A DNA stretch of 64,000 bases from Brachypterus glaber (taxonomy: Eukaryota; Arthropoda; Insecta; Coleoptera; Kateretidae), in assembly GCA_958510825.1 (NCBI GenBank), contig OY294049.1:2232001-2296000 (forward strand). Direction: 5' to 3'. How positions within the stretch are numbered: position 1 is the first letter of the stretch; every line of letters starts with the position of its first letter. The notes beneath the pieces were generated by a model. That model searched no databases. It saw only the letters and a list, made by a program, of their open reading frames with translations, and was not told the DNA's origin. The translations under genes were made by a program, and so were the position numbers. Below are positions 1 to 64,000 of the stretch, piece after piece.

Positions 1-114
1 TACATACAATTGGGACATTTTATATGGGCCATCATTTAGAGCTAGGGGGTCTAGATTGGAAACATAATTGTTCAACAGACCTCCAAATATTTAAAAAAAA
101 AATAATTACATCTG

Positions 115-603
115 CTAATCTCCATCATCCGATTCTTCACTTGAACTTTGAAAAGTACTGTTATCATGTAAAGGGCATTCAACAGGACAATTACCATTTC
201 TCTGAAAACATTTTTAGTGTAAGCTTATTTTTGCAAATTTTTACCATTTATAAGACTTTTCAGATACTTACATGAAGTCGGTTATGTGTTTCAGCAATAG
301 CTTGAGTTTTTCGTATTTTTTCTAGTAAATCACATTGAATTGCTAGCCGATCTATACATGCTTGACAAATTGTTTTTGGTAAATTATCAAATTTTTCTAC
401 CTAAAATTTATACAGAGTACGTATATTATAAAACACTTAAAATAGATTATTTAAAAACTTACTACAATAGGTAAAAGTTTAATTTTGTCCATCAAACCAA
501 GGCTTTTTGCTCTTTTACTGTAGAGGTGTATAACGATTTTTTTCTGTTCGGAGCATAATCTGCATATAAATCCTGTCATAACCGCTTTCCCATAACTACC
601 CAT
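115..603 (-). CDS. ZAD-domain-only small protein (3 exons)
   Basis: Exons on the minus strand are 603-463, 400-272 and 201-115, joined by GTAAGT donors and TTTTAG/TTTCAG acceptors with all phases 0; introns are 62 and 70 bp. The product is 118 residues. Residues 12-18 read FICRLCS and residues 53-63 read NLPKTICQACI, giving the two CxxC pairs (C14, C17, C59, C62) of a zinc-finger-associated domain (ZAD, zf-AD), the insect dimerisation module normally found at the N-terminus of C2H2 zinc-finger transcription factors. The conserved helix after the second pair is present (DLLEKIRKTQ). The third exon adds only 28 residues, ends in an acidic EESDDGD tail and a TAG stop, so no C2H2 fingers are encoded here. 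Start is the only ATG in frame ahead of the domain. It may be a stand-alone ZAD protein, or the short splice form of a longer gene continuing off the left edge. ZAD identification is firm; the C-terminal end is less so. Confidence 0.83.
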
Positions 604-1195
604 TATTCCTTAATATATAAAATCGTATTTAATTTTAGAAATACAGCATTATTATGGCTTAAAATAATATTTTTTTACTAAATATAATATTTTTTGACAA
701 CCAAATGTCATAACAAAATAGAACGCTACTACCAACATCACAAATTAAAAACAACAACAAAATTACAGGTCCACAAACTTAACAACATATTTTAAATTGT
801 TTTATTTGTTCGATAAATTCATATAGATTGTTATAGGTAGATTAAAATAAATATATTATTATTGAATATTTAATTATGTAAAATCTTTTACGTTTTTTTT
901 TTTATAAAAATAGATCCGTTTTAAAAAATAAATATATAAAAATTGAGGTATGTTATGTTGGTACTAATTGTAGGTTAACCGCCATTGTGACGTTTAAGTT
1001 GGTTTGACATTTTTATTTGGTGATCGTTTTGTTTATAAATTATTATTAAAGTGCATTTTCCCTATTTTTTTTATGAATATTTTCTTTGATAAATATATAT
1101 ATTCTAATATATGACGTCACATGAAGAAATTATTTAAAGCTTTTTTTCTAATATAAATGGTGCATCTTCTACAAATCGTCTTCATGTGAAGAAAA
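604..1195. promoter_or_regulatory. Shared head-to-head promoter region with CRE site
   Basis: These 592 bp separate the start codons of the ZAD gene (leftward) and the sororin-like gene (rightward), so both promoters and 5' UTRs must lie here unless untranslated exons exist elsewhere. A perfect palindromic TGACGTCA (CREB/ATF consensus) sits at 1112-1119, 77 bp before the sororin ATG, followed by CATGAAGAAA; a related CTTCATGTGAAG palindrome lies just before that ATG. No clear TATA box can be singled out in this AT-rich stretch. Confidence 0.5.
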
Positions 1196-4100
1196 ATGGG
1201 ACAAAAGGGTTTAAAACCGACCCAAAATAAAGACAATAAACCTAGTGTGAAAAAGCCTTTTCAAGATTTAACCAACATGAATGTAATATCTACCAGGATG
1301 CAGAAACACAAAAGTATTTTTATACTAAGGGTAAAGAGAACATATCTAATTATCATTGTTTTTCAGGGTCCCAGGATATCAAAGAATCTCAAAAGTCAGT
1401 GACAAGAAAAAAACAATCTGAAGAAGGTAATTTTGGTAAGAATTCAACTTTGCAGTTGTTTGTAATGTTAGAAAAACTGAGTGATTCTGAATGTAGTGTA
1501 GTTAAACAAAATGATATAACTTTGAAAAGGAAAGATGCAGTTCCAGGTACTGTTGAAGCAAATGTGTTGACCAAGAAAAAAAAGATAACCATCAAGAAGC
1601 ATTTGGAGGCAGAAGAATCTAATGAAAATACTAATTCTCTTAGCAAAGAAACCTCTGATGGTGAAATTACCAGAAATAAGAAAACCGTTCCCGATAATAC
1701 TTATATAGATAAAAATAAAAGTAAAAAAATACTCAAAAATAATCATAATGCCAAGACAAGTCACAAATCTGCTAAGGAGGATGTGGGATTGAGGAGTGGA
1801 AACTCAAAGAAAAGCATAAAAGAAAACAAATCTGATCCTGAAATAATGTTAAGAAGAAGCCGGTCTTTAAGTCTTCAAGTAAAGGATACACAAAGTTTAA
1901 AAAGTAAATATGCAAACTCAGAAAATGGTGATAAAAACTCAAAGAAAATTATAAAAGAGAAAAACTCAGATATAATGTCTAAAAATGAAAGTACATCACA
2001 AAGAAAAGATAAAAGAATAACTACATCACAAAGTACAAAAGAAAAACTGGATATTTTATCTCCCATGGCAAACACTTGCAACGATAGTGAAAAGATGGAT
2101 GTTGACATTATTAAAGCCAGTAATATAACTTGTAGAAATAGAGTGAGAAAAGATAAAGATAGTAATTTAATAGGTTCTAAAACAAATACAAGAACTAGAT
2201 CTCAAAACAAGGTTACATCACAAAAAATGGAAGAACAATTTGCATTAAACTCAGTAAAAACAGATAAAAATATTGGAATTACAAATACAAATTTGGAATT
2301 AAAGATAATACCTTGCCTTGAAATAAAAAATTCTGGAGAAATTCAGTCAGTGTCATCAGAAAAGATAACAAGAAGAAAATGTTTAAATAGGCAAGTGGCA
2401 AATGAAAAGGATAGTGTGAATTCACAAAATAAAGAAATAATTCAAAAACAAGATGAGACAAAAAATCAATCTGAAAAGGAAAATACAAAAAATACAAAAC
2501 CTGATTTTCCAAAAAAAGATTTTCCACTTAAGAATAAAGATAATAAAATTACTAAAAAATCTGTAACAACTGCAAGGAAAATAAAAAGCACTAGATCGAA
2601 TAAAGATGGAATTAAAATTAAAGAAAATGCAAAAAATTTGAACCTTGGAAAATCCAAAACAGATCAAACTAAAATTATAAAGGCTGGAAAATGTGAAACT
2701 GAAAATTTGATTGAAAGTGTTGATTTACCCACATCTAAATACTTATCTCAACTTAAAATTGATAATTTCTTTCAAAAAAATTCTGCACCTAAAATTCAGA
2801 AAAAAGTCACATTTCAAACTGTAGAGTCTGAGAAAAACTTAAGAAAACACTCTTATGTAAATTATGCGGAACTCAGTGACAATGGCAATGGCAAAACAGT
2901 ATTAGTAAACAAAGAAAATAAAAAGGAAGATAAAATACCAGTCTATAAACAAAAATTTGCAGAAGAAAAACATATAGAAAAAGAAAACGATAATTTATAT
3001 GAATTTGATTCAGATAGTGAAAAGAAAAAGATCCCAAAAAAGAAGAAAATCGTCCTGAAAAAGAAAAAAGTGGTTACAAAGAAGCAAAACTTAAATGATT
3101 CAGGATCAAAATATGATGAAAAGGTCAATATAGTATTAAAAAATGTTATGAAGAAAATAAACAATAAGAATATGAAAAATTTGGATAAAGTAGTAAAAAT
3201 TGCCCAAAATAATGATATTATCAAAACAAATAATACAGGAACCCAAAAACCTGACCATGCAATTTCAAAAAAACATGAGATTGATTTTCAGAAAATATCA
3301 AAGGATCCGGATACAATTGTTACAGAGCAAATAATTTTGGAACCCTTAGAAACCCACATGGAAAAATCTGTTAATCCACCAATTCAAAGAAAAGAGGACA
3401 GAAATAATCTTGTTTTTCAGAGGGTGCCCAGAAATAATCCTGCTTTTGACAGGCTAGTAAAAACTCCTGTTTTAAATGAAGATATTGAAGAACAATTATC
3501 TTATAATGATGTAGAAGCATTTGATAATGATAATGTAGAGATGCCTGTACTAGATTTTTCTGTCATTAATATTGAGGAGTCCATAAACAATAATTTTGAT
3601 TTTGAGATTGAAAAGGAGCCATCCCCAAAAAGAACAATCAATATTTTAGAAAACAGAGTGTTGAGGCGTTCTGTAGGAGACGCCGATTCCCCCATTGTGT
3701 TTCCCAGAAGACCAAATGCTAACAGTACCATGTTAGTGCGGGAATCCCGGAGCCCTTGGCGTTTAAACGTGAATACGACTAGAAATCCGCATTTCCTGAA
3801 ACTTAAAGGAAACGCTCTACCTTCAATCAGTCAGGAAATAATTCTTGACCATATTGTTGATGATGAAATTGTTAAATCCAATAAAACGCCTAGACATGAA
3901 CCTGAGCCAGCAAAGAAAGATCCTGTACAGAAAAGTATGTTGAATTTTATCTCAAGTTCCATCCATAATTTGGAAAACGAAAACTTGGTAAAGAGTAGCT
4001 TGTTTGATGATCAAGAGTTTAGTCCTATCAAACAGAACAAAATTAGCCCAAGGTCTCCATTAAAGGAGATCACAGATAGAAGTAATCAATTAAACAGTTT

Positions 4101-6744
4101 TTCTACGCCGGTGTTGGTCGAAGGACGACTGACGAGAATTCCAAACTTAAATGTTTCTGCTATAGACAAAAGAAATATGGAAAACGAGCCGAGTCTTTAT
4201 GGGTTTAATACGTTTTCGGAGGAATCAGAAAACGTGGTAAGACAAATTAAACAGTACAAACGTAATCCTTTAGCGAAGCCATCTAGATTTAATGTAAATA
4301 TCAAAAAGAAGCAGCCTGTTGTTCAAAAAGAAAATGTAGAAGAAGAAAATGTACAAGAAGCGGAAAATATAGAAGAAGCGGAAAATGAAGAAGAAGAAGA
4401 AAAGATAGAAGAAGCGGAAAATGTTGAATGTGAAGTTCAAGAAAATGTACAAGTAGACATTGAGGAAGAATTGGAAAAGGACATAAGGTTGTTTGAAGAT
4501 TTGGAGGATCCAACTTCCAACAAGGTAATAATACCGTTTTTATATTACCAGCGCTTGCGCTAAAATAATATACGGTAGTTTCGAATTTTCTAAAATGTTC
4601 AAAATCGTCCTAGACAGAAAATTTTTGGATATAAATTTGTTTCATGGAAAAATAAGCAGCTTTTTTTTCAAATGTCCGTCTGTCCGATGTCACGATTTTT
4701 GTGAACACGATAACTCAAGAACGAATAATCCGATCGACTTGAAATTTTCAGGAAAAATCAAGTTCCCAAAAAAACAAAAAAAAAATATGGGGGGTTAAAC
4801 GTTTTAAAAAATCGAAAAAAACTGAAAGAACATTCCGAATAACGTAACTTTTTTAGAAAAAGTTACTTTTAATATAAGGATCAATTCTGCCAATTTTAAA
4901 AGAAATCCCCTCAAAAACAAAAAAGTTATGGAGGCTTGAACTTAAAAAAATATAATTTTTTTCAATTTTTTTCGTTTTTTTTTAGGTATTTTTTTAAAAA
5001 AATGTATTTTTTTTTTTAATTTTTGGTTTTTCGAAAAAAGATCTTTAAAAAAAAGAAACGTTAAAATTTTTGTTTTATTTTTTTTTGAAAATTATATTTT
5101 TTAAGTATTTGGGAAAATGCAATATACCATTTACTGTGAATAATATACAATATAAGGAAATGCGTAGCATTACATATCTTTACGGCTTGTTTTTTTTTGT
5201 CAATAGAGCGTATGCATTAATTTAATATTATTTCTTTTTAGCCTACAAAATCTTACGATTTAATATTATTTCTTTTTAGCCTACAAAATCTTACGATTCA
5301 AAACGAAAGAAACGGCAACGGATGCTGGCACTAAACACTAGTAATGAAGACAATACAGAAAAGCCCAAAAAACGAAAGAAAGATATGATGACAAAAGAAG
5401 AGGTAAATAATTACACAGGCCCACAAAATAAAAAAGTACCCTGATCTTTTGACGAGACAGGTCTATTCTTATGTATTTGTCATCCATGAATCCAAATTCG
5501 AAGTCCGAAAAGTCGCAGTGATTTTTCGAGAAAAATGCAAAAAACATGTTTTTTTATGTTTTTTTTAGAATTAAAAAAAAACGGAAATTTATAAAAGTAA
5601 TCTGACTACGAATCAAAATACATCGAAAACCATATTTAGTTTTTTTTTCACGAATTTTTGAAAACTGTAGCAGCGCGTAACAGCGCTTCAGCCGAACAAA
5701 AAAAAGTATCTTGATCTGGAGACGAGAGGTATTAGGGTACTTTTTTTATTATGTGGGCCTGTGTTATTGTATATTATTGCTTTACACTAGAAACCCTCTA
5801 GTCAAGAGCTATTTGAACGTCATCACAAAATAAAGGGGGTGATTCTATATCACGAAATATGAAAAACCAACATAGGAACATGTGTGCGGAAATAAGCCCC
5901 AAGGGAACTACGGCCCTTTAAAGATGGACATATTGACTAGGGGAACGTTCAAGTATTACGTAACGCAAATTTTGATCATTTTGGACATTTTTGGTGGCAC
6001 AAAATATACCTTCCTTTATAATTGCATTTTTTTTAAACGGTTGCTCCTACAGTGTTACACTATATGACATTTTTTACTTAAGTTGTGTTAAGCCTTACAC
6101 ATTTTTTCCGTCTAGGCACGTCTTTGGATAGATTAAAAAAAATAAGAACATAAACTAATTGCCCTTATTCATACTAGTATACATGCAAAACCTCGTTGCT
6201 CTAGTTCAAAAGGTAACAAAGTTTATAATTATTAACCCTATTTTTAGTACTATTTTAAAGGGTCGTAACTTTCTTAGGGTTCGTCTCCGGACCTATGTGC
6301 CTATGCTGTTTTTTCATGTTAAGTTATCTAGAATCGATTAATCATTCCCTTCCATTTCCAGAAATAATTTTGTTGGGTGGTAGGTTTAGGGAACGTTCAA
6401 GTATTACGTAACGCAAATTTTGATCATTTTGGACTTTTTAAAAATCCGTTGTTTGTGAAAAATACGTCAAAAAAATTACAGATCCAAATCGAGTTCAAGG
6501 TCGCAAAATTGTTTTTTTATTTGTGGCCCTATACCCTACAAAAATAAACCCAAAATGAAAACTCCCTAAATTATTTCTAGGTAAAACTACCTGACCTCTG
6601 GACTATTATCATATCTTATTATTAATAAGTTATTAATCATTTTATTTGGCCTTTTTATTTTAGGAACTTGCTTTTAAGAAGTGGACGGAGGAATTCAATG
6701 CCACCTGCAATGAAATTGACAAAGTTCAATTAGAAATTGAATAG
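1196..6744 (+). CDS. dmt: Sororin/Dalmatian-like cohesin protector (4 exons)
   Basis: Exons 1196-1313, 1367-4524, 5280-5402 and 6664-6744 join in phase (a split AGG codon at the first junction, then phase 0) to 1159 residues. The first intron is 53 bp. The last exon encodes a C-terminus with a Trp exactly 19 residues from the end and the pattern W-x3-F-N-...-LEIE; vertebrate sororin (CDCA5) ends the same way, ungapped (W-x3-M-N-...-LLVE). Other sororin-like points: a YGF at about residue 984 where sororin has its Pds5-binding FGF, an LPSIS motif near 857, SPRSPLKEI near 928, and several KEN triplets of the kind used by APC/C-Cdh1. Most of exon 2 is lysine/asparagine/glutamate-rich and looks disordered, with an acidic EE-rich run before the third exon. 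Sororin antagonises Wapl on chromatin to keep sister chromatids together; the fly homologue Dalmatian is also very long and additionally recruits PP2A. Without splicing, exon 2 would read to a stop at 4563. The symbol is by homology. Confidence 0.85.
5221..5296 (+). repeat. dmt: 38-bp tandem duplication spanning a 3' splice site
   Basis: Two exact 38-bp copies (5221-5258, 5259-5296) each contain the polypyrimidine tract, the TTTTTAG acceptor and the first 17 bases of exon 3 of the sororin-like gene. Only the downstream acceptor (exon start 5280) keeps the frame; the upstream one adds 38 bases, not a multiple of three, and leads to an early stop. Either a true duplication or a local assembly error. 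Confidence 0.85.
5413..5764. mobile_element. Intronic foldback MITE, ACACAGGCCCAC ends
   Basis: Within sororin intron 3 the left arm (ACACAGGCCCACAAAATAAA, then a GTACCCTGATC block) is matched in reverse at 5715-5764 (GGGTAC block, then TTATGTGGGCCTGTGT). Related ends occur at 36655 and 63325. It has no coding capacity and is a short non-autonomous DNA element. Confidence 0.6.
5936..6440. repeat. Two direct copies of the GGGAACGTTC MITE end
   Basis: Near-identical ~50-bp blocks at 5936-5986 and 6388-6436 (GGGAACGTTCAAG, ATTACGTAACGC, then TTTTGATCATTTTGGAC), both in the same orientation inside sororin intron 3. They match the terminal inverted repeats of the elements at 15178, 34746, 38394 and 44835, so these are solo or truncated ends of that family. 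Confidence 0.6.
6160..6350. repeat. Dispersed repeat, copies near 9617 and 22590
   Basis: The stretch starting GCCCTTATT-ATACTAGTATACAT and running through AAAGGGTCGTAACT and TTAGGGTTCGT to a TGTAGAATCA-like end recurs at about 9617-9800 with roughly 80% identity and, more diverged, at 22590-22780. It is non-coding and its class is unknown. Confidence 0.55.
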
Positions 6745-8740
6745 AAGAAATAAAAGATGATGCTCATAAGTTAACATAAGGCCATACAAAAAATTTTGTT
6801 TATTGTAAGTTTGTATTTATTTTTTTATGCTTTAGTCTTTTTGTAAATTTACATATACACATATGCTTGTAATATTTATAGTAGATATATCTGTAAATAC
6901 AATATTTTTTTATTAAAAGTAAGCTGTAGCTGAGCTGCAGTAGCTCTCTAATAATATTTTACATTTATTAATTTATTGAGTCAATATATTTACATTTTAT
7001 TATTAGGGGTGCTCCGAAGCAATTTTATTTGGGGGGGGGGGAGGCGGACCGAATATCCCCACTGGGCCCCTCAATTTTATATAAATTCTATAAATTTCAG
7101 AAATCTAACACTAATTTTACTCAATTTTATCAAAAAAAAAACAGTGGATTTTCCCAACTGAATAGTGGACTTTCCCAACTCGAGCGTAATTAGGGGGGGG
7201 GGGGGTGGAGATCCCCCTACCCCCCGATGGGACTCCCAAAAAAGTCCAAACCCCTGAGGATTTTTAAAGTTTAACCTCCCAATTTTTTTTTCTTTTTGAA
7301 ATACGTAAAATCTTTGAAAACATTCCCTTGTAATCTTTTCCGGCCTATCTGGTTTAGGGGACGTCCATAATGTATGTCAAGCTGTTTTTTACGATTTTGG
7401 CCCTTATTTCACGTCACGTTAATTTTTTATTTACAAGAATAAAACAATTTTGGTTAAAGAAGTAGGTATATAAAATTAATTTGAAGATATGACTAGATGA
7501 AACGTTGCAAGCACCCTGTCAAAACATCGGCACTATTGTACACTAGAGCCATCTAGTTTGCAAATTTCAAACTAGGTGTTTTGTTTGATTTTAAATTCTG
7601 TATCTTTAAAACATTATATTCCAGCAAAAAACTGTATATAACATTTTTTATATGCTAAAAAAAACCTTTTACTGCTTTAAACGCCAATATCTCGAAAACA
7701 ATGCGTTTTAGGAAAACGTTGTTTATAACATTTTTTGACCAATTTAAAATTATCTTTTATATAAGTGCTAAATTAACCAAATACAATAATAATTGCCTTA
7801 ATTATAAACAAAAAACGCTAAAAATAGGAGTTTTATCCTATTTTTACCCCCTTACCCTCAATCGTTTACCCCCAAAATCTAATCAGCTCTTCGGAATACG
7901 ATAAGAAACAATATGCAAAAAAGTCGATATCTCATGTAGAAATGGAGTTAGAGAGTTTACACCCAGACAGACAGATTTTTTTACTGATTTCGACTCAGAA
8001 TGGTCTAAAACGTCGAGAAATGTGAAAAAAACGTGGTCAAAGATTTTGACTTTTCAGCGAAGATTTCAATACATCGGCACTCTTAGTAGCACTAAGTGCC
8101 GATGTAAAAAAGTTATCAGATGCAGTTTCGTGGTTTGGTTGTTTACTTTTTGGTTATTTACCCCCTTACACTCGTGGGGTGGAGTTAGAAAAAAATTATT
8201 ATCGGATTCAATTTCAGCAACCCCCTATATGTATAACAATTTTTATTGTATTTTCCCCAAAAAGTCCAAATTTCAAGTCTTAGAACGGTCGCAGCCGACA
8301 ACCCCCCCGACGCGTCGCGACGGGTCCATCTCATATTAAATACCGAGAGCCCGCATTGCGGGTTCACTGTAGACTTGTTGAATAACATTGCAAAAATGTA
8401 GTGCGGCTCCTGGGATGAGCGGCTCATCATGAGCCTATATTTATATAGGCGGCAGCGAACGAGTTAAAGCGTTCTTAAGTTATCGTGCCCACAAGATTTC
8501 TTTCGTTTGTTTTTTTTTATTAGACTTTTACAGTTATAATTAGTTGGGTTTTGTTCATTTAAATTATTATTTCATCAAAATTAAATTAAAAAATGTAATG
8601 GAGAAACGTCTGATAAAATGGTAAATATTTTGATAATGATAATGATAACTTTGCTTTTCCACAATGTATGATATGATTTCGCACGCGTATGAAATATGAC
8701 ACTCCCTAAATCGTGTGAAATTTGTCGTTTTCATAAGGAA
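6745..8740. other. 3' flank of sororin gene and unclassified intergenic DNA
   Basis: An AATAAA lies at 6749-6754, only five bases after the sororin stop and probably too close to be the main poly(A) signal; ATTAAA occurs near 6912. Beyond that are G-runs at 7031 and 7193 (typical of decayed hAT ends here), long T/A tracts and short spurious ORFs. I see no supported gene. Confidence 0.5.
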
Positions 8741-9014
8741 TAGTTATTTATGGTACTAGTGGGTAAAGTAAGATATTGCCCATGAGAAAATTAACCTGCG
8801 AGGTGTCAGCCAAGCAGGTTAATTTTTGAGAGGGCAATATCGGTTTACCCATGAGTGCCATATAAGGTTTTATTCAATAAATAGCTTAGAAATTCATATT
8901 TTTATTAAAAATTTTAATGACATTTACAAGAAAATAAGTGACAGTTGATTGGGTAAAATAAATAATTATCCACTGAATAAAGTAAAAGCCACGCGAGGGT
9001 TATTATTGAGTTTA
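8741..9014. repeat. ~275-bp dispersed repeat, second copy at 24006
   Basis: From TAGTTATTTATGGTACTAG to TTATTATTGAGTTTA this matches 24006-24240 closely, but the second copy lacks about 45 bp in the middle, including one arm of a hairpin (ATATTGCCC...GGGCAATAT, with an inner AACCTGC...GCAGGTT). The deletion of exactly one hairpin arm suggests slippage within the palindrome. Confidence 0.65.
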
Positions 9015-10284
9015 ATACAAATGAATGAACTATCGAGTAATTTTCTGAGCATAAATTAAGATGTACGAATGTAACGTACGTAACGACGGAATGACCTCTC
9101 ACAAGACTGGGTGTTTTGTTCAAAATTTTATTGTGTTATTTTTCAAAATTATTAAGATAAATGAATTTTAAAAATAGAATGTGCTTGCTCTGTATCGTTT
9201 TGTCAGCGGTGTTTTTGCATCTATTAATTTTAATCAACGATGCGAAAAACTTGCAATGGAACGAAAAGTGTCTCTTGTCACCATCTGGTTTACTAATTTA
9301 GCGTTAAGTGGGTAAAAAAATTACTGAAAATAAAAAAAAAAATCAGTGAAGGGGTATGTGCAAATAAGCTATCTTCATGAATTCAGCGGAAAAACTAAAG
9401 TTGAATTAGTAGCCCACTTAGCTAAGTTAGCTAAAAACCCCTGGGGCTGCCGGGAGAAAAAGTCCAAACGCGAAACTATCATTAAACAATTCCTTAAAAG
9501 TCTAGCTTTTTAACTGTTTTTAATAATTTTGAGTCTCTGAATTGAAAAATAATATCAGTTTTGCTGTAAAAGTTTTTGTTAAAAAAAACATGCCATGGCA
9601 ATCTATGATAAATTGCCTAATTGCCCTTATTAATACTAGTATACATTCTAAACCTCGTCGCTGTAGCTCAAAGGGCATCAGAGTAAGGAATTAAAAACTA
9701 TATTTTTAATACAATTTTAAAGGGTCGTAACTCTGTTAGGGTTCGTTTACGGACCTATCTTGCTTTTTTCATGTTTTGTAATGTAGAATCATCCCCTACC
9801 GGCCCCCTTTGAACCTCCGGTCCCAGGATAATCGCCCCTTCATGTCCCCCCTCCCTCTTCACTGCCCTGGAACTTGTCAGTAATATTTGTATTATGCAGC
9901 ATTTTTTTAATTAATTTTCAAAGCCTTGAATCAATCGTCCTGCGTTTTTTATTGGCAATAGTATATGTCTTCCTTATGAGAAATTGTTAAGCCTGTTTCC
10001 TGTACCTTGTGCAATCGCTGATAACAAGTTCATTATATGGTACGTGCTGTAAATATGGTGCAGCGGGTAATTAGTCCGATATTTTTACTACGTAAACCTT
10101 CACTACGTAAACCTTCACTACGTTTTTATCGATAAATTGGCAATGAAATAATAATCGTAATTAAAATTTGTTGTTTTTATGACGTTTCATATCGAAAATT
10201 TTATGTTCTTATTCGCTTATTTATTAAGATTACGTGTTTTAGTTTTTTTTTCTGGACAAATTTCGAGAGTTTTTTCTTTTAGAT
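9015..10284. other. Intergenic, repeat fragments only
   Basis: It contains the second copy of the 6160 repeat (about 9617-9800) and a small direct repeat of CACTACGTAAACCTT near 10090. No supported gene is visible. Confidence 0.4.
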
Positions 10285-10322
10285 CTATTCAAATTTCAGT
10301 AGCTATACTGAAATTTGAATAG
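10285..10322. repeat. Short perfect palindrome
   Basis: CTATTCAAATTTCAGT is followed after a few bases by its reverse complement. It sits directly before the larger inverted repeat at 10373-10497. Confidence 0.7.
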
Positions 10323-10372
10323 GATTATCAAGGACAGAAATTTTTAATTTTAAACAAAATTATAAAAATATT

Positions 10373-10497
10373 AATTTATTATTCCATCAATCTATTTTCT
10401 AATCTTGGTACTGAAGAGGACCAGCAGCCCGAAACTGTCAGTCTACCAATATCACACTGTACGATGATTAGAAAATAGATTGATGGAATAATAAATT
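10373..10497. repeat. 32-bp inverted repeat flanking a hammerhead-like core
   Basis: Arms 10373-10404 and 10466-10497 are perfect inverted copies. Between them 10411-10439 reads CTGAAGA, a G/C stem, CGAAAC, then TGTC: the conserved CUGANGA and GAAAC boxes of a hammerhead ribozyme. Similar cores sit in the foldbacks at 23875 and 60612. Penelope-like elements are the family known to carry such motifs. The stem II here is only weakly supported. Confidence 0.45.
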
Positions 10498-10837
10498 GAA
10501 TAGGATTGTTAACCCTATCTAATTACTAGATAGATAGAAGATTACCCTTAGCTAATTAGCTACCGTTTAAACGGTAATTACGTTAAATTTAGCAGTTATT
10601 TAGGTTAAAGGTAACCTTTTCACGTGCTAAGAAAACGATTAAACCAAAATTTATTGTTCAAACTCGGGCGTAATTTCATATTTTTGTTTAAAGCGGCAAA
10701 AAATTGATGACCAAAAATTTAGTATACTAGGCCTTGTCCTTAAGGATGAAAAATATTGTTTTTCTTACCGAGCTCAGCTGGCAATCCCCGTAACCGCCCT
10801 AAAAACAGTTTTCGTTTGTGCATCATACAATATTTTT

Positions 10838-10917
10838 TATTCGATATGTTTTATAAAATAAACTACGCAGTATATTCGCACATCCAATATTCGAATCTGT
10901 TTTGAAAATATTCACTT
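10838..10917. mobile_element. Fragment of the 47653 MITE family
   Basis: The stretch TTTTATAAAATAAACTACGCAGTATATTCGCACATCCAATATTCGAATCTGTTTT matches, in reverse, the internal part of the complete element at 47653-47874 and the copy at 59190-59345. Both terminal repeats are missing. Confidence 0.6.
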
Positions 10918-11224
10918 TTTTTCCGGGGACCTATTAGTTAGTCTTCAGACTCATATAGCCATGGCTATATTCGATGCGCTGATTTCGAAACCTGTTTCCG
11001 TTTTTCTCGATCAGTTCTTTTTTTTTTTAAGATACAGCGCACAGTGTTTGTTTTGCCTATTATACTATTATAGTTGTAGTAAAAAAAAATAATTAACGTC
11101 CAATTAATTTTTTTTTGGGTGGAATGGTTCTCTAAGCCAAAAAGAGCGGATTTTAAATATCTTTATACGACTAATTTTTATACGCAATACTAAGACATGT
11201 GCAGTTTATTAAAAAAAAGAGTTT

Positions 11225-12252
11225 TAGATTTGGGGGGGGGGGTAAAACCCAAAAACTTTTATATTCTTAAATTAAGAAATAACATAAGAAAGCCCTAGCA
11301 CCGCAGGCGAAGATTTTTACAAATTTAAATTTTAAACCAGTCTTTAAAATTACAATTAGGGGTCTTCCATAAAATACGTCACACAAATTGACAATTGACC
11401 AAAATTCATACACTTTATGCCCCGTTTCTCCCATGATTAAAGGATGTAGCGATTTCATATTTTGGCTACCACCCCCGCAATAGGGGGGGGGGTGTAAAAA
11501 AATCGCCTGTGGTAGTACCGGGTTCCTACAAAACGTAAAAAACCCACGTACTACAGGCGATTTTTTTTTAAATTCTTAAACAGTATTATTATTGAAAATT
11601 CCAGAAAAATGCAAGAAATTTCTTAAGCTTAAGCTCTAGCGCCACAGGCGAAAATTTTTACCGTTGTTATTTAGTCTTGAATAAAAAAAAACCTAGAAGG
11701 CCCCAGGGCCACAGACGAAAATTTTTTTTTTACAAACTTAATGGTCTATTTTAATTTTTAAACAGTTTTATTATTTTAAATTTCGCAAAAATTCAAGAAT
11801 GCTCTTTTTTTTACGAATTTTACGCTTAAGTTTTACAATCTTAAATAAAAAAAAGTAAAAAAGCCCTAGTGCAACAGGCAAAAATTTTTACGAACTTAAT
11901 CTATTTTAATTTTTAAACAGTTTTATTATTCAAAATTTCACAAAAATGCGAGAAACGCCTAGTGCTGCAGGTATATACAATTCCAAATTTCACAAAAATG
12001 TAAGAAACTCTAGCGCCGCAGGTCATCATTTTTACGAATTTAAAGGTCTATGGTCCGATTGAACGCAATATATACCTTAAAAAAATCGTTTTGGCACCCC
12101 TTACTGCTTTTTCTGGGAAGGAGGCTTCAACCTCTCTGATTATATCATGAAAATGCGCATTAAGAAGAAATATTTTCTCTATATTTTTTCAACTATTTTA
12201 TCCTGGGGGGGGGGGGGGGTAATTATCTCCCCCCGTGGATCCGCCCCTGGGG
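11225..12252. mobile_element. Truncated hAT-like element with internal CGCCGCAGGCG arrays
   Basis: The interior matches the complete element at 28144-30051 (AATTAAGAAATAAC..., then repeated CTAGCGCCGCAGGCGAAAATTTTTACGAA units), and it ends in CCCCGTGGATCCGCCCCTG at about 12234-12249, the reverse of the hAT end CAGGGGCGGATCC. The left terminus is gone and about 170 bp near 11360-11530 are an unrelated insertion with degenerate GTAACGC-MITE features. No transposase is encoded. Confidence 0.7.
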
Positions 12253-12539
12253 GAGGAAGAGTCAAAATTGAAAAATTTTGCTTTACGTATTTACAGTATG
12301 ACCATATTTTCCGCTAGTTCCTTATTTAACGCACAGTGTTCATTTAGCACAAATTATCGTAAATCGTTTTATTCGCATGAGATTTATAGCCGGAGATAGC
12401 TAGTATATTATGGATTCAAATAAAGCATTCTGTGAGAAATAGTTGAGAATCATTGAAGTCGCCAAAATGGGAAAAACTATTTTAATTGTTTATAAAATCA
12501 ATTGAATTAAATAACGGTAATAAATACAGTATACAGTAG

Positions 12540-13083
12540 TCAAAGTCAAAAAAACACAAGTGTCGATTTTTATTCGTAAGGGAGCTCGACCCTCGAGGGT
12601 ACATCTGAAAAGTAGTTTTTATTTTTTACACATACCTTAACATTGATAAAGGCAATCATTTTATGTAATTTTTGTTTGTTAATTTTAACCAGGGAAGTGC
12701 GAAATGGGGGGGGGGGCGATGCCACTTTTTTACCCGAAACTTTTTATCCGTAATTTTTTGACATTCTCTCAGCAAAATATTAATCTTTAATTAAAAATAC
12801 ATAAAAAAAGGTACTCTTCATGTAATACCGTAGGGCAAACCGTTCTCGAGAAAATTTGAGTGAAAGAGAAAATGTCACGTTGTGAGTATCCAAAATTAGG
12901 AACTAAAAAATGCGCTAATTAAATTTTCAATACTGCAGGGCGATTTTACATTAAAAACTATGAAAAATTTCCCGTACACAAATTTCCACAAATTGCTTTT
13001 AGGGGAGCTAGGTACTACTTTACCCTTAGGAGGGTCGTAGCTCCCTTACGAACAAAAATCGACCTACCACTTTTGTCTTTTTT
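12540..13083. mobile_element. Foldback MITE, ~35-bp inner arms
   Basis: The arm at 12562-12596 (TGTCGATTTTTATTCGTAAGG then GAGCTCGACCCTC) is matched in reverse at 13031-13064, with weaker matches continuing outward. There is no ORF; internal G-run at 12708. Confidence 0.6.
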
Positions 13084-13754
13084 TTTTTCTTAGAATTAAG
13101 TCTACTATATACTCACAAAATTTGAATATAATGATACGGAACGTCTTGTATAAACTTTTGATATTAACACGTTAATGACCAGCGCTAAATTTTGAAAAGT
13201 TATTTCTGGACCAGAGGAGTTTTTTATTGAATCTAGCTTAAAGTTTAATACATAAATATATTTTTAATAAGTTGTAATGGAGGAGTTTTTAGGAAGAAAA
13301 TTTTTTGTTTTCCAGGGACCAGACCTACTAAACACTACATTTAAAACCCATGTAGTTATGTCCCTGTGTGACCCACTAGCCACTGTGGCCAAACAGGGTC
13401 ACCAGCGTGTGACCGCGGTTTGTGCAGAAAACAGGGTGCGCACCAATGCGCACATAGTGACTGGTCATAATGCAATTGCCGACCTTGCGCAAGGTCGGCA
13501 AAAGCCGATTTGGCCTCCCTGCTAAACGGGCCCTTCTATGGTCATTTCTTCTATTTTGGCTCTTTCGGGGCCCCGATATGTCTATGTTTCTTTGGTTTTT
13601 AGCCTTTTTATGTTTTACCGCACAAGTAACACAGTAGCCAGAAAGTATCTTTTACCGCTTTTTGGCAGCAAAATTGCAGCCATATGGCTCGTAAACTCGC
13701 CTTTGGAGGTGACGTTACAGATCGAGTCCTTTTTTACCCTAAAAAATGTAAAGA
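13084..13754. other. Intergenic; short non-conserved ORFs
   Basis: Two ATG-initiated reading frames here (82 and 111 codons) show no domain, and the second runs straight into a transposon with 8-bp target duplications, so neither is called a gene. A small palindrome GCCGACCTTGCGCAAGGTCGGC lies near 13480. Confidence 0.4.
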
Positions 13755-13940
13755 CGAGGGGTAAACCGCTGACAAAATTTTGTACACCTTTAGGAGGAAA
13801 TCTTCAAAGATTTCCCCGTAACCTTCAAAGATTTTCTCCGAAAAGGAGGAAATCTTTAAAGATTTCCTCGTAACCTTCAAAGATTTCCTCCAGATTTCCT
13901 CCAATTTGTACACCTGAATTCCTCTGCGGTTTACCCCTCG
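13755..13940. mobile_element. CGAGG-family MITE, 186 bp, TSD TGTAAAGA
   Basis: Ends are CGAGGGGTAAACCGC and its reverse complement. The 8-bp sequence TGTAAAGA lies immediately outside both ends (13747-13754 and 13941-13948), fixing the borders. The interior is a degenerate array of GATTTCCTC / CTTCAAAGATTTCCTCC units and contains TTTGTACACCT near both ends. It shares CGAGG ends, an 8-bp target duplication and an internal short tandem array with the elements at 28470 and 31557. Confidence 0.85.
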
Positions 13941-13948
13941 TGTAAAGA

Positions 13949-14755
13949 TATCTAACACCCTGTATGTTTTTATGGTTCATAAATAGCAAACAAGAACAAA
14001 AATTGTTTGTTTAGCAACTTGTTTCGGGAATTTAACACGTTGCGAATACTAGCAGCTATTTATAAATCGAAAAGGTTACAATAAAATTAAAGGAACGCTG
14101 TATTTCCAAAATAAAACAAAACCCAACTTACGAAAATAGTCCAAACTACATATCCCTGGACATGTCAGAAATTAATGATGCTCGTGGCACTCGGTGGCTT
14201 GAAACAGATCTGGACTATTACCCTTTGTACCAGTGACGGATCCCAAATTACCCGGGTTCCAAAATCAAACCAAACCTGAAGCAAATTTATTTTTTTTATG
14301 GCATAAATTATTTCAATGCAGTGATTTAAAGTATGAAGGGTTCACGCGAATTTTACTTTTAAACTATTTTTAAATTATATAAATAAAAATTTACAAGAAA
14401 AACCCTAAAAAATCTCATTTTTTAGCAAAAAAAAAAATAAATATTAAAACCTTAAAAAAATGTTAAAAAAATATTTGGACAAGTAAAGAATTTTTTGAGA
14501 TGTCACACGACCCCTCTTTTCATTAAAATTTTGAGGGGAAGTTACGAGACAAAAATAACTCGTACATAATTTTCTATTGGAACAGTACGAGACTCATATG
14601 TCTCGTAATTAGAAAATATTATCCTTTTCTATTTTTGTGGTCTCGTATAATAGAAACTTTGTGTACGAGACATATATGTGTAGTGTCGCAGCGAACGTGT
14701 TAAAACCACATTTTAAAAGCTAAATATATCAAATATACGAAAAAATATAGTTTGC
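13949..14755. other. Intergenic, no supported gene
   Basis: AT-rich, no domain-bearing ORF. Several ACGAGAC/GTCTCGT direct and inverted copies occur at 14540-14690, suggesting a decayed foldback element. Confidence 0.35.
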
Positions 14756-14871
14756 CCCCCCCCCCCCATCGAGACATGTTAACATATCTTCAAAATTATA
14801 TTTTTGGTGAATGCGCAATTTTTTTCCTTATGGATGCCCCCCCTCCTTAAAATTAAATAAATCCGCCCCTG
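14756..14871. mobile_element. hAT-like 3' end fragment, sister copy at 40778-40900
   Basis: After a C-run it reads ATATCTTCAAAATTATATTTTTGG, then a TTTTTTCCTT-TGGATGCCCCCC block and ends AAATAAATCCGCCCCTG; 40778-40900 has the same order. The terminal CCGCCCCTG is the reverse of the hAT-type CAGGGGCGG end. Both copies lack the opposite terminus. Confidence 0.6.
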
Positions 14872-14903
14872 GCCCCCAGCACGGGTGGCCGGCAGTAAAT
14901 CCT

Positions 14904-15116
14904 ATGGAGATTTCTCCCGTTAGATTAGACAGGGACAAAAGTTCTACAAAAGGATAGAAGACATACACATACACTCCCACTTCCACCCAACCAAACAAAT
15001 TCTGTATTTGTTCTTTGTTGAACAAATACAATATTTATTTGGCTGGCTGTAGCACAAATGAGATAGAGATAGGGTAGACGTCTTTTGTTTTATAATTCTA
15101 GTTGTAGAGATCTCCA
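14904..15116. mobile_element. ATGGAGATTTCTCC MITE, internally deleted copy
   Basis: Starts ATGGAGATTTCTCCC and ends GAGATCTCCAT. It corresponds to the two longer copies at 19144-19555 and 54657-55068 but lacks about 200 bp from the middle, the deletion falling between the two AACAAATA-containing hairpin regions. Confidence 0.75.
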
Positions 15117-15177
15117 TTGATGTTGGGCCATCACAATCAAGTGTGGCAAAACTTTGAAAGGCCTTTGATGTGCCTTA

Positions 15178-15684
15178 GGGAACGTTCAAGTATTACGTAA
15201 CGCGAAATTTGGTTAATTTTGACCCCCTCATGTAACTTGGCGTCCAAACAAGAATCCCCCCCTCCCCTATTTGTTACGTAACATTTTTATTTTTACAAAA
15301 AGTAAAAAAATTGAAAGGAAATTTTGCTTTATGGTTTAAAACGGTTTTTAACCGGTTATTGCTTCCGTGTTTTAACCCAAAACCGGTCTGATGTAATTTC
15401 CTCAATCGCGGTTAACTGAAAACCGGTTATTGGCTATGGTTTTCCATCTCTAATTTGTTTTTGTTTAAAGGATTTAGTGAACTGTTAACCACGCCGTGTG
15501 CAGCAAAATTTGTAAGGAATACGTCTCTTTAGGCCTAGATCATTGTTAAAAACATGATCCAATAAACATTTTATAAGTTTATAATTTTTTAAGTGTTACG
15601 TAACATTTTTACTGACACCCATCCCCCCGCGGCGTAACGTTTTCGAGACCCCCCTAGCGCGTTACGTAACACTTGAACGCTCCC
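15178..15684. mobile_element. GGGAACGTTC MITE with four TTACGTAA palindromes
   Basis: Terminal inverted repeats GGGAACGTTCAAGTATTACG and its imperfect reverse at the right end, flanked by TTA on both sides. Palindromic TTACGTAA sites occur in each end and in each subterminal region (near 15194, 15274, 15598 and 15662). No ORF. Confidence 0.7.
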
Positions 15685-17046
15685 TTAATAGAAGTTTTGC
15701 TGGGAAGATTTATCTGGTTTCTTAATATTTCGAGGAATTTTAAAGAAATATTTTCGATGTCTAAAGATTTCACACAGTGTATAAAGTCTTTCCAAAAGAC
15801 ATTTTTGCCAAAAAGGTTTACCCATCGACTACCTTTAATAGGTAGTCACTGTATGTGCACATTAAACCATGGTTTAAGTCCATGCATGAGCCCATGGGCT
15901 GCAGTTTTATTATTTGTATTCAAATTTGAAAAGGAAAATGTTTCTACTACGGTTCTGTTGAAAATCTCCCAACAAAGCAAGTGAAAATTTATTTTTTTGG
16001 TCTTATTTTGCTTTAAATCGTGTTTTATTTCTGTCATACCAAAGATAATGGATAAAATCTTTGCTCATACTACGCACACGTGTCCATACAGTATACTATC
16101 ATATATTTTCTTTGTGTTTATTTAACTTCGCTATATAAGTCGGATAGATTTATTATCTACTTAAAACCGAAGTGTTTCGATTTTAAATCAACATTATATG
16201 AAATTTCATTAGCAAATAACTGGGGTGTTAAATTTATTGCAGTTATCCTTGCATATTTGTGAACAGACAAAGGTATAGTGCACGCCAAATATTTTGCCTA
16301 AAATTTTTTAGTTTTCAAAATATTTTTAGATCAAGCACTCTAAGAACTGGGGAGTTCTTAGTGGGGACACAAAGTGCCTGTTGGCATTTTCTCCCTGTTA
16401 AAAAAGTCCCATCTAATCGTTCGTAAAAAGTCCCATCAATAAAGAAAATTGTAGGAAATATCTTATCAACTTGATAGGTTTTCATGGTTTTTGATAAACT
16501 TTGGTAGCGTTTTCGTCACTTTGAAATGGTATTTTCACAAGATTTTAAAGGAATAGTAATTCCTTTAAAATCTTGTGAAAATACCTAGCGAGAATGACCT
16601 AGATCTCGGTCCCATCAAATCGTACGCAAACTACACAGGACCACAATGTTTTTTGTCGGTTGACGTGGATCAGAAATGGTTTTCAAGGTGTATTTTTGGT
16701 CGCTGAACACTAATCCGTCGTCCGTTTTGGCCCATCACGTCAGGGTTTTTTTTTAATACGAAAACCATTTTTTTTTTAAATTTTATTTCGCTCATATTTT
16801 CCAAAATATTAATCTAACGGTATTATATTTTTGGAATCAGCGCGTCAAGATCTATCTACATGATTAAAAATCTGAGATATGGACAAAATCGTCAAATTTC
16901 GGTCATCGTTGATTTTGAAAAAAAAAATAATAAAAAAATAATTGTTAGTAATTAATTTAGGGAATGGTGAAATTGGCACCGACTTAAGTATTTTTTACTT
17001 TTTAGAGACAGAAATCGGTTCATTTTTTTTTGCGAAAAGTTTTTAT
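15685..17046. other. Intergenic with isolated hairpins
   Basis: No supported gene. It contains the perfect hairpin at 16528-16585 and, near 16640, a partial ACACAGG-CCACAA block related to the intronic foldback at 5413. Confidence 0.4.
16528..16585. repeat. Perfect 27-bp hairpin
   Basis: The 27 bases at 16528-16554 (starting GGTATTTTCACAAG) are followed after a four-base loop (AGTA) by their exact reverse complement, ending at 16585. Confidence 0.85.
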
Positions 17047-17309
17047 TGGCTGCGTTCTATGGAAACAGCAAAACTAATCAAAAGTCATCAGATGATAAGT
17101 TTTTCTAGCAAACTGCTGAACGGCTAATATCTTTCACTTGTCATAACCAGCATTTAAGGTTAGAAATACCCCGAGCTTTTAAAAAGTCAATCAAAAGTAC
17201 TCATCTCAAAACGTTGATGAGGAATGATCTGTCAATCGAAACTCATCATAGCGTTCAGTAGTGATTTGACAGTTTCGATGAGTTTTGCTGTTCCCATTGA
17301 ACGCAGCCA
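17047..17309. mobile_element. Foldback MITE, TGGCTGCGTTC ends
   Basis: Left end TGGCTGCGTTCTATGG-AACAGCAAAACT is mirrored at 17281-17309 (AGTTTTGCTGTTCCCATTGAACGCAGCCA with a few changes), with further inverted similarity (GATGA, AACGCT) inside. About 263 bp, non-coding. Confidence 0.65.
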
Positions 17310-17699
17310 TTCATACATAGTAGTATTGTAAAAGAAATAATAAAAAAACCCACCAACAAAAAAGTTATTTAAATGGTAAAGTGACTTTTGGGCCACCCTG
17401 TACCTTTTTGTCTAAAAGGTAGGTAGACATTTTAAGCGTCCTAACCTGTTTGTCTAACAGGTAGAGATTTGCTCACTGCCCAAATAACGTAATTTGTGAT
17501 TAACCCCTGCAAAAATTCATCTGACACAAATTAATCATGCAAATTATCAATTAGCAGTTTTTTTTTGCTTCCGGTCTGGTCTGTATGTCTCCAATAAAAA
17601 ATATCGCTTCTTCAAATTCAAATAATAAAGCGATCCAACAATGGTCTACGACCACGCAAGTATGAGTCATACTTCTTGGAAAACATTAGTAGCGAAGAA

Positions 17700-18082
17700 A
17701 CCAGACCGATTCGGGCGGCTACGCTGGCAATCGTGTCATTTCGACAGCCCCTGAGTTCTGATTGGCCTACGATTGCTACGGTCACTGGATATTTTTAGTT
17801 CTGACATCATTCAGTCGGTGGTTCTGAGAAAGGGTTTCCCTGTGCGTGAGTCATCTCGTTTTGTGTTTTTCTTTTGAAAACTAATGTTTTGAAACTGTTA
17901 AAATCACTACAAGAACACACCTCTTGCGTAACAAGTGTCATTTTGTACTTTCTCAGTGAAAACAACAAAGTGATTCGGTTATTGTTTGTTAAACGCGAGC
18001 AGCTGGCTTAATTCAATCAAGGTTATTACACAGTTTTGTTTAGTTGGCGTTGATAAACAAAAACCTCGTGGTTTTCGTCGCG
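17700..18082 (+). promoter_or_regulatory. Promoter and 5' UTR of first exon A
   Basis: This stretch is clearly more GC-rich than its surroundings. A reversed CCAAT box (TGATTGGCC) lies at 17759-17767 and an initiator-like TCAGTCG at 17811-17817, about 50 bp downstream of it; this would give a 5' UTR of about 270 nt before the ATG at 18083. The identical TCAGTCG heptamer precedes exon B. No convincing DPE was found at the expected spacing. Confidence 0.4.
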
Positions 18083-18211
18083 ATGAAGTTGGAGTTGAGT
18101 GACGGAATGTCAAACCATTCGGATTTTTCGAACGACAGCCAAAATTCTCAAATGTCCACCGCAGATTTTATGACCTCTATGGGCAACGGGATCGTTTTAA
18201 CACCCACCATG
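18083..18211 (+). CDS. First coding exon A of an unidentified, probably regulatory gene
   Basis: ATG at 18083 opens 43 codons (MKLELSDGMSNHSDFSNDSQ... to ...VLTPTM) ending at a consensus donor, ATG|GTAAGT, phase 0. Serine, asparagine and acidic residues dominate with little charge balance, as in N-terminal activation regions of transcription factors. Codon use is richer in G/C third positions than the flanking DNA. No continuation exon with a recognisable domain occurs before the window ends, so the rest of the gene lies to the right. Exon B at 42950 also ends in Met at a phase-0 donor, suggesting alternative promoters. A nuclear receptor or similar factor would fit this layout, but no DNA-binding domain is visible and I do not assign a name. 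Confidence 0.55.
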
Positions 18212-19143
18212 GTAAGTTTTTTTTTGTTTTATTGGTTAAAATGTTTAACAACAATAAGAAAGGACCTTTTTGGTTTAATTTTTATTGTAACAAAGAAAAA
18301 AGTTTTGGAGAGGGCCTCTCTGAGAGTGGGAAAGATTACAATCTGATTAAACATAGCCCCCCTTGTCACACAACAATCAAAATTTGGCCTTTTAGGATCG
18401 TCATATTCCGGGGATATTATTTTGGATACCCCCCTCCCCCACCATAAGCGATAGGACTATTCAGTTCCCAATGACATCAACTCGGGGATTAAATAGTAAT
18501 ACCAAAATACATTGGAAGTAACTTAATTTTAATTAAAATCCATATAACTGTTCTCTTTAATATAATGCCATAGGTGGGCTCGCCCCCCCCCCCCATATCC
18601 AAAATCGCTTGACTTTTTATTAAAAAGTTTTTAATTAACTTAAAACCCAACTTCTTTCTCGGTTTAATAACCTGTGGAAGCCACTGAAGTGTCAAGTACA
18701 TTGTCACTTGTCACATCCACTTGTTACGTCTTTAGAATCATCAAGGTGTGACATTCTTAAGACACCACACCATGAGAAGTAATTCATAGGTCTCAATAAT
18801 ACCCTAGTCTGGTAGGGATCTTATTAGCATTGCCTTAGTAAGAAAGGATCCCGTATATTCTCCAGAAAATATTTTTAGATACTTGAGTTATCAGGCTCAC
18901 AAAATTTCCTAAAATCGATTTTTTTTTCACAAAAAGTCAAAAAAAGGAAAAATAATGATTATATTTATTATAATTAAAATAACAAACTATTTTTTATTTG
19001 TACTACCTGGTTGTTAACAAAACATTGATTTTTTTACCTACACAGGCCACAGAATTAAAGCCACTCATTAAATAAAATATTTTTCCTGCGAGCGTGCGGA
19101 AAGATGTCTCTTTCCGCACGCATAAATATTGGTTAATTTTTTA
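18212..19143. other. Start of putative long intron, no gene seen
   Basis: Follows the exon A donor. It has C-runs at 18432 and 18583 of the type flanking decayed hAT elements. No supported coding sequence. Confidence 0.35.
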
Positions 19144-19555
19144 ATGGCGATTTCTCCCGTTAGATTAGACAGGGACAAAAGTTCTCCCCAAAAAGGATAG
19201 AAGACATACATACACTCCCACTTCCACCCAACCAAACAAATTCTGTATTTGTTCTTTGTTGAACAAATAAAATATTTACTTGGCCGGGCGAAAAGTGTAC
19301 ATATATTATTTTTATTAAAGAAATTACTGGCGCCATCTAAATTTTAGTAGAATTATCTTATTTTACAGATTCACATTAGCTATGTTCGTTCGTGCCGCTC
19401 AGTGCTACACTTTCCGGCTAACCAAATAAATACTGTATTTGTTGTATGAAAAACAAATACAGTATTTATTTGGTTGGCTGGAAAGTGTAGCACAAGTGAG
19501 ATAGAGATATTGTAGACGTCTTTTGTTTCATAATTCTAGTTGTAGAGAGCTCCAT
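19144..19555. mobile_element. ATGGCGATTTCTCC MITE, long form
   Basis: About 412 bp, from ATGGCGATTTCTCCC to GAGAGCTCCAT, about 95% identical by eye to 54657-55068. The right half holds a strong hairpin (AACCAAATAAATACTGTATTTGTT mirrored after a short loop). No ORF. Confidence 0.8.
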
Positions 19556-19822
19556 TGTTATCTTATTAATATCGGTTTTTGACTTAACCCATTAGCGCCC
19601 AGCCTCCTATTTTTAGAACTGAATAATTACCTTAATCTATTATAGTTACAGCTATCTTACACGAAATAATTCTTGATTCTACCGGTGGGCACAACCACTT
19701 TGATCATCTTTATTATGAGTTTGTTTCTAAATCGTTGCAAGTGAGCCATAGATGTAAAATAAAAATTACTGTGTTTAGACACCAATTACTTGTGGCTTGT
19801 TTTTTTTATAGTTTAAAATATA

Positions 19823-20805
19823 ATGAAGCTGAAGTTTGCAACGTTTTTTTGCATCGAAAATTCAAGTAGTATATTAAAGCACTTATTCCATAACACGTTT
19901 TTAGCGCACTAGTACTTTAGAAAATTCTTCACAAGCGGCTTGTTTTCTAAACTTGTACTCGTGCGCTAAAAACGTATGTTATGAAACTAGTACTTTAATA
20001 TACTATTTGAATTTTCGTTGCAAATAAACGTTGCAAACTTCAGCTTCATAGGGTATTTGGCACCGATTCAAATAGCACCCGGTGACCAAATTTAAACTTA
20101 TACGAAAATTTTGCAATTTTTTTAAATATTTTTCATTTTGTCACCTCTCTAGCTGGGACTAGGTTAAATCCCGCCAGGTGAATTTTTGATATGTTTAGTG
20201 TTTTATAACAGGTAGTTGTTTAAAGGGTATTTGGCACCGATTCAGATAGTACCCGGTGACCAAATTTGAACTTATACGAAAATTTTGCAATTTTTTTAAA
20301 TATTTTTCATTTTGTCGCCTCTCTGGCTGGGGCTAGGTTAAATCGCGCCAGGTGAATGTTTGATATTTTAAGTGTTTTATAATAGGTAGTTGTTTGAAGG
20401 GTATTTGGCACCGATTCAAATAGTACCCGGTGACCAAATTTGAACTTATACGAAAATTTTGCAATTTTTTTTAAATATTTTTCATTTTGTCGCCTCTCTA
20501 GCTGGGGCTAGGTTAAATCCCGCCAGGTGAATTTTTGATATGTTTAGTGTTTTATAATAGGTAGATGTTTAAAGGATATTTGGCACCGATTCAGATAGTA
20601 CCCGGTGACCAAATTTGAACTTATACGAAAATTTTGCTATTTTTTCACATGTTTTTTGCTTTTTTATTTATTTATGGAGCCAAAAGGACTCAATTCGATC
20701 TAAAACTACTTACTACTGGTCTTTTATTGTTTTTAAATGAAATGGAGTCGATTTTAAAATTTTTGAATTTTCGTTGCAAAAAAACGTTGCAAACTTCAGC
20801 TTCAT
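19823..20805. mobile_element. ATGAAGCTGAAG element carrying satellite array, TSD AAAATATA
   Basis: Outer ends are ATGAAGCTGAAGTTTGCAACG and its reverse complement, with AAAATATA repeated exactly outside both (19815-19822, 20806-20813). Inside, 19823-20050 is itself a complete foldback whose inner end is again CAAACTTCAGCTTCAT; then follow 3.4 units of a 174-bp tandem repeat and the final inverted end. No transposase is encoded. Confidence 0.85.
20051..20640. repeat. 174-bp tandem repeat (satellite-like), 3.4 copies
   Basis: Copies begin at 20051, 20225, 20399 and 20573, each with GGGTATTTGGCACCGATTC (the fourth slightly changed), giving a period of exactly 174 bp. Units differ by a few substitutions only. 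The last unit is cut after about 66 bp. The array sits inside the transposon 19823-20805. Confidence 0.9.
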
Positions 20806-20904
20806 AAAATATAAGGTATAGTATATACCTTATATAGCGTATACGCTGCCTTTTGTTATAAGTTTATTCTTTATTGTACAAAGAAATATTATAAATCATT
20901 TTAG

Positions 20905-20907
<3 letters not shown>

Positions 20908-20972
<65 letters not shown>
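20908..20972. repeat. (AT)n microsatellite
   Basis: More than 60 bp of alternating AT with a single phase break, followed by a T run. Confidence 0.95.
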
Positions 20973-20989
<17 letters not shown>

Positions 20990-23690
20990 ATAACATTTAT
21001 TGAATCAAATTGAAATCAGTGTCCTGAAAAGAGGACTCTGGGCGTTCGGACGAAATATTTTGAACTTTTAGCATACCATATAATATCCTAAATTATTATT
21101 TACGTCTGTCTGTATCGCTTAGATTATATGTAGAACGCCCACGGTCCTCAAACAAGGACGGTCTTTGATTTTCTTCGCAAGGACCAAAATTCAAAATTTG
21201 TTCCTATTTATGCCCGTATTTAGGCCTAAATACATCGAATATAAATAAAAACAAAAAAAAATATTTTTTTTTTCAAAAAAAAAGTTCAAAAAAACTTATT
21301 ATTTTTTTTAATTTTTCAGTTTTTTTTTTAATTAAATTTTCTTTTTGTGAAAAATGAATGAAAAAAACAAAAAAACTTAAAAAAAAAATCCAAAAGTCCA
21401 AAATGATCAAAATTTGCGTTACGTAATACTTCAACGTTCCTTAGGACGATTTCTAGTGCTGGCCCTGTGAATAATATAATAACAAAAATGCTTTGTCAAA
21501 GTATTTCCCTCTCTCTCAGCGAAGGATTTGGATCTGTGTCAAAATATCTTCAAACTGGATAAGGGGTTCTTTCTTGTGTACAGATTACCGAAAACACAAA
21601 AGCATTTAAAATATGCACCCCTGGGTCTAGCACAACATAATATCGATCGCAATGAAAAGGGAAAATAGAAGCCGGCTGACTGGGGCACCATCCACGATGT
21701 TGCGGGGGTGGTCAGTCAGTGGAACTGCCGTCTGAGGGGTGTCGAGGCAGGGCCGTAGCACAGAATAGAAAGTATACAGAATATAAGCTCCCGTCGGCTT
21801 CTTTTGATCTTCGTCAAAAAAAGGAGAAATCCAGTCGGCCATTTTGAAATAGTGAAAAACACAGGCCCGTACTAAATTAATTCTACTTATTCAATATTAC
21901 ATTTAGTCAAAAATATACTTATTTTTAATTAAATGATTCATTTGTTCGTGTTATTAATTGAGAGTTCTCAAAAACGGTGTAATCTAAAATAAATGTTAAG
22001 TAATAATGAGTTGTTTAATAACATAGTTATAATTAAATAGTGAATACGCTTCTGTATTCAATATTTAGACATGGCCGCCTGAGATGCGCGTCAAGGATGC
22101 GCAGACTGACACCTTCAATGGGAGCTTACAATCTCTCTCCTTGTTGATCTCTGGCCGTAGCGAGCGAAGAAGATTTTGTGGCGGGGGCAGGGTTAATGTA
22201 CACCAAGAACTAAAAAAAAAAACTCATATGCAGGTACAAGTACAGGTACTTCCAAAAATCAATCCTAAGAGAGCTATGGTCTCCTGAAAATGCACCATTT
22301 TAACCATAGTAGCTTAAAAAGCGATATATAGAAACTTGTTGGTGTAGAATCACCCCGCATCATTTCGTCATAAAAGCGTGAAATTTCCCCTTAAAATGAT
22401 TATTTTCTCGAAAACGGTTAATCCTACAGTATTACAACAAGAATACCTTTTTATGAATATTGACCTGAGGAATCGTGCTCCAATAATAAAACTAGAAAAA
22501 AGTTGCACAGAAAAAGGTTTGGGACAAAAAACTGTCCCCTATTTCGCACGCCCGTGGTTAAAATAAGTACATAAAAATAACATATATAAAATGGCCATTA
22601 TTATAACAAGTATACATCCAAACTTTCGTTGCTATATCTCGAAAGGTTCCTGAGTTATTAAATAAAAACCGACTTTTTTTGCAACGTTCATTTGGGCTTA
22701 GCTTCCTTACGACGTATTTTTAGAGATGTTTATAGGAACATTTTGTCATATTTTCTGATGTAGAATCACCCCTTAAAATTATTAACCCTATTAAAAATAC
22801 ACCGTGTATATTAATAAAATTAGATAGATTTGATTAATTGCGGCCCGGGCAGGGGCCGGACTTGCCCGTGATCTTAAGACGCCCCTGGCGGGGTAGGGGT
22901 TCCCCGAGGTTGTAAAAAATATATTTTTGGGTTTTTGGATTTATTGGACATTTTTAGACTTAAAGATAAACGAATGCCAACATATTTCTCCCCCTGTAGG
23001 TCCCTTTTCCCGCGACCACTCACAATTAGTTTAGTTCTAAAGGAGTTTAAGGTAAATCGTTTTTTGGTACGCCCATGAAAATTAGTTTTGTTCTAAAGGA
23101 GTTTAAGGAAAATCGTGTTATGGTACGCCCATGACAAAAAGGGCATGACTCGTGGCGCCTAGGTGTCTTTGCACGCAAAATTTATTACTTGTAAGCGGGT
23201 ACAGTCTGCCAAATTTGCACGTGTTTCCCTAGGAGGGTTGGAGTAACTTGTAGGGGTTCATTTGAAAGAAATTAGTTGAGCATAAAATTGTTCATTTTTA
23301 CTTTCTTCTAAAAAGAAAGTTTTGTGATCGACCTTAAATTTATTTTTTCTAGAATGACTAGAATGGCCACAATCTTAAATGATTTTCAATTACAGTATTA
23401 CCAGATTCTGGCATACTGGGCGAGAATATTAGATTCTTGCTCTTGTGATACATGTTGCCACATCTCGATACATATTAATAACTAAATTATAATGAATTTA
23501 AACAAATATAGAACTAATATATACAGGGTGTCTCAACGAAGCCGACTTGGTCGATATATAGTAAAGTATCCACTGGTTTTAAAAAAGGCACATTCTAAAA
23601 ATATTTTAAAATATACAGGACGGTCCTCCTAGGGTGGGTAACATCTTACTTAATTTTTTTTAATGGAATGGTATATTTTTTAATAAATTT
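20973..23690. other. Intergenic/intronic repeat mosaic
   Basis: It includes a reversed GGGAACGTTC-family end near 21413-21440, A/T-homopolymer-rich DNA (21240-21400), a GC-richer patch at 21600-21850 with a CAGGGCCGTAGC hAT-type end, a diverged copy of the 6160 repeat (22590-22780), a direct repeat GTTCTAAAGGAGTTTAAGG (23034 and 23092) and an ACAGGGTGTC-type repeat start at 23524. No supported gene. Confidence 0.4.
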
Positions 23691-23715
23691 GGTTTAGTGA
23701 CCTTTAAACTATATT

Positions 23716-23967
23716 AAGTTTTAGTTTGGTGGGTATAGTGGTAATATATACATAATAAATAAATAAAAATTAAAACAGAAATCACAGTTATACATTTTAA
23801 CACAAGACATACATGTGAGAAACGAACTGCACATACTGTATATATTTAACAAAGAAAAACTCTATTAACAAGCCCTGAGGAAGTAAATATATTTTACGAA
23901 ACGTAGGCAAGTTTAAAAAAGTAGTTTTTCTTAAAGAAAAAGACCTATACCCACCAAACTAAAACTT
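23716..23967 (+). mobile_element. Penelope-like foldback fragment
   Basis: Arms AAGTTTTAGTTTGGTGGGTAT (from 23716) and its reverse (ending 23967) enclose about 210 bp. The right part, from ACAAGCCCTGAGGAAG to GACCTATACCCA, matches 60605-60690 and, reversed, 60240-60320. The shared CTGAGGA...CGAAACG core is the hammerhead-type motif known from the terminal repeats of Penelope-like elements. No reverse transcriptase is present. Confidence 0.55.
23875..23905 (+). ncRNA. Hammerhead-ribozyme-like core, variant stem
   Basis: CTGAGGA (23875-23881), a 5-bp stem II GTAAA/TTTAC closed by TATAT, then CGAAAC and GTA. Compared with the copies at 60612 and 60312 (stem GAAAA/TTTTC) both sides of one base pair have changed together, keeping the helix. 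The residue at the cleavage position would be A, allowed by the NUH rule. Stem III would be only two base pairs, so activity might need a dimer. Confidence 0.45.
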
Positions 23968-24005
23968 GGTATATTTTTTATTATGTCATCTTACTTGTCA
24001 TAAAA

Positions 24006-24240
24006 TAGTTATTTATGGTACTAGTGGGTAAAGTAAGATATTGCCCATGAGAAAATTAACCTGCGAGGCGTCAGCCATACAAGGTTTTATCCAATAAATA
24101 GCTTAGGAATTCATATTTTTAATAAAAATTTTAATGACATTTACAAGAAAATAATTTGACAAGTGACAGTTGAGTGGGTAAAATAAATAATTATCCACTC
24201 AATAAAGTAAAAGCCACGCGGGGGTTATTATTGAGTTTAT
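24006..24240. repeat. Second copy of the 8741 repeat with central deletion
   Basis: Matches 8741-9014 except for loss of about 45 bp that contains one arm of the internal hairpin. Confidence 0.65.
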
Positions 24241-26636
24241 CTATTTAAAATAAAGCTGGTAATTGTCTTATTATCTGTATGTATTGGATAAATACCTTTA
24301 TTTTAATATATATTATATGGGTCTATTTTTTAGTTTTTAAGATATATTTTTTAATTTTTTAATTTGTCTTTAAATTCTATTAAAACTTCTTTAAAAAACC
24401 TTAATTTTTAATATTATTGGTATTAAAAATTTATATACTTATGCATTTATAATTATACCATATTTTGTACTTCTTATGTATTGGGGTTTTCCAGTTAACA
24501 AATAAATAAATAAAAAATAAATAATCAAAATGTCATTTCATAAATTCTCATTTCTTTAAAAAATTAAGTATCACATATGTCAAAGGCAATTTTTAAAGAC
24601 TGTTCTTACCCCTTGGCCCAGTATTATTGTGTATAACTATGGAAATAGCTTAATCTGAAAGTAATATAGTCATCCAGATGGTGGAAAAGCTGCAACGCAA
24701 GAGCCCGAACGGACAGCGCGCTCTCTTTTTTACGTCATAAGCGTGCGTGCGTGCAAGTGAGACGCACTCACATTCCACACATATTTTTAATAGCCATACA
24801 TACGTGTGCCGAACAATAAATGTAATGTATATGACTCGGCAAAAAATATATTTATTGGTAGTTCATTGCCAGAGCTTTTGGAGCTTCTAGCACCCAAAGG
24901 AACCGGATCCGGAGCCTAGCAATTTAAAAATTGCTAAATTTGAATGTACTTTAAGGCATATATAAAATACAGCCAGGAGAAAATAATGAAATAAAAATGG
25001 TCACCAGTTTTCCGACTATAACATTTTTAGCATAAAACTAATTTTAACCGTGGTGTTGGGCTATATAAGAAATAAAAAGCAATATTTTTTTTAAGAAATT
25101 TTGTAGTCGAAGGAAAAGTATAGTCTGAAACACGTTTGGAATAAATATTCTACACTCTTCTTACGTAATTTGTGGACGGTCCCCTCGACGGTCCCCGTTG
25201 AATAATAAATTATAATTATTCATTTAGAATGCTCCCTCGCCATTAACTTTCAATTTCTCGCCCTGTGCACGCTAGCAAATTGTTTCCTGGAGGACCTTCA
25301 AGATAAATCAAGGATGCTGTTCTTATCTTTTATTATAGGTCTGTTGCAGGGCCGTAACCAGAAAAGACAGCCCCCAGAGTGGAATGAGCGCCTTCCGCGT
25401 CCTTTTTACTTATATATATATATATATATATACAGGGTGTCCCAACTCTATTTACCCAGCGATTTACTCAAAAACAGGTCCTGCAAAAGCCACCCTAAAT
25501 TGGATAACAATATCTATGAAAAGTAGCCAAAAATAAAGTCCACCCGTCAACCCCCTCTTCCAACTTACCTCTAACTTTTTTTTTTAATAGCACCTCCTAT
25601 ATTTTTTCGGTTGTTTTAGATAGACCTTGAGCTTGCGAATACAATAATATATTATACTTGCTATTTTTAAGTTGAGAAGTGGTAAAAAACTTTTAAAACA
25701 GCCCCCTGATTTTAACTACATTGAGAAGCGATTTTTCCATAAACTAAAAGAGACAATCAATTTTTGCAAAAAACAGTTTAAATAAGACAACAGTATCTAT
25801 AAAAAGTAGCCAAAAATAAAATGTACTACTACACACTAACTTACCCTTAACTTCATTTTTTTAAATAGCACCCCTATATTTTTTTAATTGATTTTTATAG
25901 GCCTTAAACTTGAAAATACAATGATATATTACGCTTGCTATTTTTAAGTGGTCAAAAACGTCTAAAAACAACCCCCGGATCCCATGTATATTTAGGTAGT
26001 GATTTTCTCCCCGCCAAATTATGCAGACAAACAAGCCTCCGGTAAGTTTGAACCCTTTACATACAGGAAAAGTAACTTTTTTACATTTTTCCATGAACCA
26101 GGATAAAATTAAGCAAAAAAAAAACGCCCGAAATGCTTTACTTCTGTTTCTGTACCCGGGTCCGTGCTTGCTGTGCCCGGCACTGTGTTCAATGCGTACG
26201 TGCTGTTGATTTCAGAATATATTCCCAATTCGAAAATGTGCCCTCCATACACCCCCTAATTCACGGTATGAGCTCACCCTCACACCGTATAAAAACTAGT
26301 TTCTCCCCTGACCTTGGCGTCCGCCAAATACAAAATCGATAAAATTCCAAACGTTTAGATTTCTACGAACGGCCGTGATCACTTTTCCGAAAGGGGGAGG
26401 AACGATTCAGTATCAAAAGTTCACCCAAACAAAATCACAAATTATTTTCAAATGGATGAAATTTTCTCGAAAAATTTAGGCACTGAAAATTTTCATTCAT
26501 AGGAGTTTTTTTTTTGTCATTATACAATCCATTTTTTGTTGATAGACCACACTATAAAAAATATATTGTCAAATAGTTAAACGTAAAATTATAAAATAAT
26601 AAAAGCAATAATTTACTAAAAATAAATGTACGTACT
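24241..26636. other. Intergenic/intronic, no supported gene
   Basis: It contains a (TA)n run at 25410-25432 directly followed by ACAGGGTGTCCCAA, a repeat start also seen at 23524; two related blocks (AGTAGCCAAAAATAAA) at 25521 and 25807 show an internal duplication at 25470-25990. A CAGGGCCGTAACCAG hAT-type end lies at 25347. Short ORFs here have no domains. Confidence 0.4.
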
Positions 26637-27425
26637 ATACAGAGCGTTTCAAAAGTCCTCCCCTCCCCCCCATTGACTTTTGAACGGCTTGATATCAACT
26701 TGAAATTTAAAACACTTAAATAACAGAACCCAAATAATTTTTTAGTATATATTTGATATACTTAGCCCCCTAATTAGGGGGCACAATGAAGACAGGGGCG
26801 CAAGGGGGGACATTTTTTAAATGGAAGGGGGTTCGTGTGATACATCATTTTAAAGCTCAAAAAATTCTCTATTCCACTATATAATTTTTAATTTTTTTAA
26901 ACCTTTTTTTTAAGGTTTTCATTTTTCAATTTTTATTATGCTAAATGCGATTTTTTATTTATTTTTTTTCTAAAATTTTATTCATATAATTCAAAATTAG
27001 TATTATTAGTAAAAGTATAATTTATGTACATATTTGCATCATGAAATAAACCATTTTTCAATAAAAAAATTGATTTTTTAAAGAAATTTTCAGGAAAACT
27101 CTCATTTTTAACCCTATTTTAAACTCCCAAAAATTGATCCGAAAAATAAAAAAAAATATATGGGCAAATAGAGAATTTTATAAGCTTTAAAATTATGTTA
27201 TTTAAGGTTTCCAAATTTCAAGTTGATATCTGAAGCCGTTCAAAAGTTTAATAGGGGGGGGGCGTACTTTGAGCTTTTTAAAAATAAAAAAATATATGGG
27301 CAAATAGAGAATTTTATAAGCTTTAAAATTATGTTATTTAAGTGTTCCAAATTTCAAGTTGATATCTGAAGCCGTTCCAAAGTTTAATAGGGGAGGGGGC
27401 GTACTTTGGGCACACTTTTGTGTAT
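26637..27425. repeat. AGAGCGT-TCAAAAGTCC repeat with 128-bp direct duplication
   Basis: The part 26637-26890 matches 40495-40740 (ATACAGAGCGT, TTGAAATTTAAAACAC, GGGGGCACAATG, CAAGGGGGGACATTTTTT). At 27157-27420 an approximately 128-bp unit (AATATATGGGCAAATAGAG through GGGGCGTACTTTG) occurs twice in tandem. Internal arms are inverted relative to the left part, so this is a rearranged foldback. Confidence 0.6.
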
Positions 27426-28143
27426 AATTAACAGGACAGTACGGTCGCCACCTTTATTTTTTTAAGTCTTTTATACAGACTTAAAAAAATAAAAGGTTTC
27501 AATTTAAAAACAATTAGGGCATTTCGAGATTGCACTTTAATTATAGTCCGTAAATTTTTTATACACAGCTTTTTTTGTCAAAGGCCGATTGGGTCCTCGT
27601 AGAACTTTTTTATACCGTGGTTCGCGTTGTCTTTAAATAAAACCGGGAATTTTGTATATAAAATATTTTATTTTTATACGGAACCGGTCAGGCGTTCTGT
27701 ACAAAGTTATACTTGATTAAATGTAGTTTTTAAGTCTTTTAAGAAAATTTATTATATTTTACCAAGCTTACGAGGCTCCTGGAGGACCGGGCCCGACAAC
27801 TTTGTACCCCCTGTGCCCGGGCCTGCTTACATAGTCTAATACAATGTACATTGTACACATCAAATTAAGGCTACTTTATAAACTATGCCTAAAAAGGCAC
27901 AATTAATTTTTTATTCTAGCAGACAAACGCCGTGCAATCTCGCAACAAATCTATAGTGGGCGAAATAAACACGTGCGAGCCCCAGCCTACTGTTTCGACT
28001 CGTATAACAAAGCATTTACAAACACGAAAGGTATATTGCACCGTCTTTTGTTATCTGAATGGAGCACTCGATATACGAACAAAAAGGGTGTTGCTTGTTA
28101 ACTTCTCAATAAATTATATATGATTTTAAATTGTATGTAATGG
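27426..28143. other. Intergenic/intronic, no supported gene
   Basis: Contains an inverted pair ACTTAAAAAAATAAA/TTTATTTTTTTAAGT near 27460-27490 and CCCGGGC-rich hAT-type end debris near 27790. The last eight bases (TGTAATGG) are the target duplication of the next element. Confidence 0.4.
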
Positions 28144-30051
28144 CAGGGGCGGATCCAGGAAGTGGTCTTGGGGGGGGGGGGGGAATCTAAAAATTAACTT
28201 TAATATTCTTAAATTAAGAAATAACGTAAGAAAGCCTTAGCACCGCAGGCGAAGATTTTTACAAATTCGATGGTCTATTTTAATTTTAAACCGGTCTTTA
28301 AAATTATAATTAATTAAATTTAAAGCTCAACAAAAATACAAGAAACTCTAGCGCTGCAGGCGAAAATTTTTACGAATTTCACTCTTAAGTTCTACAAAAA
28401 CGTAAAAAAATCCTAGTGTCACAGGCGATTACCTTTTTAATTCTTAAACAGTATTATTACTGAAAAAGTCGAGGGGTCCCGCAATAGGTTTTGGGTGCGT
28501 CGTCTCCTTCAAAATCGGAAGTCTTTTGCAATATTTCGAAAGATTTCCTAAGCCTTCCTATAATTTTCAAAAACTTCCCGGACTTCTCAAAGATTTCCTA
28601 AGACTTCTTACGACTTCCTGAGATTTCCTGAGACTTCCTCCGACTTCCCAAAGATTTATAGTGACTTCCTAAAGACTTCTAACAACTTTTTGCAATTCTA
28701 CGCATGCGTGATTTTTAAATTTAGCCCGCGAATTTTTTATTCAGGGATTTATTGTTAAAGTTAGTTTTCGGATCAGATTATTTTATAAGGACCTAATTAA
28801 TAATTATAATTATTATCACGGATAATGATTTACAGTGCCCGGGCAATTGCGAGCTATTATTATTCATCTTTTGTCATCTTTTTTAACTTTTATCATAGAT
28901 TTACTAGCGTTGCGTTCTTGTGGAGTGGGGTCATCCGTCTTGCAGCTGCTTCTTATCAATGCATTGCAGTGCTGAATTTATGCCCGCTTTTGCCCGAGGT
29001 ATGATGATCATTCTGTGACTAAGTAAAAACATGAAACAATCGGTTTATTTAGGTTTATATTGTTTTCCGAAAATAGCAGTTCGGAATTGGTTTGGAACTG
29101 AGATTTTCGACAAAAAAACAAACCCAATGAATTCGTTCACAAAGTACATAAAGGGTTTAGGTGGGGTCGAATACAGCGTTACACCATGTAGAATTTATTG
29201 AGAAATTATAAGAAACTGCGTTACGAGGTAGGAAGAGGTTACCTCTGGCCAAATTTTGCGTAATTTATGGTAGAAACTTGGGCAGACATTTATTTTTTTG
29301 TGTAATAAAACTATATCTCCTATTTATTTAAAAGTTTAATTATTTATATTTATAGTTTAGTATAAAGTATAAAGTCCAAACGATCACTTTCTCGCGAAAT
29401 AGACAAAATGAAGTGTGCTGCCGATATGCCGAAAACCACGCCACTTACACGGCGCGTGTGGAGGGGGTAAATTACACCGTGTTTTCCAAGTATTTTTATT
29501 AAAATAACGACTAAAGACTTCCCAGACTTCCTGACACTTCCTGCGACTTCTCAAAGACTTCCCGGACTTTCTGAGATTTCCTAGTGACTTCCTAGACTTC
29601 CTGAGACTTCTCAAAAACTTCCCGGACTTCCTGAGACTTCCTAGAGACTTCCCAGACTTCCTGGCCAAGTGCGTCGTCTCCTTCATTATTGCGGGACCCC
29701 TCGGAAAAAGTGCAAGAAAGCTCTAGCGCCGTAGGCGAAAATTTTTACAGTCTCAAATAAAAAAAAACGTAGAAGGCCCCAGTGCCATAGGCGAAAAATT
29801 TTACAAACTCGATGGTCTTTTAATTTTGAAACATTTTATTATTCTAAATTTCACAAAAATTGAAGAAAGCTTTAGCGCCGCAGGCGAAAATTTTTACGAA
29901 TTTCACGCTTAAGTTTTACAATCTTACAAAAAAAAAAACGTAAAAAGCCCTAGTGCAACAGGCGAAATTTTTTTCGAACCTAATCTATTTTAATTTTAAA
30001 CAGTTTTATTATTCAAAATTTCACAAAATTATCCCCGTGGATCCGCCTCTG
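28144..30051. mobile_element. Complete non-autonomous hAT element, TSD TGTAATGG
   Basis: Starts CAGGGGCGGATCCAGG and ends CCGTGGATCCGCCTCTG; TGTAATGG occurs directly outside both ends (28136-28143 and 30052-30059). Eight-base duplications and CAGGG-type ends are hAT hallmarks. The interior is a series of ~60-100-bp units built around CTAGCGCCGCAGGCGAAAATTTTTACGAA separated by AT-rich spacers with no ORF. It is interrupted by another transposon at 28470-29703; without that it would be about 670 bp. Confidence 0.9.
28470..29703. mobile_element. CGAGG-family element nested in the hAT, TSD GAAAAAGT
   Basis: Ends are CGAGGGGTCCCGCAATA and its exact reverse complement; GAAAAAGT lies immediately outside both (28462-28469 and 29704-29711). 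Just inside each end is GTGCGTCGTCTCCTTCA (both copies in the same orientation), followed or preceded by arrays of GACTTCCTGAGACTTCC-like units (28500-28690 and 29508-29665). The central 800 bp is AT-rich and without a recognisable transposase. A 100-codon frame over the right array is repeat-derived, not a gene. Confidence 0.85.
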
Positions 30052-30059
30052 TGTAATGG

Positions 30060-31412
30060 GTTTGGAAAAAAAGCTAACAATAATTTAAATCCCTATATTT
30101 TAACGAGTTTTAAAAATATATACCTATAGCAGAGTCCAATATATGCAAAGTTTGCATGAAAGTTAGGGACCCCTCTAACTTAAGGTATTGCAAAAAAACA
30201 CGTTTTTCTAATTTTTCATATGCACCAAACCCCTCCTATGTTGTTTCAATTGAAAAAATGGGAAAACAAAACTATGCTTGCATAACAAATTTCAGGTTAC
30301 ATGACTATTTTTTGACCCCTGTCCGTTTTATTTATAATAATGAGGTATTTGTATTGTTTAATTTCCTACATTGTTACAGTTTTAAAGACAAAACCAGCCG
30401 TGAAGATATTTAATGCTACCCATTCCATTACATAGATACTATTCACAGTATATTGCATTTTTCCAAAAAACCCAAAACAAAAAAAAAATTCAAAAAAAAT
30501 TGTTTTTTTGGAAAACTTTTTTTAAATTTTTTCGTTAAAAAAAAAGATTTTTTTTTGGAAAAAAAATTGATTTTTTAATTTTTTTTTTGGCCAAAAAGTT
30601 GCACTTTAATTTTTTTTGGTATTTTTTCAATATAAATACATACGTAAAAAAATTCTCAATATATTTTTTCTTTCTATACATTGAAAAAAAGGATCCTTTG
30701 CGGTAATGGAATATGAAATTAGGCCAAATGCTTCGACACTTGAATACGTCCAAAAGCGCCTTCTCTTCACATGAAAATATAATTCACTTGCCAAGATCTT
30801 TCTGATTCTTTAACTTAAAACTCTTTGATCTTGTGTGAAATGCAAGTGGTCTTGTCTCAGAAGAAAAATTCTTGGGCCAAAGTATTTAAAATTATTTAGT
30901 TTTTAATAATCTTAAAACAAGATAAATGGTTTTTGCCTCATATGCGCCAAAGGTCCAAGAGAATTTTAAAAATATTTCAAAAGCGACACTTTTCTTGGGA
31001 CAAGATAAATACTTTTGTTTGAAGATATACATCTTTTAAGCTAAAAGAATAACTGCCAACAGTGTTGACTACTTTGAGCCAAGAAGGTCATTTTTTTCAG
31101 TGTATAAAAAAAATATTTTTAAAATTTGAAGGTAGAAAGTCCCAGAGCTTAAGAGTAATAGACTTTTTTTTAAATGTTCTTGTGGGCCCTTGTAATTAAT
31201 TAATTATAATTATTAATGTAATAGCTACGAAATACTTTAATGAATCAATATTTACAAAACATTTAAGAATTTTAAATTGGGTAATAAATATCAAAAAAAT
31301 ATGGTGGATAACTGTTAAATTATTTGGATAATATTGAAACCTTGCACAAAAAAATAGTGTGATTTAGGTAATTAACAATTTTTTATGCATAGCTTTATCA
31401 TTAAATCATCAT
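30060..31412. other. Intergenic/intronic, homopolymer-rich
   Basis: Long A and T runs fill 30470-30620. The 85-codon frame at 30156 has no domain and ordinary non-coding composition. A TTTTTTTCAGTGTATA end near 31090 suggests a decayed foldback at 30760-31105. Confidence 0.35.
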
Positions 31413-31556
31413 TTACTTTTGCTTAAACAATTAGGTTGATAACACTATTTAAAACCATGATCATTAAGAAAGGTATTTTGTTATCTGAGGCCTTTAGGCT
31501 CAACTTTTAAAATATAATACATTTTGCAATTTTTTTTTGTTCATTTTATTTTTGAT

Positions 31557-31736
31557 CGAGGCTCGACGAGGGTTAAACCTCGCTTCAAAATTTTTTACAA
31601 TGAACTACGGAATTTCGATGAATTCCAAGAAATCTCAAAGAATTCCAAGGAATCTCAAAGAATTCCAAGGCATCTCAATGAATTCCTATTGGAATTCCTC
31701 GGGTGCGTACAATTAATTCCGGGGAGGTTCACCTCG
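31557..31736. mobile_element. CGAGG-family MITE, TSD TTTTTGAT (copy 1 of 3)
   Basis: Starts CGAGGCTCGACGAGGGTTAA and ends GGAGGTTCACCTCG; TTTTTGAT lies on both sides (31549-31556, 31737-31744). The interior is a run of GAATTCCAAGGAATCTCAAA units and contains GTGCGTACAATTAATTCC near the right end, comparable with TTTGTACACCTGAATTCC in the element at 13755. Copies 2 and 3 are at 31914-32073 and 32252-32410. Confidence 0.8.
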
Positions 31737-31913
31737 TTTTTGATCGATGGGTGCACCGCTACAAAACCGTTACTTTTGCTTAAATAATTAGGTTGATAAC
31801 ACTATTTAAAACCATGATCATTAAGAAAGGTATTTTGTTATCTGAGGCCTTTAGGATCAACTTTTAAAATATAATACATTTTGCAATTTTTTTTTGTTCA
31901 TTTTATTTTTGAT

Positions 31914-32073
31914 CGAGGCTCGACGAGGGTTAAACCTCGCTTCAAAAATTTTTACAATAAACTACGGAAGTTCGATGAATTCCAAGGAATCTCAAAGAAT
32001 TCCAAGGCATCTCAATGAATTCCTATTGAAATTCCTCGGGTGCGTACAATGAATTCCGGGGAGGTTCACCTCG
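31914..32073. mobile_element. CGAGG-family MITE, copy 2 in the tandem array
   Basis: Same ends and same flanking TTTTTGAT as copy 1, but 20 bp shorter through loss of one internal GAATTCC... unit. Confidence 0.8.
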
Positions 32074-32251
32074 TTTTTGATCGATGGGTGCACCGCTACA
32101 AAACCGCTACTTTTGCTTAACTAATAAGGTTGATAACACCATTTAAAACCATGATCATTAAGAAAGGTATTTTGTTATCTGAGGCCGTATTAGGCTCAAC
32201 TTTTAAAATATAATACATTTTGCAATTTTTTTTGTTTCTTTCATTTTTGAT

Positions 32252-32410
32252 CGAGGCTCGACGAGGGTTAAACCTCGCTTCAAAAATTTTTACATGAACT
32301 ACGGAATTTCGATGAATTCCAAGGAATCTCAAAGAATTCCAAGGCATCTCAATGAATTCCTAATGGAATTCCTCGGGTCCGTACAATGAATTCCGGGGAG
32401 GTTCACCTTG
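32252..32410. mobile_element. CGAGG-family MITE, copy 3 in the tandem array
   Basis: Same element; the right end has decayed to CACCTTG, and TTTTTGAT still follows. Confidence 0.75.
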
Positions 32411-32649
32411 TTTTTGATCGATGGATGCACGGCTACAAAATATTTGTACTCGGACTCAGGGCCGTAGCCATGGGGAGAGGGAGGAGCGTCCCCCCAGCCA
32501 TCTTGAAAAGTTGTATATTTTATTGATCCAAACAAAAGAAGTTGTATATTGTATGGATTCAAAATACAAAAGTTGTATATTTCACAAAAAAAAGTTGTAT
32601 ATTTCACCAAAAAAGGTAAGGACACGTACAAAGCTGTTTTTTTGGAAGC

Positions 32650-32995
32650 GAGTTTTTTTTGACGCTGGACTTGAATTTTAGGGGTGAGTGCGGTTATCTC
32701 GATAAATATGTATCTTACTAGAAAAATGCATATAACTAATTTTGTTAAGGAGAAAATTTCCAACAAATTTAGTTTGAATCATTTTTTTATTATATTAATA
32801 ACAATCGAGTTACGCAAAAAACCAGTTTCACCTCCAACATGGCTATTTTTAAATTAACTCGATTGTTATTAACATATTAAAAAAATAATACAATCAAAAA
32901 TTGGAAATTTTCTCCTAAACAAAATTGGTTATATGCATTTTTATCGTAAGATGCATATTAAGCAACTCACCCCTAAAATTCAAGACAGCGGACAC
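32650..32995. mobile_element. Foldback element, ~345 bp
   Basis: The left arm (ACTTGAATTTTAGGGGTGAGT, then ATGCATATAACTAATTTTGTT and GGAGAAAATTTCCAA) is mirrored on the right (TTGGAAATTTTCTCC, AACAAAATTGGTTATATGCAT, ACTCACCCCTAAAATTCAAG). The inner arms AATAACAATCGAGTTA / TAACTCGATTGTTATT close it. No ORF. Confidence 0.7.
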
Positions 32996-33679
32996 CCCTT
33001 ACGCAAATCACCCGGTGAAAAACTAACAGGAGTTCTGTTACCATCCACTACCACCCTTTAAAATATAAGCCCGTGTACATTTATTGCAATTTACATTTAT
33101 TATTTGACTGGACTACTAACAAAAATACTTAAGTTGAAGCACCCTTCGTAATAGACCTCGGCGCATTCATTTGTTTGATCACGACATTCTTGATTTTCAG
33201 CTGCTTAGGGTCGTCCCACAGGGTCAATGGTCAATACGGTATTTGAACTCCTGTCCGTCTTTAATCGTCATAACGTGCGTCTGTCATTTTTACGGCATTA
33301 AATAATTAAGAACGGTCGCATACGTTATTAAATCCATCAGGAACGTTAACGAGTTATGCATATGCTTAGTATTTAAATTTATACCCCTCGCAATGTAGAC
33401 ATATATTTTTACCAACGCATCGAGAACGGTCTTAGCTACCGTTGATCAACGCTCGAGCTATAGATTTCTTATATTTTTGAAATTTTGAAAGTAAACTTAA
33501 ATTAAAAAAAGTTCGGGATCCCGATCCCAAATTTTTAAACGTACAGTAAAGTGTATAAAAACCAAAATCTTAGATAAAAATTATTATTAATTAAATGACT
33601 CATTATTACCTATAAAACAAATTAAGAAAAAAAAACAGAAGAGAAATATATTGGACGTTTCATGTCAACCGGATCACCT

Positions 33680-34050
33680 GCGTACTCCAACGTATATTTT
33701 TTCTAGCGCTTTATTGTTTTTTGGGCGAAGTCGACCAAAAAATCAAACCTAGCGAGAAAATATTAGTTTTTGCCCCCTTTTTTTCCCCTCTCAATGTTAA
33801 CCATATTTGACATCAGAAAAACTACGAAGGTCCTGAATCGTACATTGAAGGATTTTTTTTTAACGGACCTTTCGTTTAAAAATTATTTATTATTTTATTT
33901 TTTTTAATACCCATTTTTTTCACATTTTCTCGACGTTTCATTGCATTTTAAGTCTGAATATGCAAAAAAATTGATGTTTTCGGTCGACTTTGCCCCTAAA
34001 ACAATAAAGCGCTAGAAAAAAATATACGCCCTTTGGCGTTGGAGATGAAA
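33680..34050. mobile_element. Foldback element, ~370 bp
   Basis: CTCCAACGTATATTTTTTCTAG, CGCTTTATTGTTTT and AAGTCGACC at the left are mirrored as GGTCGACTTTGCCCC, AAAACAATAAAGCGCTAG and AAATATACGCC...GTTGGAG at the right. Non-coding. Confidence 0.65.
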
Positions 34051-34745
34051 AAAAAAATCAGGGTTAAAGTTAAAATTTGCAAAAAAACACCGTGTTGGTA
34101 CCTTTTTATTATTTCGAATGTTTTTTTAACGAATTAATAACACAGCGACTTTCTAATTAGTGCTTGTTTGTTTTCCGAGACGTGCATTCTTGAAGTTTTT
34201 TTTTTCGTTTGTTTTTTGTATTCTACTAAACAATTTTTTTTATTTTTTTTTTGTTTTGCAAAAAAAGAAAATATTTTCTTTTTAAATGTTTTTTTTTTTA
34301 TTTTTATTTTTTTCGTTTTTGTCCTATAGGGAAAGTATTATTGTCGGCAGCAGTATTTTTTGCTTATTTTTGCGTTTTAGCGTTTTATGTCGATATAAAT
34401 CACGAACATTTAAGAACGCTTTAAGCTAGAAACTTGATATAATTTTTTAACTCCACCCCCGAGGGAGTGAGGAATAAATATTTTTATATTTGCGTCAAAG
34501 TTAGTATACCTGTAGGGAATTTTTGAACTCCATTCCGGGGGTGGGGGTGATTAGAGCTCTACAAGTAAAACGCACTAAGTCGATGTCTTTTTAAATTTAG
34601 TTGAATTAAACTACTTCATTTTTTTAATTTAACTGGAAATGGGACATTATTATGTTCAAACATGTCATTACGATTTGTGGTAGTTTTTTTTCCAAAAACA
34701 ATTATTAGAAAAATTAAAAAACAAAAATGAAAGTTAAATTTGTCA

Positions 34746-35010
34746 AGGGAACTTTCAAGTATTACGTAACGCAAATTGTACCAAAATTCATACACTTCAT
34801 ACCCCGGTTCTCGCATTATTATAGATTATAGAGATTTCTCGCGTTATTCAAGGCTGTAGGGATTTCATATTTTGGTTACCCCCCCTTACACACCCCTATT
34901 AGGGGGGATAGCCAAAATATGAAATCCCTACAGCCTTGAATAACGCGAGAACCGAGGTATGAAGTGTACGAATTTTGGTACATTTTGCGTTACGTAATAC
35001 TTGAACGTTC
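34746..35010. mobile_element. GGGAACGTTC MITE, ~265-bp form
   Basis: Ends GGGAACTTTCAAGTATTACG and its reverse. Subterminal blocks ACTTCATACCCCGGTTCTCGC and GGTATGAAGT are mirrored, and the centre is TATTTTGG-TACCCCCC. Same layout as 44835-45104. Confidence 0.75.
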
Positions 35011-35029
35011 ATATCTCAAAAATTTATAA

Positions 35030-35479
35030 AACTTTTGCCTGCGGCGCTAAATTTGATTTATAATTTGAGGGTAGTGATATTTGGTATTTTTAGATTTTAA
35101 ATATACAGATGTGTATATTAATTTATTTTGTTATTATTAATTTTCAGGCGTTTGGTCCTTTAGATTTTTAAAAAAATTGCCTGAGGCGCTGAAAATATAT
35201 ACCAAACCAATTCTATGGAAAACTTGTATTAAAAATAATTTGTAGATACAAATTCTTAGATATCTGAAAAAACCTTAAGATTTTTAAAAAGTTTCTCTTG
35301 CGACACTAAAAAAATATATAACTAAATAAAAACATTTGGAAAAACTAATTAAATAAAGGAAATGGACTTAAAAACTGTTATGGTTAAAATTAAAAAAAAA
35401 AAATTAAAAATTGCAAATTTAAAAAAATGGCGAAGGCGCTTATCCCGACCAGCCTGGTTTTTTTTTGGTTACGGCCCTG
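35030..35479. mobile_element. hAT-like fragment with CCTGCGGCGCT units
   Basis: Diverged units of TGCCTG-GGCGCT with AT-rich spacers, ending in TTGGTTACGGCCCTG (reverse of a CAGGGCCGTAACC terminus, as at 25347). No left terminus or target duplication found. Confidence 0.5.
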
Positions 35480-36832
35480 CAGTATTGGAATCCCTCGCCC
35501 TAGCTCTATACACCTATAGTATCACGAAGAGTACCTATATTATAGGTCCTATAACAAAGAGTTTTAAATTGTTTTTAAGTGTTTCTAACTTTTAACATAA
35601 CTATTATAAGTTATCAGAAAGAATGACTTTTACTGATGTTTTTTGATAAACAATTGCCTAAATCGTTTAGTCTAAATGTATTTTTTAAATTATTTTATTT
35701 CTTTGTTTATCTACAAGCCGTAAACCTTTACATAAGATTTTTAAGAAAGTCCATAAATTAAAAAAAAGAGCTGCAATTAGGCGCTTGTGTCGCTTTTTGG
35801 TTATAAGACGTCGAATTTGACCGCATATGACAACGGTGTAGAAACAACCTGGCCCCAACTACTTATGTTCTTTACGTGTCAAAACTTGTGTGGATTCCTT
35901 GGATCTGTATTAATGGAATTGTTTTTGTTTTAAACACATGTTTTATTAGAACAGGAAATGCCACAATTTTAGCATCTTAAAGCAAATATGTTTTGCCACT
36001 TGGTGAATCAAACTTTTAATTGTTCTAATTGTAAATTTTATTTTCAATTGAATTCAACGGCAGAACGTAAATATTAAATCATTCAATGGAATAGCTGCAC
36101 CGATAAACTTTACGAAATTTCTTGGAAACAATATTGACAAACAACTAGACTGGTCTGGTGACTTCTTCCATTATTATTCCCTTAAAATAACTGGCCTAAA
36201 ATTTAAAGTTTGGTTTTGTTCTGTTTTAGCCTGTGGTACGTACCATGGTCTATATAGTCTTAACAGACGTATATGTTTTCCAATAAACACATTTTTTGTA
36301 AGAAGACTGCTATTCCAGACTTGGCTTCTAACAATATTATACATAAGTTATAAATTATAACTTGTTCATAGAATTTTTCCAAGTTTTATTTATGTTTTTT
36401 GTGAGGAATTGGAATTTTCCTATTTTTTCTGTGTTTGGATAAAGGCCAATTTTTTTTTAATTAATAAATAAGTATATTTTTTTAAATAAACAAATTTGAA
36501 TGTTAAAAAACTTGAAATGTTTTATATTAGTTCAGTGTTCCAGTCGGTACCTTGAAATTTTAATATTTTTATTTTATTGCATAAAAAATAAATCGTGTTT
36601 TGGCCCACTCTCCCTTTCTTAACTGCGTTTACTGCCAACAATTATATTATTTACACGGGCCCACAAAAAATAAACGTTAATTACTATATTTTTCTTGCGT
36701 ATTTTTTGGCGGATATGACAATGAAAAAGCTCGCTGACTCCCCAAAGGACCTCGCTCCCTTCTTATGGAAAGGTGGTTTCTGTCATATTTAGAGTTTTAT
36801 AGTTCTCAACAGTCTGATCAAAAGTGTATTTG
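35480..36832. other. Intergenic/intronic, no supported gene
   Basis: Short frames at 35362 and 36595 have no domains. An ACACGGGCCCACAAAA block at 36655 relates to the foldback at 5413. Confidence 0.35.
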
Positions 36833-36840
36833 GGCACAAC

Positions 36841-37855
36841 CAAGGGCGTATCCAGGATTTTCTTTTCGGGGGGTGGCCCAAAACATTTTTCCCTAAATCT
36901 AGAAAAGAATGAAAATTGCGCCGCAGGAGAAAATTTTTTCATGTTTTTTTTACTTCTGTTAATTTCCGGCCTTTTTTTAATTCAATGTAGTAAAACTCAA
37001 GTTTTAAAAATTCAAATAAAAAAAATTAAGAAAGGCCTAGCACCGCTGGTCTATTTAAATTTGAAAACAGTGGTATAAGTTCTAGCGCCGCGGCGTAGGC
37101 GAAAATATTGACAAATTTTAAGCTTAGGTTTTATAAACTCCAATAAAAAAGAACGTATAAAAGCTATAGCGCCGCAGGCGATTTTTTTTATAAATTTTAT
37201 AGCCTATTTGAATTTGCTTCGCTTTGTACCCTTGTCGTTCTGGGGGAGCAAAAAGCTTTAGCGCCGCAGTAAGGCGATTTTTTTTATAAATTTTATAGTT
37301 TATTTAAATTTTAAAGGTACTATTTAAAGTTTAAATGAAAGAAAACTCTAGAGCCGCAGGCGAAAATTTTTACGAATTTGAAGCTGAAGGTCCACTTGGA
37401 AAAGAGCCTTGTTATTTGGTTCGCTTTGTGTCCTTATCGTTCTGGGGGAGTAAAAAATCTATAGCGCGGTAGGCGATTTTTTTTAGAAATTTTATAGTCT
37501 ATTTTAATTTTAAAAGTGTTACTATTTAAAGTTTAAATGCAAGAAAACTTTAGCGCCGCAGGCGATAATTTTTACGAATTTGAATCTGTATGGTCCACTT
37601 GGAAAAGAGCGTGCATATTTGCTTCGCTTTGTGCCCTTATCGTTCTGGGGGAGTAAAAAAAGTATAGCGCCGCAGGCGAAAATTTTTAAGAATTTGAAGT
37701 ATGGTCGACTTGGAAAAGAGCCTGCATATTTGCTTCGCTAAAAATAAAGTATAAACTATTTGAAACCGGGTCCCGGAGAAGCTTTAAAATTTTTTAGATT
37801 CTCGTATAAAATTTTAGGATTTCGGGGGGGGGGGGCACCCTTGGATACGGCCTTG
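36841..37855. mobile_element. Complete non-autonomous hAT element, TSD GGCACAAC
   Basis: Starts CAAGGGCGTATCCAGGA and ends CCTTGGATACGGCCTTG; GGCACAAC flanks both sides (36833-36840, 37856-37863). Inside are CGCCGCAGGCGAAAATTTTT units alternating with TTCGCTTTGTGCCCTTATCGTTCTGGGGGAG units. No transposase. The element at 38431-39321 is the same family in opposite orientation. Confidence 0.9.
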
Positions 37856-38393
37856 GGCACAACTCCCAAAATTTAGTAGTTTAGGTGCTAGAGAACTTTT
37901 AAGATCTCGAGTTGGCGTTTTTGCCAAAAACTTTTTGGCAATTTTAGTAAATTTTCTTACAAAAACGCTCTGCCATGCTTGTGTTCTAATATAATAGCTC
38001 ATGTTGCAAATTTTTAATAACCCTTATAGGCATAATATTAAGTAATTTATTATAGGTATAGGTATAGTAATTTGGTTCACTAAATTAGACAATATTGAAA
38101 GTCTAATAATAAGACATTTAAAGTTACAATTATATAAAATTGTTAATATTTACTGATCGTGAATCATATTCTAATCGAGATTTATGAACTGGTAGCATGT
38201 ATAAAAAATATCAATTAAATTTAAAGCAAATCTCTGACGCATAAGATAATGTTATCTAAAAGATGCTTGTTATTAAAAGTTATAAATAAATATAGAATTA
38301 AATTATTTCAACTAATAGTGTTTTTAGATCTAATGTTAAAATAGCCAAAAAAATATTTTTTTCTTCAAGCGTACTAAAATCGTAATATTATAA

Positions 38394-39389
38394 GGGAACG
38401 TTCATTATTACGTAACGCTCCTGGGGGGTCCAAAGTCGTATAGAGGGGGGGGGCGCCCCCCCCCCCCCCGAAATCCTAAAATTTTGCACGAAAATCTAAA
38501 ATTTTTTAAACCTTCTCCGGGACCCGGGTTAAAGACCTGGCGTTGATAGTTTCTTTTGGTTTATAATAAATAGTTTATACTTTATTTTTACTCCCCCAGA
38601 ACGATAAGGACACAAAGCGAAGCAAATATGCAGGATCTTTTCCAAGTCGACCATACACCTTCAAATTCGTAAAAAAAATTGCCAGCGGCGCTAGAGTTTT
38701 TTTACATTTAAACTTTAAATACACTTTTAAAATTAAAATAGACTATAACATTTCTAAAAAAATTCGCCTGCGGCGCTATAGCTTTTTTACTCCCCCAGAA
38801 CGATAAGGGCACAAAGCGAAGCAAATATGCAGGCTCTTTTCGAAGTGAACCCTACAGCTTCAAATTCGTAAAAATTTTCGCCTGCGGCGCTACAGTTTTC
38901 TAGGGTTTAGACTTTAAATAGTAATACTTCTAAAATTCAAATAGGCTATAAAATTTATAAAAAAAATCGCATGCGGCGCTATAGCTTTTATAGGTTCTTT
39001 TTTATTGGAGTTTATAAAACCTAAGCTTGAAGTTTGTCAATATTTTCACCTAAGGCGCTAGAACTTATACCACTGTTTTCAAATTTAAATAGACCAGCAC
39101 AGTTGTAAAATTTTTTACCTGCGGTGCTAGGGCTTTCTTCTTTTTTTTGTTTGAATTTTTAAAACTTTGAAACATTGAATTAAAAAAGGCCGGAAATTAA
39201 CCTAAGTAAAAAAAAAACATGAAAAATTTTTTTCCTGAGGGGCAATTTTCATTCTTTTCGAGATTTAGGGAAAAAATGTTTTGCCCCCCCCCCCCGAAAA
39301 AAAATCCTGGATACGCCCTTGGGGGGGTCATTTGGAGTGTTATAATAATAATGATCAAAATTTGTGTTACGTAATACTTGAACGTTCCC
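38394..39389. mobile_element. ~97-bp GGGAACGTTC MITE split by a hAT insertion
   Basis: The left part 38394-38430 and right part 39330-39389 are the two ends of the family (GGGAACGTTC...TTACGTAAC, and GTTACGTAATACTTGAACGTTCCC). Between them lies the hAT copy 38431-39321 with its GGGGGGTC duplication. Confidence 0.8.
38431..39321. mobile_element. hAT element, inverted sister of 36841, TSD GGGGGGTC
   Basis: On the minus strand it starts CAAGGGCGTATCCAGGATTTT and carries the same order of internal blocks as 36841-37855. GGGGGGTC flanks it (38423-38430, 39322-39329). Its other terminus is eroded to CAAAGTCGTATAGAGG. With 36841-37855 it forms a ~1-kb inverted pair 0.6 kb apart. Confidence 0.85.
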
Positions 39390-39396
39390 TAACTGA

Positions 39397-39676
39397 ACAC
39401 AGTACATTACATTACATTACATGTTTGTTTAACCTCGTACTATTCTACTTAATTAAGCATCCCCTAAGTCCAGGACTTGTGTGGGCTAGTAGTAGAGGGA
39501 ACCACCGGCTTATACTGACTTTCGAACCAGTTTCTAGGGAGTGTCCGTTTCACTTATCGCCTTCGCCAAATTTCAATTATTAATTAACTGAAAAAGGCAA
39601 ATCGGCGCCAGTGAGAATCGAACTCACGATAGTAGACTTGCTATGCATACGCGCTAGCCACTACGCTATGCCTCCC
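39397..39676 (-). mobile_element. tRNA-derived SINE
   Basis: On the minus strand 39676 begins GGGAGGCATAGCGTAGTGGC with an RNA polymerase III A box (TAGCGTAGTGG) and, at 39625-39613, a B box (GAGTTCGATTCTC). The T-arm is paired (GTGAG/CTCAC), but the acceptor 5' GGGAGGC cannot pair with the 3' TGGCGCC, so it is not a working tRNA. A ~190-bp unrelated body follows and the element ends in an (ATGTA)n tail at 39401-39425. Head, body and simple-repeat tail are the SINE layout. No clear target duplication. Confidence 0.7.
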
Positions 39677-40146
39677 ATAGTAGTTAGAAGTGATCTATTT
39701 TTTTACAGTAAAAAAATGAGTTCATTGTTGTACGCCGTAAAATAAAGTTAGTTAGCTAAACCCCCACTGGCGGCAGCACTCGTTGAATTTGATGACTGCC
39801 ATACTTCAAATTTGTTTGTTTATTATGTAAACAGGTGGTTGACTCGAGATTCTGTGCAAAAACCTTGTGAAATTGATTAAAAATTATTGAAGAAGAATAT
39901 ATGGTTTATACACATACAAATCTCTCCGAAATTGCAGATGCTACATTAGACATATTACCATCGAAATCGCAAAAAGTGTACGATTTAGCCTACGAAAAAA
40001 ATTAAAAATGAGCTAAGGAAGTTTAAGTTTATTTCGAAAGGGTTTTATTGGCCTATTTTATTAAAAAAAACATACTTTATTACTGAATAAATTAAATTCA
40101 AAAATTAATATTTAAAAAATATATATAGTAGGTATGCTTGAAGAAA

Positions 40147-40285
40147 AAATAGTATGTTTCACTCAGAGGAAAAGTGCTTTTTTTACTCGTCTGTAGTTTC
40201 CGGACTCCGCTTTGCGCCGTAAATTCTACAGACTAGTAAAAAAAGCTTCACTTTTCCTCTTAGTAAAACAATATACTATTGTTTG
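40147..40285. mobile_element. Foldback element, AAATAGTATGTTT ends
   Basis: AATAGTATGTTTCACTCAGAGG, AAAAGTGCTTTTTTTACTCGTCTGTAG and their imperfect reverses CTACAGACTAGTAAAAAAAGCTTCACTTTT, CCTCTTAGTAAAACAATATACTATT pair around a ~30-bp GC-rich loop. Confidence 0.65.
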
Positions 40286-40324
40286 ATTTTAAATTATATA
40301 TAAAGATTTTAAATTGTTATATAT

Positions 40325-40490
40325 CTGGACCTGAGTATGAAAAGGGCCAATCTCTATTTGATATCCGTTTGGATATTCAGTAGCAGCGTTTTCAAAATGT
40401 TACATCTGAGTTGACAGGAAAACGTCCCTATTGACAAATGCATATCAAATGGAGATTGGCGCTTTTAATACTCACGTCTAGATATAAAGT
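40325..40490. mobile_element. Foldback element with GCAGCGTTTTCAAAAT centre
   Basis: Arms run CTGGACCTGAGTAT-AAAAGGGCCAATCTC to GAGATTGGCGCTTTTAATACTCACGTC. The GCAGCGTTTTCAAAAT/GAAAACG centre recurs at 41034-41115 and 47313-47452, so the three belong to one family. Confidence 0.6.
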
Positions 40491-40494
40491 ATAC

Positions 40495-40900
40495 AGAGCG
40501 TGTCAAAAGTCCGCCTCCTTTAAATTTGGACGTCTTAAGATATCAAATTGAAATTTAAAACACATAACGTCATCCAAATATGTTTTTAGTATATATTTGT
40601 TATACTTTGGGGGCACAATGGCGCCAGGGCGCAAAGGGGGGACATTTTTTTAAATGAAACAGGGGATCGTGTGATAATTATTTTAAAGCTTATGAAATTC
40701 TCTATTATACTAAATATTTTTTAATATTTTAAACCTTTTTCAATTTTTTTTGCTAAAAAATGTGACATTAGATTTTTTTTGACCCCTCCCCCCAGCGAGA
40801 TATATTAGCATAGAAATACCTTCAAAATTATATTTTTGGCGAAAGCGCATTTTTTTCCTTTTGGATGCCCCCCCCTTAAAGTGAAATAAATCCGCCCCTG
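40495..40900. repeat. Second copy of the 26637 repeat, then hAT-like end
   Basis: 40495-40740 matches 26637-26890; 40778-40900 matches the hAT-like end fragment at 14756-14871, ending CCGCCCCTG. Confidence 0.6.
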
Positions 40901-41245
40901 ATTAATATTGCCGTAATCCTACTATTTTAACTGTTTTTTTATGTATAAGGCAACTTTATCTATGTCCAGGCATGGCCACTTAATATCTAGATCTTATAAA
41001 TAGAAGAATTTTTTTTTTTTTTGTTATATCTGTCCAAACTCCGTTTGTCGCATAGCAACGTTTTTACGTAAACTCTGATATTTTTATTATTTTGAAAACG
41101 CTGCTATGCGACAAATGAAGTTGCTGCTTTCTAGCGTAGTAGGGCAGTATAGGGGTAAGGAATCTTTGAACGGTTATAGTTTTTCACGCTTATTCAATGA
41201 TATGTTAGCTTCAACATAATTTCAAACACATGTTTATAGCGAGAA

Positions 41246-41813
41246 CTCGGGCCGGATTCAGGGCCGTGCAGATTCCCGGGCCCGGGCTCGAGAGGGCCCG
41301 GCGTCGGAAGTACAATAAACAGTTTATTTATGTATACTCCCCCAAAAAAAAGGCGTGAAAACGAGCAAATATGCAGAGCCCTTTCCAAGCGGCGCTATGG
41401 TTAATTTACGCTTGTTTAAATTCAAGCTTGTAAAACTTAAGTGTAAAATTTGTAAAAAAATTGCCTGCGGCGCCAGAGCTTGCATTTTTTTGAAATTTAA
41501 AGTACTGATTTAAAATTAAAATGGACTATCAAAATTGTAAAAATTTTCGCCAGCTGCGCTAAGACTTTCTTTTTTAAATTGAAGACTGTAAAACTTGAGT
41601 TTAAGATATGACATTAAAAAAAGTCAGAAATTATCGTAATTCGTAAAAATTTCGCCTGCGGCGCTAACTTAGTTAATGAATAGGGGCGCCACTTCAGCCC
41701 CCCAGCGTACAAGTGCCTTAGCTGCGGCCCTGCCTGGGACAATTATGTTTTGGACTAATGGGGGCTCGGGTAAAAAGTTTCACCGGGGCCCGGGCTGGCT
41801 CGGTCCGGCCCTG
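41246..41813. mobile_element. hAT element, GCGAGAA flanks
   Basis: Rich in CCCGGGC at both ends (left CGGGCCGGATTCAGGGCCG, right GGCTCGGTCCGGCCCTG). GCGAGAA is repeated just outside (41239-41245, 41814-41820). The interior has CCTGCGGCGC units with TTTTTACAAATT spacers, as in the other hAT copies. No transposase. Confidence 0.7.
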
Positions 41814-41820
41814 GCGAGAA

Positions 41821-42780
41821 ATATAATATTCTAGCAGTGCTGCCAAACAATAAGGTTAAAACATTAATAGTTTTCATTAAATAAATCATTCAATATCATA
41901 AATTTTAGGTAAAAGTTTACTACACAAAAATTGGCGGTTTTTGAACACCAATTTTAATCTAAACTGAAAAATCACAAATACCAACTTAACATGTTGAAAA
42001 GTACTAATATATCTAAATAACAGCGGGTATAAAAATTTTTAACTTTAAAATATTAATAAAGTTATTACATGAATGTAAACAAACTAGTTGTTCTAAGTTT
42101 ACCCCACAGTTCAAAGTACACGGTACATAGATTATTCTCAGTTAACTGTCAGTTTTAGACTTCCTGATTGGTTAGATTTGACAGTTAACTGCGTATAATC
42201 TGGAAAACTCCTAATGTATGTAGGTATCTAAATTGCAAATAAACCAGATTTTTTTTATACGAAATAAAAAAAACTATGTTCATGTTTTTAAATTTGTAAG
42301 GGCCTATTCACAGGCTCTTATGCGAGCCCAGCATCACGTTATAAGCCAGCTAAGATATATGACGGCACATCAAGACATACACGGCATCGCATTATTATAT
42401 ATTATGCTAGTTATGCGAGCCTCTGGATAGCCTTAACACCTACATTTTCAATGCGCATAAAAAAATGTTTGTAAACTAGTTCTTATTATAGAAAAGAAAA
42501 TAAAATGCTGCCATAATTGTAGAATTTAATTTTAATTTGCCTGGACCGCTATTTAAAATATAGATATATTCCGCGAAATCCGGAATTTCCGCTCAACATC
42601 GTTTCCTAAAAAAATATCCGAGCGCTGGCGTTTTACCAAATTACTCGATCCATTAAAACAAGCGAACAAGTTTCATAAAATTAAACGAAAAAAAAAAACA
42701 TTCTAAGAACAATTTTCTATCCCCGCTACTTAATATACAATCCCTTACGTCACGACGAGAGAGACACCGGTATAGAAATC
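41821..42780. other. Intergenic/intronic, no supported gene
   Basis: Contains an inverted pair near 42120-42205 (ACAGATTATTC...TCAGTTAACTGTCA and TTGACAGTTAACTGCG...ATAATCTG), a short foldback. The frame at 42233 has no domain. Confidence 0.35.
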
Positions 42781-42949
42781 CAATGCGCAAGAGTGAGAAT
42801 CAACTATTTCTCAGCCTTCGTTGTTTTTAAAACCGAGTTTTTGCAACGGCGCGAGTCAGTCGTTAATTTGACGTTCATGTTTTAACTTGTAAGCGGTCTG
42901 TGATAGTGTTTTGTTATTTCCTGATAAGAACACGCAGCACAGCCACCTT
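42781..42949 (+). promoter_or_regulatory. Promoter and 5' UTR of first exon B
   Basis: TCAGTCG, an initiator-like heptamer identical to that ahead of exon A, lies at 42856-42862 in a GC-richer patch (GGCGCGAG just upstream). It implies a 5' UTR of about 92 nt. No TATA or DPE at standard spacing was identified. Confidence 0.4.
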
Positions 42950-43054
42950 ATGTCTCAGTTAGTGCCCCATTTAAATTTCGGCTACGACGATTTAATGGAA
43001 GACAACAGTGATTTTTTCTCCAATTATTCATTCCTAGCTGACAAAAACAGAATG
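42950..43054 (+). CDS. First coding exon B, likely alternative to exon A
   Basis: ATG at 42950 opens 35 codons (MSQLVPHLNFGYDDLMEDNS, then an aromatic/acidic stretch, ...ADKNRM) ending at ATG|GTGAGT, phase 0, a consensus donor. The peptide mixes acidic and aromatic residues (YDDL, DFF, NYSFL), as acidic activation segments do. Both this and exon A end in a Met codon at a phase-0 donor, so either could be spliced to one common downstream exon; that exon is not in the window. It is too short for domain recognition; I do not name the gene. It could also be an independent gene. Confidence 0.5.
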
Positions 43055-44834
43055 GTGAGTCAAAATTTAAATAACAAACATTAACTTTCAAAAATTTAAA
43101 CATTTATTTTTTAAATTAGCTTTTAATTTTCTTATAATAGCGTGTTATATTTTTATCTATTTTATTTTATTTTTACAACGATTAAAAATTAAGATTAATC
43201 AAATCTACGGTATCAATGAGAATGTTTTAGGTTAAATAGTCTTACGCAATTTATAATTAAAACTCATGAGTCATTGTAAATAAATAAAATTTCACTTCTG
43301 CGGCCAACAATGTTTTTTTATTAGGTTATTTTAAAATTCAAATTTAACTTGGGCTAGTTTACAAGGGCTTTGCGCAAACTATTATTGAATTGATTTATGC
43401 AAAAAGGAACTAGCTTTTTTAATAATATAAGCCCAAACCTTTTGCCCCAAAATTACATAAATATAGGTTAGTCTCTTTTCGAATAACTTCATTAGAACTT
43501 ATTTTAGTAGCGGCTCCAGCAATACAGAAAAAAAAATCAAGGGGGCTAAAAAAATGATAAACGTGTCCCATACCCTAAATACGCCTCGGGCAGATATTTC
43601 GATAACTTTCACAGATTTGGATTTAATAAGAAACATTGTGAGAAAATGTGGCAAATAGATGAAACTACTGGTAACACTATAATAACATTAGGCAACAAAT
43701 CGCAACTTTTTTTGCCCCGATCGGAAAGTAAATTTTTCTTATTAATTCTATTCTAGAATCCGAAAAATTCCAGCACCTAAAATTTTTGAGATCCAGGAAA
43801 TTATGACGTTTTTTTTTTCAAAATCTTAAAAAAAAGAGTAGTATTTTGATTGTTTTATATGCCAAGACAAAAATAAAAAGCTTTAAATGAAAGTGCAGAG
43901 TTTACTTAATTGCTCATTTGTGGCAAAACTATCGAATTTGTATAATTTGGAGATTATAAAATTCGCTACAAAAATATTTTTACAAATATTTTTTTATCTT
44001 GATTAGTTTGTTCGTAAAAAGTAAACAAATGAAAAAGAAATAAAATTAAAGCACACAGCGTAAACTTTTTTCCCGAGCCCAAAAAATATATTTTTCTTAT
44101 CAAAGGCGTAAAATCCGAATTTGACCTTAAAAAAATCCAGCAAGTCTTATTTTTTAAATTTTAGTACAGCCAAATAGGCAAATTTAAAAATAATTTATAA
44201 AAAAAAATATTGCGTATTTTTTGTCGTTTTTTTATTGATTCTACATCATAAAAATGTTACTTTATTACATCAGAACCGTATTACGTAACATATTTATTTT
44301 TAGTTCATTTTTGACCCCTAGTGATTTTTGACGATTTTTAGCATGAGTACGTGGCGATAAGCTTGACCCCTTATGCCTCCCTCTCATTACCCTCCACCCC
44401 TACTTAGTTTTGACACAGGATCTATTTTTTTTTAATATTTTTTTTTTAATATTTTTTTCCATAATATCCCTATTTATTCTACCTATGAATTTAAAGTTTT
44501 CATATTCTAAGTTTGGTATTTTTTTAATTAATATTGAGTCGCCGAATCTAAATTTGTCCTCGGAATATTTTTATCTCCCATGGTTTTAGAACAAAACAGG
44601 GCTAAAATAATGATTTTTTACCATTTTTATCTTATTTTTCTCAGAAACCTTAGGTAATAGAGATATTCTGAGGCCAGATTCGGCCTCAGCGACCTAAAAT
44701 TAGTTAAAACACGCTCCAATCAGGACAAGAAACCGTGTTGCCTAGTGTAATTATTATACTCTTTACAGCATAAAGTGCTAGAAGAGTATTTTACGACGGT
44801 TTTCAAATTTTAAAAATCGTCAAAAATTACATTA
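43055..44834. other. Putative intron downstream of exon B, no exon found
   Basis: AT-rich. No reading frame with a domain and flanking splice sites was seen. A lone TTACGTAAC-type site lies near 44279. Confidence 0.4.
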
Positions 44835-45104
44835 GGGAACGTTCAAGTATTACGTAACGCAAATTGTACCAACATTCATACACTTCATACCCCGGTTCTC
44901 GCGTTATTATATATTATAGAGATTTCATATTTTGGGTACCCCCCTAATAGGGGGTGTGCTACCCCCCTAATAGGGGGTGTGCTACCCCCCTAATAGGGGG
45001 TAGCCAAAATATGAAATCTCTACAGCCTTGAATAACGCGAGAACCGAGGTATGAAGTGTATGAATTTTGGTAAATTTTGCGTTACGTAATACTTGAACGT
45101 TCCC
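44835..45104. mobile_element. GGGAACGTTC MITE, full inverted-repeat form
   Basis: About 110-bp inverted arms starting GGGAACGTTCAAGTATTACG and ending with the reverse complement, flanked by TA on each side. The centre holds three tandem ACCCCCCTAATAGGGGG palindromes. It is the best preserved member of the family here. Confidence 0.85.
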
Positions 45105-45381
45105 TAAGGTGTACAATTGTTTTTTATCGAATTCTGAACAATTTTCAAAACATCCGTCTGTCTGTCTGTCCGTCCGTCCGTCAGTCCGTTAAAAAGTCTC
45201 TTTAAAAATAAAGTTATAGGTTGCACAACTTTTCAAAATATTGTAAACAATAGAAGAAAAAGTCCGATAAATTCCAAATTTTCAGAAAACATTACTTTGA
45301 TCACCTACCATACCTATTTAAAAAATATATAAAAACTTAATTTGGGCGCCACCACAGTATAAAAAATAAAGTGCGCCTACG

Positions 45382-45697
45382 ACAGACCTCACAACAAAAA
45401 CTAGACTTGCAATCTCCCTGTACAGAAAAGTGATGCCGGTATGTTGGCCGCCCTACTGTTCAAAATCTAGTGATTTTATTGTCTTAATGTTGATTTTTAC
45501 TGTCACTTTTTTTGAAAGAAGAAGAAGAAGAAGCCACTGACGCCTGCGCATTGCCGCGTCAGTAAGGATTGCAAACAGTTAAAATCAACCTTAAGACAAT
45601 AAAATCACTAGATTTTGAACAGTATGGCGGCAAACATACCGGCGTCACTTTTTTGTATAGGTAGATTGCCAGTCTAGTTTTTGTTGTGAGGTTCTGT
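45382..45697. mobile_element. Foldback MITE, CCTCACAACAAAAACTAGAC ends
   Basis: The left arm through AATCTCCCTGTA, GCCGGTATGTTGGCCGCC and CTGTTCAAAATCTAGTGATTT is mirrored on the right. A (GAA)n run and GACGC-rich loop separate the arms. No ORF. Confidence 0.8.
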
Positions 45698-47652
45698 GGC
45701 CCAAGAGCTCAATTTTAAATTACAGGTATTTTGGGATTTTCCCTCGGAAGTTTATCGATAAAATACGCAATGACCATCTGTTGTGAAGAGTATACTTGGA
45801 ATGCGAAACATTAAATATGTTTACGGCTTGTTTATAAGTAGGTACGCATTAATAACTTATTGAATGCCATCTAGCGTCAATGCTGCGTCATGTTTTCGTT
45901 AATAGGACTAAATATTTATAATTACACGTAATATAAATAGTTTTAAAATATGTAGGTTCCTACATGTAGGGTGAATAAACAAATTTGTAAAAACAAAAGG
46001 TATTTTTTGCGAGGTTGCCATTCAGGCCCGGCATGTATCTCTTTCTCTGTCTCATTGATGGGTAAAAAAGAGAAAGAAATACATATTCCTCTAACTTGGT
46101 TAATACCGGTTACCTCGCAAAAAATCCTTAAAATTTTCTTCGCAATAAAATCACGTAAAATAAAAATAAATAACATTGTAAGTATTTGCCCACGAAAACT
46201 ATTAGTTAAACTGAAATTAATACGTAGAAAATAATTGAATATTATACCCTAAAAATAGAAACTATTAGTTAAACTGAAACAGAAGGTAGGAAATGTCAAA
46301 ATAATTTTCACTGCTAATAATCTAAAAAACATTCGAATCTGTATTTGAAAACATGTAAACAGTATTTTCCTGTGTATTTAGCAAATAAATACTATTTACT
46401 GCAGATACAACTAGATTTAATCTGACCGTTTTCCATACGGCTGTAGATTTCATTATTACCCTTAACTAGTACCCGAAGCAGGAACTAATTTGACACACAG
46501 AACACCCCCCTTTCTGACACTAAGACTTGCACACTGCTCCAGATAGCACTAGTCAGGCCCGACCAGAGGGGGGTCAGAAGTGATTCTCCTCTGGCCCGGA
46601 GTTCTGAGAGGGCCCGGATTTGAATCGAATTCCTGAAATTCGGGAAAAGTTAAACATTCATCTGAAAATTTTTATTACGAACCATAATAATAATAATTTA
46701 ACAGAGGGGCCCGTAGGTTACTACCCCCGGGCCCCGATTTTCTCTCGACGGCCCTAGCCCTCGTACTTAATCAGGTACCATGTACTAGTGCCCGTCAATG
46801 GAACTAATCTGACAGTAAAACTTGTCAAACTGCTGCAGATTGTTGTTTCTCGAAAATTACAGTTCTGAACTAGTTGAAGCGTGCGCAGTTGCGATTGAGC
46901 ACTGCATCTGCACCGGTTCCGAACCACTTCAGAACTGCGATTTTCGAGAAAAACAACAAACCTATTAGTAGGTACTTAATCTGGAATTAGCACTTAATTT
47001 GGAACTAAATATATAGATATAATCTCTCCAACACTGTGGCTGCAGATATTTATTTAATACCCTGTTCTAGTGCCCGAAACTGGAACTAATGTGGGCATCT
47101 ATTCTTGACTTTCGGGGAGTAGAACGACTGATAAAACGAGTCTGAGGCTGTGATCGTGCTCTATTCGTTTCAACACTATGCGTCATATTCTATCAGCGGT
47201 TCTAATCCCTGAAAGTCAAGTGACAGTAAGACTTGCACACTGCTACAAATAACACCAGTACTTAAACTGGAACCATGTACTAGCACTCTACCTAATACTC
47301 TACTTAGTATAAATCTGTGGCTTGATTCTAAAAGGACCAATGTCACTTTGTCAATAGCAGCGTTTTCACATCAACTCTGATGTGATATTTTGAAAACGCT
47401 GCTATTGACAAATTGACATTGGCCCTTTTAGAACCAAGCCACAGAAATATTTCCATCAGAGTAATGCTTTCTGAAAATGTTTCATTTTAATTGGATTTTA
47501 ATCGGACTTAGCCTTTTATTCTTTAAAATTCTTTTGAAAATAACTTCATTACTTTTAAAGAGATTTCCCTAAAGCAATAGGGGTTTCCTCTCATCAATCA
47601 GACATTTCCTTTTTGCGTTAACAAAAAAAAAACGTGACAATTACATGTATTA
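45698..47652. other. Cluster of foldback elements, no gene
   Basis: Imperfect foldbacks at about 46000-46115 (TTTTTTGCGAGGT / ACCTCGCAAAAAA), 46815-46965 (TTGTTGTTTCTCGAAAAT / ATTTTCGAGAAAAACAAC), 47092-47222 (TTGACTTTCGGGGA / CCTGAAAGTCAA) and 47313-47452 (CTGTGGCTTGATTCTAAAAGG / CCTTTTAGAACCAAGCCACAG). A hAT-type CAGGCCCGACCAG...GGGCCC region spans 46553-46752. Short frames here fall in the arms. Confidence 0.55.
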
Positions 47653-47874
47653 TAGTCTGTTTCATCAAGCAAGAGAGTAAATTAAAAATCGCACAGTGAA
47701 TTTTATAAAAAACAGATTCGAATATTGGATGTGCGAATATACTGCGTAGTTTATTTTATAAAACATAACTCTATTCTATACACAAACATATACTATTCAA
47801 ACCTGTTGTAAAAATATTTACTTTGCGATTTTTAATTTACTCTCTTGCTTGATGAAACAGACCATAGTTCCAGC
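47653..47874. mobile_element. TA-flanked MITE with ~40-bp terminal repeats
   Basis: Arms starting TAGTCTGTTTCATCAAGCAA and running through AGTAAATTAAAAATCGC are mirrored on the right ending ...GATGAAACAGACCA, with TA on both sides, as for Tc1/mariner-type targets. A copy with one worn end is at 59190-59345, a fragment at 10838-10917. Confidence 0.8.
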
Positions 47875-48332
47875 TTGCTCATTAATTTCTATGACCTTAC
47901 CTATTCTTCTTTCTGCTTCTTTTCCATCATCCACACTATCTAAAGAGTTATGCGTATAGTGCTTCTTTATCACAGCTTTAGCTGCTTCTGGATAAATATT
48001 CAAATATTGTACAGCATTTTTATCTTTCACGTTTTTAGCCAAACAAGGTGATTGATCATTTACCAAAAAGTACTGATGTCATTTAGTAATTTAAAATACT
48101 CTTGTTTGGTCTTTTCTTAAAAAAATGTTTGTGCTTGTCTGTAGCCTTCTATAAATCTTTTGCACGTGAGAGCTTTGGGTAATATCAATTGTTTTGACAA
48201 TATGACATCCTTGTATCGAAAAAAAATGCATAACCTCAAATAATTGTAGGAGGCTTCTGGTAGCATCTCAGCGTTGACAAACAATCTGCATGCAAGTCGA
48301 ATTAACCTAAAATTTATCATTTTGACATACAA
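47875..48332 (-). pseudogene. Possible decayed coding fragment, unidentified
   Basis: Two open minus-strand stretches, 48332-48117 (71 codons, ...PEASYNYLRLCIFFRYKD...) and 48066-47875, read like soluble protein (KNAVQYLNIYPEAAKAVIKK) and are separated by about 50 bp with a stop and a frame change. The second runs into the MITE arm. I recognise no family. It could be chance or the remnant of a retrocopied or transposon gene. Confidence 0.25.
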
Positions 48333-48882
48333 TCAATTGTTTTTTTAGTCATTAGAAGAATGTCGCTCTATTAATATCGGGTATCCTAAATGCACCATAA
48401 TTTTTTAAAATAACTCCTCATAAAAGTAGATTAAAACATATTGCCACAGTCAAAGGTCATGCAACAAAGCCTATTGTATGAGGGTATACACAAGCGACTG
48501 ACAAATTAAAAGGCCAAAAATGTAAATGACCCAATTAATAAATATTAACTACATGTAGGTACGACTACTTTAGTTACAACAAAAGTCTGTTTTTAATTGA
48601 TCTTATTATAACGTGGGTGACTAGTTCTCTCTATGCTTTAAAAAAATACTAATCAAACGTATTTTCTTTAAATAGATCTAGTACGAGCCAGTTATAGTAT
48701 ATCGTTACTAATTTGTTGCAATTGTTTTAAAAATACAGTTGATGACAATATCAATTACTGGTACTTACACATTTGCAGATAGGTAGGTACCAAGTATAGT
48801 AGATGACTTTTAGCTAAAAGTCGAAACTAAAGATTATTACTAATGATTCGGAAAACAGAGTTAACCCTTTACTGGTATGGCG

Positions 48883-50052
48883 TAGGGACCCTAAATAAAG
48901 TGACATTTAACTTCACACAAAGGGTTGAGACACGCTTTGATTTTGAGGTTAAAATGGCAACCAAGCACTAGTATTGTTAAACAATGAAATACAATGGTTT
49001 TATCCAAAGTGCTTTGGTGCCAAATCTAAATCTAGTTATAATTATGTCTAAATTTAATACAATTCTGTCAGATACAAAATCTGAGGTTATAGTTAAATGT
49101 CAATCCCAACAGAGGCGTCGATATTAATTAATATAATAATATTGTCATATTTAAGTGTCAGTGTCAAACTGAATATTTGGTCATCAAATTTATTTATTTA
49201 CGAAATTATGGTTTATAGTTTTATTATTGTACTTTTTTAAAGTGCCTACGAAAATACCTGTACAATTTAAATCAAGATTTACTTATGGAATATACTGAAT
49301 ATCTTTAATCAAAAGCATTTCTATTTGGTTTTTGTTGAATGTACCTCCCAATGATAAAATTAAATTATTATATTGATTTTTGAGCAAATTTTGATTATTT
49401 TTCAAACTAAAATTTTCTTCTTCCAAGGTTTTTATGTATATATTAAGTGCTTTAAATTTTTCTTCATTTTCTACAAGTATTTTCTCAATTTCCAAAATAT
49501 TTTTATCTTTCTCCAAAATAATTTGTTCCTTTTCAAAAATAATTTTTTCATAATTCGATAATTTAGAATGAATTTGATTACCATCTAGAACATTTAATTT
49601 TCTATTAAAACTACAATTTTTTTGAATTTTTGGAATTGCGGTTTCTTTTAATTTTAAAATAAAATCTTCCTCTGAAAAGTGTGCCTACAAAAGTAACAAA
49701 TTTAAAAATTTTAAAGTTCATTTTTTCATATTTTTACTTCGCAAATTTTTGATTTATCGAAAATCTTCCAATTCGGAAGATACATGCTTCTTTTCCATTC
49801 ATTTAATAATGCATTGCATTTGGGGAATGGAAATAATATATATCCTGCATGGATAGAATTACGACAGTTTACCACTGAACATTGTCGTGACATTTTTTCA
49901 AAAAACACGTCTATGGATATTTTGACAAGTAATGTCACTTCTACTATACCAATAGTGCCAATTCGCAAAAAAAACATAACCCTGCAGAAATTACTAAATT
50001 GGTGTCTCAACCCTTTGTGTGAAGTTAAATGTCACTTTATTTAGGGTCCCTA
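48883..50052 (-). mobile_element. P-like DNA transposon, 51-bp TIRs, TSD GTATGGCG
   Basis: Positions 48883-48933 and 50002-50052 are exact inverted copies starting TAGGGACCCTAAATAAAG. GTATGGCG lies directly outside both ends (48875-48882 and 50053-50060). An 8-bp duplication together with a THAP-domain gene is the signature of the P superfamily. The perfect ends and perfect duplication imply a recent insertion. The element is 1170 bp, has one gene (minus strand) and lacks the GTPase-like insertion and catalytic domains of a full P transposase, so it cannot move by itself. Confidence 0.85.
49283..49893 (-). CDS. THAP-domain/coiled-coil protein of the P-like element (2 exons)
   Basis: Exons 49893-49738 and 49684-49283 join in phase 0 over a 53-bp intron (GTAAAA donor, TTTTGTAG acceptor) into 185 residues. 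The N-terminus is a complete THAP zinc finger: C5-x4-C10, C51-x2-H54 as zinc ligands, FPFP at 21-24, W33, F55, and TAIPKI at 67-72 in place of the AVPTIF box with its proline. The intron falls between C51 and H54. From about residue 95 to 155 the chain is rich in E/K with I/L at heptad spacing (ILEKDKNILEIEKILVENEE), a predicted coiled coil. No RNase-H-like catalytic part follows. The ATG with AAAA upstream places the finger at the extreme N-terminus; an in-frame ATG 28 codons earlier is less likely. AATAAA-type signals (minus strand) lie near 49190. THAP plus dimerising coil without catalysis is the layout of the 207-residue KP repressor of Drosophila P; repression here is inference. Confidence 0.87.
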
Positions 50053-50383
50053 GTATGGCGGGGTCAATTTTGACCGAAAAAAATAAAACCATTTTGAACT
50101 ACCCTGTATTATATTTTTGTGGGAAAATTTTTTTAACCATATTTTTTCTAATTTTTGGTAATTGATTTCTTTTTTATGGTTTACTATTTTTTTATTTTGT
50201 TTGCAAAAAATGGACGAGTTAAGGGTTAAAAACAGGGCTTAGCGTTAAACAAAGATTAAAAAAAAAAATTAAAAAGTTGAAAAAAGAGAAATTTCTTGAC
50301 AAAAGTATAAGAAAACAAAGCTTAAAATTATTATGTTTTTTTTTGTTTAGTGGTTTAGTATAATACTATAATAATTATACTGG

Positions 50384-51070
50384 GTTATTCTTTTAAATGG
50401 TATACTCCCCATAACTTTTGAACGGAATGAGACAAAAACTTCAAATATGAAATATCTAAATCACATAATAAAGATTATTATTTATATTATTATATTTTTC
50501 AACTTTTTATTCGTTAAGGTGGCGCCAGGGGGCAATGGGGAACAATATTTGAAAGGCACCCTAGGTCTTGAATAACTTCATTTTAAAGAGATTAAAATTC
50601 TCTATTTAACTGTGTAACTATAAATTTTCTTCGTCTTTTTTTCTTTGAAATTATTAATTTTTTTTTTTATATATTTTGCATAAATATTAAAACTTTTACA
50701 TGAAAATGATAAATAATTAGTTTTAACATGATAATACACATAATTTCCAAAATTAATTTTTCAAAAAATAATGAAAATTTCATCAATTTTGACGAAAAAG
50801 AAAGTATTGAAAAAAATATTAAAAAATAAATAGCTACATGGTTGAATAGAGAATTTGAAGCTTTTTAAAATGACGTATCACAAGACCTAGGTAGCCATTT
50901 AAAATATTGTCCACCACTGCCCCCCTGGCGCCGCCTTACCGAATAAAAATTGGAAAAAATGACAAATGATAGTTTTTGTTGTGTGATATGCATATTCTAA
51001 ATATAAAGTTTATATCTCATCCCGTTCAAAAGTTACGGTGGTTATACCATTTAAATGAATAACCCTGTAT
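50384..51070. mobile_element. Long foldback element, GGGTTATTC ends
   Basis: Left GGGTTATTC-TTTAAATGGTATA, AACTTTTGAACGG and GGTGGCGCCAGGGGG, right CCCCCTGGCGCCGCC, CCGTTCAAAAGTTACGG and TATACCATTTAAATGAATAACCC; about 690 bp with long imperfect arms. A truncated left end of the same family is at 63482-63543. No ORF. Confidence 0.75.
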
Positions 51071-51489
51071 TTTTACATAATTTTAAATTTATTGTATTTC
51101 TGTTACATTGGAACGCAACACAAGCTTGCTTGGAGCGTTCCAAAATAATTTTCTATATATAATGTAAAATAATATAATGATATGAATTAAATAAATAAAT
51201 AAAAGAAATTATATCGATCTTTTCAAGTGGTATGAAATTTCAGCGCTCTATTTTTACTAAGTCTTGGTAACCAAGATATAAGTTTATCTTTTGTTTAGCA
51301 TAAATGTTATGGTAAAACAAAACACAATCGTAAAGGCAGACCATATTTCCTTATTTATTGCGATTAGTTTGTAACAATTGAAATAAATGCAGAAACTGAA
51401 TCATATTTGGATTGCGCTTATCAATAATGAGATCATTTCAAAAAAAATTTTGTTAAGGGTCTTTTGAATAAAAAAAAACTAAATACATA

Positions 51490-51944
51490 CAGTGCGATTA
51501 TAAAGTGCCGAACAGTTTGAAAAGAAAATATTCTTTGTTTGAAGCCACGNNNNNNNNNNNNNNNNNNNNNNNNNNNNNNNNNNNNNNNNNNNNNNNNNNN
51601 NNNNNNNNNNNNNNNNNNNNNNNNNNNNNNNNNNNNNNNNNNNNNNNNNNNNNNNNNNNNNNNNNNNNNNNNNNNNNNNNNNNNNNNNNNNNNNNNNNNN
51701 NNNNNNNNNNNNNNNNNNNNNNNNNNNNNNNNNNNNNNNNNNNNNNNNNAGTGCCGAACAGTTTGAAAAGAAAATATTCTTCGTTTGAAGCCACGCCTCT
51801 GTTAGAGTTGTGCTCGACAAGCCCATGTGATTGCTATGTACAACAGCTCGGTGGCCAGTAAAACGCACACAGCTTTCTTGCATTTTACTCATCGCTAATG
51901 CCAGTTTTCCATTAAAAAGTGTTCGGCACTTTATAATCGCACGG
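51490..51944. mobile_element. TA-flanked mariner-like MITE interrupted by an N gap
   Basis: Starts CAGTGCGATTATAAAGTGCC after TA and ends GGCACTTTATAATCGCACGG before TA, so a 25-bp terminal repeat with a TA target as in Tc1/mariner. No transposase is recognisable in what remains. Confidence 0.7.
51550..51749. other. Assembly gap (200 N)
   Basis: Exactly 200 N. The ~45 bases before the gap (AGTGCCGAACAGTTTGAAAA...GAAGCCACG) recur immediately after it with one difference, so the two contig ends probably overlap or the repeat was collapsed. Confidence 0.97.
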
Positions 51945-52014
51945 TAGTCTGAATTTCATCGTTCGGATTACCGCATTATTCGCATTATCGAAGATTCGGT
52001 TTATCGAGACACTA

Positions 52015-52065
<51 letters not shown>

Positions 52066-52075
52066 ATATATATTA
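51945..52075. mobile_element. pogo/Tigger-like end plus (AT)n microsatellite
   Basis: Reading leftward from 52018: CAGTAGTGTCTCGATAAACC, GAATCTTCGATAATGCGAAT, a form close to pogo/Tigger termini (CAGT...CCTCGATAA.CCG). The rightward flank is a ~55-bp AT dinucleotide run. The opposite end of the element was not found. Confidence 0.5.
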
Positions 52076-52844
52076 CTTTTAAAGGAGTTTTAATAAATCG
52101 ATGGCTAAGTACTAGTAGTATCATTTTTTTAAAATAAATTGAAAGGAAAAGGATAGGAAAAAGATATACATACCGCAGTGACTACGGTTAACCAAACAAA
52201 AAAAAATACAAAATCGGTAATGGTTTTTCTTAAAAAAGTTACAAGGTTAACCCTATAAGGAAAGTGGATGTGATGGATAAAGGTTTGACCACGATTTTTT
52301 AGTTTCCAAGTCATTACGAAGACAATAATAATAATAAAATAAACTCGAATAACAAAAACTATAATTGACAACTAAGATTCTAGAGTAACGCAGAGCGTCG
52401 TAAATTTAGTGCGCTGCGATCGCTTTTTCTGTTTCATCTTTGGTCTTGATCCACCGGTGGACTAAGGTCTGAGCGATACCTAAAAATGGAAACAATTCAG
52501 CTTTTTTATGCTAGCATTATAAAAATTGGTGTAGGGAGGTATTTTAGAATGCTAAAACCGAATATGGCATTAAAAATTCAAAATGGCGGGTCTAATATGG
52601 CCTCTATAATAGTTAAAATAAAGTTTTACTTTAAATTGGTAATGTGCTTTTTGGGTTGCTTAAATCCCGTTTGACAATAAGAATAAAAAATATACAATGA
52701 CTTATTCAAAATGGCGTCAATAATCCTTAAATTTGAAACTTTGACCTTTTTTTATTTTTTTTTGCACATGAATAGGTATATTTTTTTGATTACGGTTTTA
52801 TTTAATTTTTATGATTTTATCGATTTTTAATTGTTGTCAATTAA
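52076..52844. other. Intergenic/intronic, no supported gene
   Basis: Small frames with no domains. TCAAAATGGCG-type motifs at 52577 and 52707 herald the tandem repeat that follows. Confidence 0.35.
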
Positions 52845-53195
52845 CTACATACCAAATTTCATGTTTCTACGACCTCCCGTTCGAAAGATATTACATGTAC
52901 AGATCGGCCATCTTGTTTTTTTTGTTTTGTTAATTTTCGTTTGTCATTACATACCACCCTACATACCTAATTTCAAGTTTCTACGACCTCCCTTCGAAAT
53001 ATATGACTTTGAGAGATCGGCCATCTTGTTTTTTTTTATTTTGTTGATTTTTGTTTTTCATTGTACTCCTACATACCGTATTTCAAGTTTCTACGACCTC
53101 CAGTTCGAAAAATGTCACTTTTACAGGTCCGCCATCTTGTTTTTGTTAATTTTCGTTTGTCATTGTCCTCCTACATACCGAATTTCGAAGGGGAG
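52845..53195. repeat. Degenerate ~110-bp tandem repeat, 3+ copies
   Basis: CTACATACC-AATTTCAAGTTTCTACGACCTCC begins at 52845, 52969 and 53079 and a partial one at 53171, each followed by GATCGGCCATCTTGTTTTT. The 153-codon frame across it is open only because the repeat lacks stops in that frame. Confidence 0.85.
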
Positions 53196-53756
53196 GTACA
53201 AGTATTGCGTAAGAGAATATACCATTTATAAAGTGAAAATTTATACGAAATTTTTAAAATCATTTTTAATTTTGAATCAGTCTCAGGCATAAAGTAGGTA
53301 CTCAATAAATTGATTTCATATTTATGCTAAACCTAGTTTAACTATCCATAATTATCAGAGTTGATACTTTCATTACAATAACAGGGTCGGACAACAGGAA
53401 TTTTAAATTATTTCTAACTTTTGGTGAGTTTCCTTAATACATACCTATGCGGATTATATGTTTGTATACATATAAAAAATGTCTAAATTAAAATGTAAAG
53501 GGTAGGGCATATCGCAAGGTTGAAAAATGGAAGGTGGACAAAGAAGTTAAAATGGCGGCCAAGAGCCGTAGTCGGGGTAGATATTCTACTAGATGGACAA
53601 ACGATTTAAAAAGACTATCAACTAAATGGGTTGCAAGCTCACAAGATAGGTGGAGTTTTGAAGAAGTGGAATGGAGTGGCTAAGTGGTAATGGTGATTGC
53701 AATATTCACAATGAACCTGAACCGTAGATACGGCGATTTCATTTGTTACACATCTG
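53196..53756. other. Intergenic/intronic, retroelement-like debris
   Basis: At 53500-53700 the strand reads GGTAGGGCATATCGCAAGG...GGAGGTGG-like words (ATGGAAGGTGGACAAAG, AAATGGCGGCCAAG, GGTGGAGTTTTGAAG) reminiscent of a non-LTR retrotransposon 3' end, but frames are broken and I cannot place it. Confidence 0.25.
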
Positions 53757-53919
53757 CATAGAAAAAACGGATTCCTTGAACCAAGGACCCGTGTCTTTGG
53801 ATATGTTCAAAGCCATATTCTCTTGTTTCAAGGCTGGCATTTTCTTCAAACAAGAGAATATGGCTTGGAACATATACAAAGACACGTGTCCTTGGTTCAA
53901 GGAATCCGTTTTTTCTATG
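53757..53919. repeat. Long near-perfect hairpin (~75-bp arms)
   Basis: The left arm from CATAGAAAAAACGGATTCC to CAAGAGAATATGG-type sequence is mirrored on the right with few mismatches (e.g. GACCCGTGTC against GACACGTGTC) around a ~12-bp loop. Could be a miniature foldback transposon or the source of a long hairpin RNA. Confidence 0.8.
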
Positions 53920-54656
53920 TGGAACCGGGGAATAACATATTTGGTAAATTTATTGATAACTTCCCAATGACAAGATAAGTAGTTGAAGTAGGCAACAGAG
54001 TGTCCTAATTTTATTTAAAAATATAGGGAACCTCGGAGAGCTAGACCCATATTTTGCAAAATCAATTTTTAAAATATTATTAAATATACATTATACCATC
54101 GCTCACTTTTTGGTTTCAATTTTGCAGAATTGAGTTTTCCAGCCTAACGATGGTTGCTGCAAATCGTTTATTTGGTTTATTGTTTTTTGTTATGGTTTTC
54201 CTTATCCGCAAAACTGGAGTAAAAAGATTGAGTCATAATAAAGCGATAATAAAATTGCATTTTATCGCAAAATGATAATTGTTGAGACACGTATTTGCAA
54301 TGTAGTTCAAAATATTTTCTTTGTTTCGGCACGTACGACTATTGTATCTCTATAATAATGTTAACCACATAATTTTAGTATTTACATTAATGTAAACGTA
54401 TCAATTTAATTAATTAAATGATATGTATAAAATTATTTGCCATTGTCAGTAATCACTTTGTTAAGAAAGCTATCCGCAATATAATTTTAATATTTTCTTT
54501 ATACTGTCTTATGTAAAATGCATTTGGTTTTGCTTTTCATAAATCAATTTTAACCTTAAAACAATAATGATTAAAGAAAAATCACAATTTTATTAAGAGG
54601 TTCCGTTTCGACCGCGAAACTGGGAACACGTATACTTTGGGCGGCTTAAAACCACA
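53920..54656. other. Intergenic/intronic, no supported gene
   Basis: AT-rich, no domain-bearing frame and no repeat that I could pair elsewhere in the window. Confidence 0.4.
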
Positions 54657-55068
54657 ATGGCGATTTCTCCCGTTAGATTAGACAGGGACAAAAGTTCTAC
54701 CCAAAAAGGATAGAAGACATACATAAACTCCCACTTCCACCCAACCAAACAAATTCTGTATTTGTTCTTTGTTGAACAAATACAATATTTACTTGGCCGG
54801 GCGAAAAGGGTAACTATAGTATTTTTATTAAAGAAATTACTGGCGCCATCTAAATTTTAGTAGAATTATCTTATTCTACAGATTCACATTAGCTACGTTC
54901 GTTCGTGCCGTTCAGTGCTACACTTTCCGGCCAAACAAATAAATACTGTATTTGTTGTATGAAAAACAAATACAGTATTTATTTGGTTGGTTGGAAAGTG
55001 TAGCACAAATGAGATAGAGATAGGGTAGACGTCTTTTGTTTCATAATTCTAGTTGTAGAGATCTCCAT
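54657..55068. mobile_element. ATGGCGATTTCTCC MITE, long form (second copy)
   Basis: Same 412-bp element as 19144-19555, ending GAGATCTCCAT, with the same internal hairpin (AAATAAATACTGTATTTGTT mirrored). Confidence 0.8.
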
Positions 55069-55272
55069 TTGGTATCTTTTGTGTAAAATATTTAGAAGAA
55101 ATTAACGCTTGTAGCCGACTTAAATGATGATCAATGCCATTAAAATAACTGTGAATAAATTATTTCGTTCAGATTTAAATAATAATTAACTTTTTTGTCG
55201 TTCGTCCATTTCATATCGATACAATTGTATGCCATTGTCAGTAATAAGCAGTAGCCGACGTATTTCCAGTTG

Positions 55273-55789
55273 TAGTCCAGTCTTCAGGTCAATAAAAGAG
55301 GCTTTACCAGGAAATAATTCCGGGAGTTTTGATTTTCGGTTTATTGGGTAGGGTTAATGGCCGCAAATAAAAAAACAATTTTGCGACGTTAAACTCGATT
55401 TAGAACTGTCATTTTTTCAACGTGTTTTTCACAAAAAACGGATTTTTAAAATATTTCTAAACGTTACACTATACGTTTTTAGATTTTTAACGTCGAAGTC
55501 GAAAAACCAAAGTTTTTCTTTATCGTCGGTTAGGCATGCCCCTGAGAACATTTTGGGTGAAAATTAAATCTATCTGGCACTTTCTTTTTAATTTACGTAA
55601 AATTATTTTTTTTTCAAAAGTTTTTTGTTCTAGGATGCACCGATCTTGGGAAAAATAAGTTAAAAAAATTAGTTCAATGTCGCAAAATTATTTATTTGCG
55701 CCCTTAAACCCTACCTAATAAACCAAAAATCCAAACTCCCTGAATTATTTCCAGGTAAAGCCTCTTTTGTTAACTTGAAGACTGGACTA
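55273..55789. mobile_element. Foldback MITE, TAGTCCAGTCTTCA ends
   Basis: Arms of about 110 bp: TAGTCCAGTCTTCA, AAGAGGCTTTACC, GAAATAATTCCGGGAGTTT, GGTTTATTGGGTAGGG on the left and the reverse order on the right, ending TGAAGACTGGACTA. A worn half-copy lies in sororin intron 3 at 6480-6612. Confidence 0.8.
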
Positions 55790-57100
55790 TAACTGGAAAT
55801 GCGCCGGGTACTTTTAATTAAAAGTTATTTTTAATAATAATGTTCTTAAAACACCATACCGCTCTAAAACTATTTTAATACTTTTTGGATATATTTTTTT
55901 ATATTTTACCCTCAATACCTTTTAAGCTTATTATCTTATCTTTAGTTTTTTTTTTACAAATAATAAAAATTGCGGTATTTTTGTCAAACAATAATAAAAT
56001 ATTAAATGTAAATAGCGTTGTCCTACATACTTAAAAAATTATTGACATTGATCTTCTTTGGCAAACAATTACACCGGGACAATGTAAAATAAAAAATATA
56101 CATATATATTTTTGCATACAATAGAAAATAATATACCTTGTCCGACGATTTGCATTGACGTTTCAGGCCGCACCTAAAATTAAGCCTACCTGAGGTAAAT
56201 ATATGAATTAATTTTTCAACATTAGCTGATTTCAAACGCCATTAATCAAGAAAGTTAATGTATGGTTTATTTTTAACTAATAATCATAATAACTAACACT
56301 TTGAATATGTATGGACCCCAATTCCTATCTCATGTGATGGGATCTAATCACCGTTGAATTTCAACTACTAAAATTTAGTAGTTGGCTTCACCCATATTTA
56401 ATATGGGTGTTTACCGGTGAAGCAGGACTACATGAAATTTGATGGGGACCCCAAAAAAAAAAGCTTTCAGGGCGCAGACCATTCGCAAAAATAACTGTTG
56501 CTAAGGAAGCTAATATGTGATTGGTTGTACCATAGCAACTGCGTATGCGAAATATTTTTGCGAATGGTCAAGAATTAAGCTGCTGCTCGAAAAGTTGTAC
56601 AATGAATTCAAGGAGTTCAAAGGAGTTCTATATGAATTCCTCGGGTCTGTACAATAAATTCCAGGGAGGTTTACCCGTCAAAATCTTATGTTGTTGTTCT
56701 GTCTGTTTCTTCCTTGTTCTAATTAGCAATTTAAAGCTTGTTTTTGTTGTTAGATAATATGGTTTTGCTAGTTAAGAAAAAAACTGCAGCTGTGTATTAT
56801 TTTAATAAATTAAATTAAATTTTCTTTTCCATGAACTGCTTGATATTTAAATGAAAGCAAAATGTAATCTTGTATGTCCGGTATACTATTAATTGAAGAG
56901 TTCAATATAAGACAGACACTATAAATATTCACATTTTTACTAGAACCGGTAAACCGATGGCGAGTAAAAAGAATAGCCGATTAGCCAAAGAAACGAATAA
57001 ACCGAAGAAACATATGAGCCAAAGAGAGGAATAAGCTAAAAAACGGACAAGCTAATGTCTCTTGACGTCGGTGCCTTGAGCCTCCTTCTTAAGGCAGCTT
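55790..57100. other. Intergenic/intronic, decayed repeat pieces
   Basis: 56577-56690 resembles the right half of the CGAGG-family element at 31557 (GAATTCCTCGGGTCTGTACAA, then GGAGGTTTACCCGTC) without a left end. A GTAGTTGGCTTCACCC / GGGTGTTTACCGGTGAAGC hairpin lies near 56375-56420. No supported gene. Confidence 0.4.
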
Positions 57101-57109
57101 TGACCGATA

Positions 57110-57190
57110 AGTAAAACTTTGACAATAAGTAAAGCCTTGACAAATAAGTAAATGTCTGTCAAAGAAACGGATAAGATAAAAACACGAATA
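57110..57190. repeat. AATAAGTAAAGCCTTGAC minisatellite, left block
   Basis: Degenerate 17-21-bp units (GATAAGTAAAACTTTGAC, AATAAGTAAAGCCTTGAC, AAATAAGTAAATG). The same unit is amplified again at 58645-58755 on the far side of the retrotransposon fragment. Confidence 0.75.
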
Positions 57191-57251
57191 AGCTAATATG
57201 TTTCATAGGCTTTCATAGGCTATTAGTAAACTTCTTCGGTTCGTGCCTCCT

Positions 57252-58636
57252 ATAAAATAATAATAATAATAATGTTTATTAATCTAATTATCACAAAAAA
57301 GGATGTTAGACAAGTCAAAGATACAATAATGATTTTTAAAAATAAAATTTCATACTAAAAATTGTATTACAAAGAATATTACCTATATTATTAATTGTTT
57401 GAAACATATTGAAGAAACTCGTCCACGGAGTAAAATGCTTTGTTTAATAACAATTGTTTTAATTCAGATAAGAATGGTTTTAAATTTTTAGACCTTAAAC
57501 TGTTCGGTAATTTATTATAAAAAATGGCACCTTGGTAGTGAGGATCAGATTCAAAAAGTGCCAATCTATGTCGTGGATACTGCAGATCTCTATTTCTAGT
57601 GACATATTCGTGATAAAGGTTTAAAGTAGGTAATGTGTTAAAATTTTGTTTCATAAATTTTAATGTTTCAAAAATGTATAGACACGGCAAAGTAAAAATT
57701 GATTCCTCAATAAAACTATTTTTACAAGTATCCCTGTATCGGAGATTAAGCAAACATCTAATGGCTCGTTTTTGCATTAAAAAAACACGATCTGCCGTTG
57801 ACGAATTTCCAGAATATGATTCCATATCGTAATATGGATTCAAAATTTGAATAATAAAAAACTTTTGTAACATGTTTACTAGTTATTTCTGAGAGTCTTT
57901 TTATAGCATAGCAGTATGATGAACATTTTTTTGTTAATTCTTCGACATGAGTTTTCCAACTAAGAGATGAGTCAATATTTATAGCCAAAAGTTTTACGCT
58001 TGTTACCTGTTGTATGCTTTTTTTATTTAGCTTAATAAGTGAGCTTTGTGTATATCTATGAGGACAGGGTTGAAACTGTATTGAATATGTCTTTTCTTGG
58101 TTTAAACTTAAGGCATTATTGGAAAGGTAATTAAAAATATCTTTAAGGCTGCTGTTTAACTGACTCACTACATTTTCTTGTTCTTTATCTGAGGCTAATA
58201 AAGTGACATCGTCGGCAAAGGCACAAAAAAAGATTGACAAATTTTCGTCTAAATCATTACAATATAGTAAAAATAGCAACGGCCCTAGCACGCTACCCTG
58301 GGGTACGCCTATATCTACTGAACTTAAAACTGAGTTTGCACTTTCATAGCTAACAAATTGTTTTCTGTTAGTTAAGTAACTTTTTAACAGATTGTTACAT
58401 TTACCACGCAAACCATAGTACTCTATTTTTTTTAGCAAAAGTTCAGGATCCACACAATCGAATGCTTTTGTGAGATCAATCAATAATGCCATAACTTTTT
58501 CATTATTGTCCATGTCCTTGTAGATTTTCTTAATTATCTCTAATAAAGCGGTTATAGTGGACCTTTTAGTCCTGAAGCCATGCTGTGCAGAACTTATTAA
58601 GCTAAATGTTTCTAAAAAGTCGATAATCCTTTTTTA
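57252..58636 (-). pseudogene. 5'-truncated non-LTR retrotransposon (reverse transcriptase remnant)
   Basis: Open frames on the minus strand from 58636 to about 57812 and, after a one-base frameshift near 57812 (in the TGGAAATTC run), on to 57394. They contain reverse transcriptase motifs in order: QHGFRTKRST (upstream of the first ATG), DLTKAFDCVD, GVPQGSVLGPLLFLLY, the catalytic FADD (in FAFADDVTLL), the LNQEKT and thumb regions, LRYGIIFWG.., QKRAIR, and a C-terminus with LPNSLRS..FLSELKQLLL. This order fits Jockey/CR1/L2-type LINEs, which copy themselves by target-primed reverse transcription. Endonuclease and ORF1 are missing, and the 3' UTR ends in an (ATT)n tail (plus-strand AATAATAAT at 57256). 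Dead by truncation and frameshift. Confidence 0.85.
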
Positions 58637-58644
58637 AAACGGAT

Positions 58645-58755
58645 TTGACCAATAAATAAAGCCTTGACCAGTAAGTAAAGCCTTGGATAATAAGTAAAAT
58701 CTTGGACAATAAGTAAAGCCTTGGCCAATATTAAAGCCTTAACCAATAAGTATTA
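58645..58755. repeat. AATAAGTAAAGCCTTGAC minisatellite, right block
   Basis: Five to six degenerate units (e.g. AGTAAGTAAAGCCTTGG, AATAAGTAAAATCTTGG). With the block at 57110 it flanks the retrotransposon. A second LINE-like 3' tail (ACTATAATAATAATAATAAC...) starts at 58774. Confidence 0.75.
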
Positions 58756-58909
58756 GCGCTTCGCGTCTCCTACTATAATAATAATAATAACAATAATTGT
58801 ATTAATCTTTTCGGTCATTACAGACAAGGTGGGTCATACTATACTAAATTTAAAATTAAAATATAAATATAACATGCAAAAAGCAATACTAACGTCTACG
58901 TCCCACATT

Positions 58910-59102
58910 CAAACCGGTCTTTCGCGCTGTTGCCAGATTGTGCAATTTAATTTATCTTTGGTTTTTGGTTGTTTTGGTTTTTTTTTTCTTTGGTTTTTGG
59001 TTGTTTTGGTGTTTTTTTGCAAAAAAAAAAAACACCAAAACAACCAAAAACCAAAGATTTAATATATCTGCACAATTTGGCAACAGCGCGAAAGACCGAG
59101 TT
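58910..59102. mobile_element. Foldback element with pure G/T-A/C core hairpin
   Basis: Outer arms GGTCTTTCGCGCTGTTGCCA..TTGTGCA and its reverse; inside, TTTGGTTTTTGGTTGTTTTGG occurs twice and then once inverted (CCAAAACAACCAAAAACCAAA) around an A12 run. Four overlapping short ORFs here are products of the palindrome. Confidence 0.8.
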
Positions 59103-59189
59103 GCATTTGGAACGTACTCTAGTAAAAGTAGAAACATATATCGTCACTCAAAGTGCAAAAGGTCGTATGCCAAAATTTTACTTTGTTGT

Positions 59190-59345
59190 TCTAAAGTAAA
59201 TTAAAAATCGCACAGTGAATATTTTCAAAACAGATTCGAATATTGGATGTGCGAATATATTGCGTAGTTTATTTTATATATTAACTATATTCTACACACA
59301 AACATATACTATTCAAACCTGTGCGATTTTTAATTTACTATCTTG
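59190..59345. mobile_element. Copy of the 47653 MITE family
   Basis: TAAATTAAAAATCGCACAGTG..., AACAGATTCGAATATTGGATG, ... ACCTGTGCGATTTTTAATTTA, missing the outermost TAGTCTG part on the left. Confidence 0.7.
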
Positions 59346-60227
59346 CTTGAAAAAACTGACCATAGTCATGGAATGGCCCACTAGGAAGTCTGGCACCTAA
59401 GCCAGTAGCGCGGCCTGGAAGTTCAAGACGCCTTGGTATAACGCTTTTTCTTGTCTTCTTAAGGCGGCTTATAAAATTATAACTGATTGTTGAAGCGAGC
59501 CCTTCAATTTCTGTATTACAATAAAATTAAAATTACATAACGCTAATAGTGCGGAGATAATGTTGCTGTTAAAGAAAATTAATACGATGAATTGTGAAAT
59601 TCAATACAGTCCATGCAAAGCGGTTTCATAAGTCTATTTTATTACACTTTATTGCTTTGCTTAGCGGAATTCTTTCGATTTGCGTTTTTACTTTTGGATA
59701 AAAGGAACCGAACTATTGCGTTTCGATGCATGTACGTCATGTTCGATGGGTCAAAAAGTTAGTTGTGTATCAAAGTTTTTGAACTCCCTAAATCGGAATT
59801 TGTAAACATGGTATCTCTATTACTTTAGTATCCATGGCAAATTATCGTGTTATAGCACGATAATTTCCACTTAAAAGTGGAAAACCTGATATGGTTTTGG
59901 AATAGATAAAAACGGGGGTAAACCCTGTTTTTGCCATAACGATTAAAGCCTTTCAATTTAGTACGAACATTACTTAAATTAGTATCAAGATGTCTAACAA
60001 ATTTACAGTATCTAGGTTAAGCATTATTATTATTATTATTTCGAAAATACTCGAAGACCGAATGCATGTTTTCTCCCATTTTTATCAAGTTACTCCACTT
60101 CGATTTTCACAAAAATGAATAAAAGCTTTTTAGTGAAAAAGTTTTAATGCCTAAAAGGTACCTAGTTATCAAGTAAATATTCCGAATATAATATTCGGAA
60201 TATTTACTTAATAATTTAATAACTTTT
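59346..60227. other. Intergenic/intronic, no supported gene
   Basis: A short TTATCGTG/CACGATAA-type hairpin lies near 59835-59885, a (TTA)n run at 60025-60040 and an ATTCGGAATATTTACTT palindrome near 60168-60210. Confidence 0.4.
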
Positions 60228-60281
60228 AAAATGGTGGATATAGGTCTTTGTCCTTCAGAAAAACACGTTTTATAACTTGCC

Positions 60282-60312
60282 GACGTTTCGAAAAATATAT
60301 TTTCTTCCTCAG
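60282..60312 (-). ncRNA. Hammerhead-ribozyme-like core
   Basis: On the minus strand CTGAGGA, stem II GAAAA/TTTTC around an AT loop, CGAAAC, then GTC. Partner of the core at 60612. Confidence 0.45.
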
Positions 60313-60611
60313 GACTTGTTAAAGGTGGTTTTCCATCGTAAAGCTAACACTAAACATATACTTACAAAAATACGTAAACACATAATAAATAATTAAAACA
60401 ATACACAGATATATGATGAAACTATACTCATCAGGGAAACAATACATACTAAAGTAGTAGTAGTAGTAGTAGTAGTATGTATTGTTTCCCTGTTAAGCAT
60501 AGTTCCATCATATATCTGTGTATTGTTTTAATTATTTATTATGTATTTACGTATTTTTGTAAATATATGTTAAGTGTTAGCTTTACTATGGAAAATCACC
60601 TTTAACAAGCC

Positions 60612-60642
60612 CTGAGGAAGAAAATAAATTTTTCGAAACGTC
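60612..60642 (+). ncRNA. Hammerhead-ribozyme-like core
   Basis: CTGAGGA (60612-60618), stem II GAAAA/TTTTC (60620-60624 with 60630-60634) with loop TAAAT, CGAAAC, then GTC (60640-60642), the usual cleavage triplet. Stem III would be C-G plus A-U only, as in minimal Penelope-type hammerheads that work as dimers. No activity can be claimed from sequence. Confidence 0.45.
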
Positions 60643-60807
60643 GGCAAGTTATAAAACGTGTTTTTCTGAAGGACAAAGACCTATACCCATCATTTTAAAA
60701 GTTATTAACATATCTAAGGTCACCAATAAACTTCTTTTAATAATTTAATAATTATATTCGTGAAATTAAAGGGGCAACGAGGGGTTTATTTATTGGAAAA
60801 TCCTTGT

Positions 60808-61264
60808 ACACCTATCCAGCAATCTTTTACAATCCTTGATAATTCCTTATTCCACAGTCATCTTCAATCCTTCAGAATCCTCCACAATCATCTACAATCT
60901 TCCACAAAACTATAGTTTTCAATTTTTCTATTATAATTTGAATAAGTTTAGTTCATCTATAAATGACAGAAATATCTTTAAAACTACATATGGACTGTGT
61001 TTTGCAATAACCGTATAACCCACATTGTGAAATGACACTACGTTACAGAACATTTAATCCTATATCTTTTAAAGGAATTGAATTAAAGATGACATATTTT
61101 GTACATGTTCTGCTACATAAACAAGAGAACCAAATGCTTAATTTTAAGTGTTTTAGTCAAAACGTTTAAAAGTTATTAGGGAAAAAGTTTACATCTCACA
61201 ATGTGGGTTAGACTGTTATTGCAAAACACATTCCATATTAATATAAATCTAGATATTTTAAATA
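60808..61264. repeat. 457-bp direct repeat, left copy
   Basis: From ACACCTATCCAGCAATC on, this is identical by eye to 63544-64000, which reaches the window edge, so the true repeat is longer. It includes its own inverted arms (GTGTTTTGCAATAACCGTATAACCCAC at about 60990, mirrored at 61200-61240), i.e. an embedded MITE. The 60-codon frame inside it has no domain. Confidence 0.9.
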
Positions 61265-61625
61265 TAATTTAGAGAAGAAACTTGAATAAATGAATCGGTA
61301 ATCACTAACTCTTTTAGGCTTTTAGAGAAGTTTCCTGATATGCCCATAGACGCAGAAACTAAATCGAAAACGGCGATAACACAAAAGATTAAATATTTTA
61401 TTATTTTAGAAGTTAGATTTGAGATACCATCTAACCTTCCATAGTTACTTCCCTGAATTTGAATCTCAAAATATCAGCATTTTGATCATGCATCAACAGA
61501 AAGTAGTTCCGCTTAGCAAGACCACGTTTCTTTCTAACCTGTGGATTATCCTTGACGTCACTAACGTCTGATGTCGTCATTCCACGCCCGCTAGATAAAA
61601 GTACACTGTCGCTTTCTCCTTCTTA
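61258..61625 (-). pseudogene. Possible coding remnant between the direct repeats
   Basis: On the minus strand an open stretch from about 61625, with ATG at 61580, reads MTTSDVSDVKDNPQVRKKRG...FKFREV and stops at 61431; in another frame, starting at the same place, reading continues as NYGRLDGISNLTSKIIKYLI, a hydrophobic segment, then GNFSKSLKEL, to a stop at 61258. One frameshift would join them. I recognise no family, and the composition is the only support. Confidence 0.25.
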
Positions 61626-61671
61626 CAGAGACTTGCGTACTTACGTCAAATAAGATCTTGGTTGTTGCGTA

Positions 61672-62455
61672 CCATACACTCAGAAAATGTCATTGCAATT
61701 TTAATGCTAAATTTTATTTGTAAATGCATGTTTGTTATTTATATCGCCACCATTGGTATTTAATACTCTACTTGTGATATTAAATACTGCAATGTGTGTA
61801 TTGTATACAAAATACATAGAGACCGTGCTGGTACATTTGAATCTCCACGCAACATGTGTTTATTAATACTAGCATGTTATAGTAAAAATTACTGTAACAT
61901 TTGGTTAAGCATATCACACTTATAGTATGGTATATTTTGAGTGGTTGTTAAGTTGTATTACTGATCTAGTTTAAAGTATGTTACAGTATTCAGAAAAATT
62001 AACAGTCGGTTAATAATACCAAAATTTTGATTAGTAATAATATAAAGATTGCAACCACACACTGATAAAAATAATCGATTCTTTTTTTTTACCTTTCCCT
62101 GTATTATTACTAATCACAAATTTGGTATTATTTACCGATTGTATTTTACTAAATACTGTAACATACTTTAAACTAGATCAATAACACAACAACTACAACT
62201 TGAAGTATACCAAATTATAACTGTGATATAATATACCAAATGTTACAGTATTAATAGACACATGTTGCGTGTGGTTCCAAATGTACCAGCACGTTCTCTA
62301 TGATAGTATGACAACATTTTATAACAATACACACATTGCAGTATTTAATACCACAAGTAAAGTATTAAATGCCAATGGTGGCGATATAAATAAAAAATAT
62401 GTGTTAACAAATAACATTCAGTATTAAAAATACAACGAAATTTTTTGAGTGTACA
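61672..62455. mobile_element. Long foldback transposon (~780 bp), TACACTCA ends
   Basis: Arms of about 370 bp run outward from about 62070: TACACTCAGAAAATGTC, TTATATCGCCACCATTGG, TACTGTAACATTTGGT, TTTAAAGTATGTTACAGTA on the left, and the same in reverse on the right, ending TTTTTTGAGTGTA. TA occurs at both outer borders. Identity of the arms is roughly 80-85% by eye. No ORF. Confidence 0.8.
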
Positions 62456-62985
62456 ACATCAAATGATAAGATAAGGAATTTTCAACAATTGTGGCTCCAA
62501 ATTTTTGTTATTTTTAGACGCCTTTTCCTCCCCCATTATCGCCATTTCGCCACGTACAATTGAAATAATTTATATTGGTTGTCAGTTTCAGCTAGACCCT
62601 AATAATTGGCCCATCAATAACTGATCCTATTTGCGCCTACCTATGTGTCTAGTGGAACACTATCTCCGACTGTACAATAAGGTCCATTTTAGGCGTGAGT
62701 AAATATTCGACTTTTTCGTTGTCTCCTATAAACCAATATCTGGGTCAATGTTTTTTCCAGAAGGAACAACCAATTGTAAAATGACGTAGCGGTTTTCTTG
62801 ACGTCCTTGATCTGTCTCTTGCACAAATTAATCTAATAATTGGTATTATTACAGACAATAAACGACGCGAGTAGTACAAAGTACGATTTTGATGATTTGC
62901 TTGTAAAAAATCCTTTATATTTTATGCTATAAATTATAACAAAGAAAGCGTGTTTTTTAAATTGGTAAACAAGTTTTTGTAAAAC
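62456..62985. other. Intergenic/intronic, no supported gene
   Basis: Relatively GC-rich and not repeated elsewhere in the window, but no long frame or domain was found on either strand. Confidence 0.35.
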
Positions 62986-63102
62986 TAGAGCACTGGATAG
63001 GCAGGTTGGTTAGTGTAGGTAGGTAGTTTACAAACTACACAACTGCAGAACCACTCAAACTACACACCTACCTTAACAAACCTACCTATCTACTGCTCTA
63101 GT
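62986..63102. mobile_element. Short foldback, CTAGAGCA ends
   Basis: CTAGAGCACTGGATAGGCAGG, TTGGTTAGTGTAGGTAGG mirrored as CCTACCTTAACAAACC and CCTACCTATCTACTGCTCTAG around a short loop. Confidence 0.7.
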
Positions 63103-63543
63103 AAAAAAAAACAATATTGTGACCACAAAAAAAAGGGGTACAGAAACTTAGAGTAGAAATAAATAATGTGCCAAAAATTAGTAATTTAAGTAATTACTTG
63201 TTTAGTGTGCTCTGTGTCATCGCCACTACTACTACGACACTGGTAATATTATTTTTTTAAAGTTGGCTCTTGTCATTAAGGATAAAATAAGGTGCATAAT
63301 TTAGTTAGTCTTTAATTAATAACACCGGCCCACAAAAAAAAAGTTGTTAGTGCTGGAGTTGAGGCCCACCTATTCTTATGTATTTTGGGATGCTGAACAC
63401 GAATTTGTCATAAAAAAGGTTCTTTTTACGTAGCATAATGTGTGCGCCTTCGCCAAAATTGTAAAAACGTTGAGTTAACCCTATACAGGGTTATTCATTT
63501 AAATGATACACCCCCCGTAACTTTTGAACAGGGTCAGATATAA
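63103..63543. other. Intergenic/intronic with truncated MITE ends
   Basis: 63325-63420 resembles the CACAGGCCCAC foldback at 5413; 63482-63543 is the left end of the 50384 foldback family (GGGTTATTCATTTAAATG, ACTTTTGAAC), cut off exactly where the 457-bp repeat begins. Confidence 0.5.
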
Positions 63544-64000
63544 ACACCTATCCAGCAATCTTTTACAATCCTTGATAATTCCTTATTCCACAGTCATCTT
63601 CAATCCTTCAGAATCCTCCACAATCATCTACAATCTTCCACAAAACTATAGTTTTCAATTTTTCTATTATAATTTGAATAAGTTTAGTTCATCTATAAAT
63701 GACAGAAATATCTTTAAAACTACATATGGACTGTGTTTTGCAATAACCGTATAACCCACATTGTGAAATGACACTACGTTACAGAACATTTAATCCTATA
63801 TCTTTTAAAGGAATTGAATTAAAGATGACATATTTTGTACATGTTCTGCTACATAAACAAGAGAACCAAATGCTTAATTTTAAGTGTTTTAGTCAAAACG
63901 TTTAAAAGTTATTAGGGAAAAAGTTTACATCTCACAATGTGGGTTAGACTGTTATTGCAAAACACATTCCATATTAATATAAATCTAGATATTTTAAATA
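63544..64000. repeat. 457-bp direct repeat, right copy (runs off the edge)
   Basis: Identical by eye to 60808-61264, offset 2736 bp. Insertion into a GGGTTATTC foldback end marks its left border. Confidence 0.9.

What the first reader, a model, noticed from the sequence alone, without database searches (positions are those of the whole stretch)
48883..50052. Recent P-like transposon that encodes only a KP-style THAP/coiled-coil protein
Seen: 51-bp perfect terminal inverted repeats, a perfect 8-bp duplication GTATGGCG, and a single two-exon gene for 185 residues with a complete THAP finger followed by a coiled coil and no catalytic part. Known: Drosophila P elements make 8-bp duplications, and the internally deleted KP element encodes a 207-residue THAP plus leucine-zipper repressor. 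Inference: an independently evolved repressor-type P element, with the open reading frame and splice signals apparently intact although the element cannot move by itself. An intron placed between the zinc ligands C51 and H54 is also notable. This is the best candidate here for an undescribed functional system.
Basis: partly seen in the sequence, partly recalled or inferred. Interest (0 to 1): 0.88.

Follow-up and report, generated by a model that had tools for sequence, protein, structure and literature searches.

The report
Internally deleted P-type transposon, THAP-only
This is a shortened, non-self-moving copy of a P-type jumping gene that kept only the DNA-binding and pairing part of its enzyme; it resembles the fruit-fly KP element, but nothing here shows that it acts as a repressor.

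Summary
In detail: 48883-50052 is a 1170-bp transposon with perfect 51-bp inverted ends, a perfect 8-bp duplication and a two-exon gene for 185 residues (THAP finger plus probable coiled coil). The host genome (648 Mb, unnamed, probably an insect) holds its parents: elements of about 5 kb with the same ends that encode a P-superfamily transposase (Pfam PF21787/PF21788; solved Drosophila P transposase, E 1e-20). The window element is an internal deletion of that transposon (positions ~756-4581 lost); its last five residues come from the former 3' region. The exact deletion junction occurs 11 times genome-wide. The family has roughly 145 copies; 64 of 69 whose two ends could be paired are 0.9-1.8 kb, and all 9 loci found with the catalytic region are broken. 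Copies lie about 0.5% from their consensus: one fairly recent burst. Unusually, this form's 3' end is a perfect copy of its 5' end. A KP-like repressor role is possible by architecture but unsupported: the frame is broken in 5 of 11 copies, constraint is not detectable, and other forms spread without the coiled coil or without a complete THAP. It is a new member of a known kind.

The parts
48875..48882 (.). 8-bp target site duplication, left copy (GTATGGCG)
50053..50060 (.). 8-bp target site duplication, right copy (GTATGGCG)
48883..48933 (+). 51-bp terminal inverted repeat at the 3' end of the gene; in this deletion form it is a perfect copy of the 5' end, while the 3' ends of 23 elements of other forms and full-length copies differ from it at three or four shared positions (some at further ones)
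50002..50052 (-). 51-bp terminal inverted repeat at the 5' end of the gene
49738..49893 (-). exon 1, ATG to the codon after C51 (residues 1-52), first part of THAP
49685..49737 (-). 53-bp GT..AG intron, phase 0, between zinc ligands C51 and H54; also present in full-length relatives (splicing inferred)
49283..49684 (-). exon 2 with stop codon: end of THAP (to residue 72) and coiled-coil region
49349..49582 (-). predicted long helix / probable coiled coil, residues 87-164
49298..49300 (.). internal deletion junction (full-length positions about 755 | 4582 joined, 2-3 bp of filler); downstream of it the frame reads five residues of former 3' region and stops
49091..49102 (-). internal exact copy of the TIR motif TGACATTTAACT, candidate THAP/transposase site (inferred)
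49931..49940 (-). internal copy of the TIR motif AAGTGACATT, candidate THAP/transposase site (inferred)
48861..48876 (.). left arm of the short TTAA-flanked element into which the transposon jumped (partner arm 50214-50229)

Best explanation
A non-autonomous, internally deleted member of a P-superfamily DNA transposon family in an animal (probably insect) genome. Shown: a parent of about 5 kb with the same ends encodes THAP - coiled coil - RNase H/GTP-binding P transposase; loss of about 3.8 kb between positions ~756 and 4581 left both ends and the first 180 codons; the resulting 1170-bp form sits at 11 places, with perfect 8-bp duplications in the 8 copies for which both ends were found in place. 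If the spliced mRNA is made, the 185-residue protein should bind the family's ends through THAP and dimerise, so it could compete with the transposase as KP does; whether it does so, and whether this ever mattered for its spread, is not shown.
For: Full-length relatives L033, L035, L037, L038 have the same ends and perfect 8-bp duplications, and open pieces of them hit PF21787 (92 bits), PF21788 (35 bits) and Drosophila P transposase 6p5a at E 1.3e-20. A transposase query found 64 homologues; the five that carry an organism name are four insects and Hydra. The junction maps to full-length 755|4582 and occurs at 11 places. 31 distinct family elements with both ends have perfect 8-bp duplications, one (L007) does not. 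Two relatives of the target element without the insert exist in the genome. Forms lie on average 0.3-1.0% from one family consensus (39 rows).
Against: The ends start TAGGG; zebrafish Pdre2 starts CATACC (passage), and the usual P rule, as I recall it, starts with CA, so by ends alone hAT would fit better. No intact transposase gene was found to supply movement (9 of 9 loci broken). Expression, splicing and DNA binding were not tested. A search with the 185 residues found no homologue at E 0.01.
Confidence: 0.9

Rival explanations
1. A true KP-type repressor: the deletion form spread or persisted because its THAP/coiled-coil protein blocks the family transposase, and the protein is or was under selection.
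For: A THAP DNA-binding domain with the catalytic part removed meets the two properties given for P repressors in PMC12393704 (passages). Open frame with splice sites in place in 6 of 11 copies. Per-copy counts of 7 synonymous to 15 nonsynonymous or stop changes, a slight and untested excess of synonymous ones. The catalytic copies found are all broken, as in a repressed or out-competed family.
Against: 5 of 11 copies broken; 22 coding changes in 555 sites against 29 in 513 non-coding sites. Form F8, of about the same length but without the coiled coil, has 8 fetched copies and the lowest mean divergence of the forms with more than one copy. Ten further 5' ends, chosen outside the best-match list, all lack a complete THAP.
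Confidence: 0.2
2. A hAT-type rather than P-type element that happens to carry a THAP domain.
For: Ends begin TAGGG and a duplication of 8 bp also fits hAT (rule recalled); the target sites lean to T at position 2 and A at 7.
Against: Full-length relatives with the same ends encode a P transposase; no hAT domain was reported for the pieces scanned.
Confidence: 0.02
3. A domesticated host gene derived from a P element.
For: An open two-exon THAP gene.
Against: Flanked by intact ends and a duplication, the same form at 11 places, with lesions in 5 of the 11.
Confidence: 0.02

Closest known systems
Drosophila melanogaster KP element (207-residue KP protein; review PMC7776569, passages; PMC12393704, passages)
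   Same: Internally deleted P-superfamily element encoding the DNA-binding part of the transposase without the catalytic part; P elements make 8-bp duplications
   Different: Another P family with 51-bp TAGGG ends; 185 residues with a five-residue tail from former 3' sequence; 3' end a copy of the 5' end; repression not tested; all catalytic copies found in this assembly broken. KP was not aligned here
Anopheles gambiae P subfamilies and P-MITEs (PMC1562414, abstract and first part of Results)
   Same: Short forms with P ends and 8-bp duplications beside full-length P copies
   Different: P-MITEs there have a central region unrelated to P; here the interior is P sequence and some forms keep the THAP gene
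Zebrafish Pdre2/THAP9 elements (PMC10983969 and PMC7776569, passages)
   Same: Full-length THAP transposase gene with internally deleted relatives and 8-bp duplications
   Different: 13-bp ends beginning CA and 12-bp subterminal repeats; here 51-bp ends beginning TAG
Unnamed P transposase P0001 (54% identity) and Photinus pyralis PPYR_01584, P0003 (41%)
   Same: P0001 (sequence read by eye) has the same order: AIPTIF box, heptad-rich stretch, FNQNQI, then the transposase part
   Different: Only protein sequences seen, no ends or deletion forms examined; BLASTP of P0001 with the 185 residues gave only weak pieces (best E 0.14)

Membership tests
P transposon superfamily | Transposase with P-type RNase H and GTP-binding insertion domain in the autonomous relative | tested here: met
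   PF21787 92 bits, PF21788 35 bits; 6p5a E 1.3e-20; on full-length relatives, not on the window copy, and those relatives are themselves broken
P transposon superfamily | N-terminal THAP domain | tested here: met
   PF05485 42.4 bits
P transposon superfamily | 8-bp target site duplication | tested here: met
   31 distinct elements perfect (32 rows of 52, one a duplicate locus), one (L007) not, 19 rows without a pair of ends in the fetched stretch; where several end pairs were possible the script took the best-matching one
P transposon superfamily | Ends beginning with CA (rule recalled, CANRG) | tested here: not met
   Ends begin TAGGG. I treat the recalled rule as a tendency and the transposase as decisive; the literature search for the rule did not yield it
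KP-type P repressor | Internal deletion of a P element removing the catalytic part, DNA-binding domain kept | tested here: met
KP-type P repressor | Dimerisation coiled coil / leucine zipper kept | tested here: inconclusive
   long helix predicted; heptad statistics depend on the stretch chosen
KP-type P repressor | Protein is made, binds the ends and lowers transposition | not testable with these tools
   needs RNA and biochemical data
KP-type P repressor | Reading frame maintained across copies | tested here: inconclusive
   open in 6 of 11 copies; change counts not clearly constrained
hAT superfamily | hAT transposase in the autonomous relative | tested here: not met

The most novel reading that the evidence does not exclude
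A KP-like cheater that combined three traits: loss of the enzyme, retention of a THAP/coiled-coil inhibitor, and conversion of its 3' end into a perfect copy of the 5' end, making it both a better substrate and a repressor, so that together with other deletion forms it drove its own P family to extinction in this genome.
Probability: 0.15. Interest if true: 0.65.

Novelty: new member of a known kind. Interest (0 to 1): 0.38.

Why it matters
It gives an example, probably outside Drosophila, of a P family overrun by internal deletion forms with every catalytic copy found broken. PMC12393704 (passages) saw deletion forms displace most full-length copies in one laboratory population and suggested the same for natural ones. 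Several deletion forms of similar age, some with THAP plus coiled coil, some with THAP alone and some without a complete THAP, are a natural comparison for asking whether the encoded protein, or only short length and good ends, drives spread.

Tried and rejected
Tried: homologues of the 185 residues (217 candidates, none at E 0.01); the element against phage records and an 18-nt end pattern against viral contigs (no match; neither collection is expected to hold insect DNA). Considered hAT because of the TAGGG ends; rejected by the full-length relatives. Considered selection on the frame; change counts do not show it. Literature: searches listed P-element papers mainly on Drosophila, with others on mosquito and zebrafish; one search (P neogenes) returned no paper. 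I found no paper on this family, but the host is unknown, so this is weak. Whether the open 581-residue P-like frames elsewhere (38% identity) could move this family was not pursued beyond reading one copy (L054); its listed inverted repeats did not resemble our ends and its own ends were not identified.

Absolute dating was not attempted (no rate for an unknown host). Absence of an intact autonomous copy holds for this one assembly and for the 64 of 64 candidates scored. Only 40 of 420 candidates were scored, so form counts other than the 11 are lower bounds.

Full report
Observation. The element at 48883-50052 is as described: 51-nt perfect inverted ends, duplication GTATGGCG on both sides, and a minus-strand gene with ATG at 49893, a 53-bp GT..AG intron at 49685-49737 and a stop ending at 49283, giving 185 residues with C5, C10, C51 and H54. 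Pfam THAP covers residues 5-72 (42.4 bits); the nearest solved chain by sequence is THAP1, E 0.0032. The transposon lies inside a short TTAA-flanked element (arms 48861-48876 and 50214-50229). The joined flank pattern occurs at two other places in the genome, with 2 and 3 mismatches and without the insert: relatives of the target with an empty site.

Copies. The window lies in an unnamed 648-Mb genome of 842 contigs. A DNA search scored 40 of 420 candidates and returned the window copy, ten further copies of the same form and many related forms. The deletion junction (up to 2 mismatches) occurs at 11 places, reversed control 0, and these are the same 11. Two of them, L007 and L010, have flanks about 96% alike and L007 shows the duplication of L010 on one side, so they look like one insertion that was later duplicated; 10 insertions would then be independent. 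In 8 of the 11 both ends were found with perfect 8-bp duplications; L007, L008 and L011 have damaged 5' ends.

Parent. Stretches around copies that ran past the first fetched piece gave full-length elements with the same ends and perfect 8-bp duplications: L035 4997 bp, L038 4870 bp, L037 4556 bp and L033 5845 bp with a nested insert. Their open pieces hold THAP, coiled-coil region and then a P-type transposase: PF21787 92 bits and PF21788 35 bits, and 6p5a, the Drosophila P transposase, at E 1.3e-20. A 531-residue query found 64 homologues; the five with an organism name are from a firefly, a cockroach, two ants and Hydra, and the best, unnamed, is 54% identical. This settles P type, although the ends begin TAGGG. 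The intron motifs are present in 7 of 8 long loci checked, 53 bp apart in six and 52 in L033 (lengths as printed there are one too high).

The deletion. Against L035 the window form is 1-755 joined to 4582-4997 with 2-3 bp of filler at the junction. The first 180 codons are those of the transposase; the last five residues and the stop come from the former 3' region. Other forms found: 756|4345 (4 elements), 994|4551 (2), 671|4056 (2), 624|3992 (2), 729|4351 (1), 1013|4309 (1), 661|4111 (1, L040), and a form deleted from about 490-516 to 4323 (8 fetched copies, called F8); of the 7 of these tabulated, 6 encode 114 residues and one 99, THAP without the coiled coil.

Family size. The 5' end pattern has 157 places and the 3' pattern 128, reversed controls 0. 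Each answer lists only 100 places. Pairing these gave 69 elements: 37 of 0.9-1.3 kb, 27 of 1.3-1.8 kb, 1 shorter, 1 of 2.4 kb and 3 over 4 kb; 25 listed 5' ends and 38 listed 3' ends stayed unpaired, in part because partners were not listed. From these counts I estimate roughly 145 elements. Ten 5' ends that were not in the list, hence biased against THAP-bearing forms, were fetched: none of 10 keeps a complete THAP gene.

No intact parent found. A catalytic-region protein search scored 64 of 64 candidates. I count 9 own-family loci (best pieces 81-100% identical); each has a stop, frame break, insertion or deletion in the transposase gene. For C2:31828110 this rests on the two-frame match alone.

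Age and selection. In 807 compared columns (39 rows, three of them with one of the two compared parts only) the forms lie on average 0.3-1.0% from one consensus, without deep structure; the window form lies 0.48% from its own consensus. Among its 11 copies there are, counted per copy, 7 synonymous, 13 nonsynonymous, 2 stop and 29 non-coding changes over about 99 synonymous, 456 nonsynonymous and 513 non-coding sites. This is compatible with neutral decay, with a slight, untested excess of synonymous changes. The frame with its splice sites is open in L001, L002, L003, L006, L008 and L011 and broken in L004, L005, L007, L009 and L010; L002 has lost W33, which aligns with a tryptophan of THAP1.

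Ends. In all 9 copies of the window form in the table the 3' end equals the 5' end sequence of the family; of 23 elements of other forms and full-length copies 22 carry the same four differences there and L037 three of them. L057, a 1292-bp element with the 756|4345 junction and a further THAP deletion, also has the copied 3' end. It also carries the marker base of the window form in the 3' region, which is G in 10 of 11 copies of that form and in L057, while 29 other loci with the exact context have A. Inference: the end was converted once in an ancestor with the 756 left breakpoint, and the window form arose from it by a second deletion. The four elements of form 756|4345 have two marker bases of their own and the unconverted end, so they would be a side branch.

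How it works. Shown: no catalytic part, P-family ends, multiplied by transposition (different duplications at different places). Inferred: moved in trans by the family transposase. Possible: its protein competes for the ends. Internal copies of end motifs are candidate sites (6 matches in L001 against 0.79 expected, two of them the ends themselves and one exact internal copy; 4 against 0.45, again with two ends); Galileo THAP domains bind sites near the ends of that P-superfamily element (PMC3688188, abstract).

Verdict. New member of a known kind, the internally deleted P element with a KP-like coding remnant; the repressor claim stays open.

Noticed in passing
G000:C18:10249136, C15:41208412, C2:28239633 (L054 for the first): Another P-superfamily transposase, 38% identical, with an open 581-residue frame at three places with near-equal scores; may be a still intact P family in the same genome.
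   Followed up: partly
48861-50229: The transposon is nested in a short element of about 190 bp with TTAA ends (piggyBac-like look, name recalled); two uninterrupted relatives lie on contig C2.
   Followed up: partly
G000:C1:6359710-6361001 (L057): A 1292-bp relative shares the converted 3' end and a marker base with the window form but has a second deletion inside THAP.
   Followed up: partly
31 duplications of the family: Target sites lean to a palindrome, G or C at both edges, T at 2-3 and A at 6-7.
   Followed up: partly
57391-58633: Minus-strand reverse transcriptase fragment (PF00078, 93 bits for 57761-58633), of LINE type by its look.
   Followed up: no
1246-4563: Open frame of 1105 residues, lysine-rich, no Pfam match at E 0.01, possibly a host protein.
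   Followed up: no
about 51500-51780: Stretch that reads X in translations of the window, so N in the DNA; not looked into.
   Followed up: no
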